DNA of 64,000 nt from positions 189,314-253,313 of the forward strand of contig NZ_SCHN01000008.1 of assembly GCF_004120195.1 (NCBI RefSeq). The letters run 5' to 3'. A program made the translations under genes and the position numbers. The DNA comes from Enterovibrio baiacu (GTDB taxonomy: Bacteria; Pseudomonadota; Gammaproteobacteria; Enterobacterales; Vibrionaceae). This document shows positions 1-64,000 of this stretch, piece by piece (positions within the stretch are counted from its first letter, which is position 1; each line of letters begins with the position of its first letter). The notes under the pieces were generated by a model. The model made no database searches and was not told the DNA's origin. It saw only the letters and a list, made by a program, of their open reading frames with translations.

Positions 1-1
1 A

Positions 2-1447
2 AACGAGAAGGTTTATTTATTGCAAGCTCAGCACAATGAGCACAAAGTTATTCTAAATAACCTGGTTAGTGTCTTTTCATCTTATATATCATCTAGCTAC
101 CTTTTCACGATACAGTTAGCTGTTGGTTATTCATTTCTGACAGGTATCATACTTTTTTATTATAAAAAGTATGATGCTATATCTCCTGGAAGTAGAATCT
201 ATTTCCTATCTATACTCCTGATTTTAATAAACTTAAGCTCTTGGGAAGTTGCTTCTTGGGGGGCTGCCACAGTCCAATTTTATGGTGGATTGCTATTTTC
301 TCTTCTTGCTATTAGTTACTATGATAAATGTGATATCAAAAAAAGTATACTATTTGCAGTTCTGGCATCCTTTACATCCGGCGGATTGCTGATTATTTTC
401 TTAATACTGATTTATCAGTCCGTTCTCCTTAAAAGATATAAAGAAATCTTTCCGGTTTTTATATTTCTATGTATCACCTTGGTTGGTTATTTTTTCGATT
501 ATGAGTCTGTTGAGGCGCATTCAACTGCTATATTTTCGATGAAGGATATCGGTGACCTAATATTATACTTTCTAACTATTGTTGGTGGTATTACTCAGAA
601 CTCTATTACCTCTATAGTATTGGGTGTTTGCATATTAACTAGCATGCTTGCCCTTACAGTTATGAAGTATAAGGGCATATTCTACTTTTATTCTCTTTTC
701 ATCCTGTTGCTTTTGGCTGCAATTTCTTATGGGCGAGTAGGCTTTGGTGTAGAGCAAGCTCTATCTTCAAGATATACCATATATTCAATGCTGTTGATGG
801 CTTCATTGTTTATGATTTGCTTCGATTTAATGAAAAATCGAACTTATTCTTTGTCCGTATTCACCTTACTTTGTTTTATGTCATTTTCTCTTTTCATTTC
901 TAATTTTAGTAAGGGCAATCTCGAATTGCTTGCCAAAGAAGAGCGAATGATACTTTCTTCAAAAAACTATTGCGGTCACTTCAACAGTCGGTTTCTCGTA
1001 GACCCAGATCAAAAGTATGCCAAAAGTATGCTTAATCAAGCCAAAGAGAACAATGTATTCACTGTTGATTGTAGTCAGCATCAAATTGTTTCCTACGAAG
1101 ACCTGAATAGCATGTACTCTAGCTATGAAGAAACAGACACCCCTATAACATATTCATTAGACCGAGTGATAACCAATGGGGGTAACATTCAAATTGCTGG
1201 ATGGATTATAGATGATATTAATCGTAGCAAAATTAGAAACTTAGTCGTGCTGATAGGAGATAAAATGTTCCCTGCGACGACAGGCATTCCAAGAGCTGAT
1301 GTAGCAAACCACTTCCGTGATAATACGTTTCTTCTGTCCGGCTTCGATGTATTTATAGAAAACACTATTCCTTCTGAACAGGAAGTGGTTCTTCTTGTAT
1401 TTTTAAATGATGAAAAGTACAAAAAAATTGCAGTGGATTTTAATTGA
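2..1447 (+). CDS. Polytopic membrane protein, probable GT-C-like glycosyltransferase (5' end cut by window edge)
   Basis: The reading frame is open to the first bases of the window, so the N-terminus is missing; a TTG at 20 is probably an internal leucine codon. About nine to ten hydrophobic segments occupy roughly the first 300 residues, followed by a soluble tail of about 170 residues. A HNEHK stretch in an early loop and an SRYTIY stretch before a later membrane segment resemble conserved motifs of large bacterial membrane proteins of the GT-C type, which use lipid-linked sugars. It lies one base before a GtrA-like gene and a GT2 gene, so a role in transferring sugar to a surface polymer is inferred, as for the third gene of gtrA-gtrB-gtr(type) cassettes. 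The exact activity is unknown. Confidence 0.6.
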   Translation, partial: NEKVYLLQAQHNEHKVILNNLVSVFSSYISSSYLFTIQLAVGYSFLTGIILFYYKKYDAISPGSRIYFLSILLILINLSSWEVASWGAATVQFYGGLLFSLLAISYYDKCDIKKSILFAVLASFTSGGLLIIFLILIYQSVLLKRYKEIFPVFIFLCITLVGYFFDYESVEAHSTAIFSMKDIGDLILYFLTIVGGITQNSITSIVLGVCILTSMLALTVMKYKGIFYFYSLFILLLLAAISYGRVGFGVEQALSSRYTIYSMLLMASLFMICFDLMKNRTYSLSVFTLLCFMSFSLFISNFSKGNLELLAKEERMILSSKNYCGHFNSRFLVDPDQKYAKSMLNQAKENNVFTVDCSQHQIVSYEDLNSMYSSYEETDTPITYSLDRVITNGGNIQIAGWIIDDINRSKIRNLVVLIGDKMFPATTGIPRADVANHFRDNTFLLSGFDVFIENTIPSEQEVVLLVFLNDEKYKKIAVDFN

Positions 1448-1857
1448 TGTTCAATTTTGCAATGGATAAAGAAATTTTAAAAATTACGATTTCAATTGAG
1501 CTTCGTATAATCCGATTTCTGATTGTAGGGTTTATTAATACTATTTTTGGTTACTCCATATATGCGCTTTTTATATTTCTTGGATTTGGTTACCAATTCT
1601 CTGTTTTGATTGCCACTTTTTTAGGTGTTATATTTAATTACTTTTCTTTTGGGAGATTGGTTTTTCATTCTGAAATTGGAACTGGAAACGCGATAAAATT
1701 CACTTTTTCTTATGTGATCGCGTATCTAATCAATATAGTATCATTACACTTTTTGATAGATGTTAATGGCAATAATCCATACTTTTCTCAAATTTTGGTA
1801 TTATTCCCAGTAGTGATTGTTAACTGGTTCTTAATGAATAAGTGGGTGTTCAAGTGA
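1447..1857 (+). CDS. GtrA-like family membrane protein
   Basis: A small protein of about 136 residues with four hydrophobic helices and the GtrA-family pattern: an RFLIVGFINT segment near the N-terminus and a WFLMNKWVF ending. GtrA proteins are thought to flip undecaprenyl-phosphate-linked glucose or similar sugars across the inner membrane. The ATG at 1447 shares one base with the stop of the preceding gene (TGATG); ATG 1462 is an alternative. The next gene overlaps its stop. This is a standard GtrA-GtrB arrangement, so these genes probably supply lipid-linked sugar for periplasmic side-branch glycosylation. Confidence 0.85.
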   Translation: MFNFAMDKEILKITISIELRIIRFLIVGFINTIFGYSIYALFIFLGFGYQFSVLIATFLGVIFNYFSFGRLVFHSEIGTGNAIKFTFSYVIAYLINIVSLHFLIDVNGNNPYFSQILVLFPVVIVNWFLMNKWVFK

Positions 1858-2807
1858 AGTCTAGTGAAAAGAAGAAGATATCTATAGTTACCCCCTGCTA
1901 TAATGAAGAGGGGAACATAACTGAATTATGCTCTCGAATTAGAGAGACGATGAAACACATTGAAAAGTATGAATATGAGCACATATTTATTGATAATGCT
2001 TCAGATGATAACACTGTGCAAATAATCAAGAGCGAAGCAGTCTTAGATAAAAATATAAAGTTGGTCGTGAATGTCAGAAATTTCGGGCCAGTACGATCGC
2101 CATATTATGGCCTAACACTTGCTTCCGGCGATGCAGTAATACTTATTGCTTCTGATCTGCAAGATCCACCTGAATTAATATCAGATTATATAGACATGTG
2201 GGAGAAGGGATTCGATATAGTTCTGGCAAAAAAACCTAAAAGTAAAGAGTCTTGGTTAATGCAGAAAATTCGTAAGACTTATTACAAAATGCTTAGTTAC
2301 ATAAGCGAAGTACCTTTAGAAAATGATGCTACAGGCGCGGGTTTATTTGACAGGAAGGTTATCAAAGCTTTAAAAGGACTATCAGATCCTTATCCTTATT
2401 TTAGAGGTATCGTTTGTGAGCTTGGATTTTCCCGATGTACAATAGACTTTGAGCAACCGTTAAGGAAAAGAGGCAAGTCAAAAGCGTCAGTATATGGTCT
2501 TTTCGACCAAGCACTCCTCGCAATGACAAAACACTCCAAACTACCGTTAAGGATTATGACTTTTTCGGGGTTAATATTTGGTTCATTAACTTTCCTATCT
2601 GCCGTGATTTTTCTGATCGCTAAACTATTATTTTGGGATTCTTTTACACTAGGTGTTGCACCTCTATTGGTTGGCGGTTCGTTAGTTGCTTCAATGTTAT
2701 TTTTCTTTTTGGGAATCTTGGGAGAATACATTGGTATGATTTTAACTCATATTAGAAATCTTCCGTTGGTCGTTGAGAAAGAAAGGGTGAATTTTGATGA
2801 AGATTAA
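1854..2807 (+). CDS. GT2 family glycosyltransferase, GtrB / dolichol-phosphate mannosyltransferase type
   Basis: The N-terminal GT-A domain begins with SIVTPCYNEEGNI, contains SDLQDPPE as the DXD-like nucleotide-sugar site, and is followed by two hydrophobic helices near residues 235-295, as in GtrB and DPM1-like enzymes that load a sugar onto undecaprenyl phosphate. GTG 1854 overlaps the GtrA stop by four bases (GTGA); GTG 1842 is an in-frame alternative that adds four residues. Together with the GtrA protein it should make and flip Und-P-sugar used by the membrane protein encoded upstream. The sugar cannot be deduced. Confidence 0.87.
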   Translation: MKSSEKKKISIVTPCYNEEGNITELCSRIRETMKHIEKYEYEHIFIDNASDDNTVQIIKSEAVLDKNIKLVVNVRNFGPVRSPYYGLTLASGDAVILIASDLQDPPELISDYIDMWEKGFDIVLAKKPKSKESWLMQKIRKTYYKMLSYISEVPLENDATGAGLFDRKVIKALKGLSDPYPYFRGIVCELGFSRCTIDFEQPLRKRGKSKASVYGLFDQALLAMTKHSKLPLRIMTFSGLIFGSLTFLSAVIFLIAKLLFWDSFTLGVAPLLVGGSLVASMLFFFLGILGEYIGMILTHIRNLPLVVEKERVNFDED

Positions 2808-2844
2808 TCCTAAAATCTGATAATTGTGATCTATAGGTTATTAA

Positions 2845-3804
2845 ATGGCTCAGTATAATATTAAAGTAGTTCCATCTGGTATGGAATATCTCAGCGATAG
2901 CAACCTTTTGGACGACGCTCTATTAAATGCCATCCATTTAGAACACAGTTGTAAAACTGGAAGTTGTGGAGCATGTAAAGCTGAAGTTTTAGACGGTATA
3001 GTTGAAAATGAAGAAAGCAAGGAAGTGGGAGATGGAACAATTTTATTATGCCAGTCGAAAGCCAAAACAGATGTGATTATAAAGGCAAATTATTATTCCG
3101 AGTTGGAAAATATATCTATAAAAACACTACCTTGTAAAGTTAGTGCTTTGGAATGCCCGATTGAAAATATTGCGATACTTAAACTTAGATTACCCCCCAA
3201 ATCAGAGTTTTCCTACCTTCCAGGACAGTACATCGATCTTAGTTATAAAGGTGTAAAGCGAAGCTACTCAATAGCCAATTCAAAGTCTGATAATGATGAA
3301 ATTGAGTTGCATATTCGACGTGTAGAGTCCGGAGAAATGTCTAAGTTTATATTTGATAAATTGCAATGTAATCAACTAATGAGACTCGAAGGGCCCAAGG
3401 GGAGTTTCTTCGTAAGAGAGGGAACTAAGCCTATTATATTTGTCGCTACTGGTACTGGGATAGCACCAGTTAAAGCTATGGTTGAAGACTTAATTAGCCG
3501 CTCAGATAAAAGATCTGTCTTTATCTACTGGGGGATGAGGAATGAAGGTGATTTGTATAATACCGGACTAAACAACTTAGCAGCGACGCACAGTAATATT
3601 GAGTTTAAATGCATTCTGTCTCAGGGAATGTTGGAAGCAAAATATGTTCAAGATGCATGCTTGTCAGATTTTGTCACGTTAAACGATTTTGACGTATACG
3701 CTTGTGGCTCTTTGTCAATGATAGAAAGCGCACAAAAGCTGTTTGTCCAAAATGGATTGCCAGAGGATGCATTCCATTCAGATGCTTTTATACCTTCAAA
3801 ATAA
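2845..3804 (+). CDS. ddhD: CDP-6-deoxy-delta-3,4-glucoseen reductase (E3)
   Basis: This iron-sulfur flavoprotein passes electrons from NADH to the E1 dehydrase (DdhC) during C-3 deoxygenation of CDP-4-keto-6-deoxyglucose. An N-terminal plant-type ferredoxin domain has cysteines C36, C41, C44 and C69 (C-x4-C-x2-C-x24-C). It is followed by an FAD domain with RSYSIANS and an NAD domain with GTGIAPVKAM. The length of 319 is typical of AscD/RfbI/DdhD. It lies directly before ddhA, ddhB and ddhC, the usual order in Yersinia and Salmonella dideoxyhexose loci. Confidence 0.93.
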   Translation: MAQYNIKVVPSGMEYLSDSNLLDDALLNAIHLEHSCKTGSCGACKAEVLDGIVENEESKEVGDGTILLCQSKAKTDVIIKANYYSELENISIKTLPCKVSALECPIENIAILKLRLPPKSEFSYLPGQYIDLSYKGVKRSYSIANSKSDNDEIELHIRRVESGEMSKFIFDKLQCNQLMRLEGPKGSFFVREGTKPIIFVATGTGIAPVKAMVEDLISRSDKRSVFIYWGMRNEGDLYNTGLNNLAATHSNIEFKCILSQGMLEAKYVQDACLSDFVTLNDFDVYACGSLSMIESAQKLFVQNGLPEDAFHSDAFIPSK

Positions 3805-3824
3805 CAAATTAGATGGAGCTATCA

Positions 3825-4601
3825 ATGAAAGCGGTAATTTTAGCGGGAGGCTTAGGCACGCGCCTTAGCGAGGAAACCTCTGTAAAGCCAAAGCCAATGG
3901 TGGAGATAGGTGGAAAACCTATTCTTTGGCATATTATGAAGCAATATTCATCGCATGGAATAAATGATTTTATTATTTGTTGTGGCTACAAAGGCTATGT
4001 TATCAAAGAGTATTTCGCTAACTACTTTTTGCACATGTCAGATATCACTTTTGATATGCATAACAATCGAATGGAAGTACATCGGAAACGCGCTGAACCT
4101 TGGACAGTTACTCTCGTTGATACAGGCGAAAACTCAATGACTGGCGGACGCCTAGGCCGTGTTGCAGATTACCTAAAAGAAGAAGAAGCATTTTGTTTCA
4201 CCTATGGTGACGGACTAAGCAACATAAATATTAGTGAAACAATCAAGTTTCATAGGTCACATGGAAAGAAAGCGACTTTAACTGCGGTTTATCCTCCAGG
4301 TCGATTTGGTGCATTAGATATGACGAATAACCAAGTTAATAGTTTTCGCGAAAAACCGAAGGGAGATGGTGCGATGATTAACGGTGGTTTTTTTGTGCTG
4401 TCGCCAGAAGTTCTGAAATATATTAGTGGAGATGATTGTGTCTGGGAGCAATCACCGTTAATTGAGTTAGCCAGCGAAGGCGAGTTGATGGCATATCAAC
4501 ATGATGGCTTTTGGCAGCCCATGGATACACTTCGCGACAAAATTTATCTTGAAGGCCTATGGGCTCAGAATAAAGCTCATTGGAAAACGTGGACTAAATA
4601 A
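3825..4601 (+). CDS. ddhA: Glucose-1-phosphate cytidylyltransferase
   Basis: It makes CDP-glucose from glucose-1-phosphate and CTP, the first step of the CDP-dideoxyhexose pathway. The nucleotidyltransferase signature is [16 protein letters not shown] with [12 protein letters not shown] just after it. ATG 3825 is chosen because a GGAG at 3815-3818 lies six bases upstream; ATG 3813 would place that site inside the gene. The 258-residue product matches RfbF/DdhA. Its TAA shares one base with the ATG of ddhB (TAATG), which implies translational coupling. Confidence 0.95.
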
Positions 4602-5689
4602 TGAATCCTGAATTTTGGAAAGAAAAAAAGGTATTTATTACTGGGCACACTGGTTTTAAAGGCGGCTGGCTAGTTATATGGCTAAAAGAAATGGGAGCGA
4701 TAGTAAAGGGCTACTCTCTACCTGCACCCACTAAACCTAGCTTATTTCAAGAAGCCAATGTTGGGAATGATATCGAGAATGAAGAAGGCGATATAAGAGA
4801 CTTCGATAAGCTATGTCATTCCATTGCCACATTTGGACCGGACATAGTTTTTCATATGGCAGCGCAACCACTGGTTCGTTTGTCATATGAGGAACCCATT
4901 GATACGTATTCGACCAATGTCATGGGAACAGTACATCTACTTGAGTCTGTGAAGCAAGTAGGCTCAGTGAAGGCAGTAGTAAACATCACCTCTGATAAGT
5001 GTTACGAGAATCGCGAATGGGTTTGGGGATATCGTGAAGATGAAGCGATGGGAGGTTATGACCCTTACAGTAACAGTAAGGGATGTGCCGAATTAGTCGC
5101 ATCTTCCTATCGTCAATCTTTCTTCAATCCAAATAACTATGCAATGCATGGGTGTGCACTTGCATCAGTGAGGGCCGGTAATGTTATTGGAGGGGGGGAT
5201 TGGGCCGACGATCGATTGATTCCTGACATGCTTAAGGCTTTCTCTGAAGGGCGAGATGTTGAAATTCGCAACCCTCATGCGATTCGCCCTTGGCAGCATG
5301 TTTTAGAGCCCCTTTCAGGTTACATCACCGTTGCAGAAAGATTGTACAACCATGGTTGTGAGTTCGCTGAAGGCTGGAATTTTGGCCCAAAGGAAGAAGA
5401 TGCTAAACCAGTCGAGTGGATTGTAGAGTCTCTAACGAGCAAGTGGGGCGAGGATGCTGATTGGTTTTTGAGTGAAGGCGATCACCCGCATGAAGCACAC
5501 TACTTAAAATTGGATTGTTCAAAAGCTAGAATGCGTTTGGATTGGCAACCTGTTTGGGATCTTGAGACTACCTTAGAAAAAATAGTTGCTTGGCATAAGG
5601 CGTGGTTGAACAAGGAAGATATGAATAAACACACAGTCAAAGAAATCAATGATTATATCGCTGCAAGATCGGGGAAAAATGATGTCTAA
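4601..5689 (+). CDS. ddhB: CDP-glucose 4,6-dehydratase
   Basis: An extended short-chain dehydrogenase that converts CDP-glucose to CDP-4-keto-6-deoxyglucose. It shows the NAD-binding GHTGFKGGW near residue 15, NITSDKCY as the catalytic Thr/Asp/Lys region and a [12 protein letters not shown] segment with the YxxxK pair. The length of 362 matches RfbG/DdhB. It overlaps ddhA by one base and ddhC by eight bases, so the pathway genes are produced together. Confidence 0.95.
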
Positions 5690-6995
5690 AGAAATACTTA
5701 GAAAACAAATTGCTGAACTTGTTGAGCAATATGCAGATTTGGAATACGCACCAAAAGCATTTGTTGGCGGCGAAAGTGTCGTGCCACCATCGGGTAAGGT
5801 TATTGGTTCAAATGAACTGAAAATGATGGTAGATGCCTCTCTGGATGGCTGGTTGACGACTGGTCGCTTCAACGACGCATTTGAAAAACGCCTTGGCGAA
5901 TATTTAGGTGTTCCTTATGTACTGACTACGACCTCCGGTTCATCCGCTAACCTCCTCGCCATGACCGCGTTGACTTCGCCTAAGTTAGGACAACGCCAAC
6001 TAAGACCTGGAGATGAAGTCATCACGGTAGCTGCTGGGTTTCCAACCACTGTAAACCCATCGATTCAAAATGGTTTAGTTCCGGTTTTCGTTGATGTAGA
6101 TATTCCGACATACCAAATTAAATCAGAAATGATTGAAGCTGCTGTTTCCTCTAAAACGAAAGCAATCATGGTGGCACATACATTAGGTAATGTATTTGAT
6201 CTCACAGAAGCTCGTCGTGTCGCGGACAAATACAATTTGTGGCTCATAGAAGATTGTTGTGATGCGCTTGGATCAACTTACGACGGAAAGATGGTGGGTC
6301 AGTATGGTGATATTGCAACACTAAGTTTCTATCCTGCGCACCATATTACTATGGGTGAAGGTGGTGCGGTATTTACTAAGGATAAAGAGCTAAGAAAAAT
6401 TGTCGAATCGTTCCGTGATTGGGGGCGAGATTGTTATTGCCCACCAGGCTGTGATAACACTTGTGGCAAACGTTTTGACCAGCAACTTGGTTCTTTGCCT
6501 GATGGATACGATCATAAATATACATACTCTCATCTTGGGTACAATCTTAAGATCACCGATATGCAAGCAGCATGCGGGCTTGCTCAGATGGATCGAGTGG
6601 AAGACCTCGTTCAAGCTCGCAAAGATAATTACAAGTATTTAAAAGCGGGACTAGCTTCATGTGAAGAGTTTCTAATACTCCCTGAGGCAACGGAAAAATC
6701 AGAGCCTTCTTGGTTTGGTTTTCCAATTACCATAAAGCCAGAAACCGGAATTGGTCGCGTTGAGCTTTTAAAATTTCTAGATCAATTCAAGATTGGTACT
6801 AGGCTTTTGTTCGCGGGAAATCTGATTCGCCAACCTTACTTTGAAGGTGTCGAATATCGCGTCGTTGGCGATTTAACGAATACGGATCTCATCATGAATA
6901 ATACATTCTGGGTTGGTGTTTATCCTGGATTGTCTAAGGAACACTTAGACTTTGTGATTGAAAAATTTGAAGAGTTCTTTGGCTTAAATTTTTAA
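5682..6995 (+). CDS. ddhC: CDP-4-dehydro-6-deoxyglucose 3-dehydrase (E1)
   Basis: A PMP-dependent iron-sulfur enzyme that removes the C-3 hydroxyl with electrons from DdhD. With ATG 5682 as start, the family landmarks fall at the published positions: His220 (in [12 protein letters not shown]) replaces the usual PLP lysine, and C193, C251, C253 and C261 form the C-x57-C-x-C-x7-C [2Fe-2S] ligands. A GGGG ribosome site sits seven bases upstream. ATG 5679 is the only close alternative. The product, CDP-3,6-dideoxy-4-hexulose after DdhD action, is the branch point for abequose, paratose, tyvelose, ascarylose and yersiniose. Confidence 0.95.
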
Positions 6996-7005
6996 GGGTT
7001 GAGTT

Positions 7006-7815
7006 ATGGATTCCCTAAGCTTAGCTAATCGAGTTAGAAGGCACACGGTAGATATGGTCCACCGTGGAAAAAGCTCTCATGTAGGTTCTGCTTTATCGAT
7101 GGTAGATATACTATCGGTTTTGTATTCTGGTGTTTTGAACGTTTCACCTGAAACAATAAATAGCCCAGACAGAGACTACTTTGTTTTAAGTAAAGGTCAT
7201 GGTGGTGCCTCTTTATACGCGACACTTGCTGAATGTGGATTTTTCCCATTAGAAGATTTAAAAAAGCATTATCAAAATGGGTCGCCGTTTAGTGGTCATG
7301 TATCTCACAAAGGCATTTTGGGTGTTGAATTTTCGACTGGCTCACTTGGGCATGGTTTACCGGTTGCTGCAGGCCTCGCTCTTGCGTCCAAAATTGATGA
7401 GAGAAATAACCAAACTGTTGTGTTAGTTGGTGATGGGGAGGTGATGGAAGGGGCAAATTGGGAAGCGCTGCTGTTTGCTGCTCATCACAAGTTGGATAAT
7501 CTGACAATTATTGTAGACCGTAATAGATTACAGAGTTTTAAAGATACAGAGCAAACAGTGGCACTTGATCCCTTGGACAAAAAATTTGAGGCATTTGGAG
7601 CGTATTGTATAGAAGTAGATGGGCACGATCATAGCGCGCTACTTTCTGCTATTGATAGCAAACTGTCTGGTAAGCCAAAAGTAATTATCGCAAATACAAT
7701 TAAAGGCAAGGGTGTTTCTTACATGGAGAATGAAGTGGTTTGGCACTATAAGTTCCCAGACGAAGAACAACTAAAAATTGCGCATGACGATATTGCAAGA
7801 GGTTCAAAGTTATGA
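7006..7815 (+). CDS. Transketolase-like protein, N-terminal (TPP-binding) subunit
   Basis: It corresponds to the first half of a transketolase: KGHGGASLYA, a GSLGHGLP segment and the TPP/Mg motif starting GDGEVMEGANW and ending about 30 residues later at Asn in IIVDRN. At 269 residues it needs the partner encoded next. It starts ten bases after ddhC and overlaps the next gene by ATGA. In housekeeping metabolism transketolase moves two-carbon ketol units between sugar phosphates. Its position inside a CDP-dideoxyhexose operon suggests it instead transfers a two-carbon unit onto a keto-sugar nucleotide; that is inference. Confidence 0.9.
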   Translation: MDSLSLANRVRRHTVDMVHRGKSSHVGSALSMVDILSVLYSGVLNVSPETINSPDRDYFVLSKGHGGASLYATLAECGFFPLEDLKKHYQNGSPFSGHVSHKGILGVEFSTGSLGHGLPVAAGLALASKIDERNNQTVVLVGDGEVMEGANWEALLFAAHHKLDNLTIIVDRNRLQSFKDTEQTVALDPLDKKFEAFGAYCIEVDGHDHSALLSAIDSKLSGKPKVIIANTIKGKGVSYMENEVVWHYKFPDEEQLKIAHDDIARGSKL

Positions 7816-8723
7816 GAGCTGCATTTATGTCGGCTTTGACCGAATTGGCGAGAGAAGATAAAGATATTGTCTTAGTTACGGGTGATCTCGGCTTCGGTAC
7901 TTTTGAGCCTTTTGAAGCGGAGTTTCCGGGACAGTACTTTAATGCTGGTATTGCTGAACAATCTATGGTTGGTATTGCCTCTGGTTTAGCAAAAGCAGGT
8001 AAAAAAGTATTTGTTTATTCCATTGGTAACTTTGTAACGTTGAGATGCTTGGAACAAATTCGTAATGATGCTTGCTATCATGATCTCAACGTTAATTTCG
8101 TCTCGCAAGGTGGAGGTTTTACCTATGGTGCGCTAGGCATGTCACATCATGCGACGGAAGATCTAGCCATCATGCGCGCTGTGCCCCACATAGAAGTGAT
8201 CGCCCCATCAAATCCAGAACATACTAAAGAGGCAACAAAGGCATTAGCAAATTGTGAAAGAGTTGGCTATTTAAGGCTGGAGAAAGCGGTACCAGTAAAA
8301 GCGCAGCCTTCAATGTTTGAGTTAGGAAAACCGGACCATCATCAGTCTAAAGAAGCTGACGTATTATTAATTGGCGTTGGAAGTATTGTATCCGAAGCCT
8401 TTGATGCCAAAGACTTGCTAGAAGAAGCTGGAATTCCTGCTTCTATTTTAGATTTCCACTCAATCAGCTACTTTGATCACGAGTACGTTGTAGAGATACT
8501 ATCCAAATACAGCGTTGTTATTACAGTGGAAGAACATCAAAGAAATGGCGGCTTGGGGAGTATTATTTCTGAGGTTTTAGTTGATAACGGTATCACTGTT
8601 AAGCTTGGAAAATTAGCTATTGATAACAAATTAATTTCAGAGGTCGGCAGTCAAGAATATCTGAGAAAAGTCAATGGTATTGATAGCACCTCAATCTATG
8701 AACTTGTGAAGAAGATCAAGTAA
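7812..8723 (+). CDS. Transketolase-like protein, C-terminal (pyrimidine-binding) subunit
   Basis: It has the pyrimidine-binding domain with FNAGIAEQSMVGIASGLA, where the Glu is the expected cofactor-activating residue, and a C-terminal transketolase domain with a VEEHQRNGGLGS stretch. The length is 303. The ATG at 7812 overlaps the stop of the N-terminal subunit (ATGA), so the two halves should be made in equal amounts and form a heteromeric enzyme. Split transketolases of this shape occur in many secondary and polysaccharide clusters. The acceptor here is unknown; a CDP-3,6-dideoxy-4-hexulose is the attractive candidate. Confidence 0.9.
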   Translation: MRAAFMSALTELAREDKDIVLVTGDLGFGTFEPFEAEFPGQYFNAGIAEQSMVGIASGLAKAGKKVFVYSIGNFVTLRCLEQIRNDACYHDLNVNFVSQGGGFTYGALGMSHHATEDLAIMRAVPHIEVIAPSNPEHTKEATKALANCERVGYLRLEKAVPVKAQPSMFELGKPDHHQSKEADVLLIGVGSIVSEAFDAKDLLEEAGIPASILDFHSISYFDHEYVVEILSKYSVVITVEEHQRNGGLGSIISEVLVDNGITVKLGKLAIDNKLISEVGSQEYLRKVNGIDSTSIYELVKKIK

Positions 8724-9343
8724 TGGACAAACTTGCAATAAGAATAGAAAAGCTCATTAAAGAGCATCAAGAGAACAGGGACTTTGAAATTGAAGTAAAA
8801 GGAACTGACTGTAAGTTGGTTCCTTTCTCCAAATCTGACATCGGTAATGCAGAAAGTATCAATCTCTTAAGCCGTTGGCGAAGGTATTCAGAGCACGCTT
8901 TTCTAAAGGTTTTCGAAGTAACAGAATCTGGAACTGAAACGTGGTTAAAAAAGGGAGTGCTAGACAACCCTTATCGACTTATGTTTTGGGTCGTAAGTCA
9001 TGATGGAGAAAAAATTGGACACATTGGCGTATCTAGTTTTAATTTCGAAGAAAACTCATGCGAAGTTGATAATGTGATCAAATCTCCAGACTATAAGCAG
9101 AGAGGGCTTTTTTACTTTGTTACTAATGCTTTAGTAAACTGGATTGAAAACGAAATTCAGCCTAGAAATATTAAATTGAGAGTGTTTTCGGATAACGTGC
9201 CAGCCATCTCACTTTATAGGCGTTGCGGTTTTAAACCGATAGATATTATTACGTTTAAAAAAATCACAATGCCTGATTATGTCGAGTGGGTAGAATCTGA
9301 CGACAGTGTTGACCGATGTTTTATTGTTATGGAGCTAAATTAA
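8723..9343 (+). CDS. GNAT-family N-acetyltransferase
   Basis: A 206-residue protein with a GNAT fold: a central strand with GHIGVSSFNF, an acyl-CoA loop region near YKQRGLFYFV and the common NVPAISLYRRCGF segment near the C-terminus. It overlaps the genes on both sides by one base each (TAATG), which ties it to the transketolase pair and the aminotransferase. The likely job is acylation of an amino group installed by the DegT enzyme encoded next. The acyl donor and acceptor are not visible from sequence. Confidence 0.82.
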   Translation: MDKLAIRIEKLIKEHQENRDFEIEVKGTDCKLVPFSKSDIGNAESINLLSRWRRYSEHAFLKVFEVTESGTETWLKKGVLDNPYRLMFWVVSHDGEKIGHIGVSSFNFEENSCEVDNVIKSPDYKQRGLFYFVTNALVNWIENEIQPRNIKLRVFSDNVPAISLYRRCGFKPIDIITFKKITMPDYVEWVESDDSVDRCFIVMELN

Positions 9344-10443
9344 TGATTAATGAAATGATTTTGACCGCTGGCCCTAGTATTACAGAGAAAGAAATTAGTT
9401 ATGTTACTGATGCAGTAACAAATGGCTGGAACAACGACTGGAATAAATACCTAGTAAAATTCGAAAAATCATTAGCAGAATATGTTGATGTAAAGCATAG
9501 CCTTTCTACTTCTAGTTGTACTGGCGCATTGCACCTTTCAATGCTTGCTTGTGGTATCGGACCTGGCGATGAAGTCATTGTCCCTGAGATTACTTGGGTA
9601 GCATCGGCCTCAGCTGTTGCTTATGTGGGGGCGACACCAGTATTTTGTGATATAGACCCGGTCAGTTGGTGTATGGACATAGAGTCCGCTGCTCGATTAA
9701 TCGGTCCAAAGACTAAAGCAATTATGCCTGTCCATCTTTACGGTCATCCTGCCAACATGCCTGCCATCATGAAGCTTGCTCGCGATAACAACCTAAAGGT
9801 TATCGAAGATGCGGCCCCATCGATTGGTGCTGAAATTGATGGTAAGAAAACGGGTAGTTTTGGTGACGCAGCAGGCTTTAGTTTCCAAGGTGCAAAAATT
9901 CTTTCCACAGGGGAAGGAGGTATGTTTGTTACTAATAACGATGAAATCTTTCAACGAGTTAAATCTCTAAATGATCATGGTCGTGATCCGAGTCGTCCTT
10001 TAGCATCGGTTGAAGTAGGCTATAAGTACAAAATGTCAAACCTTCAAGCGGCTATGGGCTTAGCTCAGATGGAGCGTGTAGAAGAGTTGGTAGATCGAAA
10101 ACGCGAGATTAATGCGATCTATCAAGACTTGCTCTCAGATTGTGGTGCTGTACAAGTCACTAGTGAACTTGATGGTTGCAAGAGTATCCATTGGATGAGT
10201 TCAGTTGAGTTGCTTGGCTTTGACTATGATAAGCGCCAGCAGTTTATGAACAAACTAAAAGAAAACTTGGTCGACTCTCGACCTGTATTCTCTCCACTCA
10301 GTTCTTTGCCAATGTTCCACAGAACGATTGAAAACCCAGTTGCAGATCGTATTGGCCAAAGTGCTATAAACTTGCCAAGTGGACACAACCTAACTTTAGA
10401 GCAGCAAGAGCATGTAGCTAAAGTTATTAAATCTTTGCTGTAA
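9343..10443 (+). CDS. DegT/DnrJ/EryC1/StrS sugar aminotransferase
   Basis: A PLP-dependent aminotransferase of 366 residues acting on keto-sugar nucleotides. Lys185 in FQGAKILSTGEGG is the expected Schiff-base lysine, in contrast to the His of DdhC in the same operon, so this one should be a true aminotransferase. EDAAPSIGAE carries the PLP-ring Asp. ATG 9343 is chosen for its GGAG at 9331-9334 and the TAATG junction. It resembles perosamine-synthase-type enzymes. It is the last gene of the coupled run and is followed by a strong inverted repeat. Confidence 0.9.
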   Translation: MINEMILTAGPSITEKEISYVTDAVTNGWNNDWNKYLVKFEKSLAEYVDVKHSLSTSSCTGALHLSMLACGIGPGDEVIVPEITWVASASAVAYVGATPVFCDIDPVSWCMDIESAARLIGPKTKAIMPVHLYGHPANMPAIMKLARDNNLKVIEDAAPSIGAEIDGKKTGSFGDAAGFSFQGAKILSTGEGGMFVTNNDEIFQRVKSLNDHGRDPSRPLASVEVGYKYKMSNLQAAMGLAQMERVEELVDRKREINAIYQDLLSDCGAVQVTSELDGCKSIHWMSSVELLGFDYDKRQQFMNKLKENLVDSRPVFSPLSSLPMFHRTIENPVADRIGQSAINLPSGHNLTLEQQEHVAKVIKSLL

Positions 10444-10452
10444 CCTACTATC

Positions 10453-10484
10453 CCAGTGCAACATATTATACTATGTTGCACTGG
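10453..10484 (+). terminator. 13-bp perfect inverted repeat after the aminotransferase gene
   Basis: Arms at 10453-10465 and 10472-10484 are perfect complements (CCAGTGCAACATA) around a six-base loop. It lies ten bases after the stop of the aminotransferase gene. There is no U-tract after it, so it may be an RNA-stabilising hairpin or a weak terminator rather than a classic intrinsic terminator. Confidence 0.55.
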
Positions 10485-10581
10485 TTAGTTCGTAACAAGC
10501 GTGTGTGTGATGTGACTGTTTTTTTTGATTTCATTCTTTGTTTTTCCGTGAGTTTCACTATTGAATTAGCTAGGTTGTAAT

Positions 10582-11481
10582 ATGTCAATTTCATCCGTTA
10601 TTGTAACTTACAACCCCAATATTGCCCTGCTATCTAACTTAATATCTGAGAATGTTAATTCATTCAAGGAGGTCAAAGTGGTAGACAATGCAAGCGATAA
10701 TATAAGTGAAATTAAATCAATTACTTCAAGTTTTGATAATGTTGAATTAATCCCACTCAGTGAGAATGTTGGAATTGCTACTGCTCAGAACATAGCGATT
10801 CAACATCTGTCCCATCTAAATGATGACGAGCTTGTATCGTTCTTTGATCAAGATTCAACGTTAGATAATGACTACTTAACACGTCTTGAGTTGGAGTTCT
10901 CAGAACTGGAGGCAACGAAAGATAAGGGCTTGATTCTTGGTCCTGTATTTTATCATCGACATTTTAAGTTCGAGTACCCAATTGTCAGATTTAATCGGCA
11001 TGGAGTAAGGAAAAAGCTGTTCGCAAGCCAAAGTGAAGAGCCAACAGATGCTTCATGTATTATCTCATCTGGCATGTGCGTAAGGAAGAAAACGCTCGAT
11101 ATAGTTGGGCTTATGGATGATGAGCTATTTATAGATTACGTGGATACTGAGTGGTGTATGCGAGCCAAAAATAAGGGAATCAGTATATTGGTCTCTCCTA
11201 AGTTGGAGATGGAACATGAGATTGGCATGGATAATATACAAGTCCTTAAGTGGAGAGTTCCAGTACATTCCGCAAAACGTCGATATTACAGAATAAGAAA
11301 CTCATTTTACCTAGGTCGGTATACTTATATTCCTCGACTCGTTGTTTTTAGAGAAATTACATTCTCCATTGTTCATCAACTGTTACTCAGTATCATGAGT
11401 AAAGAGAAATGTGAACACCTTAAATCCCTCTTTCGAGGGATAAAAGATGGTTTGGCTCATAAGAGAGATTGCCAATTGTAG
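10582..11481 (+). CDS. GT2 family glycosyltransferase, rhamnosyltransferase-like
   Basis: A 299-residue GT-A enzyme starting SISSVIVTYNPN, with VDNAS, a FFDQDSTLD segment as the DXD site, and FIDYVDTEWCMRA followed by a lumen-like HEIG ending; this pattern is common in rhamnosyltransferases of the RfbN/WbbL group. It should add a dTDP-sugar, possibly rhamnose, to the O-unit, but no rhamnose synthesis genes are in the window. A 138-base gap separates it from the preceding operon, and it converges with the next GT2 gene 14 bases away. Confidence 0.85.
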   Translation: MSISSVIVTYNPNIALLSNLISENVNSFKEVKVVDNASDNISEIKSITSSFDNVELIPLSENVGIATAQNIAIQHLSHLNDDELVSFFDQDSTLDNDYLTRLELEFSELEATKDKGLILGPVFYHRHFKFEYPIVRFNRHGVRKKLFASQSEEPTDASCIISSGMCVRKKTLDIVGLMDDELFIDYVDTEWCMRAKNKGISILVSPKLEMEHEIGMDNIQVLKWRVPVHSAKRRYYRIRNSFYLGRYTYIPRLVVFREITFSIVHQLLLSIMSKEKCEHLKSLFRGIKDGLAHKRDCQL

Positions 11482-11495
11482 AAAGGTTACCTTGC

Positions 11496-12239
11496 TTAAG
11501 ATAGTTGATACCGAAGTGAGCTCTTTAAGTACCAAATAAAATGCATGGAAAGTAGCTTTCTATTTTGATGAGATGCATAGTGAACGGCTTTAATGTTAGG
11601 GAAATAGTAGACATTGAAGCCATTTTCATTTGCTCGAGTACATATGTCCGCATCTTCAAAGTACATGAAGTACTTTTCATCAAATCCTTTGAGTTCATTG
11701 AAACAATTTACTTTGAATAGTAAAAATGAACCTGCAGCCCACTCGATTTTTAGTGGTGCAGTGATTTGACTCTTGTCATAAATATCTTTCCGTTTTAAGC
11801 CTATCAGCGATTTCAATGGAGAGAATAGGTTCGGATAGCGGCGGATTGAATTGTCATATGTCATCAACAAACTATCAGTAAATAGGTTTATTGTGGATAT
11901 GTCAGCTTGATATTTTTGTGCCTGCTTTACGAGGCGCGTGACACTATCAGTAAGCACTTCCACATCTGGATTAAGCACCAAGAAATAGTCTTCAGCCACC
12001 ATTCCCAGCGTTTCCTGGCAATACTTAAAAACCGCATTGTTGTTCGATGCGAATCCGAGAGGTTTCTCTCCACAAACCAAGTGAATTCCAGCATCATCTG
12101 CATACTTCTGCAGTGCTGCTGACGGTGTTGTGTTCGAACGAATCACAACGTTATAGCTATTTGCGAGGTTAGCGAGCGTATCGTTAGCGGTGATCAAGCT
12201 GTCATGACCGTGATTGATTACAGAGACAAACAGTTTCAT
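11496..12239 (-). CDS. GT2 family glycosyltransferase, WbbL-like
   Basis: A 247-residue glycosyltransferase with VLNPDVEV as the metal and nucleotide-sugar site and FMYFEDADICTRA as the acceptor/base region, both typical of lipid-linked GlcNAc rhamnosyltransferases (WbbL type). Its ATG overlaps the stop of the dehydratase gene upstream by four bases, so these two are co-translated on the minus strand. It probably adds the second sugar to the lipid-linked primer made by the initiation module; the sugar is inferred, not shown. Confidence 0.85.
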   Translation of the reverse strand: MKLFVSVINHGHDSLITANDTLANLANSYNVVIRSNTTPSAALQKYADDAGIHLVCGEKPLGFASNNNAVFKYCQETLGMVAEDYFLVLNPDVEVLTDSVTRLVKQAQKYQADISTINLFTDSLLMTYDNSIRRYPNLFSPLKSLIGLKRKDIYDKSQITAPLKIEWAAGSFLLFKVNCFNELKGFDEKYFMYFEDADICTRANENGFNVYYFPNIKAVHYASHQNRKLLSMHFIWYLKSSLRYQLS

Positions 12240-14113
12240 GAAAGATCGCCGTTTTTAGGTTTATAGCCAGTAGGTGTGGTTAGCAAAATATCCTTAATAC
12301 AGTCAGTATCGAAATGGTGGCAATAATGATCGAGGCGCTCTAGCAATACTGACATTTCATCCCAAGATAGTTTATCTTCACTCGCCGTCATTATTTTTCT
12401 ATGACTTGTCCCTTCGACATTCTCTCCTACTAACAGCTCTTCATAGAGTTTCTCACCAGGGCGCAATCCCGTAAACTGGATTTCAATGTCACCATCATCA
12501 CTATTGTCGTCGTAGTATTCTTTCATCCCCATTAAGCGGATCATGCGTTGAGCTAGGTCAACAATTTTCACTGACTCTCCCATGTCCAGAACGAAAACTT
12601 GCCCATTATTACCCATTGCTCCGGCTTGTATTACCAATTGTGCTGCCTCGGGAATGAGCATAAAAAAGCGCGTTATTTCTGGGTGAGTAACAGTGACTGG
12701 ACCACCTTTACGTATTTGTTTCTTAAATAGGGGGACGACTGAGCCGGAAGAGCCCAAAACGTTCCCAAACCGGACCATGGTAAAACAAGTCGATGTTCCC
12801 TTATCGGCAAGAGCCTGGAGAACTAACTCTGCCATACGTTTGCTGGCACCCATTATATTGGTTGGGCGAACGGCTTTATCGGTCGAAATCAGCGTAAAGT
12901 TTTCAACGCTAGCCTCTATAGCTGCATTCGCGCAATGGAGCGTACCAAATACATTGTTTCGAATTCCCTCAATGATGTTGTCTTCTACTAGAGGCACATG
13001 CTTGTAAGCCGCAGCATGATAGACGGTATCTATATTGTTGTTGACCATTAGTTTGGTCATTCGGTTCTCTTTTTGAACTGAGCCCAATGCGGCTACAATC
13101 TCAACACTAAGTTTCTGTCTGCTGGCTGAGCTACTTAACTCTTGATGAATCTCATATAAGTTATATTCATTCAATTCAAACAGAACGAGTTTTGCTGGTG
13201 ATTGCGTTAGAATCTGCCTGCAAAGCTCTGAGCCAATAGAGCCTCCGGCTCCGGTGACTAGTACATTTTTGCCTGATATGTTTTTGCTAAGAAGATTTAA
13301 GTCGGGCTCAACGGGTTCTCGGCCTAATAGGTCTCCAATGTCAAGATCGCGAACTTCTGTTACTAGTGCTTTGCCAGTGGCTATATCTTCAACGGAAGGG
13401 ACGGACTGTATCTCGATTGGCCAAAAAGATAGTTTATCTAAGAGTCGTAGGCGCTCGCCTTGGCTAATGTTATTGATTGCTAAAAGTAATTTAACAGGTT
13501 CATACAATGATCGTAGTCGGTCGAATTCTTCTGAAGGGTGCACACGAACACCGGTGATTATCTGTCCATTTTTTACAGGGTCATCATCAAGAAATACTAC
13601 TGGATGGTACTCGTCACCCTGAATCAATGCATAGGCTAATTCTCGTCCAGTACTTCCCGCACCGTATATAAAAACATTTGGTTTTTGACGGCGGTAGTAG
13701 TGATGATAAATTGTTCTTATGATTATGCGAGGGGCGCCTAGCATTATCATTGCTATGCCAGAATAGATAAAAGGGACGCTTCTAGGGATAAACGCTTGTA
13801 GGAAAAAACCACTGAGGGCGAGCGTAATTGAAGACAATATTACCGCAATCAGGATGTTCCCAATTGCTGGCATCATCATGTAGCGCAGTATCGCTCTATA
13901 CATGCCTAGCTTGATGAAGCAAAAGACGGTCACACTTCCTGTTATCACTAAGCACGCGATTTCGGCCAGTCCAAAGGAAATGTTGAATGTGTCTAGCCTC
14001 AACGCCATCGCGAAGTAAAGTGAAAACGTTACCGCGAGTAAGTCGTAGATGATACTGATAATGCGCTTATTTTTGCGTTGAGCGCTCAGGAGAAGTTGGA
14101 TAGGTGTAAACAT
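12236..14113 (-). CDS. UDP-GlcNAc 4,6-dehydratase, WbpM/PglF type, membrane-anchored
   Basis: A 625-residue protein. Four N-terminal membrane helices (about residues 20-125) and a CoA/NAD-binding-like domain (about 145-270) precede a catalytic short-chain dehydrogenase domain with GAGGSIGSELCRQI. The active-site region reads STDKAVRPTNIMGASKR, with Met in place of the usual Tyr of YxxxK, as in WbpM and PglF. It should make UDP-4-keto-6-deoxy-GlcNAc. It is transcribed away from the reductase and sugar-transferase genes across a 117-base divergent region. Confidence 0.92.
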   Translation of the reverse strand: MFTPIQLLLSAQRKNKRIISIIYDLLAVTFSLYFAMALRLDTFNISFGLAEIACLVITGSVTVFCFIKLGMYRAILRYMMMPAIGNILIAVILSSITLALSGFFLQAFIPRSVPFIYSGIAMIMLGAPRIIIRTIYHHYYRRQKPNVFIYGAGSTGRELAYALIQGDEYHPVVFLDDDPVKNGQIITGVRVHPSEEFDRLRSLYEPVKLLLAINNISQGERLRLLDKLSFWPIEIQSVPSVEDIATGKALVTEVRDLDIGDLLGREPVEPDLNLLSKNISGKNVLVTGAGGSIGSELCRQILTQSPAKLVLFELNEYNLYEIHQELSSSASRQKLSVEIVAALGSVQKENRMTKLMVNNNIDTVYHAAAYKHVPLVEDNIIEGIRNNVFGTLHCANAAIEASVENFTLISTDKAVRPTNIMGASKRMAELVLQALADKGTSTCFTMVRFGNVLGSSGSVVPLFKKQIRKGGPVTVTHPEITRFFMLIPEAAQLVIQAGAMGNNGQVFVLDMGESVKIVDLAQRMIRLMGMKEYYDDNSDDGDIEIQFTGLRPGEKLYEELLVGENVEGTSHRKIMTASEDKLSWDEMSVLLERLDHYCHHFDTDCIKDILLTTPTGYKPKNGDLS

Positions 14114-14212
14114 GCTTGGGTGTTATTCTCGTTATATTTTTGAAGCCAAGGTTGAATCGAGTTTCCGGGCTACTATGTCTGCCATTCTAGGGATGTTTGC
14201 TGCCTCTCGCCA

Positions 14213-14226
14213 CTATCACGTGATAG
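14213..14226. promoter_or_regulatory. 14-bp perfect palindrome CTATCACGTGATAG
   Basis: A perfect palindrome in the divergent region between the dehydratase gene (minus) and the reductase gene (plus). It ends four bases before ATG 14231, leaving no room for a ribosome site there. It could be an operator for either gene, or an RNA hairpin; no regulator is evident nearby. Confidence 0.4.
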
Positions 14227-14230
14227 AATC

Positions 14231-15208
14231 ATGCGTTTAGCGGGTAGAGTTAGTGAAATTGTGAATCTTTTTGTGACAGGTGGCACCGGCTTTGTTGGTC
14301 GTCAGATTGTGGATACAGCAACGTTAGTCGGCTGGTTTAGCATCTTTCAATCAAGGTCGAAAAACGAAAATGCGAACTCTTTTGTTATGCCAAAGATTGA
14401 TTCAGAGTCTGACTGGTCTTTGGTTTTAAACGAAGTCGACGTAGTTGTCCACTGTGCAGCCAGAGTACATCAGATGAACGAAAGTTTGACGCCAGAAGAT
14501 ACGTTAAAAGCCTATATAGAAACAAATACTCTCGGTACGCTGAACCTGGCTAGGCAAGCAGCAGCCGCAGGTGTGAAACGCTTTGTTTTTATCAGTTCTA
14601 TTAAGGTAAACGGTGAGTGTACTCTAGAGAATGATGCTTTCAACATTTCTGCTCAGCCTTCCCCGTGTGACCCTTATGGGGTGAGCAAACACGAAGCAGA
14701 AGTTGGTCTTAGGGAAATAGCTAAAGAGACGGGCATGGAGGTTGTTATTATCCGTCCTCCATTAGTCTACGGTCCAGGCGTTAAAGCTAACTTTTTAGCG
14801 ATGATGAATCTTGTGCAAAAACGCATCCCTTTGCCTTTTGGTGCGATTCGAAATCTCCGAAGCTTGGTATACATAGAGAACCTTGTATCTTTAGTTATCC
14901 TATGTTGTGAGCATCCAAACGCTGCAAATAAAACTTTTCTTGTTTCAGACAACGACGATGTATCTACCACACGGATGCTGAACGAGATTGCAAAGGGGAT
15001 GGGAAGAAAAAGCCTACTTATCCCAATTCCGCAGAAATCCATTGAGTTTGCCGCCAAGCTTTTGGGTAAATCTCACATCGCTGATAGGGTTTGTGGCAAT
15101 CTACAATTAGACATATCGGACACAATGAATACGCTATCGTGGAAGCCTCCCTTCAGCTTTGAGCAGGGAATTCAAAGAACTGTTAGCGCCTATTTGTCGA
15201 GTAAATAG
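14231..15208 (+). CDS. NAD-dependent epimerase/reductase, WbpV-like (UDP-QuiNAc or related synthesis)
   Basis: An extended short-chain dehydrogenase of about 325 residues with NAD-binding VTGGTGFVGR, FISSIKVNG and DPYGVSKHEAE carrying the YxxxK pair. The family includes WbpV and WreQ, which reduce the 4-keto product of WbpM-type enzymes to D-QuiNAc. Family members usually start just before the VTG strand, so GTG 14261, ten residues in, may be the true start; ATG 14231 has a palindrome where the ribosome site should be. It sits 17 bases before the initiating sugar transferase, consistent with one initiation module. Confidence 0.83.
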   Translation: MRLAGRVSEIVNLFVTGGTGFVGRQIVDTATLVGWFSIFQSRSKNENANSFVMPKIDSESDWSLVLNEVDVVVHCAARVHQMNESLTPEDTLKAYIETNTLGTLNLARQAAAAGVKRFVFISSIKVNGECTLENDAFNISAQPSPCDPYGVSKHEAEVGLREIAKETGMEVVIIRPPLVYGPGVKANFLAMMNLVQKRIPLPFGAIRNLRSLVYIENLVSLVILCCEHPNAANKTFLVSDNDDVSTTRMLNEIAKGMGRKSLLIPIPQKSIEFAAKLLGKSHIADRVCGNLQLDISDTMNTLSWKPPFSFEQGIQRTVSAYLSSK

Positions 15209-15225
15209 ATAAGTGAAAACGTATC

Positions 15226-15780
15226 ATGCTTAGAGTTATCGATTTTTTTTCAGCATTGGTAGGCCTTTTGTTCCTTTGGCCTTTATTGTTAGCCGTCACT
15301 GTTCTTGGTTATTTCGACACCAAATCCCCCATCTTTCGCCAAGTCCGAGTCGGTAAAAACCAAAAACCATTTACCTTGATCAAATTCCGTACGATGTCAC
15401 CTGACACTAAGTCAGTGGCAACGCATTTAGCCAGCCAGTCATCAGTGACAAAATTTGGCGCGTTTCTACGTAAGACAAAACTTGATGAACTCCCTCAGTT
15501 GGTCAATGTGCTAAAAGGTGAGATGAGTTTGGTTGGCCCTCGACCTTGTTTGTTTAATCAGAAGGAGCTTATTGAGGCGCGTGAAAAGAACGGTGTGTTT
15601 GATGTACTCCCAGGCATTACAGGGCTTGCACAGGTAAACGCGATTGATATGTCGACGCCGAATGAATTAGCAAACTGGGATAAGCGAATGATTGAAAGTA
15701 TGTCTTTAAAAAACTACTTTACCTACATCATTCAAACCGCGACAGGAAGCGGGGCTGGTGACAGGATAAAAAATAGCTAG
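15226..15780 (+). CDS. Undecaprenyl-phosphate sugar-1-phosphate transferase (PglC/WreU-like)
   Basis: A short monotopic bacterial sugar transferase (184 residues) with one N-terminal hydrophobic segment, a KFRTM motif, the KLDELPQL segment containing the catalytic Asp-Glu, and SLVGPRP. It should start the O-unit by loading a sugar-1-phosphate, probably QuiNAc or its 4-keto precursor, onto undecaprenyl phosphate at the inner membrane. It is the last gene of the polysaccharide locus and is closed by a bidirectional terminator. Confidence 0.92.
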   Translation: MLRVIDFFSALVGLLFLWPLLLAVTVLGYFDTKSPIFRQVRVGKNQKPFTLIKFRTMSPDTKSVATHLASQSSVTKFGAFLRKTKLDELPQLVNVLKGEMSLVGPRPCLFNQKELIEAREKNGVFDVLPGITGLAQVNAIDMSTPNELANWDKRMIESMSLKNYFTYIIQTATGSGAGDRIKNS

Positions 15781-15784
15781 TCAC

Positions 15785-15818
15785 AAAAAAGGCGCTCATA
15801 CGTACGAGCGCCTTTTTT
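15785..15818. terminator. Bidirectional intrinsic terminator between sugar transferase gene and folD
   Basis: A GGCGCTC/GAGCGCC stem with an eight-base loop is flanked by six A on the left and six T on the right. It can terminate both convergent transcripts and marks the boundary between the surface-polysaccharide locus and core genes. Confidence 0.92.
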
Positions 15819-15834
15819 AATTCGGTCGACGAAA

Positions 15835-16689
15835 TTACGAGTGAAACTGCTCACACGCCAACAGCGTATTCTCAATCAGCGTCGCAACGGTCATTGGTCC
15901 AACGCCACCAGGTACAGGCGTAATATGCGTCGCTTTTTCTTTTGCTACGTCATATTCCACGTCACCGACCAACTTGCCGTTGTCTAGGCGGTTAATGCCC
16001 ACATCAATAACCACTGCACCCGGTTTGATCCAATCTCCCGGGATGAAGTTTGGTTTTCCTACCGCAACAACCAATAAATCAGCCTGTCGAACATGATGCT
16101 CTAGATCTTTGGTAAAACGATGACACGTTGTTGTTGTACAGCCAGCTAAAAGCAGTTCCATCGTCATTGGGCGGCCAACAATGTTTGAAGCGCCCACCAC
16201 CACTGCATGCATACCACGTACGGGAATGTTGTAACGATCAAGCAGCGTAATGATGCCTTTTGGGGTACAAGAGCGGAGTTTTGGCATGCGTTGGCAAAGA
16301 CGGCCAACGTTATAAGGGTGGAAACCGTCTACATCTTTCTCTGGGCTAATGCGTTCAAGGACATTGGTGGAGTCCATCTGGGCTGGCAATGGCAATTGTA
16401 CGAGAATCCCATCGATTTCTGGGTCATTGTTTAACTCGTCAATGAGCGCCAGCAAGTCTGATTCACTCGTGCTCGAAGGTAGGTCGTAGGATTTCGAAAT
16501 AAAGCCAACTTCTTCACATACACGACGTTTGCTACCAACATATACTTGTGAGGCTGGATCGTCTCCGACGAGAACGACTGCAAGCCCTGGTGCTCGTAGC
16601 CCCGCAGATTTACGCGCTTCGACGCGAGCTGCAACTTCTAATCGAACCGTTTGGGAAATAAGCTTTCCATCAATAATTTGAGCGGCCAT
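15835..16689 (-). CDS. folD: Bifunctional methylenetetrahydrofolate dehydrogenase / methenyltetrahydrofolate cyclohydrolase
   Basis: A cytosolic one-carbon enzyme of 284 residues. It has the [13 protein letters not shown] active-site segment with the conserved Tyr and Lys, [10 protein letters not shown], the NADP-binding region [12 protein letters not shown] and a [12 protein letters not shown] ending. It supplies formyl-tetrahydrofolate for purine synthesis, which fits the PurR-type operator about 70 bases upstream of its start. AGGA sits eight bases before the ATG. Confidence 0.97.
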
Positions 16690-16760
16690 TGTGTTCCTTT
16701 GGCATTACGAGAGCAGGAAAATTTGGCGTATTTTGACAAAAAAAATGTGATATGGCTATA

Positions 16761-16776
16761 GCGCAAACGTTTGCTA
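16761..16776. promoter_or_regulatory. PurR-type operator upstream of folD
   Basis: The core GCAAACGTTTGC (16763-16774) is a perfect palindrome that matches the centre of the E. coli PurR consensus; 13 of 16 positions of the full site agree. It lies about 72 bases upstream of the folD start. A second GTTTGCGC half site at 16780-16787 makes an 11-bp inverted repeat with the left edge (arms 16758-16768 and 16780-16790). Confidence 0.75.
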
Positions 16777-16826
16777 TTTGTTTGCGCTATGAAATAGTCG
16801 GCTCAGATCATTGTTGGTGAGTTATA

Positions 16827-17564
16827 TCAAGGGTGAGGGTTAAACGTAGGTGTTGTATTGGTGAAAAAGTCACCAGCCAGAGAGGGAACATCAGCAATAA
16901 GAGTATCCATATCTAGGCCGTAGTGATTTTCAATTGAATCGGCTATCCAGTCTTTAATATGAAGGGTGGAAACGAATACGCTAGTTCGCTCATTCCCTAA
17001 CTCTCGTCCATCTAGCAGTTTGAAGCTAGAGCCTGACATGCCAGATATGATGCCGACTAGCTCACCTTTATCGTTGAACGTTCCGCCACCACTCATGCCT
17101 GATTGAATGGGCGCATCCATAATGCTCGCAGGGCAATTGGCAAAGAGACTGCTATCGACAAAATTCACATCTAAATAATATTTCCCTTCACCAACGATCG
17201 ATTTTCCCGAAAAGCCAATCCCGTAAGTCTTCACGTTATCATTTGCTGAGACCCTACCTAACGGCGCGAGTCGCTTATTTCGATTGTCTTCTTTTATTAT
17301 GGCGACATCACAACTTGGGTGGTACGCAACTACAGTGCTGTAATCAAGTTTAGCGACGTGTTTAGCCGTTAGGCTTAGGTCTTCGGTTAATGGAACACTT
17401 GAACCATGTCCACCTAGTATAAAAGGAATGCCAATAGGGAGGTAATTAATGCTTGGTGCGTTCGTTTCATTCGCGTACTCAGTCGGGCCGTTAATTAAAA
17501 TACAACCTGTGAGTAAATGCATAGAAATGACGATGGCAAAAATCGAGCGCAGTGTTCGTAACAT
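16827..17564 (-). CDS. Trypsin-like serine protease, predicted lipoprotein
   Basis: A 245-residue secreted protein. ATG 17564 is chosen because GAGGGAG precedes it and gives a clean lipoprotein signal with LLTGC, the lipid-modified residue being Cys21. A chymotrypsin-type triad is visible: His69 in LTAKHVAK, Asp86 in SCDVAII and Ser158 in QSGMSGGG. It is therefore likely an active lipid-anchored periplasmic or outer-membrane protease. The substrate is unknown, there is no PDZ domain, and the next genes give no functional hint. Confidence 0.8.
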   Translation of the reverse strand: MLRTLRSIFAIVISMHLLTGCILINGPTEYANETNAPSINYLPIGIPFILGGHGSSVPLTEDLSLTAKHVAKLDYSTVVAYHPSCDVAIIKEDNRNKRLAPLGRVSANDNVKTYGIGFSGKSIVGEGKYYLDVNFVDSSLFANCPASIMDAPIQSGMSGGGTFNDKGELVGIISGMSGSSFKLLDGRELGNERTSVFVSTLHIKDWIADSIENHYGLDMDTLIADVPSLAGDFFTNTTPTFNPHP

Positions 17565-18018
17565 AAATTTCTCCCTCAACGCTGACGTAGGAACAAAAAT
17601 CGCGTCAACATTTCTAGCGTAGGGAGTGAAAGTTATAACGTACAAGTTTCTATAAATAATTTACTCAATAAATTATTAAGTGATTGATTTATAAGTATTA
17701 TTATTAACCCTTTACACCGTGTGGTTGTTAAAAAAGTCGGATGGGAGACGTTTTTTCAAGTTTGTATATTTATCGATGCAGAATTAAGTGACAAAATAAT
17801 CAATAGAGGGGTTTATATAATAAGATATGTTTGAATATGAACTTAATGGAATGGTATGCGAATAGATAATTAATTAACAAAAATAATATACATTCAAAAT
17901 AAAACAGTCATATAAGAAGCAAGTAAGTGTAGGTATAAGCGCAGGATGAGGGGTAGCGTCAATTTTATTGCGGATCTAGTACGGTAATTGGTTACGCTGT
18001 AGAAAGGTTGTATTTATA
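17565..18018. other. Noncoding AT-rich interval
   Basis: No convincing reading frame or RNA gene is seen. The right part before the protease gene should carry its promoter (minus strand). The rest is AT-rich sequence without repeats I can recognise. Confidence 0.6.
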
Positions 18019-18051
18019 GTTAGACAGAAAGAATGTTACTTCCTGTCTAAC
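18019..18051. terminator. Hairpin downstream of the MFS gene
   Basis: The arms form a 13-bp stem with a single mismatch around a seven-base loop (GTTAGACAG / CTGTCTAAC outer stem). It lies 27 bases past the stop of the minus-strand MFS gene. T-tracts are weak on both sides, so termination strength is uncertain. Confidence 0.5.
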
Positions 18052-18078
18052 CTTTTAATGGCGTTGTAGTCTGCGTGT

Positions 18079-19278
18079 TTAGATATCTACAGTTGCCGTG
18101 TCTTCGACTCCGCCAGCGCCGCTGCGACGATTGCGTTTGGTCGATATCAGCATAAAGATGAGCGTTGCGGTAAAGCACACAGCAAAGTAAATCATCAACC
18201 CTTCTTGCGCGCCCATCACTTCACCAGCGACCACTGGGCCAATAACTGAACCAACACTGTAGCTCAACAGCATTAGCTCGGCAGCTGCAACAATTTGAGA
18301 TTCAGAAACCTTTTTACACGCCAATGTGATTGCAACAGGGTAAAGCGCAAAAGCAGAAGCACCCAACAAAAATAGGCCTGTCATTAGTCCGCCAGTGACT
18401 GTCGCGATTTCAATCATCGCGATAGACAACAGACCTGTGAAACAAAACGCAGCCATTAAGAGCGCTTTTTCAACACGTGCATTTAGCCAACTCACCAATG
18501 GCTGAACAGCCATCCCACCTAGAATCACCACGGCCATGAGTGAGCCAACTTGCTCTTGGCTGTATTTGCTTTCCAGCTCCAACGGCAACAAACCATAGAT
18601 AGAACCCAAAACTAACCCAGATACGATGCAGCCGATATACGCTGCAGAAGGTAAGTTTTTCATCTCACCTAGCTTAATACTTGAGTGTGCCATTGCTTTA
18701 GGTTGGCCTTTGCGTACAACCAGTGGTGGCAAAATTGCAGCAAACATCAGTACCGCAACAACCATCATAGGTAACACACCAGAAGTGCCAAAAAGGCCGA
18801 TACCTAGCTGTCCAAGTGCAGAACCGCCGTAAAGTGATGCCATGTAAAGGCCAAGACGCTTTGCACGTGCTTTTTCTGTGTCTGCCATCAGCAACCACGA
18901 CTCGATAACAACAAAGACACCAGCAACAGCAACACCAGCAACAAAACGAGCGCTAAGCCAAAGTGATGGCTGCGAGAACACTGCCATCGCACTAACGGTC
19001 GCAACAATGACCAAAAGAAAAAGCACAAGAGCATTTCTATGACCCAGACGACCGACGATTTTTGCACTGATCAACGCACCGCCTAGCAAGCCTGCATAGA
19101 AAACGCTGGCAAGCCAAGATGCGAGATCTAACGACATACCTCTTTCTACCAGCGCCAGAGGTATAAGGCTCATCAGGAAACCTGATGCGATGGCAAATAG
19201 GCTTAGGCTAATAACAGGCACAAGCGGGCTGTTGCCTTCAGCCCTGATCACTGGGTTCTGTTGCAATGCTTTTCTCAA
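18079..19278 (-). CDS. MFS transporter, YcaD-like
   Basis: A 12-helix major facilitator protein of 399 residues. It has an A-motif-like loop after helix 2 (GRLGHRNALV) and ends in a short charged cytosolic tail, like YcaD-type proteins whose substrate is unknown. No ATG is available before the first membrane helix: the first usable start is TTG 19278, with another TTG at 19266. Neither has a clear ribosome site, which suggests weak or regulated translation. A terminator hairpin lies only about 20 bases upstream. Confidence 0.85.
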   Translation of the reverse strand: MRKALQQNPVIRAEGNSPLVPVISLSLFAIASGFLMSLIPLALVERGMSLDLASWLASVFYAGLLGGALISAKIVGRLGHRNALVLFLLVIVATVSAMAVFSQPSLWLSARFVAGVAVAGVFVVIESWLLMADTEKARAKRLGLYMASLYGGSALGQLGIGLFGTSGVLPMMVVAVLMFAAILPPLVVRKGQPKAMAHSSIKLGEMKNLPSAAYIGCIVSGLVLGSIYGLLPLELESKYSQEQVGSLMAVVILGGMAVQPLVSWLNARVEKALLMAAFCFTGLLSIAMIEIATVTGGLMTGLFLLGASAFALYPVAITLACKKVSESQIVAAAELMLLSYSVGSVIGPVVAGEVMGAQEGLMIYFAVCFTATLIFMLISTKRNRRSGAGGVEDTATVDI

Positions 19279-19296
19279 ATATAAAAGAGGTGAATG

Positions 19297-19325
19297 AAAA
19301 AACCTGTCCGAAGGGGACAGGTTTT
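19297..19325 (-). terminator. Intrinsic terminator just upstream of the MFS start
   Basis: On the minus strand an 11-bp perfect stem (AAAACCTGTCC / GGACAGGTTTT) with a five-base loop is followed by six T. It ends transcription arriving from the MgtC-family gene, but it sits so close to the MFS start codon that it could also act as an attenuator for that gene. Confidence 0.85.
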
Positions 19326-19491
19326 AGAATCTGTTTGAGGCTCTCTACACCAGGGTGGGTAGGGTGGAACCTACAGTAAATTGCTTACTTTCGTCGCGAT
19401 TATTATTTCGCCAGTTCGAAACGTAAAGTGAGAATATTTACTCTTCACGATAAAAAAAATCGATTGGAATGGTTATGCAAATAACCTGCGA

Positions 19492-19989
19492 TTAATCCAC
19501 TATTTCGGCATGTTTTTCTGTCTTTTTGCGTTTTTCTTTCCAATGTTTATGCACGCCTTTACGAAGTGCTGAAAACGTCGTTTCAACTTTATCGATACCC
19601 ACAAGGACAAAGAGCACAAAAGCACAAAGCAGTAGCGCTTGGCGACCATAATCAAACGCGATAATCATGCCCAATCCAGCCATTAGCCATACGACAGCTG
19701 CCGAGGTGACACCTTGGATTTGACCATCTCTTGCCATCATCACGCCGGCGCCAAGAAAACCAACCCCTGTAACGATTTGTCCAAGCACACGCGCATGGTC
19801 GAGAGAGTTGTCTGAAAGCGAAATGGCAAGACGCATAAACACATACGTACCCAACACAATGAGAATGGCTGTGCGTATCCCTACGGGTTTCCCCCTCAGT
19901 TGACGCTCAATACCCAAAAGCCAACCACAGATGGCACATAACAAAACGCCCTCCCAACTGAAAGGTGTAATGTCCCAAAACGCTGTCAT
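19492..19989 (-). CDS. MgtC/SapB family inner-membrane protein
   Basis: An inner-membrane protein of 165 residues. It carries the MgtC/SapB signature GWLLGIERQLRGKPVGIRTA followed by four more hydrophobic segments and GFLGAGVMM. Start ATG 19989 is preceded by AGGAA and gives the usual length of the short family; upstream in-frame ATGs (20028, 20142) would add a non-conserved extension. It lacks the C-terminal ACT-like domain of MgtC itself. Its role, perhaps in ion homeostasis, is not defined by context. Confidence 0.88.
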   Translation of the reverse strand: MTAFWDITPFSWEGVLLCAICGWLLGIERQLRGKPVGIRTAILIVLGTYVFMRLAISLSDNSLDHARVLGQIVTGVGFLGAGVMMARDGQIQGVTSAAVVWLMAGLGMIIAFDYGRQALLLCAFVLFVLVGIDKVETTFSALRKGVHKHWKEKRKKTEKHAEIVD

Positions 19990-20224
19990 GCTAAAAGTTC
20001 CTGATTGTGTAAATAGAGATAGGTTCATGGTGTATTCAAAAATCGCGGGATAAACGGGGCGAACTATCTGCTTGAAGAAGGAAAAGCTCAAGTAATCTTG
20101 CGATGAAAAGTTTTTATAGAGTCCGCGATCAATTTTTATCACGCCTATTCTTACGTTTTGTTTAAAATTGAACGGGCGGGTGACGCTTTATTCGCCGTTT
20201 GGTCATGAAGTGTAAGGAAAACCG

Positions 20225-20252
20225 TTGACGAGAGGCTTTGTCTCCTTATAAT
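20225..20252 (+). promoter_or_regulatory. Sigma-70 promoter of tRNA-Arg
   Basis: TTGACG at 20225-20230 and a consensus TATAAT at 20247-20252 are separated by 16 bases, followed by a GC-rich discriminator (CCCGC) as expected for a stringently controlled tRNA promoter. The mature tRNA begins 31 bases further on. Confidence 0.88.
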
Positions 20253-20283
20253 CCCGCTTGCACTCGCACGTTGTGTGGGCGAT

Positions 20284-20360
20284 GCGCCCTTAGCTCAGCT
20301 GGATAGAGCAACGACCTTCTAAGTCGTGGGTCACAGGTTCGAATCCTGTAGGGCGCGCCA
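20284..20360 (+). tRNA. tRNA-Arg (anticodon UCU)
   Basis: A complete 77-nt cloverleaf. The acceptor GCGCCCT pairs with AGGGCGC, the anticodon stem ACGAC/GTCGT holds loop CTTCTAA, the TpsiC arm contains GTTCGAATC, and CCA is encoded. It reads AGA codons. A single tRNA gene follows its own promoter and precedes a strong terminator; no integrase or attachment-site duplication is seen next to it. Confidence 0.98.
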
Positions 20361-20368
20361 TCAATTTC

Positions 20369-20403
20369 AAAAAAGGCCAGAGATCTTCATCTCTGGCCTT
20401 TTT
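20369..20403 (+). terminator. Intrinsic terminator after tRNA-Arg
   Basis: A ten-base GC-rich stem (GGCCAGAGAT / ATCTCTGGCC) with a CTTC loop is flanked by A and T runs. It can serve the tRNA on the plus strand and the small minus-strand gene at 20452-20655. Confidence 0.93.
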
Positions 20404-20451
20404 GCTTTTCCACCTGTCTGAAATCCCCCTGATGTTGTGCGCAAGTGGCAA

Positions 20452-20655
20452 TCATGTTGCTCCCGACTTGAACAATTGCATGATTGCATCCATTTCGTCA
20501 GTGGTTAGCAGAGGGCTTTCTTCGACAGAAATACGGGGTGCTTCGCTTATCCTTCGATTGCTAGAAAGGATGTCTTTCAGCATTTTTTGTTCGTCTAGGC
20601 TTAATTGTGTGACGAATTGCTTCAATGATTGGAAGCTTTGATGATCTTCTTTCAT
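20452..20655 (-). CDS. Small hypothetical protein (67 aa)
   Basis: I do not recognise the family. The predicted product is hydrophilic and probably helical, with a DEQKMLKDIL stretch and an LLTTDEMDAIMQLF ending. AGGA lies eight bases before the ATG and a terminator serves its 3' end, which supports a real gene. No membrane segment, cysteine motif or known DNA-binding pattern is apparent. Confidence 0.6.
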   Translation of the reverse strand: MKEDHQSFQSLKQFVTQLSLDEQKMLKDILSSNRRISEAPRISVEESPLLTTDEMDAIMQLFKSGAT

Positions 20656-21077
20656 CGGCGAATCCTATTTCTATGCTAACCATCATAACGGAAAGAGTAA
20701 GCGTGAGTTGTTGGGTTTCGTTGCACGTTATATCCCCGAAATTTCATGAGGATACGCAACTTAACCACCATGCAATGGCGAAAAAGTAACCTGTTTCAAC
20801 GAGGGGGTCTGGGATGGAAATCACATGAGTGGCTAATAATGTAGATATCAATGCCTAATTAAATTTCTGGCTGCTATCTGGAATATGGGGAGAACCTGTA
20901 AAATACGCCCTTCGAATTATCACTCTAATACGGTCTTATTTACGCTTTGGGTTTAACGTTGTTCGCCAACCTTCTACTACGAGGTGAGCGTCTGCATAAC
21001 ATGCATTATCACGGCTGAAATCGTTAAAGCGTGGAGAAGAAAAACGCAAAAATAGTATCACTTTTTTTTCTGTCCCC

Positions 21078-21105
21078 CTTGAAAGTTCATTTCTAGTCCC
21101 AATCT
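21078..21105 (+). promoter_or_regulatory. Candidate sigma-32 promoter upstream of tig
   Basis: CTTGAAA (21078-21084) is a perfect heat-shock -35 element. A CCCAATCT (21098-21105) follows after 13 bases and is close to the CCCCATNT -10 element. The distance to tig is about 240 bases. Confidence 0.5.
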
Positions 21106-21136
21106 CACAGAAACATCATGAATCATAGAGCCCGTC

Positions 21137-21165
21137 TCGACTCATAAGGTTGGTGTCGCTATAAT
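21137..21165 (+). promoter_or_regulatory. Sigma-70 promoter of tig
   Basis: A consensus TATAAT at 21160-21165 with TCGACT at 21137-21142, 17 bases apart. Transcription would start near 21172 and leave a leader of about 175 bases before the tig ATG. Confidence 0.65.
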
Positions 21166-21346
21166 GGCGCGTCTTAAAATCCAGCCTCTATGTAATAGGG
21201 CAAACAGATACTTCGCGTTTGAACGCAATGTATCCCGTTTCACAGGCGTTATGGCGAAAAATCGCTGTAACACGAAAGGATGCTACCGGGAAAACACCGG
21301 GCAACATCACTCAGTCACCTGAGTAAGTTTTGAGGTTATAAATACA

Positions 21347-22648
21347 ATGCAAGTTACCGTTGAAACCACAGAAGGCCTAGAGCGCCACCTGACTATCACT
21401 GTTCCAGCAGCAAACATCGAAGACGCTGTGACTGCAGAACTACGCAACATTGCTAAAAATCGTCGTTTCGATGGTTTCCGTAAAGGTAAAGTGCCTTTGA
21501 AGATGGTTTCACGTATGTACGGCAAAGCAGTACGTAACGACGTGATGGGTGAAGTGATGCAGCGTCATTTCATCGAAGCAATCATCAAAGAGAAAGTAAA
21601 CCCAGCGGGTGCACCAACATTTACACCAGTAGATGTTGAAGAAGGTAAAGACCTAGTATTCAAAGCATCTTTTGAAGTTTACCCAGAAATCGCACTGAAA
21701 GATCTAGACAAAGTTGAAGTGGTTAAGCCACAAGCTGAAGTAAAAGATGAAGACGTTGCTGAAATGATCGAAACGCTTCGCAAGCAGCAAGCTTCTTGGT
21801 CTGACGTTGAAGCTGCAGCTGTTGCTGATAGCCGTGTAACTATCGACTTCACTGGCTTTATCGATGGCGAAGAGTTCGAAGGCGGTAAAGCAGAAGGCTT
21901 CGCGCTGGTTATGGGTCAAAACCGTATGATCCCTGGTTTCGAAGACGGCATCGTTGGTAAGAAAGCGGGTGACGAATTCACTATCGAAGTGAACTTCCCT
22001 GAAGACTACCACGCAGAAAACCTAAAAGGTAAAGCGGCGAAATTTGACATCAAACTAAGCAAAGTTGAAGCGCAAGAGCTTCCTGAGCTGACTGATGAGT
22101 TCGTTGCTCGTTTCGGTGTTGAAGAAGGCGGCGTTGACGGTCTTAAAACAGAAGTGCGCAAGAACATGGAACGCGAACTGAAGCAAGCTGTTAAAAACCG
22201 CATCAAAGAGCAAGTGATTGATGGTCTTGTTGAGCAAAACGACATCGACGTACCTGCTGCGCTGATCGATCAAGAAGTTGAAGTGCTGCGTAAGCAAGCT
22301 GTTCAGCGTTTCGGTGGCAACATGGAAAACGCACCAGAGCTTCCACGTGAATTGTTCGAAGAGCAAGCGAAACGTCGCGTAGTTGTTGGCCTTCTTCTTG
22401 GTGAAGTCATCAAATCTGAAGAGCTAAAAGCTGACGAAGAGCGCGTTAAAGCACTTATCGCAGAAATGGCTTCAGCATACGAAGATCCATCAGAAGTTGT
22501 TGCTTACTACGAGCAAGACCAACGCTTGATGGAAAACATGCGTAACGTTGCACTTGAAGAACAAGCTATCGACGCATTGCTAGCTAAAGCACAAGTTTCT
22601 GAAAAAGAGCAAGCTTTCTCTGAGCTAATGAACCCAGCTCAAGCTTAA
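21347..22648 (+). CDS. tig: Trigger factor, ribosome-associated chaperone and prolyl isomerase
   Basis: A 433-residue cytosolic chaperone that binds nascent chains at the ribosome exit. The ribosome-docking signature GFRKGKVP lies near residue 44; an FKBP-type domain (about 150-245) contains [16 protein letters not shown] and a [16 protein letters not shown] stretch; a helical C-terminal chaperone domain follows. The length equals the usual 430-435. It heads the tig-clpP-clpX-lon block of gammaproteobacteria. Confidence 0.98.
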
Positions 22649-22700
22649 GTGCTAGAATTGTTGAGTGGACAATTGACTTAGAATTCACTCTTCTGATAAC

Positions 22701-22741
22701 AATGGTCCGTATGAAGTTAATTCATCCGGGCCATTTATTTT
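22701..22741 (+). terminator. tig terminator / clpP leader hairpin
   Basis: Two stacked stems (AATGGTCCG with CGGGCCATT, then ATGAA with TTCAT) form a long hairpin with one internal mismatch, followed by TATTTTA. It lies in the 107-base tig-clpP gap and probably attenuates read-through into clpP. Confidence 0.75.
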
Positions 22742-22755
22742 AGGGAAATAACACT

Positions 22756-23379
22756 ATGAGCTTTCAAGAAAAAAACGGAATGCCTTCAATCATGGATGCG
22801 CTGGTACCGATGGTGGTCGAACAAACCTCTCGTGGTGAACGTTCTTATGACATCTATTCCCGCCTGCTGAAAGAGCGTGTGATTTTTTTGACCGGTCAAG
22901 TTGAAGACCACATGGCGAATTTGGTGGTTGCACAGCTGCTGTTTCTCGAATCAGAAAATCCAGAAAAAGATATCTTCCTGTACATCAACTCACCTGGCGG
23001 TTCAGTTACTGCAGGTATGTCAATCTACGACACCATGCAATACATCAAGCCAGATGTAAGCACTGTGTGTATGGGACAAGCGTGTTCAATGGGTGCATTC
23101 CTATTGGCGGGCGGAGCGAAAGGTAAGCGTTACTGCCTACCAAACTCTCGCGTTATGATTCACCAACCACTTGGCGGTTTCCAAGGCCAAGCATCAGACA
23201 TCCAAATCCATGCGCAAGAAATTCTGACCATCAAGCAAAAGCTAAACACCTTGCTGGCAGAACACACAGGGCAACCGTTAGAAGTGATTGAGCGCGATAC
23301 TGATCGTGATAACTTCATGGCAGCGCAAGATGCAACGGATTATGGTCTGGTTGATGCAGTTTTAAATAAACGCGATTAA
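22756..23379 (+). CDS. clpP: ATP-dependent Clp protease proteolytic subunit
   Basis: The serine peptidase of the ClpXP and ClpAP proteases, forming a tetradecamer in the cytosol. The catalytic triad falls at Ser111 (GQACSMGAF), His136 (RVMIHQP) and Asp185, in line with a 14-residue propeptide as in E. coli. The 207-residue length is standard. AGGGAAATAACACT precedes the ATG. It is followed by its partner ATPase gene clpX after 138 bases. Confidence 0.98.
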
Positions 23380-23444
23380 TTTTTAATTCTGAGACAGTTA
23401 GAGTCGATTGATACTGACTGTCTTGGAATAGAGTCTCTAACACT

Positions 23445-23458
23445 TCGGAAATTTCCGA
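23445..23458. promoter_or_regulatory. 14-bp perfect palindrome TCGGAAATTTCCGA in the clpP-clpX gap
   Basis: A perfect palindrome 60 bases before clpX, itself enclosed by a GAGTCT ... AGACTC inverted repeat (23431-23436 and 23470-23475). It could be an operator or part of a folded leader; no binding protein can be named. Confidence 0.4.
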
Positions 23459-23517
23459 CGAGTTGATGTAGACTCAGATCATGGCAAACATGGGCAAATG
23501 CCTAAAGAGGTTAGCGA

Positions 23518-24798
23518 ATGACAGACAAGCGAAAAGACGGTGGCAGCGGAAAGTTGCTGTACTGCTCTTTCTGCGGCAAAAGCCAGCATGAAGTACGCAA
23601 GTTAATTGCTGGACCTTCTGTTTATATCTGCGATGAGTGTGTTGACCTATGTAACGACATCATTCGTGAAGAAATAAAAGAGGTCATGCCGAAGCGCGAC
23701 AGTAACGAACTTCCAACTCCTATGGAAATTCGTGCACACCTTGATGATTACGTAATTGGTCAAGATAAAGCCAAAAAAGTGCTTTCAGTAGCGGTATATA
23801 ACCACTACAAGCGCCTGAGAAATGGCGATACCAATGCGGAAGGCGTTGAGCTTGGTAAAAGTAATATCCTGCTAATCGGTCCAACCGGTAGCGGTAAAAC
23901 ACTGCTTGCAGAAACACTGGCGCGTTTTCTGGATGTGCCGTTCACCATGGCAGATGCAACCACATTGACCGAAGCCGGTTATGTAGGTGAAGACGTCGAG
24001 AACATCATCCAGAAACTGCTTCAGAAGTGTGATTACGATGTTGCGAAGGCCGAGCGCGGTATCGTGTACATCGATGAGATTGATAAAATCTCACGCAAAT
24101 CAGACAACCCATCGATCACCCGTGACGTTTCGGGCGAAGGTGTTCAACAAGCATTGTTGAAATTGGTAGAAGGTACGATTGCTTCTGTTCCGCCACAAGG
24201 TGGTCGCAAGCACCCACAGCAAGAGTTTTTGCAGGTAGATACCTCTAAGATCCTCTTTATCTGTGGTGGAGCGTTTGCAGGCCTAGACAAAGTGGTTGAT
24301 CAGCGCGTCGCAAAAGGTAGCGGCATTGGTTTCGGCGCAGAAGTGCGTTCGAAAGATCAAGAAGCGACCTTGAGTGACCTGTTCAGCAAAGTCGAACCAG
24401 AAGATCTCGTTAAATACGGCCTGATCCCTGAATTTATTGGTCGTCTTCCAGTGAGCGCTATTTTGGGCGAGCTTGATGAAGATGCACTTGTCCAAATTCT
24501 TCGCGAGCCGAAGAATGCCCTGACCAAGCAGTACGCTGCACTGTTGGAGCTTGACGGTGTTGAACTTGAATTCAGAGACGATGCGTTAACGGCGATCGCA
24601 CACAAAGCGATGGAGCGTAAAACAGGTGCTCGTGGTCTGCGTTCAATCGTTGAAGCTGTGCTGTTGGATACGATGTACGATTTACCATCGAACAAAGATG
24701 TCACGAAAGTGGTTATCGACGAATCGGTGATAAAAGGTGAATCCGACCCACTGTTGATCTATGAAGCAACAGAAAATCAGGCAGCAGGTGCTGAATAA
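23518..24798 (+). CDS. clpX: ATP-dependent Clp protease ATP-binding subunit
   Basis: A hexameric AAA+ unfoldase that feeds substrates to ClpP. The N-terminal C4 zinc-binding domain has CSFCGK and CDECVDLC, the Walker A motif is [12 protein letters not shown], Walker B is IVYIDEIDK, and a ClpP-docking loop of the IGF type lies in [10 protein letters not shown]. The length of 426 is typical. It forms an operon with clpP and is closed by a strong terminator before lon. Confidence 0.98.
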
Positions 24799-24848
24799 CA
24801 CCTTCCTACCATAAGGTTAAATTGCGTATTTAACCAACAAATTATAAG

Positions 24849-24876
24849 AAAAAAGGGGGCAATCGCTCCCTTTTTT
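24849..24876 (+). terminator. clpX terminator
   Basis: A near-perfect hairpin (AAAAAAGGGGGC / GCTCCCTTTTTT, one G-U pair) with an AATC loop and a run of six T. It separates the clpPX transcript from lon. Confidence 0.93.
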
Positions 24877-24895
24877 ATTTTCTGCTGCACATGTC

Positions 24896-24923
24896 GTTGA
24901 ATACTGACATTCTATCCCCATAT
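24896..24923 (+). promoter_or_regulatory. Sigma-32 (heat-shock) promoter of lon
   Basis: GTTGAAT (24896-24902), 13 bases, then CCCCATAT (24916-24923): the -10 element is a perfect CCCCATNT and the -35 is close to CTTGAAA. It lies 35 bases upstream of the lon ATG, as expected for a heat-shock protease gene. Confidence 0.82.
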
Positions 24924-24957
24924 ACTCTTTAATATCTAAAACGGAAGAGAGAACAAT

Positions 24958-27330
24958 ATGAACTTGGAGCGTTCCGAGCGCATTGAAATTCCGGTCCTGC
25001 CTTTGCGTGACGTGGTTGTTTATCCCCATATGGTTATTCCACTGTTTGTTGGAAGGGATAAATCGATCCGTTGCCTTGAAGCAGCGATGGACAACGATAA
25101 GCAGATTCTATTGGTCGCACAGAAAGATGCCGCCACTGATGACCCTGCTATCGAAGACCTCTATGAAGTGGGTACTGTTGCCTCGATATTGCAGTTGTTG
25201 AAACTGCCTGACGGCACCGTGAAGGTACTTGTTGAGGGACTTCAACGCGCAGAAATTAAAAAATTCCGTGAAGATGACTTCTTCATTGCTGATGCTCAGT
25301 ATATGCAAACGCCAGAGATGGATGAGCGTGAGCAAGAAGTATTGGTTCGCACGGCAATCAGTCAGTTTGAAGGTTTTATCAAACTGAACAAAAAAATCCC
25401 GCCAGAAGTACTGACATCGCTAAATGGTATTGATGAGGCTGCTCGTCTCGCAGATACCATTGCTGCGCACATGCCGCTTAAGCTGCATGATAAACAGCAA
25501 GTGTTAGAAATCATCGATATCGCCGACCGTCTCGAATTCCTCATGACCATGATGGAATCGGAAATCGATTTGCTACAGGTTGAGAAACGTATTCGCAGCC
25601 GTGTTAAGAAGCAGATGGAAAAGAGTCAGCGCGAGTATTACTTGAACGAGCAAATGAAAGCTATCCAGAAAGAACTGGGTGAGCTGGATGATGCGCCTGA
25701 TGAATTTGAAAGCCTGAAGCTGAAGATCGAAGAATCGAAAATGCCTCAGGAAGCCAAAGAGAAAACCGAGCAAGAACTTCAGAAGCTGAAGATGATGTCA
25801 CCGATGTCAGCAGAAGCCACAGTGGTTCGCAGCTATATCGACTGGATGGTCAGCGTGCCATGGTCGAAGCGCTCGAAAGTGAAAAAAGATTTGGCGAAAG
25901 CGGAAGAAATCCTCAATGCGGACCATTACGGGCTTGAGCGCGTAAAAGAGCGCATTTTGGAATACCTCGCCGTACAGAACCGTGTTAACAAGCTGAAAGG
26001 CCCAATTCTGTGTCTTGTCGGTCCTCCTGGTGTGGGTAAAACCTCGTTGGGTCAGTCCATTGCAAAAGCAACAGGCCGTAAGTACACCCGTATGGCGCTG
26101 GGTGGCGTGCGTGACGAAGCGGAAATCCGCGGTCACCGTCGTACCTACATCGGCTCTCTACCGGGCAAGCTTGTTCAAAAAATGGCAAAAGTTGGCGTGA
26201 AGAACCCGCTATTCTTGCTTGATGAAATCGACAAAATGTCCTCTGACATGCGTGGTGACCCGTCATCTGCTTTGCTAGAAGTGCTTGATCCAGAACAAAA
26301 TAACGCGTTCAACGATCACTACCTCGAAGTAGATTATGATCTGTCTGATGTGATGTTCGTGGCGACCTCAAACTCCATGAATATTCCAGGTCCATTGCTA
26401 GACCGTATGGAAGTAATTCGTCTTTCGGGTTACACCGAAGATGAAAAACTCAACATCGCTAAGCAACACTTGGTTGATAAGCAAGTGAAGCGCAATGGTT
26501 TGAAACCAAGCGAAGTGAGCATTGAAGATTCAGCGATCATTGGCATTATTCGCTATTACACACGTGAAGCGGGTGTGCGTAGCCTTGAGCGCGAGATTTC
26601 TAAACTGTGCCGTAAAGCAGTGAAAGAAATCTTACTTAACAAAGACCTGAAATCCATCACCATCAATCAGGACAACCTGAAAGATTACTTAGGTGTGCAG
26701 CGCTATGACTTTGGTAAAGCAGACGAAAGCAACCGCATCGGCCAAGTAACAGGCTTAGCGTGGACGTCTGTGGGCGGCGATTTGCTGACCATTGAAACAG
26801 AATCAATGCCAGGTAAAGGCAAGCTGACGCAAACCGGTTCGCTGGGCGATGTGATGCAAGAGTCTATTCAGGCTGCAATGACGGTGGTGCGTACCCGTGC
26901 TGAAAAGCTAGGTATTAATAACGACTTCTATGAGAAGCGTGATATCCACGTCCACGTTCCTGAAGGTGCGACACCGAAAGATGGCCCAAGTGCGGGTATT
27001 GCAATGTGTACTGCGTTGGTTTCGAGCCTTACAGGTAACCCTGTGCGCGCTGATGTTGCAATGACGGGTGAAATCACACTCCGTGGTGAGGTCTTGCCGA
27101 TCGGTGGTTTGAAAGAGAAATTGCTTGCAGCTCATCGCGGCGGCATTAAAACGGTCGTCATTCCGAAAGAGAACGAACGTGATCTGGAAGAGATCCCTGA
27201 TAATGTAAAAGCAGACTTAGACATCCACGCTGTGCGCTGGATCGATGAAGTACTGACGCTAGCTTTACAGGACAATCCTCTCGGAATAGAGCTTGTCACG
27301 CCGAAAAAGAGTGACGTGCAGCAAAATTAA
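24958..27330 (+). CDS. lon: ATP-dependent protease La
   Basis: A homohexameric AAA+ serine protease of 790 residues that degrades misfolded and regulatory proteins. It has an N-terminal substrate-binding domain starting [14 protein letters not shown], Walker [14 protein letters not shown], Walker [10 protein letters not shown] and a peptidase domain with PKDGPSAG (catalytic Ser near residue 680) and a [10 protein letters not shown] segment carrying the catalytic Lys. AGAGAGAACAAT precedes the ATG. A heat-shock promoter lies just upstream and an intrinsic terminator downstream. Confidence 0.98.
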
Positions 27331-27342
27331 GCAACGTAAAGG

Positions 27343-27379
27343 GCTGACAGCCAGCAAAAGGCTTGTCAGCTTTTTTTTT
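27343..27379 (+). terminator. lon terminator
   Basis: The GCTGACAGCC / GGCTTGTCAGC stem (one bulged T) is followed by nine T, directly after the lon stop codon. Confidence 0.95.
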
Positions 27380-27527
27380 GAGGGCTAACTTAATGGAAAC
27401 GCTGCAAGCCCTTAATTCATAACAGCTACAGCGTTTTGATAGAAATATTTAAATAAATTTGATGGGTAAAAACACCTATCACCGCAAAAAATGGGATTTG
27501 TGGTTCGTTTGTAAAGGGGATGAAAAA

Positions 27528-27800
27528 GTGAACAAGTCGCAGTTAATTGATACAATTGCAGAAAATGCTGACCTGTCTAAAGCGTCAGCGGGTCGCGCTC
27601 TAGATGCACTGATCGATGCCATTTCTGATACACTGAAAGACGGCGATCAGGTAGCTCTTGTCGGTTTCGGTACGTTCTCTGTTCGTGATCGTTCAGCACG
27701 TACTGGTCGTAACCCTCAAACTGGCGCGGAAATCAACATTCCAGCTGCTAAAGTACCTGGCTTTAAAGCGGGTAAAGCTCTGAAAGACGCGGTTAACTAA
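27528..27800 (+). CDS. hupB: DNA-binding protein HU-beta
   Basis: A 90-residue nucleoid-associated protein that bends DNA. It reads [14 protein letters not shown] at the start and has the HU beta-arm signature [24 protein letters not shown] 27528 is chosen because it gives the exact family length and has AGGGGA seven bases upstream; the frame extends to 27459 without conserved sequence. Its position after lon is the standard gammaproteobacterial order. Confidence 0.97.
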
Positions 27801-27898
27801 TCTATTTAAACCGTCTTGCTCTATGTCGCAGCATCTATAGTTTAAAGCTGTAAAGTCCGCGACATCAGCGTATAATCAGGCTCAGTCAGAGTGTAAAG

Positions 27899-27922
27899 GC
27901 GCATCTCATGATGCGCTTTTTT
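27899..27922 (+). terminator. hupB terminator
   Basis: A GCGCATC / GATGCGC stem with a TCAT loop and six T. It lies about 100 bases after hupB; a lone TATAAT at 27871-27876 precedes it without a clear -35 element. Confidence 0.88.
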
Positions 27923-28035
27923 AGTTTTATACCTCAGCCACTTTTCAGTCGCTAGAATAAACATCAAACATACAGTGTGATGTTTTTAGGTATAACCAAA
28001 ACGAACGTTTAAATTTGTAGGAGTGACGGCACGTT

Positions 28036-29928
28036 ATGATGGAGCGACTACGCGAAGGCGTGAATAGCCTCGCGGTTAAGATCATCTTAAGCCTTATTAT
28101 TTTTTCCTTTGTATTTGCAGGCGTTGGTGGCTACCTCTCAGGTGGTACTGTCGCTCCTGCTGCAAAAGTGGGTGATCAAGAAATTAGCCGCAACCAATTT
28201 GAGCAAGCTTACCAAAATGAGCGTGCACAGATGCAAGCTCAAGCCGGAGACTTCTTTGCAACCCTGCTAAGTGATCCTAACTACCTTGCACAATTTCGAC
28301 GCAATGTGCTTGACCGTATGGTCAATCAAGCGCTGCTAGACCAACAAGCGGATGAGCTCGGGTTGCGTGTTAGCGAAGCGCAAATCAAACAATCAATCCG
28401 TGAAATGCCAGCATTCCAAGGCACGCTAGGTTCGTTTGACAACGACTTGTACCTTGCTGCTCTTCGTCGCAATGGCCTGACGCCGGATCAATTTGCTGAG
28501 TACGTTCGTCAGGACTTGGTGCGTGAGCAACTTGTTGGTGCACTTCAAAACAGTGAGTTTGCTTTAGAAGGTGAACTAGAATCACTGTACAAACTTGAAG
28601 GTCAAACTCGCACAGTGCGTACTTTGTCACTGCCAGTGGCTGATTTTGCTGCGAAAGCAGACGTCACTGCCGAGCAGAAGCAAGATTTCTACCAGCAAAA
28701 CCCTTCCCAGTTTGTCCGTCCAGAGCAGTTCAAAATTTCATACGTTGAGCTTTCTGGTAACGGTATTGCTGATGTTGCAGAAGTGACCGAAGAAGAAGCG
28801 AAGGCTTACTACAACGCGAACTTGGCATCTTACGGCACTGCAGAGCAACGTAAAGTCAGCCACATCATGATCCAAGGTGATGATGCAGTTGCGAATGAAA
28901 AAGCAGACGCGGTGCTTGCAGAACTTAATGCGGGTGCGGATTTTGTTGAGCTGGCGAAAACACGTTCTGATGACACATTCAGCGCAGAGCAGGGCGGTCA
29001 GCTTGACTGGTTCGATGCTGGCGTGATGGATCCTGCTTTTGAAGAAGCTGCCTTTGCGCTAGTGAACAAAGGTGATGTGTCTGGTGTGGTTAAATCAGAT
29101 TTCGGTTTCCACATTATCAAATTAGATGATGTAAAAGCGTCTGATTCTGAGCCATTTGAAGCCGTACGTGATGACATCGTTGCACAGCTTAAGCAACAGC
29201 ATGCGGCTGAGAAGTTTTTCGCACTGTCGAATGATCTTGCTGAGAAAGCATTTGAGATGCCAGATAACCTTGATGATGCAGCTGAGGCTGTGAATGGCAA
29301 GGTGCAACACACTGATTTCGTTTCGCTAAGTGATTTAGAAGGCACGCTCGCAAATGCCAATGTTCAACAAGCGCTGCAGCTTGATGAAGTGCGTGAAGAT
29401 GGCTTGAACTCTGACATCATTGAAATTGCGCCAGAGCACGTTGTCGTTGTTCGTGTCGAAGACGTGCGTCCAGAAGTGGTTCTGCCATTTGATGACGTAG
29501 AAGCACAAGTCACCGAGCTGCTAAAACGTCAGAAAGGCGAAGAAGCGGCGCAAGCTCTTGCGACAACATTGGTTGAAGAGCTGAATGCAGGCAATGAAGC
29601 AGGCTTGACCGCGTCGGGTTATGCATTTAGTGAAGCAACGGATATTGGTCGTGTTTCGCCAGAGCGTGATGTGGTGGAGTTAGCATTTACAATGCCAACA
29701 CCAAATGCTGATTCAAGCGAATATGGTCAAACCCGTTCACTAACTGGCGATGTACTCGTTGTTGCCTTGGACGGTGTGACAGAGCCTGAAACTGCAGACA
29801 TCAGTATTGAAAGCCAGATGGCTGACCGTGTTGCGCGTTCATTGGCAAACACTGAGCTAGCAGCAACCATCGAACAGCTTAAAGACACCACTGACGTGGT
29901 TTACTCTTTAGAGACTGCAGAGCAGTAA
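28036..29928 (+). CDS. ppiD: Periplasmic folding chaperone PpiD (SurA_N and parvulin domains)
   Basis: An inner-membrane anchored periplasmic chaperone of 630 residues, associated with the SecYEG exit. It has one N-terminal helix (VKIILSLIIFSFVFAGVGGY), a SurA-like N-terminal domain (about 35-180), and a parvulin-type domain (about 265-360) with VSHIMIQ and a GGQLDWF stretch followed by FGFHIIKL. ATG 28036 or 28039 can serve; GGAG lies 12 to 15 bases upstream. The order lon-hupB-ppiD is conserved. Confidence 0.97.
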   Translation: MMERLREGVNSLAVKIILSLIIFSFVFAGVGGYLSGGTVAPAAKVGDQEISRNQFEQAYQNERAQMQAQAGDFFATLLSDPNYLAQFRRNVLDRMVNQALLDQQADELGLRVSEAQIKQSIREMPAFQGTLGSFDNDLYLAALRRNGLTPDQFAEYVRQDLVREQLVGALQNSEFALEGELESLYKLEGQTRTVRTLSLPVADFAAKADVTAEQKQDFYQQNPSQFVRPEQFKISYVELSGNGIADVAEVTEEEAKAYYNANLASYGTAEQRKVSHIMIQGDDAVANEKADAVLAELNAGADFVELAKTRSDDTFSAEQGGQLDWFDAGVMDPAFEEAAFALVNKGDVSGVVKSDFGFHIIKLDDVKASDSEPFEAVRDDIVAQLKQQHAAEKFFALSNDLAEKAFEMPDNLDDAAEAVNGKVQHTDFVSLSDLEGTLANANVQQALQLDEVREDGLNSDIIEIAPEHVVVVRVEDVRPEVVLPFDDVEAQVTELLKRQKGEEAAQALATTLVEELNAGNEAGLTASGYAFSEATDIGRVSPERDVVELAFTMPTPNADSSEYGQTRSLTGDVLVVALDGVTEPETADISIESQMADRVARSLANTELAATIEQLKDTTDVVYSLETAEQ

Positions 29929-30002
29929 TGGTGGAATAACTTAAGCGCCAAGCGAAAGATTTGGAGCGAATTACGACTTCGTTGTAATTGATAAGTTACT
30001 TT

Positions 30003-30034
30003 GACGGGGCACCTTTGGTGCACCGTCGTTTTTT
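30003..30034 (+). terminator. ppiD terminator
   Basis: A GACGG/CCGTC and GCACC/GGTGC stem with one mismatch, a TTT loop and six T, between ppiD and the ComEA-like gene. Confidence 0.9.
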
Positions 30035-30115
30035 CTATTACCAAACATGCATTGGTGTCCGCCACTTATTACCCTGCCTCCTCTGTTTAAGGAAAGATAA
30101 GTAAAGGAATCATCA

Positions 30116-30415
30116 ATGCTTAGAAAAATACTCACAACGCTGACATTTGCAGCCACTATGTTTGCAGCACCCATTGCACTTTCACAAGATAACCAAGGCA
30201 GTGTAGGTGCTGACACGCCGTTTGAAGTGAACATCAACACCGCTGACGCCGAAGAGCTTGATAAGTATTTGGACGGTGTTGGAAAGAGCAAGGCGCAAGC
30301 CATCGTTGATTTTCGTGAAGAGTTCGGACAGTTTGAATCATTGGATTCGCTGAAGAACGTAAAGGGCATTGGCAGCGGTATCATCGATAAAAACAAAGAT
30401 CGCATCGTGCTGTAA
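30116..30415 (+). CDS. ComEA-family helix-hairpin-helix DNA-binding protein
   Basis: A 99-residue exported protein. It has a signal peptide ending near ALSQD, followed by a short linker and two helix-hairpin-helix motifs (VNINTADAEEL ... GVGKSKAQAIVDFREE ... KNVKGIGSGII). This is the single-domain ComEA form; in Vibrio cholerae the periplasmic ComEA binds incoming transforming DNA and pulls it inward. The same gene follows ppiD in Vibrio. AAGGAA precedes the ATG. Confidence 0.93.
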   Translation: MLRKILTTLTFAATMFAAPIALSQDNQGSVGADTPFEVNINTADAEELDKYLDGVGKSKAQAIVDFREEFGQFESLDSLKNVKGIGSGIIDKNKDRIVL

Positions 30416-30703
30416 CGGCCTTTGTATTTCGTGTCTAAACGTGGGGAGCACGATCTCCCCAACATCCACGCTCTATTTTCATCTCGATACACGCATCTAG
30501 CCCTTTCTATCTTCCTTCCTCTTTCTGCCACTATGCTGCAACGCCGCGCGATGTCTGTGCTCCCTGTCATTACCCGTTTTTGGGTCGTAAGTAGACACTG
30601 AGTCTTACCCATCCTGCGGTTTTTTGTCTTAGAGGCTTGAGAAAACCTGCCGACACAAACAGAATGGAGTCAGGATATTTCTCACACCAAGGCCAAGGAT
30701 GTT

Positions 30704-31303
30704 ATGAGTCAGAAAACCAGTCACTTTTTTGCCCACCTCGCGAGAATGAAGCTTATCTACCGCTGGCCTCTCATGCGTAATGTGTTCAACGAAAACATCT
30801 CCGAGCATAGCCTTCAGGTCGCGTTTGTTGCTCATGCTTTAGCGCTAATCGAAAATAAAAAATTTAGTGGAACCACGACGCCGGAACGCGTAGCGTTATT
30901 GGCGATGTTTCATGATTGCAGTGAAGTGCTGACCGGCGACTTGCCCACGCCGATTAAGTACTTTAATCCCGCTATTGCTGATGAGTACAAGAAGATAGAG
31001 CGCATTGCCGAAGACAAATTGGTTTCGATGCTGCCCGAAGAATTTCGGGACGATTACCGCCCGCTTATAGACAGTGATGCCATTGACCAAGATGAATACC
31101 GTATCGTGAAACAAGCCGATGCGATATGTGCATACCTCAAGTGTTTGGAAGAGCTATCTGCGGGTAACCACGAGTTTGAGCAAGCTAAGCGACGCCTAGA
31201 GAAAACGATGGAAGACCGTCGCTCCGATGCGAGCGACTATTTTATGTCAACGTTTGCCAGTAGCTTTACGTTGAGCCTTGATGAGATCAGTGATGAGCAA
31301 TAA
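30704..31303 (+). CDS. yfbR: 5'-deoxynucleotidase YfbR (HD domain)
   Basis: A cytosolic HD phosphohydrolase that dephosphorylates deoxyribonucleoside 5'-monophosphates. The metal-binding residues are seen in [24 protein letters not shown] and a downstream Asp region ([13 protein letters not shown]). The 199-residue length equals E. coli YfbR. AAGGAT lies before the ATG. It overlaps dgt by about ten bases, forming a nucleotide-pool pair. Confidence 0.96.
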
Positions 31304-32663
31304 TGTATTTGCGGTAGAGACGCTTTCACCGTTGTGGGAAGAAAGGCTAGCGAGCGAGAACAAACAGCGTCGCCATGACAAACGTACAGTGTTTCAACGC
31401 GACCGCGCACGCATTCTTCACTCTGCTGCGTTTCGCCGTTTGCAAGCCAAGACGCAAGTGCTTGGTGCTGAGCATAGCGAGTTTTATCGCACGCGCTTAA
31501 CGCACTCGCTTGAAGTGTCTCAAATTGGCACGGGCATTCTCGCCCAAATCAAAGATAAACAGCCAGAGTTTCGGCCGCTGCTGCCATCAACCAGTCTATT
31601 GGAAAGTCTCTGTCTCGCCCATGACATTGGCCACCCGCCCTATGGGCACGGTGGAGAAATCGCGCTGAATTACCTGATGCGTAATGATGACGGGTTTGAA
31701 GGTAACGCACAGACGTTCCGCATTGTCAGCCTGTTAGAGCCGTATACAGAATCTGATGGCATGAACTTAGCGAGAAGAACGCTGTTAGGTTTGCTTAAAT
31801 ATCCTGCATTGCTTAGCGAGACACGCCGACTTTCGCTGCCGCCTGATGTGTCTGAGTTTCGTCATTTAAAAGCGTCTGATTGGCATCCCGCGAAAGGATT
31901 GTATCGTGATGATCTTGACCGGTTCAATTGGGTGCTAGCGGGCATGACAGAAAAAGACGCTGCGCTATTTACGCGCTTAAAGCACATACCCAATGACAAT
32001 CAGCACGGTAAAACCGAGTTTAAATCCCTTGATTGTTCGATCATGGAACTGGCTGATGACATTGCTTATGGTGTGCACGATCTTGAAGATGCCATCGTGA
32101 TGGGCATTGTCCAGCGCGATCAATGGCAGGAAGCGGTCGCCAGCAAATTGGCAGAATGTGGAGACCCGTGGTTAGAGGCAAACATTAGCCATTTGAGTGA
32201 CCAAATGTTCGGGCCACACTATGAACGAAAAGATGCCATCGGTGCGTTGGTGAATACCTTGCTCACGTCAATTGCGATTGAACCCTCGCTTCAAGATGGC
32301 GTAAACAGTTTTGATGATCCGATTCTGCAGTGGAACGCGTGTTTGACCGATGTGATGCATGGCGTGTTGGCGGTACTAAAAGCCTTTGTGAGCGAATATG
32401 TGGTGCAAAAGCCTGAACTTCAAATCATTGAATATAAAGGCCAGCAACTGGTGATGGGGTTGTTTGATGCTTTTGATGCGGATCCAAAACGATTGCTGCC
32501 AGTGCCTACGCGTGAACTCTGGCTAAAAGACGTTGCGGATGGGAAAAGTGGTCGCCGAGTGATCGCCGATTACATATCGGCAATGACTGACGGCTATGCA
32601 CAACGATTGCATGCCACCATGTTCACGGCTGATAGCCAAGGGCCGATGTATCAAATCAGGTAA
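31293..32663 (+). CDS. dgt: dGTP triphosphohydrolase-like protein
   Basis: An HD-domain enzyme (about 456 residues) that releases triphosphate from deoxynucleoside triphosphates. The early [15 protein letters not shown] segment, the HD motif [15 protein letters not shown] and the [16 protein letters not shown] metal-binding segment are diagnostic. ATG 31293 is preferred over TTG 31278 because the conserved part starts close after it; it overlaps the yfbR stop. Homologues restrict phage by draining dGTP, but here the housekeeping location argues for nucleotide-pool control. Confidence 0.94.
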
Positions 32664-32712
32664 GCGATAGCATCAAATGCGAAGAGGGAGAGCAACTTAA
32701 GGCTGCTTTCTC

Positions 32713-33369
32713 TCATTCGTTTTCATTGTCGTTTTTACATCCATAATGGCGCTCATAGACCCCAGGCGGCATTTGACTGATTTGAAACTCAATCATGCTG
32801 TCAAAGGCAGCCATCAAAGGGTGAAAGCGTGTTTGCTCACCCGTCATGGCGGATAGCGCATAGAAACCTGCCTCTACGGTCGACAGGCCGCTCTCTTTTG
32901 GCGACTTACGAATGCGATAGTTTCCGTGTTCGATCTCATCGAGTTTTACTGCTGGGAGGGCATGAAGGTTCTTGGAAAGCTGATACATCTTGTATGCTTT
33001 TCGCCATGTACCATCGAGTAAAATCAAACCGTGCTTGCGTCCGTTTTCCCCCGTGCTTATCTCTGTGTTTTCTGATGATAAAGAGATCGCGTCATCGGAC
33101 GGATAAAGCACGGCGTAATCAACGCCAGATTGCGGGTCTAATAACGCATTAAGCGCGTCGTTATCCGTAAAGTCTTCCCCCACGAAAAGTCGACTGCTTG
33201 GCAGTGAAAGAGACAATATACGCGCAGTACCTATAGGCTGATGCACTTCAGACGGATGTTGAAGAATAATCAAAGGGATATCGCAAGGTATCGTTGTAAT
33301 GGTATGACAAATACAGGCGCGTTTGGCTTTCCCGCATTGTTCGCAATATCGGCTGGCTTTCTGGTTCAT
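32713..33369 (-). CDS. tapT: tRNA-uridine aminocarboxypropyltransferase (DTW domain)
   Basis: It transfers the aminocarboxypropyl group of S-adenosylmethionine to a uridine in the tRNA variable loop (acp3U). The zinc-type cysteines YCEQCGKAKRACICH open the protein, and the DTW-family motif appears as LDGTWRKAYKM. The 218-residue length fits E. coli YfiP/TapT. ATG 33369 is chosen; GTG 33375 is also possible. The stop lies 46 bases from the convergent dgt gene. Confidence 0.93.
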   Translation of the reverse strand: MNQKASRYCEQCGKAKRACICHTITTIPCDIPLIILQHPSEVHQPIGTARILSLSLPSSRLFVGEDFTDNDALNALLDPQSGVDYAVLYPSDDAISLSSENTEISTGENGRKHGLILLDGTWRKAYKMYQLSKNLHALPAVKLDEIEHGNYRIRKSPKESGLSTVEAGFYALSAMTGEQTRFHPLMAAFDSMIEFQISQMPPGVYERHYGCKNDNENE

Positions 33370-33419
33370 TCCCACGGTACGCTATAACTTAATGAAATTG
33401 AGATGTTTGAGGATTCCCT

Positions 33420-33962
33420 TTGCCTGTATATCGATTGCTTGGGCTTATCGCTATCGTAGCGATTGTAGCGCAAATCCCCGCTATTCATCATTGGATGACG
33501 TGGGATCGCGCGGATATTGAGGCGGGGCAATGGTGGCGAATCGTAACAGGAAACCTCACACATACCAATGTTCCTCATCTTGCCATGAATCTTGCTGCGC
33601 TCGCTGCTCTGACCTTATTGCATCGTCACTACTACCGGATGCGTTCGTTAGTCATGTTGATGTGGTGCATGATGGTGGCCATTGGCATTGCCATGTTTTG
33701 GAGCCCGTTCAGTTGGTACGCGGGGCTTTCTGGTGTGTTGCATGGTCTGTTTGTATGGGGCGTGATACGAGACATACAGAACAAAGTGCCATTGGGGTGG
33801 GTGTTGCTGGTGGGCGTGATCGCGAAATTGACCTATGAAGCTTATAGCGGTGGCGATTCTATGACTGCGCAGCTCATTGATGCTGGCGTGGCATACCAAG
33901 CGCACTTAGCTGGTTCCGCCGTGGGCTTACTGTTTGCCCTAACAACAAAAAAGCCTGACTGA
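33420..33962 (+). CDS. rrtA: Rhombosortase (rhomboid-family intramembrane protease)
   Basis: An inner-membrane serine protease of 180 residues with about six helices. The rhomboid core motifs are GQWWRIVTGNLTHTN, the catalytic Ser104 in YAGLSGVLHG and His162 in QAHLAGS. The short size is that of rhombosortases, which cut GlyGly-CTERM tails on secreted proteins before lipidation or release. The start is TTG 33420 with GAGGA six bases upstream. The same neighbours (dgt, tapT, alaA) occur in V. cholerae near VC1981. No GlyGly-CTERM target is seen in this window. Confidence 0.92.
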   Translation: MPVYRLLGLIAIVAIVAQIPAIHHWMTWDRADIEAGQWWRIVTGNLTHTNVPHLAMNLAALAALTLLHRHYYRMRSLVMLMWCMMVAIGIAMFWSPFSWYAGLSGVLHGLFVWGVIRDIQNKVPLGWVLLVGVIAKLTYEAYSGGDSMTAQLIDAGVAYQAHLAGSAVGLLFALTTKKPD

Positions 33963-33974
33963 GTCAGGCTTTTT
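33947..33974. terminator. Bidirectional terminator overlapping the rrtA stop codon
   Basis: A perfect 12-bp stem (AAAAAGCCTGAC / GTCAGGCTTTTT) whose three-base loop region contains the TGA of rrtA. It serves rrtA and the convergent alaA gene. Confidence 0.93.
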
Positions 33975-33998
33975 CTTCATGGATTAGTTCTTCGCGAC

Positions 33999-35213
33999 TT
34001 ACTGTCGATAGGTTGACAGGAAACGCTCGAAACGGCCAATCGCTAATTCAAGATCATCCACGCGTGGCAAAGTAACAATGCGGAAATGGTCTGGTTTTGG
34101 CCAGTTGAAGCCAGAGCCATGCACCATAAGTACTTTCTCTTGCATCAAGAAATCGTACATCATTTTTTCATCATCGTGGATGTTGTAGCGCTTAATATCA
34201 ATTTTCGGGAACAGATAGAGTGCGCCTTTTGGCTTCACACAACTCACACCCGGAATTTGGTTCAACAGTTCATGGGCTTTATCGCGTTGCTCAAGTAAAC
34301 GGCCACCAGGAAGGATCAATTCATTGATGCTCTGATAACCGCCGAGCGCTGTTTGAATCGCATGCTGCATTGGTACATTCGCACACAAACGCATCGACGC
34401 CAGCATCTCTAAACCTGCGATATAGCCTTTCGCCAAGTGTTTGGGACCTGAAAGGATCATCCAGCCTGAACGGAAGCCACATACGCGGTATGACTTTGAC
34501 AGACCACTGAAGGTGACACAGAAAACATCCGGCGCAAGCGGCGCAATAGAGTGATGCTGTGCACCGTCATACAAAATTTTGTCGTAAATTTCATCGGCGA
34601 AAATGATCAAACCGTGGTGGCGGGCAATGTCCGCAATCTCCATCAAGAAATCACGGCTATATACCGCACCGGTAGGGTTGTTCGGGTTGATCAGCACGAT
34701 GCCTTTGGTTTTTGGCGTGATCTTGGCTTTGATGTCATCCAGATCTGGGTACCAATCTGATTCTTCATCACACATGTAATGAACAGGGTTACCGCCAGAC
34801 AAAGAAACGGCTGCCGTCCAAAGAGGGTAGTCAGGCGATGGAACTAAAAGCTCGTCACCGCTGTTTAGCAATGCTTGCATTGACATCACGATGAGTTCTG
34901 ACACCCCGTTACCCAAATAAACGTCTTCGACGTCTAAATCCAACATGCCGCGTTTTTGGTAATGTTGAACTACCGCTTTACGGGCTGGGTAAATCCCTTT
35001 TGAATCACAGTAACCTTGAGAAGTTGGCAGGTTACGGATCACGTCTACCAAAATTTCGTCCGGTGCATCAAAGCCAAATGGGGCAGGGTTGCCAATGTTC
35101 AGCTTGAGGATTTTATGGCCTTCTTCTTCGAGGCGCTTTGCTTGTTTCATGACCGGACCGCGAATGTCATAACAGACGTTGTCCAATTTGGTCGACATCC
35201 CAACTTCTTGCAT
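33999..35213 (-). CDS. alaA: Glutamate-pyruvate aminotransferase
   Basis: A fold-type I PLP aminotransferase that makes alanine from pyruvate and glutamate in the cytosol. It opens with KLDNVCYDIRGPV, has NPNNPTGAVYS, the PLP lysine in FSGLSKSYRVCGFRSGW, and a substrate-Arg segment HFRIVTLP. ATG 35213 gives 404 residues, the E. coli AlaA length; ATG 35198 is an alternative. It is divergent from menF across about 400 bases. Confidence 0.96.
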   Translation of the reverse strand: MQEVGMSTKLDNVCYDIRGPVMKQAKRLEEEGHKILKLNIGNPAPFGFDAPDEILVDVIRNLPTSQGYCDSKGIYPARKAVVQHYQKRGMLDLDVEDVYLGNGVSELIVMSMQALLNSGDELLVPSPDYPLWTAAVSLSGGNPVHYMCDEESDWYPDLDDIKAKITPKTKGIVLINPNNPTGAVYSRDFLMEIADIARHHGLIIFADEIYDKILYDGAQHHSIAPLAPDVFCVTFSGLSKSYRVCGFRSGWMILSGPKHLAKGYIAGLEMLASMRLCANVPMQHAIQTALGGYQSINELILPGGRLLEQRDKAHELLNQIPGVSCVKPKGALYLFPKIDIKRYNIHDDEKMMYDFLMQEKVLMVHGSGFNWPKPDHFRIVTLPRVDDLELAIGRFERFLSTYRQ

Positions 35214-35611
35214 CTTGATTCCCAAGGGTGTTTTTTACGTATTTGCAGTAAATTACACTAACAAACTCGACTATATAAGTAGCAAACAGTAAAAAATGGC
35301 GAGAAAACAGGATTTCAGTGATTTAATCCTAACTTGCTGGGATATTCTGCTAGAACATTCGGTTTTCATCACTATCAATAAGGTTGTAGAATGCATTTCC
35401 AACAGGAAATTTTACTGAATTTGCCGCGCTTTATCGTTTTTTGATGAGAAAACACACTAATTAGGGTGATTTGCTCACGGCGTATCGGGAAACAGGGCGC
35501 ACAACGAAGAAATAAGACCAACGCAACCGGCGTAATAGGATTTTTCGCGGCTAGCCTTACACCATGGATTCGGTCAATTAGCTTTAGGTTGCAGGTGTTA
35601 GTGAGGTTAAC
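35214..35611. other. Divergent alaA/menF promoter region
   Basis: No gene or RNA is recognised. It must hold the promoters for alaA (minus) and the men operon (plus). I see no clear operator palindrome. Confidence 0.6.
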
Positions 35612-36976
35612 TTGACCGAATTGATCCAAGCGATTGGGCGGCTTTGTGACGCGTTGTCTACTTTGTCTGCGCTTCCACCACGACTCAGTGTCGATCTAAC
35701 ATTGTCTGACCATGTCGATCCGATTGAATGGCTAGATGCTCAGCCTTTATTCCCCAAATTCTATTGGCAGTCTCGCGATGGTGCAGAAGAAACCGTTGCA
35801 CTGGGTCAGGTCAGAACGTTTTCCAATCCTTATTCCGCTGAGTGGGTATTGGAAGACGGGCAGCGAATCTGGGGTGGTCGCTCGTTTGATGGGCGCACCG
35901 AGCGCAATCAGCGCTGCTTACAGTCATTCTTTTTCCTCCCACAGGTAGAATTATCACGCGTTGGTGATACCTGGTCTTTGTCGCTTAATACGGGCGATGA
36001 CATAGGGAAAGCGCGTGCCGCGCTGAACAAGCTTTCTGATTCGACGTCGACGTTGGCGCGTCCGCAGTGTGACATCCTTGACGCTGAACATTCACCGTCT
36101 TATCCGCAGTGGTCGAGCATGCTTGAAAAAGCCTTGGCCGAAATAGACAGCACGGATCTGCAGAAGGTTGTGCTTGCGAGAAAAACATCGTTGACCCTCG
36201 ACCGCCACATTTCAGCGGCGCAATTGTTAAAAGCAAGTCGTGAACAAAACAGCGCGAACTTTCATTTCTTGTTGGCGCTAGATGAAAAACACAGCTTTGT
36301 GGGTTCGACCCCTGAGCGATTGTTTAACCGACAAGGTCAGGCGCTTTTAACGGAAGCCCTTGCTGGCACCATTGGGCGTGGCAAAACAGCACAAGACGAT
36401 AAAGCCTTGGCGCAGTGGTTGCTTAACGATCCAAAGAATATCTACGAAAATCGCCTCGTGGTGGAAGACATTGAATCCCGTTTGCTCTCAAGCAGTACCG
36501 CGCTGAAAGTTGAAGCTTCTCCGCATCTGGTTCAGCTTCGCAAAGTACAACATCTCAAGCGCGATATCGAAGCGCAGCTACACAATGACGTGTCCAGTTC
36601 TGACTTGCTTGAAATGTTGCAACCTACCGCTGCGATTGCAGGTTTACCCCGCGACAACGCCGTTAAATTCATCACTGAAAATGAACCGTTTGCCCGTGGT
36701 TGGTATAGCGGCTCTGTGGGCTTTATTGGCCGAGAACGCAGTGAATTTTGCGTGGCTATCCGAAGTGCGCTCGTGATGAATGACACGCTGCACTTGTTTG
36801 CTGGCGCTGGCATAGTGCCTGGTTCGGAATCTGAAACAGAGTGGAAAGAGCTTGATCGTAAAATGTCGACCTTGATGAGTCTGCTGTCGCCTGTGCTTGA
36901 CCCTCTGCCTTTCGAGAAGAAACGTTCGATGGTGCCAATGAGTAATGCCATCGACATGGAGAAAAAAGCGGGATGA
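35612..36976 (+). CDS. menF: Isochorismate synthase
   Basis: The first enzyme of menaquinone synthesis, chorismate to isochorismate. The chorismate-binding fold shows LLTEALAGTIGRG, ENRLVVEDIES, YSGSVGFIG and the Mg-binding GAGIVPGSESETEW. The start is TTG 35612 with GAGG six bases upstream, giving 454 residues. It overlaps menD by four bases and heads a six-gene operon in the E. coli order. Confidence 0.96.
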   Translation: MTELIQAIGRLCDALSTLSALPPRLSVDLTLSDHVDPIEWLDAQPLFPKFYWQSRDGAEETVALGQVRTFSNPYSAEWVLEDGQRIWGGRSFDGRTERNQRCLQSFFFLPQVELSRVGDTWSLSLNTGDDIGKARAALNKLSDSTSTLARPQCDILDAEHSPSYPQWSSMLEKALAEIDSTDLQKVVLARKTSLTLDRHISAAQLLKASREQNSANFHFLLALDEKHSFVGSTPERLFNRQGQALLTEALAGTIGRGKTAQDDKALAQWLLNDPKNIYENRLVVEDIESRLLSSSTALKVEASPHLVQLRKVQHLKRDIEAQLHNDVSSSDLLEMLQPTAAIAGLPRDNAVKFITENEPFARGWYSGSVGFIGRERSEFCVAIRSALVMNDTLHLFAGAGIVPGSESETEWKELDRKMSTLMSLLSPVLDPLPFEKKRSMVPMSNAIDMEKKAG

Positions 36977-38706
36977 AACAACAAACCCTCAACCGCGTCT
37001 GGGCAAAGCTTGTGTTGATGTCTTTGCAACGTGCGGGAGTGACTGACGTGTGCATAGCACCGGGTTCACGCTCAACCCCTTTGACGCTGGAAGCAGAAGC
37101 GCTTCGCGAAGAAGGCACATTTCCCTTACAACTTCACACGCATTTTGATGAGCGAGGGCTGGGCTTTCTTGCGCTGGGTTTAGCCAAAGCCTCCGAAAAG
37201 CCAGTGGCGGTGATCGTGACGTCTGGCACCGCCGTTGCCAACTTACTGCCCGCTGTGGCGGAAAGTCGCCTGACACGTGAAAAGCTAATTCTGCTTACGG
37301 CCGACCGCCCGACAGATCTGATTCAATGCGGCGCAAACCAAGCCATTAGTCAGCGCGGCATTTTTGGTGACCATGCCGATACCAAGTGTGACTTGCCTTC
37401 GCCTTCAGAGACAACCTCCCCTGCTTGGCTATTGTCGACGTTGGACGAGAGTTTGCATCAACAATCGCTGACCGGCGGCAGTCTGCACATCAACTGTCCT
37501 TATCCTGAGCCGTTGTATGGTGAGCTTGAGGATGCCAGTGAGTATCTTTCCCCTGTTTCGACATGGCTTGATAGCCAAACGCCGTATTTGTCGTTTGTCA
37601 GCGCACACGATAACGCGCTTGTTTTGGCCGATACCTTCATCAATGAAAGATGGCATGCAGCGCAACAGAAAAAAGGCGTGATCATCGTTGGCCGTGTAAT
37701 TCGTGAAGACAGAGCGGCCATTCAAACCTTAGCCGACAGACTGGCTTGGCCGATATTGTGCGACCCGCAAGCGGGTAGGGGATCGGATTTCGCGGGGTTT
37801 GATGGTTGGATGCAAAACCCTGCCTGTGCGGAATTCCTTGCTCAAGCAGAGTGCGTACTGCAATTTGGTGCGCGATTGGTCTCGAAGCGGTTAGGGCAAT
37901 TTTTCGATGGATTTCATGGCGAGTACTGGTTGGTGGACAACCATCCGGGACGATTAGATCCGCGCCATCGTCAACAGACCCGCATCATCGGGAATCCTGC
38001 ATCTATAGCGTCGCAACTTTGTCATACGGCGTCAGCCATTCGACACGCAAACTGGGCTGCGCCCTTGTCTTTTGCGAGTCAGGCTTACATGGCGTGTGTG
38101 CAGAAGCATGCCTTCAATGGTGATCAATTGTCAGAGCTCGCGATGGCGGCCGATTTTCCGCATTGGCTGCTTGAAGACAGCGACCTGTTTATTGGCAATA
38201 GCCTAGCGATTCGCTTGTTAGATATGTGCGCGCGTCTTCCCGAACGGCATGTTTACGCAAACCGAGGCGCATCGGGCATTGATGGCCTTATTGCCACTGC
38301 GTCGGGCGTTCAACGGGCTCAACAAAAACCCATGGTGTGTTTGTTGGGAGATACCTCTGCGCTGTATGACTTGAACAGTCTCGCTTTATTGGCAAACAAC
38401 CCATATCCCTTAGTGGTGATCGTGGTGAACAACGATGGGGGCGGCATTTTTGATATGTTGCCTGTCCCACAAGAAAGCAAAGATGCTTTCTATCGCATGC
38501 CACATGGTTTCGAATTTTCTCATGCCGCGGCCATGTTTGGGCTTCGTTATCAGTCGCCTGTCTCTTTGGAAGCCGCACGTTCTGCGTGCTTGGAAGGCCA
38601 AACGCATGCAGGCACCACATTGATAGAACTTCGCGTCCCTGCGGGTGAATCAGGTGCGCAGTTAAAAGCCTTGTTCGCTGATGTTGTCAAAACATCGCTG
38701 TGCTAA
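36973..38706 (+). CDS. menD: SEPHCHC synthase
   Basis: A TPP-dependent enzyme of 577 residues that joins isochorismate with 2-oxoglutarate to give SEPHCHC. It has CIAPGSRSTPL at the N-terminus, a FDERGLGFLALG segment with the cofactor-activating Glu, and the TPP/Mg motif running from GDTSALYDLNS to VVNNDGG. It overlaps menF by ATGA. Confidence 0.97.
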   Translation: MKQQTLNRVWAKLVLMSLQRAGVTDVCIAPGSRSTPLTLEAEALREEGTFPLQLHTHFDERGLGFLALGLAKASEKPVAVIVTSGTAVANLLPAVAESRLTREKLILLTADRPTDLIQCGANQAISQRGIFGDHADTKCDLPSPSETTSPAWLLSTLDESLHQQSLTGGSLHINCPYPEPLYGELEDASEYLSPVSTWLDSQTPYLSFVSAHDNALVLADTFINERWHAAQQKKGVIIVGRVIREDRAAIQTLADRLAWPILCDPQAGRGSDFAGFDGWMQNPACAEFLAQAECVLQFGARLVSKRLGQFFDGFHGEYWLVDNHPGRLDPRHRQQTRIIGNPASIASQLCHTASAIRHANWAAPLSFASQAYMACVQKHAFNGDQLSELAMAADFPHWLLEDSDLFIGNSLAIRLLDMCARLPERHVYANRGASGIDGLIATASGVQRAQQKPMVCLLGDTSALYDLNSLALLANNPYPLVVIVVNNDGGGIFDMLPVPQESKDAFYRMPHGFEFSHAAAMFGLRYQSPVSLEAARSACLEGQTHAGTTLIELRVPAGESGAQLKALFADVVKTSLC

Positions 38707-38716
38707 CGAGATTACA

Positions 38717-39535
38717 ATGACGTCATATAGCACAGAGACGCCATCAATCCCTGAAACTCTGGGGTGTAAAGCGACAGGGAACAGAGAAAAGCCCGCACTG
38801 GTATTTCTGCATGGTTTGCTTGGCTGTGCCGATGATTGGAACGAGGTGATTGAAACGTTGTCACCCGATTACTACTGCCTTGCCATTGATTTACCGGGCC
38901 ACGGGGAAAGTAAGCACATTCCCCCTATTAGCTTTCAGCACACCCGTTCCTTGATCTTGCAAACCATAGAGCAGCAGGTGCAAGGCGCGTATTGGCTTGT
39001 GGGATATTCCTTGGGTGCAAGGCTTGCCATGGTGATTGCGGCGAATCATCAATCGGACGAAAAGCGCGGAAAAGTGGCCCAATTGAAAGGCTTGTTGATT
39101 GAAAGCGGCCATACCGGGTTACCTGAAGGTGAACGTGAGTTTCGCTGGCAACATGACTGCCAATGGGCGCAACGCTTTGCGTCTGAGCCCATTATTGACG
39201 TGCTTCAAGATTGGTATGAACAACCCGTTTTTTCCTCACTAAATCATGCGCAAAAACAAAGTTTTGTCGCACTTCGCAGTGATAATCTCGGCGTTAAAGT
39301 GGCAAGCATGTTGCGTGCTACATCGTTATCAAAGCAACCTGAACTGACTGAGCCGTTACGGCAATGCGAACTGCCTTTGCACTATGTCTGCGGGCAAAAC
39401 GACACCAAGTTTTCTGCCGTTGCCGCGCAGTCGGGGTTTAGGTTCAATATCGTCCCAGACGCGGGACACAATATTCATGCTGAGCAGCCTAGGCTGTTTA
39501 GCCAGCTGATAAAAAAGCTGATCACTACCGTTTAA
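38717..39535 (+). CDS. menH: SHCHC synthase (alpha/beta hydrolase)
   Basis: It removes pyruvate from SEPHCHC. It has an alpha/beta hydrolase fold with the nucleophile elbow VGYSLGARLAM, Asp in CGQNDTKF and His in DAGHNIHAEQP. ATG 38717 is chosen, ten bases after the menD stop; an in-frame ATG at 38681 overlaps menD and adds a non-conserved extension. The length of 272 is slightly above the usual 250-265. Confidence 0.94.
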   Translation: MTSYSTETPSIPETLGCKATGNREKPALVFLHGLLGCADDWNEVIETLSPDYYCLAIDLPGHGESKHIPPISFQHTRSLILQTIEQQVQGAYWLVGYSLGARLAMVIAANHQSDEKRGKVAQLKGLLIESGHTGLPEGEREFRWQHDCQWAQRFASEPIIDVLQDWYEQPVFSSLNHAQKQSFVALRSDNLGVKVASMLRATSLSKQPELTEPLRQCELPLHYVCGQNDTKFSAVAAQSGFRFNIVPDAGHNIHAEQPRLFSQLIKKLITTV

Positions 39536-39558
39536 TTTGACGATTCAATGGAGCCATT

Positions 39559-40425
39559 ATGGCGATTACAACAGGTTTGACCGAACAAGAACTATACGCA
39601 CCAGTAGAGTGGGCTGACTGCTCTGAAGGTTATGAAGACATTCTTTATCACAAGTCTGCGGAAGGTATTGCGCGCATTACCATTAACCGCCCTGAAGTGC
39701 GTAATGCGTTCCGTCCTCAGACGGTCAACGAAATGATCAAAGCACTTTCTGATGCGCGCTATGACGAAAAAGTGGGTGTGATTGTCCTAACAGGCCAAGG
39801 CGAGCACGCATTCTGTTCAGGTGGCGACCAGAAAATTCGTGGCGACTACGGCGGCTATCGTGATAACGAAGGTACACACCACCTAAACGTGTTGGATTTC
39901 CAGCGCCAAATCCGTACGTGTCCTAAGCCAGTGATTGCTGCGGTTGCAGGTTATGCCGTTGGTGGTGGTCATGTTCTTCACATGATGTGTGATTTGACCA
40001 TTGCCGCTGACAATGCGCAGTTTGGTCAAACAGGCCCTAAAGTGGGGTCGTTTGATGGTGGTTGGGGTGCGTCATACATGGCTCGCATCGTGGGTCAGAA
40101 GAAAGCGCGCGAGATTTGGTTCCTATGCCGTTTCTATGATGCGCAAGAAGCACTGGACATGGGGCTTGTGAACCATGTTGTGCCTTACGCCGAGCTTGAA
40201 CGTGAAACGGTGCGCTGGTGTCGTGAAACACTTCAGCACAGCCCGATGGCGCTACGCTGTTTGAAAGCGGCATTGAATGCAGATTGTGATGGTCAAGCGG
40301 GTCTTCAAGAGCTAGCTGGCAACGCAACCATGCTGTTCTATATGACCGAAGAAGGCCAAGAAGGTCGCAACGCATTCAATGAAAAGCGTCGTCCTGATTT
40401 CGACAAATTCCCTCGTAACCCTTAA
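39559..40425 (+). CDS. menB: 1,4-dihydroxy-2-naphthoyl-CoA synthase
   Basis: A crotonase-fold hexamer that closes the naphthoate ring of OSB-CoA. It shows the oxyanion-hole segments [18 protein letters not shown] and [15 protein letters not shown], and [14 protein letters not shown] with the conserved Asp region. The length of 288 is near the E. coli 285. GGAG precedes the ATG by a normal distance. It overlaps menC by translation coupling (TAATGGAAG). Confidence 0.97.
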
Positions 40426-40436
40426 TGGAAGAAGCG

Positions 40437-41420
40437 ATGAAACACGCAACGCTTTATCGCTACGATCTTCCTATGGACAGTGGCGTGATCTTGCGCCACA
40501 CCCGTCTCGCAGAACGCGTCGGCTTTATTGTTGAGCTTCGTGATGGTGAACGGATCGGACGAGGTGAAATAGCACCGCTGCCAGAGTTCAGTCAGGAAAC
40601 GGCGGAACAAGCTGGCGAGCAAGCACAAACAGTGCTGACTCACTGGTTAGAAGGTCAGTCAATCGACTGGGATGGTTTATACCCCTCAGTGGCCTTTGGC
40701 ATCAGCATGGCGATCGCCGAGTTATCCGGTGAACTTCCTGCGGAAGGTAACTTCGTCGTTGCCCCGCTGTGCAGCGGCGACCCTGATGATTTAGTGCAGA
40801 AACTGGCAGACATGCCGGGGCAGAAAGTCGCCAAGATCAAAGTGGGTTTGTATGAAGCCATCCGCGACGGCATGGTCGCTAACATGTTCCTCGAAGTGAT
40901 CCCCGATCTGATGCTTCGTCTTGATGCGAACCGTCAGTGGACACCGACGAAGGCCGCACAGTTCGCGAACTATGTGCATCCGGCTTTCCGTGATCGCATT
41001 GCTTTCTTGGAAGAACCTTGCCAAACGCCTGAAGAAAGCCTTGCCTTTGCGAAAGATTCCGGCATTGCCGTCGCGTGGGATGAAACCTTGCGTGACGAAG
41101 GCTTTGAGCTTGAAGCCGTTGATGGCCTCAAAGCTATCGTGATTAAACCGACCTTGATTGGCGGACTGGCGAAAGTAAAACGTCTTGTCGCTCAGGCGCA
41201 CGACATGGGACTGGAGGTGGTGATCAGTTCCAGTTTGGAATCCAGCTTTGGTTTAAACCAATTGGCGAGGGTGGCTAACTGGTTAACGCCTTCGACAATC
41301 CCTGGGTTGGACACGATTGATCTCTTCCAAACGCAATTAGAAGTGCCTTGGCCACATTGTGCATTACCGACGGCATCGTTGTCAGATTGCAGTATCGCAT
41401 GGCAAGCATCCAGCCAATAA
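40437..41420 (+). CDS. menC: o-Succinylbenzoate synthase
   Basis: An enolase-superfamily dehydratase. The catalytic and Mg ligands are visible in [24 protein letters not shown] and AWDETLRD, with [10 protein letters not shown] near the C-terminus. ATG 40437 is chosen since GGAAG lies before it and the product then begins like E. coli MenC ([10 protein letters not shown]); ATG 40425 overlaps the menB stop. The length is 327. Confidence 0.95.
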
Positions 41421-42826
41421 ACTTCCCAACGTGGCCGTGGTTGTATTGGTGTGAACAACGCGCTGATGCAACCGCTGTTGTGTGTAATGATGTCGAGGTG
41501 AGCTGGCAACAGCTTTGCCGAGACATCTCTCGCACACAAAATACACTTCAGCATCATCCTTTTCAGCATTCTGATGCTCAACACCACATTGAGCGTATCG
41601 CCATTGTCGGTGATAACCGATATTGTGATTTGGTGAACATGTTGGCGTCCTGGCAATCGGGCTGGCAAACGCTCATGGTAAACCCTGCATTTTCACCTGA
41701 GTTTCAAGCCACTTTGCTTGAAGACATTGGCATTTCGCACTGTTTATCATTTGATGATGTCTTCACAAACGTCGATGCATCTTTGCCTTTTGAAAGGCAC
41801 GATTTAAGAAAACACGACCAGGCACCAGTTGTGTCTTTTATCCCCGAAAAATGCCTCACGTTAACGCTCACCTCCGGCTCTACGGGGTTGCCAAAAGCGG
41901 TGGTCCATACTGCGGATAATCACCTATCGAGCGCAGCGGGATTATTCTCTTTGATGCCCTTTAATGACGCCGATTGCTGGTTGCTTTCATTGCCGCTTTT
42001 TCATGTGTCCGGCCTTGCGATTGTGTGGCGTTGGCTTTTAAACGGTGCCGTCTTAAAAATCGCGGAAACCAAAGGTGATACCCTTATTCCTGCTCTCGAT
42101 GGCGCGACGCACGCGTCACTGGTGCCCACCCAACTTCAACGCATTGTTTCTTTAGGTAAACCGGCGTCTTTGCATTCCGTTTTGCTTGGCGGCGCAGCCA
42201 TACCTCAACCACTGGTGGATGAAGCCGAGCGAATGGGCATTCAATGTTGGTGTGGCTATGGGATGACAGAAATGGCATCAACCATTTCCGCTAAACGCGC
42301 CGATGGACGATTGACCGTTGGTGATGTGTTACCTAACAGAGAGCTGCAGCTATCGGAAGCTGGAGAAGTACTGGTAAAAGGACGCACCTTGGCGGCGGGG
42401 TATATGGTGAAAGGCCAGGTGCTACCGCTTGCTGAGCGCTGGTTTGCGACCAAAGATAAAGCGCGATGGTGCAGCGAAAGTCACGAGCTGCAGATTCTTG
42501 GTCGATTGGATAACATGTTTGTTTGCGGTGGCGAGAATGTGCAGCCTGAGGACGTCGAGCGAGTGCTTGGCCAGTTTGACGGTATTCAACAACTCTTCAT
42601 CTTGCCGGTAGAACATGCGCGATGGGGGCAAGTGCCCGTGGCGGTTGTTGAAGGCAAGGTTGAACATGATGCTTTTCTCGCGTGGGCGAAGCAGCAAGTA
42701 CCTGCGTACCAAAGTCCTCAAGCTATGGTTTTACTTCCGGAAAACGTGGGTGTCTCTGGTATCAAGCTGTCCCGTAAAGCACTGACTCAATGGCTCGCAT
42801 TACAACCATTAACACTGCCTGTTTGA
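41399..42826 (+). CDS. menE: o-Succinylbenzoate-CoA ligase
   Basis: An adenylate-forming ligase that activates OSB with CoA. It has the P-loop [16 protein letters not shown], a YGMTEMAS signature, and a hinge region with [18 protein letters not shown] 41399 overlaps menC by 22 bases; the frame is open further upstream to 41348. The protein is about 475 residues. The operon ends here, only four bases from the convergent acyltransferase gene, with no terminator visible between them. Confidence 0.95.
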
Positions 42827-42830
42827 AAAA

Positions 42831-44696
42831 CTAGCGAACCTCTCCACGAAGTTGTGTCACCTTCTCGAACAAGGTCGCACAGCTTGCCTTTTCCGGTGGC
42901 ACGGCGTTCCCAGCAGAAACGGTGACCTTCGACCAAAAGCGGCATGGTAACTTGAGCAACGCCCGACCGCCTTCTCGGCTGAAGTAGCTTCCCCACAAGC
43001 CTTGCAATGCCATAGGAACGACGGGCACAGGGGTTTGTTTTAAGATCAATCCAATTCCGCGTTTGAAGGGCTGCATTTCACCATCGGGTGTTAAATGTCC
43101 TTCTGGGAAAATACAAACAATCTCGCCATCGCTTAGCTGCTTTTTAATCTCTTTGAGTGCACAACGAATAGAGCCGCTGGTGAGCTTTATCGGGATCACT
43201 TTGGCTGCGCGGAAGAAGTAATTCAGTACAGGTAAGTGATAATAATCTTCGTCCATCACAAATCGAATAGGCCTTGGGCATGCGCCTGCAAGTAATAGGG
43301 CATCAACATAGCTGACGTGATTACACACTAACAAGGCGCCGCCTTTTGAGGGGATATTATCGAGGTTTTTGTGTTTCACACGGTAAAAACTGTGGCTGAG
43401 AAACCAGATAACAAAGCGAAGCGCGAACAGCGGTACCTGCTTCCCCGCATACAGGGCAACCAAGAGGTTTAGACCTGCAAGAATGCAGAAAAAGACCGGA
43501 ATACTTAGCCCAGCAACACCAAGAAGTACGATGGCCAGAATGGCGCTACTCACCATGAATAGGGCGTTGTAAATGTTATTTGCTGCAATGACTTGTGAGC
43601 GTTCACTTTCCTCTGACCGGCTTTGCATCAAGGCATACAAAGGCACAATGAATATGCCGCCGAAAATGCCAATGAAAACTAAGTCAACGAATATCCACCA
43701 CAGTGAGGGTTCAGAGATGAATGCGAAGAAGGTGTCGGTTTGAGGCGGCACAGCCGGTGTGGAAAAGAGAAGGTGTGCACCAAACACAGTCAATCCAAGA
43801 CTGCCAATAGGCACGATACCGGGTTCGATTCGGTGCGCGGATAGCTTGTCACAGAGCAGCGATCCAACGGCAATGCCTACAGAAAATAGCGTGAGCAAGA
43901 ACGACACGGACGCTTCATTTCCACCTAAATGGATCTTGGCGTAATTGGGGAATTGGGTAAGGTAGCTTGCGCCAAGAAACCAAAACCAACTGATCCCCAT
44001 GATGGATTGGAGAACGACTTTGTCGCGCTTTGCGATTCCTAATGTTGTTTTCATTTGTTGGCGCAATGAAAAACGAATGCGGAGATCAGGATTACCCGCG
44101 TCGGCTGGTGGTATGGCTCGTGCACTGAGGTATCCCATGACAGCAAAAGTCACGATAGCGATTGCCGCGATAAGTTGGGCATTGGGGAGGTTTGCGATCA
44201 TCCCCGCGACGATGGTGCCGAGCAAGATGGCGAGAAACGTACCTGTCTCGACCAGCGCATTGCCAGGAACTAACTCTTCTGGCTTTAGCGTTTGTGGTAA
44301 AAGGGCATATTTGACGGGGCCGAAGAAGGCGGATTGTGTTCCCATCAAGAACAGTAAAAACAGAAGAACGAGATAGCTTTCGAATAGAAACGCGAGAGCG
44401 GCAAGGCTCATGATGGCGATTTCGACGAGCTTAACGGCCCGAATGAATCGGGATTTTTCGTATTTGTCAGCGAGCTCCCCTGCAAACGCAGAGAAAAGGA
44501 AAAAGGGAAGAATGAAGAGACCAGCAGCAAGGTTGATAAAAAGGTCGGTGCTAACCCCAAGCGCGCCTGGTGCTGCAAATGCCACCAAAATAAGGAGCAC
44601 GTTTTTATAAACGTTATCGTTAAACGCCCCGAGCGCTTGGGTAACGAAATAAGGAAGAAAACGCCGTTGCTTTAGCAGTGTTGATTGCGTGCTCAT
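42831..44696 (-). CDS. LplT-like MFS and PlsC acyltransferase fusion
   Basis: A 621-residue membrane protein. Residues 1-425 form a 12-helix lysophospholipid-transporter-like MFS domain (FNDNVYKN near the start). Residues 440-621 form a PlsC-type acyltransferase with H460 to D465 (NHVSYVD, the HX4D motif) and IFPEGHLT. It should flip and re-acylate lysophospholipids in the inner membrane. Longer relatives (LplT-Aas fusions) carry a further AMP-binding acyl-ACP synthetase domain, which is absent here. It lies 27 bases downstream of a TetR gene on the same strand. Confidence 0.87.
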   Translation of the reverse strand: MSTQSTLLKQRRFLPYFVTQALGAFNDNVYKNVLLILVAFAAPGALGVSTDLFINLAAGLFILPFFLFSAFAGELADKYEKSRFIRAVKLVEIAIMSLAALAFLFESYLVLLFLLFLMGTQSAFFGPVKYALLPQTLKPEELVPGNALVETGTFLAILLGTIVAGMIANLPNAQLIAAIAIVTFAVMGYLSARAIPPADAGNPDLRIRFSLRQQMKTTLGIAKRDKVVLQSIMGISWFWFLGASYLTQFPNYAKIHLGGNEASVSFLLTLFSVGIAVGSLLCDKLSAHRIEPGIVPIGSLGLTVFGAHLLFSTPAVPPQTDTFFAFISEPSLWWIFVDLVFIGIFGGIFIVPLYALMQSRSEESERSQVIAANNIYNALFMVSSAILAIVLLGVAGLSIPVFFCILAGLNLLVALYAGKQVPLFALRFVIWFLSHSFYRVKHKNLDNIPSKGGALLVCNHVSYVDALLLAGACPRPIRFVMDEDYYHLPVLNYFFRAAKVIPIKLTSGSIRCALKEIKKQLSDGEIVCIFPEGHLTPDGEMQPFKRGIGLILKQTPVPVVPMALQGLWGSYFSREGGRALLKLPCRFWSKVTVSAGNAVPPEKASCATLFEKVTQLRGEVR

Positions 44697-44723
44697 CGTC
44701 TCTTCCTAGTGGTGCGGACAGTA

Positions 44724-45326
44724 TTATTGTGCGTCTACCCAGCTTGATAAATACCCAGTGAGCAGGTTGTTAATCAACTCTTGGCCGTTAACCGGTACGT
44801 CCGTAAAAAATTTGTCGTCGACGCTCAGCAATGTAATGCCATGAACACCAGCCCAAAGAACACGACTTGCTTCCACCACCGACTCGTCACTTCTGGACGG
44901 AGAGAGTTGGTGCAAAAGCGCTTCAAGGATACCTGTCATGTTTTGAATGCGGTCGCTGTGCCACTCAGGCATGTCGTTGCCTTTCATGCTGTGTTCAAAC
45001 ACCAATTGCCAGCGGTAAGGGTTTGCCTTCGCAAAATCCAAATAGACTTGTGCCAGAAGAAAGAGAGAGGTTTTTGGGTCGGTGGATGATTGCAGCTTTT
45101 CCTGTGCTTGGCGACGAAGGTCATCCAAGGTGCGGGCAACAACATGCAAAAGGAGAATGTTGTAGCTGCCGAACACATTAACCAGAGTGCTTGGCACGTA
45201 GCCAATCATCGCAGCGACTTTTCGCAGGCTTAGTGAATGGTAGGGATTGTCTTTCAGATAGGCTTCGACGCAATTCAGCGTCATCTCTATAAGCTCTTCT
45301 CTACTGTGGTCGTTCCTGCGTGCCAT
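44724..45326 (-). CDS. TetR family transcriptional regulator
   Basis: A 200-residue regulator with an N-terminal helix-turn-helix (SLRKVAAMIGYVPSTLVNVFGS) region and a helical C-terminal ligand domain containing a WAGVHGI stretch of the WHG type. ATG 45326 is preferred; the frame extends to 45389 without conserved sequence. The likely operator and promoter lie directly upstream, implying autoregulation. The acyltransferase fusion gene 27 bases downstream is the probable co-regulated target. Confidence 0.88.
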   Translation of the reverse strand: MARRNDHSREELIEMTLNCVEAYLKDNPYHSLSLRKVAAMIGYVPSTLVNVFGSYNILLLHVVARTLDDLRRQAQEKLQSSTDPKTSLFLLAQVYLDFAKANPYRWQLVFEHSMKGNDMPEWHSDRIQNMTGILEALLHQLSPSRSDESVVEASRVLWAGVHGITLLSVDDKFFTDVPVNGQELINNLLTGYLSSWVDAQ

Positions 45327-45340
45327 TACTTCATGCTGCG

Positions 45341-45363
45341 AATAGTGAACAATGTTCGATATT
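45341..45363. promoter_or_regulatory. Probable TetR-family operator
   Basis: A 23-bp imperfect palindrome (nine of eleven positions pair) centred on GAACA-A-TGTTC. It overlaps the -10 edge and transcription start of the minus-strand TetR promoter and ends 15 bases before its ATG. Confidence 0.65.
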
Positions 45364-45389
45364 CTAGGAGCCAACCCTCTAAAGGGCAA
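45361..45389 (-). promoter_or_regulatory. Sigma-70 promoter of the TetR gene
   Basis: On the minus strand TTGCCC (45389-45384) and TAGAAT (45366-45361) are 17 bases apart. Transcription would begin inside the palindrome at 45341-45363. Confidence 0.65.
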
Positions 45390-45433
45390 GCTATGCGCCT
45401 CTCAGTTTGCATAACTTGCCTGTAGAATCGTGC

Positions 45434-45832
45434 TTAGTGAGAGAATTTGTTGCTGTTTTTGATGGAGACTTGGTCGTTTAGTGTCCAAAAGTCGTAAATG
45501 ATACCCAGACCAAATAAGCCCAAGGTGCAAAGGTAAAGAATACCTGTCAGCCATTTACCCATGTACATGCGATGAATGCCAAACACACCGAGGAAAGTAA
45601 GCAGTATCCAAGCCACTGAGTAATCGGTCTGCCCGCTGTTAAAACGTAAATCGGCCTCTCGATCCATCGAAGGGATCAGAAAAAGGTCAATCAGCCAACC
45701 GATACCGCAAAGGCCCAGCGTAAATAGCCAAATGGTGCCGGTCACCGGTTTTCCATAGTAAAAACGGTGTGCGCCAAGAAAACCAAAAATCCAAAGTATG
45801 TAACCGATAACTTTGCTGTGAGTGTCGTTCAT
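45434..45832 (-). CDS. Tandem TM2-domain membrane protein
   Basis: A 132-residue membrane protein built from two TM2 units: FLGAHRFYYGKPVTGTIWL followed by GIGWLIDLF, and VFGIHRMYMGKWLTGILYL followed by GLGIIYDFW. Each unit is two helices joined by a short turn. ATG 45832 has AGGA eight bases upstream. The function of bacterial TM2 proteins is poorly defined; neighbours do not help. Confidence 0.86.
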   Translation of the reverse strand: MNDTHSKVIGYILWIFGFLGAHRFYYGKPVTGTIWLFTLGLCGIGWLIDLFLIPSMDREADLRFNSGQTDYSVAWILLTFLGVFGIHRMYMGKWLTGILYLCTLGLFGLGIIYDFWTLNDQVSIKNSNKFSH

Positions 45833-46091
45833 GTAAATGTCCTGAACCAGTGAGATCTGCGTGAGTGTAAAGTAACTCACGCGTGATGTGGATGACGTTA
45901 ACGGCATTTAGACCTGTATTTTGTCTTATTGTTGCCAAGCGCTGTAAAAATTTGGACTATTTCAAACGATAGGGCGTATTGAAACTAAACGATTAGTAAC
46001 ACTTTCTACGCCTTGAACGTTTGACTTTCAAACACACGGGTATACCCTCGTAATTCAAGTACTGTAACGAATTGATTAAGTAAGGTTCGCG

Positions 46092-46985
46092 ATGAAACGC
46101 TTTTTTGCTTTATTTGCGCTGATGTTTGTCGTGGTGGTTTCTGCCCCGCATGCTGAAGCAAAGAAATTCGGTGGTGGTAAGTCTTTCGGCAAAAGCTTTA
46201 AGACCGCACCTGCACCAAAATCTCAGCCAACAAATACAAATTCAATTAACAAACAAAACGATGGCTCTGCAGCTAAATCAGGCATGAAAAAAGGTTTGAT
46301 GGGCGGCTTGCTTGGTGGTCTTTTGGCAGGTGGTTTGTTCGCGGCCATGATGGGCGGCGCATTCGAAGGTTTCCAGATGATGGATTTCCTTATCATTGCC
46401 GTGATCGCATTCGTGTTGTTTAAAATCTTCAAGAGCATGATGGCGGCCAAGAATGGCTCCATCAATCGACCGAATCAACAAGCCTACGCAGGTGGTCGTG
46501 AGCCTCAACAGCAAAAAGGCTACTACCACGAACAGCAGCAACCTGCTTTTCGCGAGTCGGAGGCAACGTCACAAACGGGTGGCTTTGGTGCGGTAAACAA
46601 TGATGTTCCTTTCAACTTCCCGCCTAACTTTGACATGGCGTCGTTCGTGAACGGTGCGCGTGAGCATTACCGTATCCTTCAAGGTGCATGGAATCACAAC
46701 CAACTTGAAACCATTCAAGAGTATGTGACGCCTGAGCTTTACAACGATCTGACAGAAGAGCGCCGTAAGTTGGAAGGTGAACAGTACACTGAAGTGATGT
46801 ATGTGGATGCGGAAATTGTACGCGCAGACCATGACAGCAAACGTGCGCAACTTAGCCTTCAATTTAGTGGCCGCTACTGCGACCGCCAAGAAGGCATCGA
46901 AGAAGACATCACTGACATTTGGCACTTAGAGCGCGACATGACGCAACCTAACGCGCCATGGTTGATTGTGGGTATTCAGGCGTAA
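46092..46985 (+). CDS. Tim44-like domain protein, exported or membrane
   Basis: A 297-residue protein. A signal peptide ends at HAEAKKFG; a Lys/Gly/Ser-rich stretch follows; a Gly-rich hydrophobic segment (GLMGGLLGGLLAGGLFAAMM) and a second helix (about 92-115) are next; a Gln-rich linker leads to a C-terminal Tim44/MBA1-like domain (about 195-297) ending WHLERDM and PWLIVGIQA. Such proteins are widespread in proteobacteria without an assigned role. A TTCG-loop terminator follows. Confidence 0.88.
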   Translation: MKRFFALFALMFVVVVSAPHAEAKKFGGGKSFGKSFKTAPAPKSQPTNTNSINKQNDGSAAKSGMKKGLMGGLLGGLLAGGLFAAMMGGAFEGFQMMDFLIIAVIAFVLFKIFKSMMAAKNGSINRPNQQAYAGGREPQQQKGYYHEQQQPAFRESEATSQTGGFGAVNNDVPFNFPPNFDMASFVNGAREHYRILQGAWNHNQLETIQEYVTPELYNDLTEERRKLEGEQYTEVMYVDAEIVRADHDSKRAQLSLQFSGRYCDRQEGIEEDITDIWHLERDMTQPNAPWLIVGIQA

Positions 46986-47005
46986 TTACCCAAACCAGAC
47001 AACAG

Positions 47006-47036
47006 AAAGCAGTCACTTCGGTGGCTGCTTTTTTTT
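47006..47036 (+). terminator. Terminator after the Tim44-like gene
   Basis: An AAAGCAGTCAC / GTGGCTGCTTT stem with a stable TTCG tetraloop and eight T in total. Confidence 0.93.
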
Positions 47037-47145
47037 GTTCAATATTTCTGGCGCCATTGTTCAACGTTTCTCAATAGCTTATCGATGAAAAGCTGGTTAG
47101 AGTGACACCTTGTTGTCTTTCCCATTGAATGCAAGGTAAGTGCAA

Positions 47146-48321
47146 GTGAATGCATTAAGAGCCCCCACAAATCTTCTCATCGGTATGGCGTTTATCATGG
47201 CCATGACCTTTTCCGTTTGGAATGTGCTCCTCAATAACTTTGTTGTAGAAAGAGCGGCGTTTACGGGGAAAGAAATTGGTATTTTACAAAGCCTGCGTGA
47301 AGTGCCTGGCTTTCTCGCGTTTACCGCGATTTACCTTCTTTTGTGGTTTAAAGAACAATCGTTTGCCCTTATTTTCCTCGCCGTAATGTGTATTGGGGTC
47401 GCGGTAACAGGGTGGTTCCCAAGTGAGTGGGGCTTGTATCTCACCACAATAGTGATGTCTATTGGCTTCCATTACTTTGAAACAGTGAATCACTCATTGA
47501 CCTTACAATGGGTTGATAAAGACAAAAGTGCGCATTTCATGGGGCGAGTGCTTGCTTGGAAAGGGGCTGCCAGCTTAATTGCGTATGGTACCGTTTGGTT
47601 GCTCATGGAATGGCTCGCGGTGTCGTATAACACTGTTTATATGATCTTTGGCTTCTTCGGCCTGTTTGGGGTTGTCTTTCTGTGGCTGAGTTTTCCTTCT
47701 TTTGAATCCCCTCATACCCAAACCAAAAAATTGATCCTGCGCCGCCGTTATTGGCTTTACTACAGCTTGACGTTTTTAAGTGGTGCAAGGCGTCAGATTT
47801 TTATCGTGTTTGCGGGTTTTATGATGGTGGAGAAATTTGGCTATTCAGTCGGAGATGTCAGCCTTCTCTTTATCATCAATTATGCCTTTAATATTTTGTT
47901 CGCGGCCAAAATCGGCGCTTGGATTGGCAAAGTGGGTGAGCGCCGAGCACTGACAGTTGAATACATTGGTTTGGCGTGCGTGTTTACCGGTTACGCCTTT
48001 GTCGAAAACAGCACGCTTGCTGGTGTGCTGTACGTGGTTGACCATCTTTTCTTTGCGATGGCGATAGCGATCAAAACGTACTTCCAGAAAATTGCCGATC
48101 CTGAAGATATTGCCTCAACGGCGGGGGTGAGTTTTACGATAAACCATATTGCAGCGGTTGTTATTCCAGCAGCACTTGGGTTGGTCTGGCTATATTCACC
48201 AACGTCCGTGTTCTTGGTGGGTACGGCGTTAGCAGTCAGTTCGCTGGTGTTGTCTCAATTGATCCCGCTTGAGCCTGAAGCTGGCAATGAAATTGCCGTT
48301 TGGCGAGAGAAAAAAGCCTAG
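47146..48321 (+). CDS. MFS transporter of unknown substrate
   Basis: A membrane protein of about 391 residues with 11 to 12 helices in the major facilitator pattern and a charged central loop (LILRRRYWLYY). I do not recognise a substrate-specific motif. GTG 47146 is chosen because AAGG lies nine bases upstream; GTG 47140 would leave only three. It stands alone between a terminator and the small TIGR02647-type gene. Confidence 0.82.
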   Translation: MNALRAPTNLLIGMAFIMAMTFSVWNVLLNNFVVERAAFTGKEIGILQSLREVPGFLAFTAIYLLLWFKEQSFALIFLAVMCIGVAVTGWFPSEWGLYLTTIVMSIGFHYFETVNHSLTLQWVDKDKSAHFMGRVLAWKGAASLIAYGTVWLLMEWLAVSYNTVYMIFGFFGLFGVVFLWLSFPSFESPHTQTKKLILRRRYWLYYSLTFLSGARRQIFIVFAGFMMVEKFGYSVGDVSLLFIINYAFNILFAAKIGAWIGKVGERRALTVEYIGLACVFTGYAFVENSTLAGVLYVVDHLFFAMAIAIKTYFQKIADPEDIASTAGVSFTINHIAAVVIPAALGLVWLYSPTSVFLVGTALAVSSLVLSQLIPLEPEAGNEIAVWREKKA

Positions 48322-48464
48322 GATGTGGGGTGATTCTCAGTTATCGATATTTAGGGGAAAAGTGAGGGATTGATCGATCAGTTCTTGATCTCGGCACAGT
48401 TTACAGTTTGAAGCACGGACTATAGTCTGGAAAAGCACGTGATAAAGAAGATAACGGAGGGCTT

Positions 48465-48707
48465 ATGCCATTTACTTCAGACCTGATTGACGAAATGAAT
48501 TTGTTGGTAAAATTTACACTGTCTTCGGATATGGCGGGAATTAAAGTTCACAGCGATGCGGATCCACTTGTGATCGCGGCATCTGAACGTTTATACGAGA
48601 AAAAACTGGTAACAGAAGTTGATGGGGGTTATCTCACATCCATCGGCCGAGATGCGGTAGAGCATGCAAAAGAAGCGCTTCGTATTCTAACGTCGCAACC
48701 TCACTAG
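48465..48707 (+). CDS. Small conserved protein of the TIGR02647 type
   Basis: An 80-residue protein starting MPFTSDLIDEMNLLVKF, with a GIKVHSDADP stretch and a winged-helix-like YLTSIGRDAVEHA segment. It resembles a conserved gammaproteobacterial family without known function. GGAGG precedes the ATG. A shared terminator separates it from the convergent symporter gene. Confidence 0.85.
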   Translation: MPFTSDLIDEMNLLVKFTLSSDMAGIKVHSDADPLVIAASERLYEKKLVTEVDGGYLTSIGRDAVEHAKEALRILTSQPH

Positions 48708-48787
48708 TTGCTGCTTTCAACGGAAGCGTTAGCCATTTGTATTGATTGACGCGCGATGCATTCTTATTCCACGCGCGACACAAGATA

Positions 48788-48820
48788 AAAAAGGGAGCCA
48801 TTCGGCTCCCTTTGTTGTTT
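48788..48820. terminator. Bidirectional terminator between the TIGR02647-type gene and the symporter gene
   Basis: An AAAGGGAGCC / GGCTCCCTTT stem with an ATTC loop, with A-rich and T-rich flanks on both sides. Confidence 0.9.
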
Positions 48821-48850
48821 TTATAGATTGTCTAATTAATACAAGGCGTA

Positions 48851-50269
48851 TTACCAAACATCTTTATCAATTTGTTTGTCGAGCTGAGGGAACTGCTTAC
48901 GATCGAACGTCGGTGTTTTACCTTCTTTGCGTTGTGCTTCGTAGTCCTTCAGTAGAGCAATGACCACGCCAGACAGCGCCAGCACCGCAACCAAGTTGAC
49001 GATAGCCATCATGCCCATCGACAAGTCAGCAAGCGCCCATACTGTTGGTAGGTCAATCACAGCACCGACAACGACCATTGCTAACACCGCCACGCGATAA
49101 ATATTGATCGCGAGTTTGCTTTTGAAAATGTATTCGATGTTTGATTCGCCGTACGAGTAGTTAGCAATCAAAGAGGTGAATGCAAACAGCAAGATAGCAA
49201 TAGCAATGAACTGTGCACCCCAATCACCCACTTCTGTGACGAGTGCAGCCTGCGTCAAGGCAATACCAGTGAGGTCGCTGGTGGTATCAAGCATGCCAGA
49301 AAGCAAGATAATGGAAGCGGTTGCTGTACAAATTACGATGGTATCAATGAAGACACCTAGCATTTGCACATAACCTTGTGCGACAGGGTGGTTAGGACGC
49401 GTTGTGGCTGTTGCAGCAGCGTTTGGCGCAGAACCCATACCCGCTTCGTTTGAGAACAAACCACGTTTGATACCCTGCATCATTGCTGCACCCAGTGCAC
49501 CGCCTGCGGCTTGTTCAAAGCCCAATGCGCTCTTAATGATGGTGGCAAAGATCTCAGGAAGTACAGTGATGTTGATGGCGATAACGTAGAGCGCAACAAT
49601 CAGGTAACCGATTGCCATGAAAGGCACAATAAGTTCAGCCACACGGGAGACAGAACGCATACCACCGAAAATGATCGGTGCAACAGCGACGGCAAGGATG
49701 ATGCCGACCCAGGTGTTGTCGGTGCCAAATGCGGTATTCATTGCTGCAGCAATGGAGTTTGATTGAACGCCGTTAAATGCAAGACCGAAGGCAATGATCA
49801 GGCAGATAGCAAACAAGATGCCCATCCAGCGCTGGCCTAAGCCTTTTTCCATGTAGTAAGCAGGGCCACCACGGAAGGTATTGTCGTCGTGATTTACTTT
49901 GTAAGCTTGAGCGAGGGTTGATTCTGCGAAGCTGGTAGACATACCCACAAGGGCTGTAATCCACATCCAGAATACTGCACCAGGACCGCCTAAGTAAATG
50001 GCAACGGCTACGCCGGCCATGTTACCTGTTCCTACGCGCGCTGCGAGGCTTGTACTGAATGCTTGGAAAGAGGAAATACCACCATCAGCGCCGTCGCGGC
50101 TGCCTTTGATGAGGGAAATCATGTGCCCGAATGAACGAAATTGTAGGAAACCAGTGCGAATGGTGAAATATAAACCCGCGCCGATCAAAAGGTAGATGAG
50201 CACACTTCCCCACAATAAACCATTTCCGGCATCGATAAAGGAAACGAATAGTTCTTTTAGTTCCGTCAT
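48851..50269 (-). CDS. Sodium:alanine (or glycine) symporter, AgcS/AlsT family
   Basis: An inner-membrane secondary transporter of 472 residues with about 10 to 11 helices. The family signature GTGNMAGVAVAIYLGGPGAVFW lies near residue 75 (given here in part: GTGNMAGVAVAI) and NEAGMGSAPNAAA near residue 260. ATG 50269 is chosen; the frame extends to TTG 50290. In V. cholerae the homologue VC1422 is under a tandem glycine riboswitch; the leader here is long and folded but does not match that motif by eye. Confidence 0.93.
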   Translation of the reverse strand: MTELKELFVSFIDAGNGLLWGSVLIYLLIGAGLYFTIRTGFLQFRSFGHMISLIKGSRDGADGGISSFQAFSTSLAARVGTGNMAGVAVAIYLGGPGAVFWMWITALVGMSTSFAESTLAQAYKVNHDDNTFRGGPAYYMEKGLGQRWMGILFAICLIIAFGLAFNGVQSNSIAAAMNTAFGTDNTWVGIILAVAVAPIIFGGMRSVSRVAELIVPFMAIGYLIVALYVIAINITVLPEIFATIIKSALGFEQAAGGALGAAMMQGIKRGLFSNEAGMGSAPNAAATATTRPNHPVAQGYVQMLGVFIDTIVICTATASIILLSGMLDTTSDLTGIALTQAALVTEVGDWGAQFIAIAILLFAFTSLIANYSYGESNIEYIFKSKLAINIYRVAVLAMVVVGAVIDLPTVWALADLSMGMMAIVNLVAVLALSGVVIALLKDYEAQRKEGKTPTFDRKQFPQLDKQIDKDVW

Positions 50270-50806
50270 AACAAACTCTACTGTCGTCAAAAAAGGAAAG
50301 GCAGCGGAGTGAACAAGGAGGAAACAAACGCTCTGAAACTTCCTTATCAGCTCTTAGCCTCGGGCAATGGTTGCCCTGGCGACGCTTCCTTGCAGAGATT
50401 CATGGCCAGTATTCGTGCGCAGCGAGCCTGCCGCGCTATCTTCAATTCCATTTGAGTATGTATCCTACGGCCAGTTCTATTGCGGCTTACAGGTGTACGC
50501 TACAATAAAACGGCGCGATAATACTTCAATTTGAGATGTTGAGCATCCTAAAATTTCGCCATTCGTTTAAAAATGCGTCAGATAAATTAATAAAAAGATA
50601 ATTATCCAACATAAACACCAATAATCGTTAACATATTGGCCAAATCTATTTTCAGAATACTTACTTTACTGGCGTTATATTAGAGGCCTTTTTATCCAGT
50701 CCCTCAGGCATATGCCGTGTTGAAAATGTGTTGGTCTAATTAGCCTTGAATGGAGAGATAATCGTGAGAGGGGAACGAATGCGGATAGACAGAAGAGTGA
50801 TAAGTC
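50270..50806. other. Noncoding region upstream of the symporter gene
   Basis: About 540 bases. The half next to the symporter gene is GC-rich and folded (see the leader RNA entry). The part 50520-50780 is AT-rich with no recognised gene; it may hold the symporter promoter. Confidence 0.6.
50331..50397 (-). promoter_or_regulatory. Candidate structured leader RNA of the symporter gene
   Basis: On the minus strand CTCUG (50397-50393) can pair with CAGAG (50335-50331). Nested inside are AGC/GCU, GCC/GGC and a GGGCAA-CCA-UUGCCC hairpin separated by purine-rich bulges. A further GC-rich hairpin lies upstream near 50415-50435, and a pyrimidine-rich tract lies between this fold and the start codon. 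The layout is aptamer-like. I cannot assign it to a known riboswitch. Confidence 0.4.
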
Positions 50807-50816
50807 TCACTCTTCT
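50791..50816 (-). terminator. Hairpin at the rsmS stop codon
   Basis: A perfect ten-base stem (AGAAGAGTGA / TCACTCTTCT) with a six-base loop; it includes the rsmS stop codon. The T-tract on the minus strand is poor, so it may stabilise the 3' end rather than terminate strongly. Confidence 0.6.
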
Positions 50817-50965
50817 TGGTTCAATTTACGTTCGAAGTCGCTTTGTACTATCGCCAATGCTTTGAGTACGGTCTCTGGTGCTAGATCGTGGCTTTCCAAT
50901 AAGTAGATTAAATCAACGGCTAATTTAATTTCATCAGGAGCATGTTCTAAGCCTGTGTCACTCAT
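50807..50965 (-). CDS. rsmS: RsmS/YbaM family small regulatory protein (DUF2496)
   Basis: A 52-residue protein starting MSDTGLEHAPDEIKLAVDL; the APDEIKLAVDLIYLLE and PETVLKALAIV segments match E. coli YbaM (RsmS in soft-rot bacteria, where it affects secondary metabolism). GGAG lies nine bases before ATG 50965. The ATG lies inside the end of the deacetylase gene (eight-base overlap), which suggests coupled translation. In E. coli ybaM follows priC; here the deacetylase gene is inserted between them. Confidence 0.88.
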   Translation of the reverse strand: MSDTGLEHAPDEIKLAVDLIYLLESHDLAPETVLKALAIVQSDFERKLNQEE

Positions 50966-51887
50966 TGTGGGGTTTCTCCGATTGGTGTGGGTAGAAGATG
51001 GTGAGGGCTGCGTGCACTAATTCAGCATGCAGTGGGACTAACGCCGATTGTTCTGTGCGATAACCACCACCGATCACGGCGGCGACGGGAATGTTATGGC
51101 GCTTGCATACCTGAAAAACCGCCATGTCCCTGTCTGCAATCCCTTGTTGGGTGACGGACAGGTATCCCAGTTCGTCCTCTTCGTGGATATCAACGCCGGC
51201 GTCATAAATGATCATATCTGGTTGATGCTGGGCAACAGCGCGTTCAAGTGTAGGGATAAACGCATCTAAGAACGTTTTGCTGTTAGTTTGTCTTTCGAGT
51301 GGCAAATCGATATCTGAATCCGGTTTGCGTGATGGAAAGTTCTTCTCGCAATGCACCGAGAATGTCACGATGTCTTGGCGTTCTGCTGCTAACGTCGCGG
51401 TTCCATCCCCTTGGTGAACGTCACAATCCACGATAAGCACCTTCTCGATGCCATAATGTTTCAAGGCATGGTCTGCGGCTAAAACCAAGTCATTAAACAA
51501 GCAAAACCCACTACCAAAATCGTAATGTGCATGGTGATAGCCACCGGTTAAATGTATAGCAACACCTTCCTCAATGGCTTTATCCACAGTGAGAACGGTT
51601 CCCCCTAAAGAGGTTAAGCTTCGCTGCAAAAGCGCCGCGCTCCATGGAAATCCAATCCTTCGCATTTTTACGAGAGGAAGCGTACCTGTGATAAGTGCAT
51701 TCACATAATCAGGATCATGGATAGCGGTTAGCGCATCAGGATGAAGCGGCTTTGGTAGATGAGAGACAACGGGTAAAGCGTGCTCATCAATATACGCCTT
51801 GAGCAATTGGTACTTTTGCAGAGGATAGCGATGCCCATCGGGCAACGGGAAATCTGAATAGATAGGGTGATAAACGACGGATAACAT
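50958..51887 (-). CDS. Histone-deacetylase-like (acetylpolyamine/acetoin-utilization type) hydrolase
   Basis: A zinc-dependent deacetylase of 309 residues. The active-site histidines GGYHHAHYD, the zinc ligands in VDCDVHQGDGTA (Asp and His) and YDAGVD (Asp), and the GGGYRTE segment are all present. ATG 51887 is two bases after the priC stop; the frame extends to 51944 inside priC without conservation. The substrate is unknown: acetylpolyamines, acetylated proteins or other amides are possible. Confidence 0.9.
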   Translation of the reverse strand: MLSVVYHPIYSDFPLPDGHRYPLQKYQLLKAYIDEHALPVVSHLPKPLHPDALTAIHDPDYVNALITGTLPLVKMRRIGFPWSAALLQRSLTSLGGTVLTVDKAIEEGVAIHLTGGYHHAHYDFGSGFCLFNDLVLAADHALKHYGIEKVLIVDCDVHQGDGTATLAAERQDIVTFSVHCEKNFPSRKPDSDIDLPLERQTNSKTFLDAFIPTLERAVAQHQPDMIIYDAGVDIHEEDELGYLSVTQQGIADRDMAVFQVCKRHNIPVAAVIGGGYRTEQSALVPLHAELVHAALTIFYPHQSEKPHNE

Positions 51888-51888
51888 G

Positions 51889-52437
51889 TCAGTTCTTTTT
51901 CTCGCGAAAGGCGATTCGCGCTTCGATTTTTTGTCTTGCTTCACTGCAACGCGCCAGTCGTTTTTCCAACGTTAATAGGTTTTTTTGCATCTGTTGTTGT
52001 TCAACAAGCGTTTGGCATTGGCCAAGCTTCGACTCGGCATCACGCACCATATCATCAAGGCGTCGCTCCCAGCTTTGGTGTTGGGCGAGATCTTGATAAA
52101 GCTGGCCGATGGATGTGCCAAATTTCGGCGCAAAACGTCTCTCTTTGTGACGAACGGAGAGTGTCGCCATTTCTCGCTGTAACGCGCTGATCTGGTTAAG
52201 CAGTTTTTCACACAAGTAATTTGCTCTTATCGCAGTGAGTCGGCCATTTTCTTGCTCACGCTCTAGTGTCGCGACAAGGCTTTGAGCTTCAGAGACACAC
52301 GGCGTGAGCAAGCGTGCGAGGCAACTAAAAAGACGCTCGTCGAACAAAGGCTTAATGGCCTCTCCCCGTTTTCTATCAATGTCCGCAGCATTAATAGCAA
52401 GGGTTTGTAATTGCTGTTTAAGCGTCGATAAATCCAT
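51889..52437 (-). CDS. priC: Primosomal replication protein N''
   Basis: An all-helical protein of 182 residues that helps reload DnaB at stalled forks. The sequence has FDERLFSCLARLLTPCV near residue 33 and a basic C-terminal half with APKFGTSIGQLYQDLAQHQ and WERRLDDMV, as in PriC. It lies between yfcA and the deacetylase gene on the same strand and is followed by rsmS two genes later, echoing the E. coli priC-ybaM order. Confidence 0.9.
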   Translation of the reverse strand: MDLSTLKQQLQTLAINAADIDRKRGEAIKPLFDERLFSCLARLLTPCVSEAQSLVATLEREQENGRLTAIRANYLCEKLLNQISALQREMATLSVRHKERRFAPKFGTSIGQLYQDLAQHQSWERRLDDMVRDAESKLGQCQTLVEQQQMQKNLLTLEKRLARCSEARQKIEARIAFREKKN

Positions 52438-52456
52438 CTTGCTCTCAAATAAAAAC

Positions 52457-53230
52457 TTAGAACCAAGCGCTGTATGCGAGTTTTACTGCCATCACAACAA
52501 CAACAGTAACAAAAACAGGGCGAATAAACTTCGCACCAAAGCGTATGGCTGAATGTGCGCCAATGAAAGCGCCTGCCATGAGGCAAACACCCATCGTTAA
52601 GCCGATGGCCCAGTTAACGTGACCCAAAATAATGAATGTCACCAAAGAGGCGATGTTACTGGTGAAATTCATTGCCTTTGCTAGGCCTGATGATAGCAAG
52701 ATATTCATCTTATACAGCGACATTGATGAGACGGTCCAAAATGCGCCTGTACCTGGGCCGACAACACCGTCGTAAAATCCTAGCGCGAGACCTTGCCCCC
52801 ACTGTTTGGTTTTAATTTTTGGGTCATTTTTCGGTAATTCATGGTTATCCGCTTTTGGCTGTGGATGCCAAATGGTGTAAACCGCGACTGCGAGAATGAT
52901 CAGTGGCAACGATTTTTCAAGCCACTCGGTGCTGATGTAATCGACGATGAGTGTGCCAACGATCGCACCGACCAGCGTGGCGATAAAGGCTTGGGTCCAA
53001 AATACCGGCGAGAAGAGTTTTTTCTTGTAGTAAGTGAAGGCAGCCGTGGACGAAGCAAAGGTGGCAGAAAGTTTGTTCGTGCCCAAGGCTATGTGCGGGG
53101 GTAAACCAATAGAGAGAAGAGCAGGGACAGTTAACATGCCTCCGCCGCCTGCAACGGCATCAATAAAACCCGCAGAAAATGCCACCAACGCCAGAACGGC
53201 AATGGTGGTTGGATCTAATAGCTCGATCAT
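52457..53230 (-). CDS. yfcA: TSUP family membrane transporter (TauE/SafE, YfcA-like)
   Basis: A membrane protein of 257 residues with about eight helices and the two repeated TSUP signatures: FIDAVAGGGGMLTVPALL near residue 22 and FYDGVVGPGTGAFW near residue 152. The family exports or imports small sulfur or organic acids; YfcA itself has no proven substrate. It is placed 11 bases after dinG on the same strand. Confidence 0.92.
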   Translation of the reverse strand: MIELLDPTTIAVLALVAFSAGFIDAVAGGGGMLTVPALLSIGLPPHIALGTNKLSATFASSTAAFTYYKKKLFSPVFWTQAFIATLVGAIVGTLIVDYISTEWLEKSLPLIILAVAVYTIWHPQPKADNHELPKNDPKIKTKQWGQGLALGFYDGVVGPGTGAFWTVSSMSLYKMNILLSSGLAKAMNFTSNIASLVTFIILGHVNWAIGLTMGVCLMAGAFIGAHSAIRFGAKFIRPVFVTVVVVMAVKLAYSAWF

Positions 53231-53241
53231 TTTACGGCTCT

Positions 53242-55320
53242 TTATGTGTACTCAATGACACGCTTAAAAGGTGGAAGGGAATCCAGTAGGGCTTTTCCGT
53301 AACGTCGATTAATCACACGTCGGTCAAGCAACACAACTCTACCAGAGTCCTGCTCCTTTCGCAGTAGCCTACCTGCTGATTGTATGAGCTTTTTGCTGGC
53401 TTCTGGCACTGAGATCTGCATGAACGGATTCCCCCCTTTGCGCTCGATATATTCAGCATGTGCTTCTTCGACAGGCGATGTCGGTACGGCAAATGGGATT
53501 TTAGTGATAATCAGGTTGGTTAACTGATTGCCGGGAAGGTCAACACCTTCAGAGAAACTGCCAGTCCCAAAGAGTATGCTCACTTTTCCTTGCTCGCAGC
53601 ATTTGCGGTGCGCATCTAGCGTTGCTGTTCGTGATGCTTCGCCTTGCACATGTAAGTGCCAACCATTTTTCTTTATCTGCAGGCGAAGCTTCTCTGCCAC
53701 TTGGTTCATCTGCCAGTACGAAGAGAACAGCACCAAGCTGGCGGTTTGTCCTTCCAAGTATTCCAAAAGGATGTCTGGCAGCATAGCGGTGAACTGCTCC
53801 TGTTGAGGCTCAAAGGGGACGTTCGGCACAACTAACTGTGCATTCTCTTCATAATTAAAAGGAGAAGGTAGAGCGAGGAAGCGCGTTCCATCATTCTCTT
53901 CCAATCCAACCTGGCGGCAAAAGTAGCTAAATTGGTTTAAAGCGCGGAGCGTCGCTGACATGAGCGATACCCCTGCTGCTCTCGACCAAAGAAGTTGGTC
54001 TAAACGCCAGCCAATCTCGAGTGGCGAGACGTGAACGACGAGGTCTGTTTCTCTTTCAGCATCGCGCTGAATCCAGCGTGCAAGTGGCGCTCCCTTATTC
54101 GCGTTAGGCTGCGCCATTAAGGTCCACACTTTTTCGAGGTTTTCTAATCGCTGTAAGAAAAACGCCGACTCTGCTTGAATGGGATCGGCTAAGCGTGCGG
54201 CAATTTCGCCATCTTTGACGCGTTCAGAAACTAAATCATGGAGCTTCGCTAACGATTGATTGGCTTTTTTAGCTGCTTTTTGGATTTCTTTAGATAAATT
54301 GAACAGCGCTTCAGGCAACTCGCCATCTTCGAAGCGATAAATGCCATCACTGTTTAAAGGCATATCTGACAGCATGTCTCGCACCGACCTCAAGCTCGGA
54401 ATGAGATCTTGAATCCCCGTTTGTAAGCTGTCCAAAAAACGTGAACTGCGCTTGATGTCTCCCGCATTGGCGATTTTCGATGCTGATTGGTTAAGCTTTT
54501 CTAGCCATGAGGCCGCGCCGAGCAAGCTTGCAGACGCGGCAGAAAAGTCGCGCGCAACAATCGGGAGGTGGTGCGCTTCGTCAATCATGTAGAGCGCTTG
54601 TTCTGGTTCTGGAAGGATCACTCCGCCGCCCAGTTCTAAATCTGCCATCAACAAACTGTGGTTTGCGACAATGACATCGGCTTTATCTAAATTTTCACGT
54701 GCTTTAGCAAATGGACAGCCTCTGTGCGCGATGAGGCCGGAGTGGCAGGTGTGCTTATCGGAAACAATACTTTGCCAAACAGTGTCGGGAATGGACTTTG
54801 GCCACGCATCTCTATCTCCTGACCATTTACCTTTACTGTAAGCAGCGTAGAGGTCATTCATGAGGTCAATTTCTGCTTTCTTAGGCTTATGATCGAACAG
54901 CGCTTGCTGACCGTGTCCTTCTTCACTGGCAAATGCCGCGAGTTTCTGCCCACAGCAATAACGCTGCCTTCCTTTCGCTAACACAAAGCTGAACTCACGA
55001 GGCACGACACGTCGAAATAAGGGCAAGTCTTTCTCTATCAATTGCTCCTGAAGCGCGACTGTGGCGGTAGAAACAACGACCTTTTTATTGTTATTCAGCG
55101 CATAGGGAATGGCACCTAAGAGGTAAGCCATTGATTTACCTATGCCTGTACCTGCTTCAGCCACCATTATCCGACGTTTTGGGTTGTATTCTCCCGCCAA
55201 CGTTTTGGCAAGCTCCGCCACAAGAAAGTTTTGGGCTTTTCTTGGAATAAAGTTCTGCAATTGAGCTCGAAGATTCTCGTAGCTGCTACGTATGTCATTT
55301 TTGGTAGATGGACTAAGCAT
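53242..55320 (-). CDS. dinG: ATP-dependent DNA helicase DinG
   Basis: An iron-sulfur superfamily 2 helicase of 692 residues that unwinds 5'-3' and resolves R-loops. It has a FIPRKAQNFLVAELAKTLAG segment, Walker A AEAGTGIGKSMAYLL, Fe-S cysteines spread from RYCCGQKL through TCHSGLIAHRGCP, and the DEAH box YMIDEAHHLP. ATG 55320 fits the family start; GTG 55359 and GTG 55326 are alternatives. No clear LexA box is seen upstream. Confidence 0.94.
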   Translation of the reverse strand: MLSPSTKNDIRSSYENLRAQLQNFIPRKAQNFLVAELAKTLAGEYNPKRRIMVAEAGTGIGKSMAYLLGAIPYALNNNKKVVVSTATVALQEQLIEKDLPLFRRVVPREFSFVLAKGRQRYCCGQKLAAFASEEGHGQQALFDHKPKKAEIDLMNDLYAAYSKGKWSGDRDAWPKSIPDTVWQSIVSDKHTCHSGLIAHRGCPFAKARENLDKADVIVANHSLLMADLELGGGVILPEPEQALYMIDEAHHLPIVARDFSAASASLLGAASWLEKLNQSASKIANAGDIKRSSRFLDSLQTGIQDLIPSLRSVRDMLSDMPLNSDGIYRFEDGELPEALFNLSKEIQKAAKKANQSLAKLHDLVSERVKDGEIAARLADPIQAESAFFLQRLENLEKVWTLMAQPNANKGAPLARWIQRDAERETDLVVHVSPLEIGWRLDQLLWSRAAGVSLMSATLRALNQFSYFCRQVGLEENDGTRFLALPSPFNYEENAQLVVPNVPFEPQQEQFTAMLPDILLEYLEGQTASLVLFSSYWQMNQVAEKLRLQIKKNGWHLHVQGEASRTATLDAHRKCCEQGKVSILFGTGSFSEGVDLPGNQLTNLIITKIPFAVPTSPVEEAHAEYIERKGGNPFMQISVPEASKKLIQSAGRLLRKEQDSGRVVLLDRRVINRRYGKALLDSLPPFKRVIEYT

Positions 55321-55837
55321 AGATGGCACATATTGGCGTGTAGATGGGCAGTATATCACGCATAAAGAATGTGAATGAGTTCAAGTATTCGCGTATTAGT
55401 TTTAATTTATGAGACTGAGATCACGATTATGGATTGAACTAATATTAGCTATCACTATGAAAAGCAAAGGGAATGCCTTTCACTGCATAGGTTGTAAATA
55501 TGTAGATATATATGCTGTTTTATGGTTTTTGGTTGTTATTTTTTAGGATATTAATCTAAATAAGAATTGCGACCGACTTTGCAGAAAATTGACAATGCTA
55601 TTTCAATAGCGTGACCCTGCTCAAATCGATGTTTTTAACTGACTGTATTTAAAGTTTATTTTCATTTTTTTTGTTTGTTTTAGGTTGATTTGACAGATTT
55701 TAGATTGTTCTGCACGATAACTTTCGAAGTTAAAGCGTATTTGTTGCGTCGTTGTTGTGACGTTGTGACGAGTGCAACCATAAAAGGGATCCCGGAACAG
55801 GAATTCCATTCTAATAAAGAAAAGGCAGTGGATTAAC
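55321..55837. other. Divergent dinG/porin intergenic region
   Basis: About 520 AT-rich bases with no gene. TTGACA at 55589-55594 is followed by a GCTATT-TC-AATAGC palindrome (55597-55610). The porin leader (about 55780-55837) holds GGGATCCC and GGAATTCC palindromes before the start codon. No OmpR or ToxR site is certain. Confidence 0.6.
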
Positions 55838-56926
55838 ATGAAAAAGACAATTCTAGCTTTGGCAGTTCCAGCTCTTCTAGCCGCTGGTGCAGCGCAAGCT
55901 TCTGTAACATTGTACGAAGAAGATGGTACTAAAGTTGAAGTATCTGGTGCTGCAGAAGTTCAATACCGCTTGACTGGTGCCGAGGATGCTTTCAATGCTA
56001 CTCGCGCCAAAGGTAATACTGTAAACCCTGGTGAAGATTCCGTGACAGGTTCTTCAACTGGAGACGGCCAAATCCGTGTTGATGATGGTGATATTGCTTT
56101 CCGTATTACTCACTCTGAAGACGGTGTCAACTATGCATTTGGTGCGATCGAGCTTCAGATCGGTGAAAAAGCAAGTAACAAATCTTCAGACGGTTCAGGT
56201 ACTGGTGATGTAGTCAATGACGGTCTGTACGTTGGCCTTGGTGGTAACTGGGGTGAGCTTAGCCTAGGTCGTCAACTAGCAATTATTGATGATGCAGGCG
56301 TTGGTGTTGACTATGAATTGAAAGATGCTGCTGGTGTCGATTTTGAAGATACTGATTTTGACCAGTTGGTGAAATATCGTTATAGCGGTGACGGCTATTG
56401 GGCTGGTGCAAGTTACAATATTTCTCAAGACAATGCTGATGATCAATCGGGTCGTGAATTGTTCGAACTCGCTGGTGGTGTTAACGTTATTGACTCTTTG
56501 GAGCTTCGTGCCTACTACGCTGATTTCAAGCGTGAAGATTCAGCTAAATCTTCTGACAACGTAGACCAAACTGCTTGGGATGTTGAACTTGCTTTCAATC
56601 AAGACGCTTTTTACGTGGGTCTTCTTTATGGACAGTTCGAAGTTAGCCCTAACGTGAGTTCTTCTATCTCGAGTGATGAAAAAACTGATGTTATAGAACT
56701 TGCTGCTTCCTATACTGTGGGCAAAGGTAAATTCGGTGCAGGTGCAGCATTCAATGATGGTGAAGGCCGAAACGAATCTACCAGCTACTACTTGAACTAT
56801 GGGTACAACCTGTTGACTAACTGTCGTGTATACACTGAACTTGGCTTTGAAGACGTTGAAGGTTCAACTGCTTCTAGCGATTGGGATGGCGTCGGTTATG
56901 TTGCTGGTATCGAAGTTAAATTCTAA
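55838..56926 (+). CDS. General porin, OmpU-like
   Basis: An outer-membrane beta-barrel of 362 residues. The signal peptide MKKTILALAVPALLAAG ends near AQA. The mature part is acidic and glycine-rich with alternating strands (GGNWGELSLGRQ is a common porin segment) and ends with a terminal Phe in GIEVKF, as required for barrel assembly. It is the general-porin type that includes OmpU of vibrios. ToxR, encoded 7 kb away, regulates ompU in vibrios, so the same may hold here. A strong terminator follows. Confidence 0.93.
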   Translation: MKKTILALAVPALLAAGAAQASVTLYEEDGTKVEVSGAAEVQYRLTGAEDAFNATRAKGNTVNPGEDSVTGSSTGDGQIRVDDGDIAFRITHSEDGVNYAFGAIELQIGEKASNKSSDGSGTGDVVNDGLYVGLGGNWGELSLGRQLAIIDDAGVGVDYELKDAAGVDFEDTDFDQLVKYRYSGDGYWAGASYNISQDNADDQSGRELFELAGGVNVIDSLELRAYYADFKREDSAKSSDNVDQTAWDVELAFNQDAFYVGLLYGQFEVSPNVSSSISSDEKTDVIELAASYTVGKGKFGAGAAFNDGEGRNESTSYYLNYGYNLLTNCRVYTELGFEDVEGSTASSDWDGVGYVAGIEVKF

Positions 56927-56951
56927 TTTAGCCGAAATACTGAAATGATAT

Positions 56952-56978
56952 AAAGCCGCCCCAAGGGCGGCTTTATTT
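56952..56978 (+). terminator. Porin terminator
   Basis: A perfect ten-base stem (AAAGCCGCCC / GGGCGGCTTT) with a CAA loop, then ATTTT. Confidence 0.95.
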
Positions 56979-56996
56979 TGATTTAAAGGAATAAAA

Positions 56997-57629
56997 ATGA
57001 AAAATTGGGTTATCGCACTCTTAATCACATTCCCCGCATTTACCGTTTCGTCGGCGACATTGTCCATGCAAAATGGAGTCGAACTGCTAGCTTTAAATGG
57101 CAAGAAAACTGAGTCTAAGAATAACCCCATTGCACTTCGTGACGGAAAAAATCAGATTGTTATTCGTGTTTATAAGGAGTTCTCTAAAGGTTCGAATAGC
57201 GACCTTTTTTCTTCTAGTCCTTATATTCTAACGTTTGATGAGCAAGGAGCCGATATCGTCGTTGCTTTGCCCGGTCGCATCAATGATTATCGTAAGGTTG
57301 AAAAAGAGTTCAGGTCTAAAGACAAACAACATTTTGAATTAAAAATGGGCGCGAGTAACCTTCAATATACGTCCGATCCTCTTCGTGGCAACGGTGGCTT
57401 TATTCCGTATTCAAATTTAGAAGAATTAATCGCAATTTATAATCAAGATAATGGCATAGCGGTAAGTCGCGAAGCCGTGGTAGATTTACAAGAAGCAGCA
57501 GTGACCGTTCAAGAGAATGGTGAGGTTGAAATCACAGGCGACTCAATCACCCAACTTAAACTTTGGTACACCAAAGCAACCAAAGAAGAACGTAAGACGT
57601 TTCGTAAGTGGATGATCGATCAAGAGTGA
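56997..57629 (+). CDS. DUF2057 family periplasmic protein (YccT/CsgI-like)
   Basis: An exported protein of 210 residues with a signal peptide ending near VSSA and a beta-rich body containing LLALNGKKT, KNQIVIRVYKEF and a C-terminal LKLWYTKATKEERKTF segment. It matches the UPF0319/DUF2057 family; the E. coli member YccT (CsgI) inhibits curli secretion. AAAGGAATAAAA precedes the ATG. It lies 22 bases after the porin terminator. Its role here is not clear because no curli genes are in view. Confidence 0.88.
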   Translation: MKNWVIALLITFPAFTVSSATLSMQNGVELLALNGKKTESKNNPIALRDGKNQIVIRVYKEFSKGSNSDLFSSSPYILTFDEQGADIVVALPGRINDYRKVEKEFRSKDKQHFELKMGASNLQYTSDPLRGNGGFIPYSNLEELIAIYNQDNGIAVSREAVVDLQEAAVTVQENGEVEITGDSITQLKLWYTKATKEERKTFRKWMIDQE

Positions 57630-57643
57630 TCGAAATGAGTTTT

Positions 57644-57670
57644 AGATAAACGCCCATTGGGCGTTTATCT
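57644..57670. terminator. Bidirectional terminator between the DUF2057 gene and the DksA-like gene
   Basis: A perfect 12-base stem (AGATAAACGCCC / GGGCGTTTATCT) with an ATT loop between convergent genes. Confidence 0.9.
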
Positions 57671-57676
57671 CGTTAT

Positions 57677-58021
57677 TCAAGAATGATAGTAGCGACTGTG
57701 TACTCGACATTCTTGGCAACGCGGCTCTGTCGGATCTTCAATGATATCTTGAAGATCGATCGGCTCTTCGCAATCAGCGCAGTAGCCAAACAATCCCGTG
57801 TGAATAGCACATAAGGCTGCGTCGATACGCTCAAGCCTAAAGCCATCATCATGGAGATCGTCACTTTCTCTGCGACATAACTTAATCAGGTGTGCAGTCG
57901 GTACGCTGGAAACATCTTGGCCTGTTAACCTTATCAGCGCATCTTCTAATCGACTACGAACCACTTCCTTCTCGTTCATCAGGTTTTTCTGTAGCTGTGC
58001 TACCTTTTCTATATCAAGCAT
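57677..58021 (-). CDS. TraR/DksA-type C4 zinc-finger protein
   Basis: A 114-residue protein with a predicted coiled-coil first half and a C-terminal zinc finger CADCEEP ... CQECRVH (C-x2-C pairs). This is the architecture of DksA/TraR proteins that bind the RNA polymerase secondary channel; the coiled-coil is shorter than in DksA (151). The acidic tip residues of DksA (DxxDxA) are not evident in the same form: it has ESDDLHDDGF and RIDAALCAI. ATG 58021 is chosen; the frame extends to 58096. Confidence 0.87.
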   Translation of the reverse strand: MLDIEKVAQLQKNLMNEKEVVRSRLEDALIRLTGQDVSSVPTAHLIKLCRRESDDLHDDGFRLERIDAALCAIHTGLFGYCADCEEPIDLQDIIEDPTEPRCQECRVHSRYYHS

Positions 58022-58197
58022 GGTTTTGTCTTCGTGCGCCTCAAGTATCCGTATTAGTCTATTTCGAATTCGTATACAGGCTCTGACATATATCAATTCC
58101 AGTGGATAAACCCTGAAATTTGTCGGTATTTAGGGGGCGTTGAAACGGGTATATTGACAAACCACCGATAGGCGTACACGAAAAGAAGGACATAATC

Positions 58198-58314
58198 ATG
58201 GATGCCAACTACAAAGACCCTTTTAGTTTTGCCCACTTTCTAGGATTGATAGCGGTCATTCTCTTGCCCACGTTGCCAGCTACACTCACGTGGATAAAAA
58301 TGCTAAGCAGCTAG
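58198..58314 (+). CDS. Small membrane protein candidate (38 aa)
   Basis: A 38-residue frame starting MDANYKDPFSFAHF followed by one hydrophobic helix (LGLIAVILLPTLPATL) and a short basic end. AAGGA lies nine bases before the ATG. It starts 177 bases after the divergent DksA-like gene and ends 14 bases before ybaN, whose AGGAG follows the stop, so it may be the first gene of a short operon. I do not recognise a family. Confidence 0.6.
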   Translation: MDANYKDPFSFAHFLGLIAVILLPTLPATLTWIKMLSS

Positions 58315-58328
58315 GTTAGGAGAGAAGA

Positions 58329-58727
58329 GTGGGGAATTCGCTTAAGCGGGTAGTATTGATTACGCTGGGTTGGCTATGTGTCGTCTTGGGGGTTATCGGT
58401 ATTTTTCTCCCTCTTCTACCTACAACACCGTTTATCCTTCTTGCCAGTGCGTGCTTCATGCGCGGCTCTCCCGCCATTGCTAAATGGCTGCATCAGCACC
58501 CCAAGTTTGGCCCTATTTTGTATCAATGGCACCATCACCGCGCGATTGACCGCCGGGTGAAGCGTCGAGCTAATGTCTGCATTGTATTAAGTTTTACGCT
58601 CTCAATCTTTGTGGTGCCAGAAACATGGCAGAAAATCATGCTGATAAGTATGGCAACGGTACTTTTAATTTGGTTTAACCGTTTGCCTGAAGCCGAAGCA
58701 GTTGCCCACACCCCTGAAAATACATAA
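58329..58727 (+). CDS. ybaN: YbaN family inner-membrane protein (DUF454)
   Basis: A 132-residue membrane protein with three hydrophobic segments and the DUF454 pattern GVIGIFLPLLPTTPFILLAS, a CFMRGSP stretch and HPKFGP. The start is GTG 58329 with AGGAG seven bases upstream. Its place just before apt matches the E. coli ybaN-apt-dnaX order. The function is unknown. Confidence 0.92.
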   Translation: MGNSLKRVVLITLGWLCVVLGVIGIFLPLLPTTPFILLASACFMRGSPAIAKWLHQHPKFGPILYQWHHHRAIDRRVKRRANVCIVLSFTLSIFVVPETWQKIMLISMATVLLIWFNRLPEAEAVAHTPENT

Positions 58728-58840
58728 CATGGCAGCAGAGCAAACCTAAGCGACATTGTTGTGTGTGCCAATACGCCGCATGAATACTGTCTCAGTCCTC
58801 CCCTAATATTGTTGGAAACCACATTGAGTGGTGAATCATT

Positions 58841-59386
58841 ATGAGCCAAGACAAAATCGCATTTATCAAAGACAACATCAAATCCGTTCCTGACTACCCA
58901 AAACCAGGCATTATTTTCCGTGACATCACCAGCTTGATGGAAAACGCGGAAGCGTATCAGGCAACGATTGCGATGCTAGTGGAAAAGTACCGAGATCAAG
59001 GCTTTACTAAGATTGTGGGTACAGAGTCTCGTGGTTTCCTATTTGGTGCGCCACTTGCGCTTGAATTAGGTGTGGGTTTCGTACCTGTTCGTAAGCCAGG
59101 AAAACTGCCTCGCGAAGTGATCAGCGAAAGCTATGCACTGGAATACGGCGAAGACACGTTAGAGATTCATGTCGACGCGATTGTTGAAGGTGATAAAGTG
59201 TTGATGGTTGACGATTTACTCGCAACTGGCGGTACGATTGAAGCGACCACTAAGCTGATTCGTCGTTCGGGCGGTGATGTGGCGCATGCTGCGTTTATCA
59301 TCAATCTACCTGAAATCGGTGGTGAGACTCGACTGCAATCACTTGGCTTAGATGTTTACAGCCTGTGTGAATTTGAAGGTCACTAA
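58841..59386 (+). CDS. apt: Adenine phosphoribosyltransferase
   Basis: A purine salvage enzyme of 181 residues joining adenine and PRPP to AMP. It has [10 protein letters not shown] near the N-terminus, [13 protein letters not shown] and the PRPP-binding motif [13 protein letters not shown]. It lies between ybaN and dnaX as in other gammaproteobacteria and has its own terminator. Confidence 0.97.
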
Positions 59387-59407
59387 GTTTCAAACGTCGT
59401 GAGCGAT

Positions 59408-59438
59408 AGAGCGTGATTCGTGAGATCGCGCTCTTTTT
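59408..59438 (+). terminator. apt terminator
   Basis: An AGAGCGTGAT / ATCGCGCTCT stem (one G-U pair) with a seven-base loop and a run of five T, before dnaX. Confidence 0.88.
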
Positions 59439-59485
59439 GTCTCTGTGCTAGGATGGCGGCAATATATGAAAAGATTTTATAACCT

Positions 59486-61774
59486 ATGAGTTATCAGGTA
59501 CTAGCCCGCAAATGGCGTCCTCATCAATTTAAAGATGTGGTGGGTCAATCGCATGTTTTAACTGCGTTAGCCAATGCCTTAGATCACAATCGCCTCCACC
59601 ATGCTTACCTCTTTAGCGGTACACGCGGTGTAGGTAAAACGACGATTGCCCGCATTTTCGCAAAAGGTCTGAACTGCGAACAAGGTGTCACATCCACACC
59701 CTGTGGTGTCTGTTCTACCTGCCAAGAAATCGATCAAGGTCGATTTGTCGACTTGCTTGAAATCGATGCGGCATCGCGTACAAAAGTCGAAGACACAAGG
59801 GATCTTCTTGATAACGTCCAATACAAGCCAGCGCGTGGACGTTACAAAGTTTACCTTATTGACGAAGTCCACATGCTTTCTCGTCATAGCTTCAATGCGC
59901 TCCTTAAAACGCTTGAAGAGCCGCCTGAATACGTCAAATTCCTGCTCGCGACAACTGATCCACAGAAGCTGCCCGTCACTATTCTTTCTCGATGCCTTCA
60001 ATTCCATTTGAAGCACTTGGATACGACCCAGATCAAGCTTCAGTTAGAACACGTGCTGACGGAAGAGACGGTCGCTTCTGAGCCTCGTGCGCTTTCTTTG
60101 ATTGCAAGGGCGGCTGAAGGCAGTATGCGTGACGCCCTCTCCCTGACCGACCAAGCAATAGCGCTTGGAAGTGGCGCCGTGAACGAAGCACAAGTAACAG
60201 AAATGCTAGGTACGTTGAGTACTGACCAAGCCCTGTTGCTGCTGGAAACCCTTTCACGCGGTGATGCGAACTTAGTCATGCAATGCCTGACTCAGCTTGC
60301 CGAAGTTGGCGTTGAGTGGGATGGCTTACTCAAAGAAATTGCGAGCCAGCTGCATCGTGTCGCGATGGCACAAGCATTGCCAGAATCTGTGGATACGTCA
60401 TCACCCGACGCAGAACGTGTGACAATGCTGTCTCACGCGCTCACGCCTCAAGACACGCAGTTGTTCTACCAAATCGTGCTACAAGGCCGACAAGATCTGC
60501 CTTACGCCCCTGATGGGCGAGCAGGGTTAGAGATGGTGCTACTGAGAATGCTTGCGTTTAGACCCGTGACCTCGACGCATTTCGAGCCAGAAGCCATTTC
60601 TGTGCCGTCTACAGAGCCGAGCCAGCGAGTTGCCGCATCGCCATCACAAGCAGCGCCCAGTGCGCAGGTCGCTCCCGTTCAGGATAGAATCGCGTCTTTA
60701 AAAGCGCAGGTTGCATCAAGTCGCGCACAGCCGCCAATACAACCTCAAACGGCCTCAACGCCTGCTCAGCCAGCAATGTCGGTAATGCCTGAAAGTGCAC
60801 CAAACAATCAGCCTCCAAATGCGTACGCGCCAGCGAGTGCCCCTGCAGGCAATGCAGAGCCACAAGCGCCGATTCAACCGCACACTGCAGAGGTAGATCC
60901 TCAACTGTCATCGCACATGGCAGCGATGGAGCAAGATGCGCAGCGTGAATATGACGATGATGGCCGTGAATACAATGCACCATCACCGATGCAGCAAGCA
61001 CCAAGTCATGCCTATGCGCCGCAAGGGCAACAACCTCCAGCTCCGAGTGAGCGTCCGTCTTCTGCGGGCGATTTGCTCGCGGCGAGAAACATGCTGCGTA
61101 GCAGAGCGCGTCAGCAGGAGGGGCAGCCGCCAAAAAAGGGTAGTCCGGCATCTGCCGGTCGTGAATCCTCGTCGGTGTTAGACAGGATCGCTGCGAAGCA
61201 TAAGCCTGCAGATCCTGCTTTGTTTCAGCAACTCACCACACCAGGTGCGACGCCGATAAAAAGTGATGACGCCTATCGTTGGCAGCCGACAAAAATCGAC
61301 GCGACAACGCCAGCCATTGTTGTCACGCCAGAGAAAATCAAGAAGGCGTTACTTCATGACCGAACGCCTGAAATGCGGAAAAAGCTCGAGCAAGAATCCA
61401 TCGATCAAGATGAATGGTGCCGTATCGCCAATGCATTAGACGTTCCTCGTCTGGTGAAGCAAATGGCATTGAATGCATCCATGAAGAAAGAGGGGAACGA
61501 TGTTGTGTTAACCCTTCGATCTGAACAAGCTCACTTGAACAAAGATAAAGCGCAAACGCTACTTGCTGATGGGCTGAGTCAATTAATCGGTTCTCCAATC
61601 AATTTAACGATTGAGCTAGGAGAGCAAGGGGTTACACCGCTAGAATGGCGAGATAAACTCTACACAGAAAAACTCACTCAAGCGGGTCAAAGCTTGAGTG
61701 ATGATCCTAATGTTCGCTTTATCTGTCAGCGTTTTTCAGCTGAGCTAGATGAAGAAAGCATTCGACCAATATAA
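59486..61774 (+). CDS. dnaX: DNA polymerase III tau subunit (and gamma by frameshift)
   Basis: The clamp-loader ATPase of replication. Tau is 762 residues: Walker [15 protein letters not shown] near residue 46, a zinc module with four cysteines (CEQG ... CGVCSTCQ), DEVHMLS, and a Pro/Gln/Ala-rich linker (about 370-540) leading to domains that bind DnaB and the polymerase core. The zero-frame heptamer A AAA AAG at 61132-61138, with a stimulator on each side, should yield a 552-residue gamma by -1 slippage to a TAG at 61141. Confidence 0.96.
61116..61158 (+). promoter_or_regulatory. Programmed -1 ribosomal frameshift signal in dnaX
   Basis: Three elements are in series: an internal Shine-Dalgarno-like AGGAGGGG (61116-61123), eight bases, the slippery A AAA AAG (61132-61138), a six-base spacer, and a CCGGCA / TGCCGG hairpin (61145-61158). 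After slipping, the ribosome reads GGG and then TAG at 61141-61143. This mirrors the E. coli dnaX signal. Confidence 0.88.
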
Positions 61775-61800
61775 CCACCCAAGCTAAAAGAGAGAGAATT

Positions 61801-62130
61801 ATGTTTGGTAAAGGCGGAATGGGTAACCTGATGAAGCAAGCGCAGCAGATGCAAGAGCGCATGCAAAAAATGCAGGAAGAAATTGCAAACATGGAAGTCA
61901 CTGGTGAAGCCGGTGCTGGCCTTGTTAAAGTCACCATCACAGGCAGCCACAGTGTGCGTCGTGTCGACATCGACGACAGCCTGATGGAAGATGACAAAGA
62001 CATGCTTGAAGACTTGGTTGCAGCTGCATTTAACGATGCTGCACGCCGTGTTGAAGAAGCGCAAAAAGAGAAAATGGGCGACGTCACTGGCGGCATGCAA
62101 ATGCCTCCTGGCTTCAAAATGCCATTCTAA
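61801..62130 (+). CDS. ybaB: YbaB/EbfC nucleoid-associated protein
   Basis: A 109-residue DNA-binding dimer with a Met/Gln-rich N-terminal helix ([20 protein letters not shown]) and the conserved [15 protein letters not shown] strand region. It sits between dnaX and recR, the usual order; homologues bind DNA without strong sequence specificity. GAGAG precedes the ATG. Confidence 0.97.
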
Positions 62131-62148
62131 CGACGACGTTTATTCATT

Positions 62149-62751
62149 ATGCGTACAAGCCAATTGCTTGAACAGTTGATGGAATCGCTGCGTTGCTTGC
62201 CTGGGGTTGGTCCCAAATCAGCACAGCGCATGGCATTTCATTTATTGCAGAGAAATCGTCAAGGTGGTATCAAGCTGTCCGAGGCGCTGGAATCTGCCAT
62301 GACAGACATTGGCCACTGCGAGAAATGCCGTACGTTTACCGAAGAAGACGTTTGTGCAATCTGTGCCAATCCTCGTCGCCAAGAGAACGGCCAAATTTGT
62401 GTGGTAGAAAGCCCGGCAGACATTGCGGCGATTGAAGCTACAGGGCAGTACTCTGGTCGTTATTTCGTGCTAATGGGGCATTTGTCGCCATTAGATGGCA
62501 TAGGTCCTTCTGACATTGGCCTCGATTTGCTTGAAAAGCGCTTAGAAACCGAAACGATTTCTGAGTTGATTCTCGCAACCAACCCAACAGTGGAAGGCGA
62601 AGCCACGGCACATTACATCAGCGAGTTATGCCTAGAGCATGAAGTCATTGCAAGTCGAATCGCGCATGGCGTTCCGATGGGCGGTGAACTTGAACTTGTT
62701 GATGGAACAACCCTATCTCACTCTATCGTCGGTAGACATCGACTACGATAA
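62149..62751 (+). CDS. recR: Recombination mediator protein RecR
   Basis: A RecFOR pathway protein that helps load RecA on gapped DNA. It has an N-terminal helix-hairpin-helix ([17 protein letters not shown]), a C4 zinc finger [16 protein letters not shown] with the final Cys in the same block, a Toprim domain beginning CVVESPADI, and a [14 protein letters not shown] ending. The length is 200. It closes the dnaX operon and is convergent with toxS. Confidence 0.97.
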
Positions 62752-62771
62752 CTGACCGACTAGATAGACAA

Positions 62772-62800
62772 GAAAGGCCGCATTCAGCGGCCTTTCTTTT
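62772..62800 (+). terminator. recR terminator
   Basis: A perfect ten-base stem (GAAAGGCCGC / GCGGCCTTTC) with an ATTCA loop and TTTT. Confidence 0.93.
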
Positions 62801-62862
62801 ATCTCAAAAACGTATTCAACAGCGTTTATTGACGATCGTAGGTATGTATTTGTGATGAATAC

Positions 62863-63414
62863 TCAGCCTTGGTTATAGAGAACCATTGAACCGTGGTTGA
62901 GACTCGTCAGTAACAAAGCACTGGCACTCAGTACATCAATACGTCGTACTTTTTCTGCGCCCATTCGGTAAAAGGTTCTTACAAGCGCCAAGTCATCTTT
63001 TGAAAATTCTGACGTGTCGCCAGTGGTCACATCTTTCAACTCACCCAGCTTTAAGCGCAAGTAGCCGCCGCTGACCTCCCATTCGCCAGATTCGGAAACT
63101 GACATGATCACTTGAATGTTATCGACTTCATTCTTGAGAATAATTTGGGTATCGCGTGAATAGGTGTTGTTCGGTAAAAACACCATGTTGCTGTGCTGTT
63201 CGGTCGCCGTTATACCGGTCACATTGCGGTATGTTGACTCTTCAATGTAATTCACCGTGTTTGATTTCCATTCACGGGAAAGCAGCAAGGTCGATGTACG
63301 CACATCTTCACCCAAGAACACCCAACAGCTCCCGATAATGGCAAGGAACAACAGAAGAAATGGGCTGTAGCGTTTCATTTGATCTCTGCGGCGTGGTGTT
63401 GTGATTAGCGACAT
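62863..63414 (-). CDS. toxS: Transmembrane regulatory protein ToxS
   Basis: A single-span inner-membrane protein of 183 residues whose periplasmic domain binds and stabilises ToxR. After a hydrophobic helix (FLLLFLAIIGSCWVFLG) it has the ToxS features LLSREWKSN, VFLPNNTYSRDTQI, SESGEWEVSGGYL and the C-terminal SALLLTSLNHGSMVLY. ATG 63414 has GAGGAGAG upstream and overlaps toxR by ten bases; ATG 63378 would give the 171-residue length closer to V. cholerae ToxS. Confidence 0.92.
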   Translation of the reverse strand: MSLITTPRRRDQMKRYSPFLLLFLAIIGSCWVFLGEDVRTSTLLLSREWKSNTVNYIEESTYRNVTGITATEQHSNMVFLPNNTYSRDTQIILKNEVDNIQVIMSVSESGEWEVSGGYLRLKLGELKDVTTGDTSEFSKDDLALVRTFYRMGAEKVRRIDVLSASALLLTSLNHGSMVLYNQG

Positions 63415-64000
63415 AGTGAATGACTCTCCTCTTGGCTGGTGAGCAGAACGTAGGTGAGGTTATCGTCAGTGTCTTTGTCGAAGTGGATATAGTTCAGCGA
63501 AATTTGGTTATCTTGGCCGCCTGTCACGATCACTTCGCTGAGTGAGCGAGACGATCCGTAATAATCCATGTATTTCGCGACGCATCGCTCGACCATAGGT
63601 TGCCACTTTTCAATCCGCGCATTATTAATGGGAATGTATACCGAGACGTCTTGGACGCGGAAAAACTCCTTAAAAGCTTCAGATTTCGGCGTGGAGGCAG
63701 CATAAAAGATAAGGGGCACTAAAAAGGCAAGAATCAATGCAAACCAAGAGCCGAGCGGCATTTTTGAGGATGTGTCTACCGGGGCGTCAATCGCAGGATT
63801 TGCCGCAGTGGCGGTTGGCATCAATGCAGGTTCAACGTGAAGCGTTTCAGTTGGAGGCGTAGGTGACGGCGCCAACGGATCACTGGCCGTTGCGTCACTG
63901 TTCGTGATGTCTTCTTGCGACGCCGCCTCGGGTTCCTTCACCTGTGGTGCGGGAATATCAACGTCTTGATCATTGTATGCTTCTACAGAGCAAACGACCT
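63405..64000 (-). CDS. toxR: Transmembrane transcriptional regulator ToxR (5' part beyond window)
   Basis: The reading frame is open to the window end, so the N-terminal winged-helix DNA-binding domain is missing. Visible are a Pro/Ala/Thr-rich linker, one membrane helix (SWFALILAFLVPLIFYA) and a periplasmic domain with two cysteines (VERCVAKYMDYYG and the final SHSLCR), which can form the disulfide seen in ToxR. It overlaps toxS by ten bases. ToxR of vibrios controls porins and virulence or bile responses. Confidence 0.9.
   Translation of the reverse strand, partial: VVCSVEAYNDQDVDIPAPQVKEPEAASQEDITNSDATASDPLAPSPTPPTETLHVEPALMPTATAANPAIDAPVDTSSKMPLGSWFALILAFLVPLIFYAASTPKSEAFKEFFRVQDVSVYIPINNARIEKWQPMVERCVAKYMDYYGSSRSLSEVIVTGGQDNQISLNYIHFDKDTDDNLTYVLLTSQEESHSLCR

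Follow-up and report, generated by a model that had tools for sequence, protein, structure and literature searches.

Sites for CsrA (RsmA) selected in vitro carry a single-stranded GGA in a hexanucleotide loop, closed by a stem of four or fewer pairs, as given in PMC7652899. The same source describes the ymdA and moaA leaders of E. coli, in which, on its account, bound CsrA unfolds a structure masking the ribosome site. In V. cholerae, the processes affected by CsrA include amino acid transport according to PMC7858070, the main text of which mentions neither VC1422 nor alanine; the word 'symporter' is likewise absent from the main text of PMC12889724. RsmS of Pectobacterium is described as a genetic suppressor of rsmB defects, within the RsmA/RsmB pathway (PMC6418279). 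In the literature searched, as far as its text was accessible, there is no report of CsrA or RsmA acting on an AGCS (alanine symporter) gene or leader.

The leader described here lies in a 64-kb stretch of DNA (the window, meaning the whole stretch analysed) on contig C28 of G000, a genome of the Enterovibrio/Grimontia type in the Vibrionaceae, and precedes an AGCS-type Na+/alanine (amino acid) symporter gene, referred to as AGCS-A. It is a new structured leader, and most likely a further CsrA-controlled leader, a kind that is already known.

The AGCS-A locus and the limits of its leader

AGCS-A occupies positions 48851..50269 on the minus strand, with its ATG start codon at 50269-50267. In profile searches its product matched PF01235 (E 2e-167) as well as TIGR00835 (agcS), and the N-terminus MTELKELFVSF is kept in orthologues. 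Orthologues of at least 79% identity were listed for 17 of the 18 genomes of the same genus (that of G005 being partial); outside it, genus g9 contributes six genomes and genus g6 one. A disrupted copy was found in G029 of genus g13 (locus L018), with an in-frame stop shortly past the start that reflects either mutation or an assembly error. The remaining AGCS matches in the family are about 60-65% identical to AGCS-A.

Directly upstream of AGCS-A is rsmS (ybaM; 50807..50965, minus strand; NF008266 RsmS equivalog at 86.5 bits, PF10689), and rsmS accompanies AGCS-A in 24 of the 25 distinct loci, which cover four genera; L033 is the exception. This synteny may be read as a suggestive, circumstantial pointer to Csr control. 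Along the minus strand from 52437 to 50807, the gene order is priC-like, histone-deacetylase-like (PF00850) and rsmS, followed by AGCS-A; 52437-51889 is presumably the priC-like gene. The genome encodes CsrA as a 65-aa ORF (PF02599, 89.6 bits), the first 57 residues of which are identical to the V. cholerae CsrA sequence given in PMC12889724. Two CsrB RNAs score above the Rfam cut-off, with 18 and 20 GGA, and a third scores below it. The stronger two (104.9 and 106.8 bits) stand in tandem on one strand at G000:C14:45101-46252, with their GGA in nearly the same order, and the weaker one is at C11:43830-44138.

The original prediction had placed a minus-strand leader upstream of a Na+/alanine symporter gene, and a leader of about 240 nt is indeed found there, bounded by a -10-like box and the ATG of the AGCS gene (PF01235). 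The comparison set consisted of 15 orthologous leaders of the same genus, aligned from AGTATTAT to ATG; AGTATTAT is present in 14 of them and is replaced by AGTATCAT in L033, and the g9 leaders likewise begin with GTATTATCC. Within AGTATTAT, the conserved TATTAT (50518..50523, minus strand) would act as a probable -10 box, and transcription probably starts just past it (50523-50518). No good -35 was seen upstream of this box, and a consensus promoter scan of the window did not list a box at 50518-50523. Further upstream (about 50680-50525, minus strand), conserved blocks ATGTTAA...TGTTG and AAATTT..GATGC suggest regulator sites. A sigma-54 reading of TGGCC..TGC was rejected by eye because the spacing is wrong. 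At the other end of the leader is a weak ribosome-binding site, GTAGAG (50276..50281, minus strand), with TAGAGTTT in 14 of 15 leaders. An upstream leader peptide was also rejected by eye, since no conserved start codon follows either AAGGA and short ATG frames occur in some leaders only.

The leader is not in Rfam 15. Comparison with Rfam had been suggested as a check for a known class, and no family reaches its gathering score at the window leader or at 19 related loci, the sole gathering-level match in the window being a tRNA. At E<=10 only two models match the leader, a thermometer at 9.7 bits (cut-off 290) and a nematode snoRNA at 13.9 bits (cut-off 45). The glycine riboswitch class, already noted as not seen here, was rejected for this leader in the Rfam scan: RF00504 gives no match, though it does elsewhere in the genome. 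The genome has five AGCS-family genes, and a tandem glycine riboswitch (G000:C17:101296-101511, minus strand) lies just upstream of one of them (C17:99870-101060, minus strand). Because this riboswitch precedes a different AGCS gene, the comparison that had been made with the V. cholerae homologue concerns the other paralogue.

Conserved fold and competing pairings

Sequence comparison indicates that the leader is real and structured, because of its conservation and covariation rather than its predicted stability. The predicted fold energy of the window leader lies within chance expectation (z -1.40, with 15 of 200 shuffles equally stable), and for the 3' half of the leader z is -0.69. Covariation among related leaders had been proposed as a further check and was found, as compensatory changes in the helices P0 and P2 across the 15 leaders.

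The P0 domain (50403..50473, minus strand) is a helix of 50473-50465 with 50411-50403 around hairpin H1 and a variable GC hairpin (50436-50417, minus strand), the GC hairpin that had been predicted. In the alignment of this 5' domain (A3), 88.8% of P0 cells are paired and four pairs have both sides changed. There are 13 double-change cells, compared with 4.8 +/- 1.8 in shuffles (0/500 as high), and the number of double-changed pairs is ordinary (145/500 shuffles as high). A 5' hairpin GCCG..TTT, tried as an alternative to P0, was rejected because its covariation is no better than in shuffles (164/500).

In the 3' domain (alignment A2; hairpins H2, P2 and P3), 96.2% of 419 cells are paired, against 38-53% in slid controls. 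Six pairs are double-changed versus 3.0 in shuffles (2/500 as high), and double-change cells number 19 versus 5.9 (0/500), these pair-count shuffles ignoring the relatedness of the leaders. Most of the double changes fall in P2, a variable hairpin GGGCA...TGCCC (50362..50376, minus strand) in which four of six pairs have both sides changed; the other two are in P3, each in one sequence.

P3 (50300..50359, minus strand) is a long hairpin in which AAGGA (50345-50341) is paired to TCCTT (50319-50315). Its four helices have 93-100% of cells paired, and by itself it is the MFE hairpin in all 15 leaders (-11.4 to -22.0 kcal/mol). The proposal that the pyrimidine tract CCTCCTT (50321-50315) could pair with AAGGA holds well, the five pairs of this contact being standard in 14, 15, 15, 15 and 14 of 15 leaders. 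The same cannot be said of the proposed CTCUG/CAGAG stem (50397-50393 with 50335-50331), which is not a conserved helix because its 3' strand CAGAG occurs in only three of 15 leaders. The base of the P3 stem immediately precedes a T-rich tract (50289..50299, minus strand) that, judged by T counts, resembles a terminator in some members of the genus: 10 leaders have 8-10 T among the 11 positions, and the remaining five have 4-7. A terminator scan did not list P3, because its loop limit of 8 excludes this hairpin. In L032, which also lacks ANGGA at sites 1 and 3 (see below), a palindromic insertion of about 45 nt lies between P3 and the ribosome site, directly ahead of the latter.

Several of these pairings compete. 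An alternative 3' fold, with P2 extended and hairpin H3 formed, has a similar score (95.3%). The GCC/GGC extension of P2 competes with P3 for the same GGC, and H3 and P3 are mutually exclusive, AAGGA 50345-50341 being common to both. Additionally, CTCTGC (50392..50397, minus strand), the complement of GTAGAG 50281-50276, is a possible anti-ribosome-site strand; its pairing with the ribosome site and H2 exclude each other because they share bases. The RNAalifold consensus pairs CTCTGC with the start region, with a probability of at least 0.8 in only two of 15 leaders (L023 and L008). Four of the six g9 leaders show pairing, with a probability of 0.31-0.56, between a CUCUG near -226 and the CAGAG ribosome site. 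Pairing of CTCTGC with the GCAGAG at the start of P3 was rejected, as by eye it is not kept in L020, L025, L008 and L033.

ANGGA hairpins within and beyond the genus

The AAGGA-rich segments that had been described as purine-rich bulges are present, and are better read as three ANGGA motifs than as bulges. The first is in H1, CAA[ATGGAA]TTG (50443..50454, minus strand), as candidate CsrA site 1 (ATGGA 50451-50447); 14 of the 15 leaders keep ANGGA there, with T, C or A as N, and L032 has lost it. Candidate site 2 (AAGGA 50391-50387) is in H2, TGC[AAGGAA]GCG (50383..50395, minus strand), where ANGGA is kept in 15/15 leaders (N = A, C or T) and the 3-bp stem has 97.8% of cells paired. Candidate site 3 (AAGGA 50345-50341) is in the short hairpin H3, CTGA..AAGGAAG..TTTCAG (50333..50350, minus strand; 93.2% of cells paired), and reads AAGGA in 13 of 15 leaders, CAGGA in L033 and AAGGT in L032. 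Folded alone, H1 is not predicted to form in four of 15 leaders (L027, L028, L030 and L031), in several others the MFE fold does not have its exact hexaloop, and H2 takes another fold in the ACGGA leaders. No candidate site covers the Shine-Dalgarno sequence or the start codon; the start region holds GTAGAG without ANGGA, and the ANGGA closest to the ATG is that of L020, about 75 nt upstream.

Three ANGGA sites conserved in at least 13 of 15 leaders were not reached in any of 5000 column permutations (mean 0.046). Among 256 XNYZW patterns, ANGGA ranks first and is alone in having three conserved places; in a thinned set of 10 leaders, 57-91% identical, it is still first at 8/10 and 9/10 and partly tied at 10/10. 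Hairpins were counted by a rule (loop up to 9, stem of 3 or more, G-T allowed) that was fixed before the counts, yet after the motif had been noticed. By this rule, 13 of 15 leaders have three or four hairpin ANGGA (p 0.000-0.008 versus dinucleotide shuffles), the exceptions being L033 with two (p 0.02) and L032 with none, where the single ANGGA retained is in no hairpin of the counted kind. For comparison, 0.34% of 12,699 segments of 246 nt from both strands of the 64-kb window reach three and none reaches four, and among 18 other AGCS leaders (13 Vibrionaceae paralogues and five from other genera) 13 have no hairpin ANGGA and five have one. Two or more conserved ANGGA in small hairpin loops, taken here as the mark of a CsrA leader, are found in this leader; the exceptions to a count of three or more are L032-L036.

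The fold itself is narrowly distributed. R1, a covariance model built on the 3' domain and searched with stricter filters under which weak matches may be lost, matched 15 of the 296 genomes searched in the family. These 15 are all among the 18 of the same genus, with a single match each, at the AGCS-A leader. R1 was found in one of 295 order genomes, the genome studied here; the two sets overlap and make up 591 genome places in total. Misses within the genus are G012, which has no AGCS-A match, and G002 and G014, which have differing leaders (L035 and L036). With filters off and E<=5, R1 found nothing above 8.5 bits in L018 and L034-L042, the matches of about 8 bits being at chance level. Between the g9 leaders and those of the genus blastn gives no match at E<=0.01, and R1 does not find the g9 leaders at E<=5; blastn against L035 and L036 aligned only the 25-29 nt adjoining the start codon. 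A 19-bit R1 match on the opposite strand of L020 was taken as an echo of the near-palindromic P3.

The AGCS-A leaders of g9 nevertheless carry three or four ANGGA hairpins in 6/6 cases (p <=0.002), three of them conserved in 6/6. ANGGA is again first of 256 patterns by total, with a permutation P of 0.0002 on three divergent members. Other sister leaders have three (L018, p 0.02), two (L035 and L036, p 0.06 and 0.04) or one (L034, p 0.33). As far as these alignments tell, what is common to the genera is three ANGGA hairpins and not an aptamer core, and most sister leaders keep GGA hairpins alone.

Readings of the leader and known systems

The AGCS-A symporter is, on balance, probably controlled by CsrA (RsmA) through its structured 5' leader. 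Because of the three probable CsrA sites, the transporter is probably tuned by the Csr system and not by a new metabolite sensor. Of the original prediction, the structured regulatory leader stands and is found conserved; a new aptamer class is not supported as the best reading, since conservation across genera falls on three ANGGA hairpins and not on an aptamer core. In the free RNA, P3 would hide site 3 (AAGGA:TCCTT), and H3 would expose it. CsrA dimers may bridge H1, H2 and H3, and CsrA on H2 and H3 would hold open P3 and the anti-ribosome-site pairing, because H3 and P3 share AAGGA and H2 and the anti-strand share CUCUGC. Titration of CsrA by CsrB-type RNAs would then let P3 form, and expression would fall. 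Refolding that activates expression, on the pattern of ymdA or moaA, seems somewhat likelier than repression because no ANGGA site touches the ribosome site, and is put forward tentatively as the sign and route of control. The architecture is supported, CsrA is the likely factor, and activation as the sign is a guess. Relative to the free fold, a predicted 6.1-13.5 kcal/mol is needed to open sites 2 and 3, and doing so hardly shifts the mean openness of the start region (0.29-0.49 free versus 0.33-0.58 opened), which goes down in some leaders. A further point against the CsrA reading is that the leader holds more conserved sequence than CsrA sites alone require.

A new metabolite- or ion-responsive riboswitch, in which P0, P2, P3 and the purine-rich loops would form the aptamer and P3/H3 or the anti-ribosome-site pairing the platform, is unlikely. 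The covarying helices, long invariant stretches and mutually exclusive pairings would fit such an RNA, and so would its position: the gene that follows encodes an amino-acid symporter, and a paralogue of that gene elsewhere in the genome is preceded by a glycine riboswitch. However, the fold occurs in one genus only (R1 in 15/296 family and 1/295 order genomes under the stricter filters) and once per genome, before AGCS-A, and it has no Rfam match. Bar the chance-level 8-bit matches, R1 is absent from sister-genus AGCS-A leaders even with filters off at E<=5, and these leaders keep the ANGGA hairpins without an alignable core. A dual-input leader, comparable to the proposal for moaA, would combine a ligand-sensing P0-P2-P3 fold specific to Enterovibrio/Grimontia with loops also bound by CsrA; this is quite unlikely, and if true, paralogous AGCS genes of one cell would be sensed by two RNAs, the glycine riboswitch and the AGCS-A leader. 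A bold variant related to this reading would have P3 terminate transcription in some members of the genus, the short product of about 210 nt then acting as a CsrA sponge.

It is also quite unlikely that the leader is an attenuator or sRNA target without CsrA, in which P3 and the T-rich tract would terminate transcription, H3 or the GCC/GGC-extended P2 would be the antiterminator, and another factor, or sRNA base-pairing on the pyrimidine tract, would be the switch. In favour of attenuation, 10 of 15 leaders have 8-10 T in the 11 nt that come after the GGCAG/CTGCC stem of P3; moreover, GCC/GGC and P3 contend for the same GGC, and TCACCTCCTTA in the pyrimidine tract of L024 and L025 matches the 16S rRNA 3' end. 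In contrast, the T-tract is weak (4-7 of 11) in five of 15 leaders, the terminator scan, with its loop limit of 8, did not return P3, no antiterminating factor was identified, and the three ANGGA sites would be left unexplained. Conservation due to a promoter, protein-binding DNA or close relatedness, with no RNA function at all, would agree with the unremarkable global fold energy, with leaders that are 57-91% identical in the thinned set, and with shuffles blind to relatedness. Yet it is very improbable given the compensatory changes in P0 and P2, the far lower slid controls, and an ANGGA specificity that recurs in two unalignable leader sets.

If control by CsrA is correct, alanine-type uptake of marine Vibrionaceae would be directly under the Csr carbon-storage system, beside a conserved rsmS, and paralogous transporters of one genome would use unrelated RNA controls. 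The leader also offers defined, mutually exclusive hairpins suited to studying CsrA-driven refolding. The mechanism would be a fresh case of a known kind and not a new class.

Among known systems, the tandem glycine riboswitch (RF00504) of this genome also stands before an AGCS gene, but that gene is a different paralogue and the AGCS-A leader does not match the model. The ymdA and moaA leaders of E. coli, as described in PMC7652899, likewise have two or more GGA sites; AGCS-A differs in its three candidate sites 75-185 nt upstream of ATG, its long P3 hairpin and its lack of a strong Shine-Dalgarno sequence, and CsrA binding to it is predicted. The pgaA leader of E. coli, with CsrA-dependent Rho termination in the account of PMC7652899, is similarly long, with several CsrA sites and a hairpin prevented by CsrA, features for which the AGCS-A leader is a candidate; in pgaA, as described there, sites also cover the Shine-Dalgarno sequence and start, whereas none does here. 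Finally, the CsrB/RsmB sponge RNAs (RF00018) share multiple GGA hairpins with the AGCS-A leader, but CsrB is an independent RNA with 18-20 GGA, whereas AGCS-A has an mRNA leader with three ANGGA sites.
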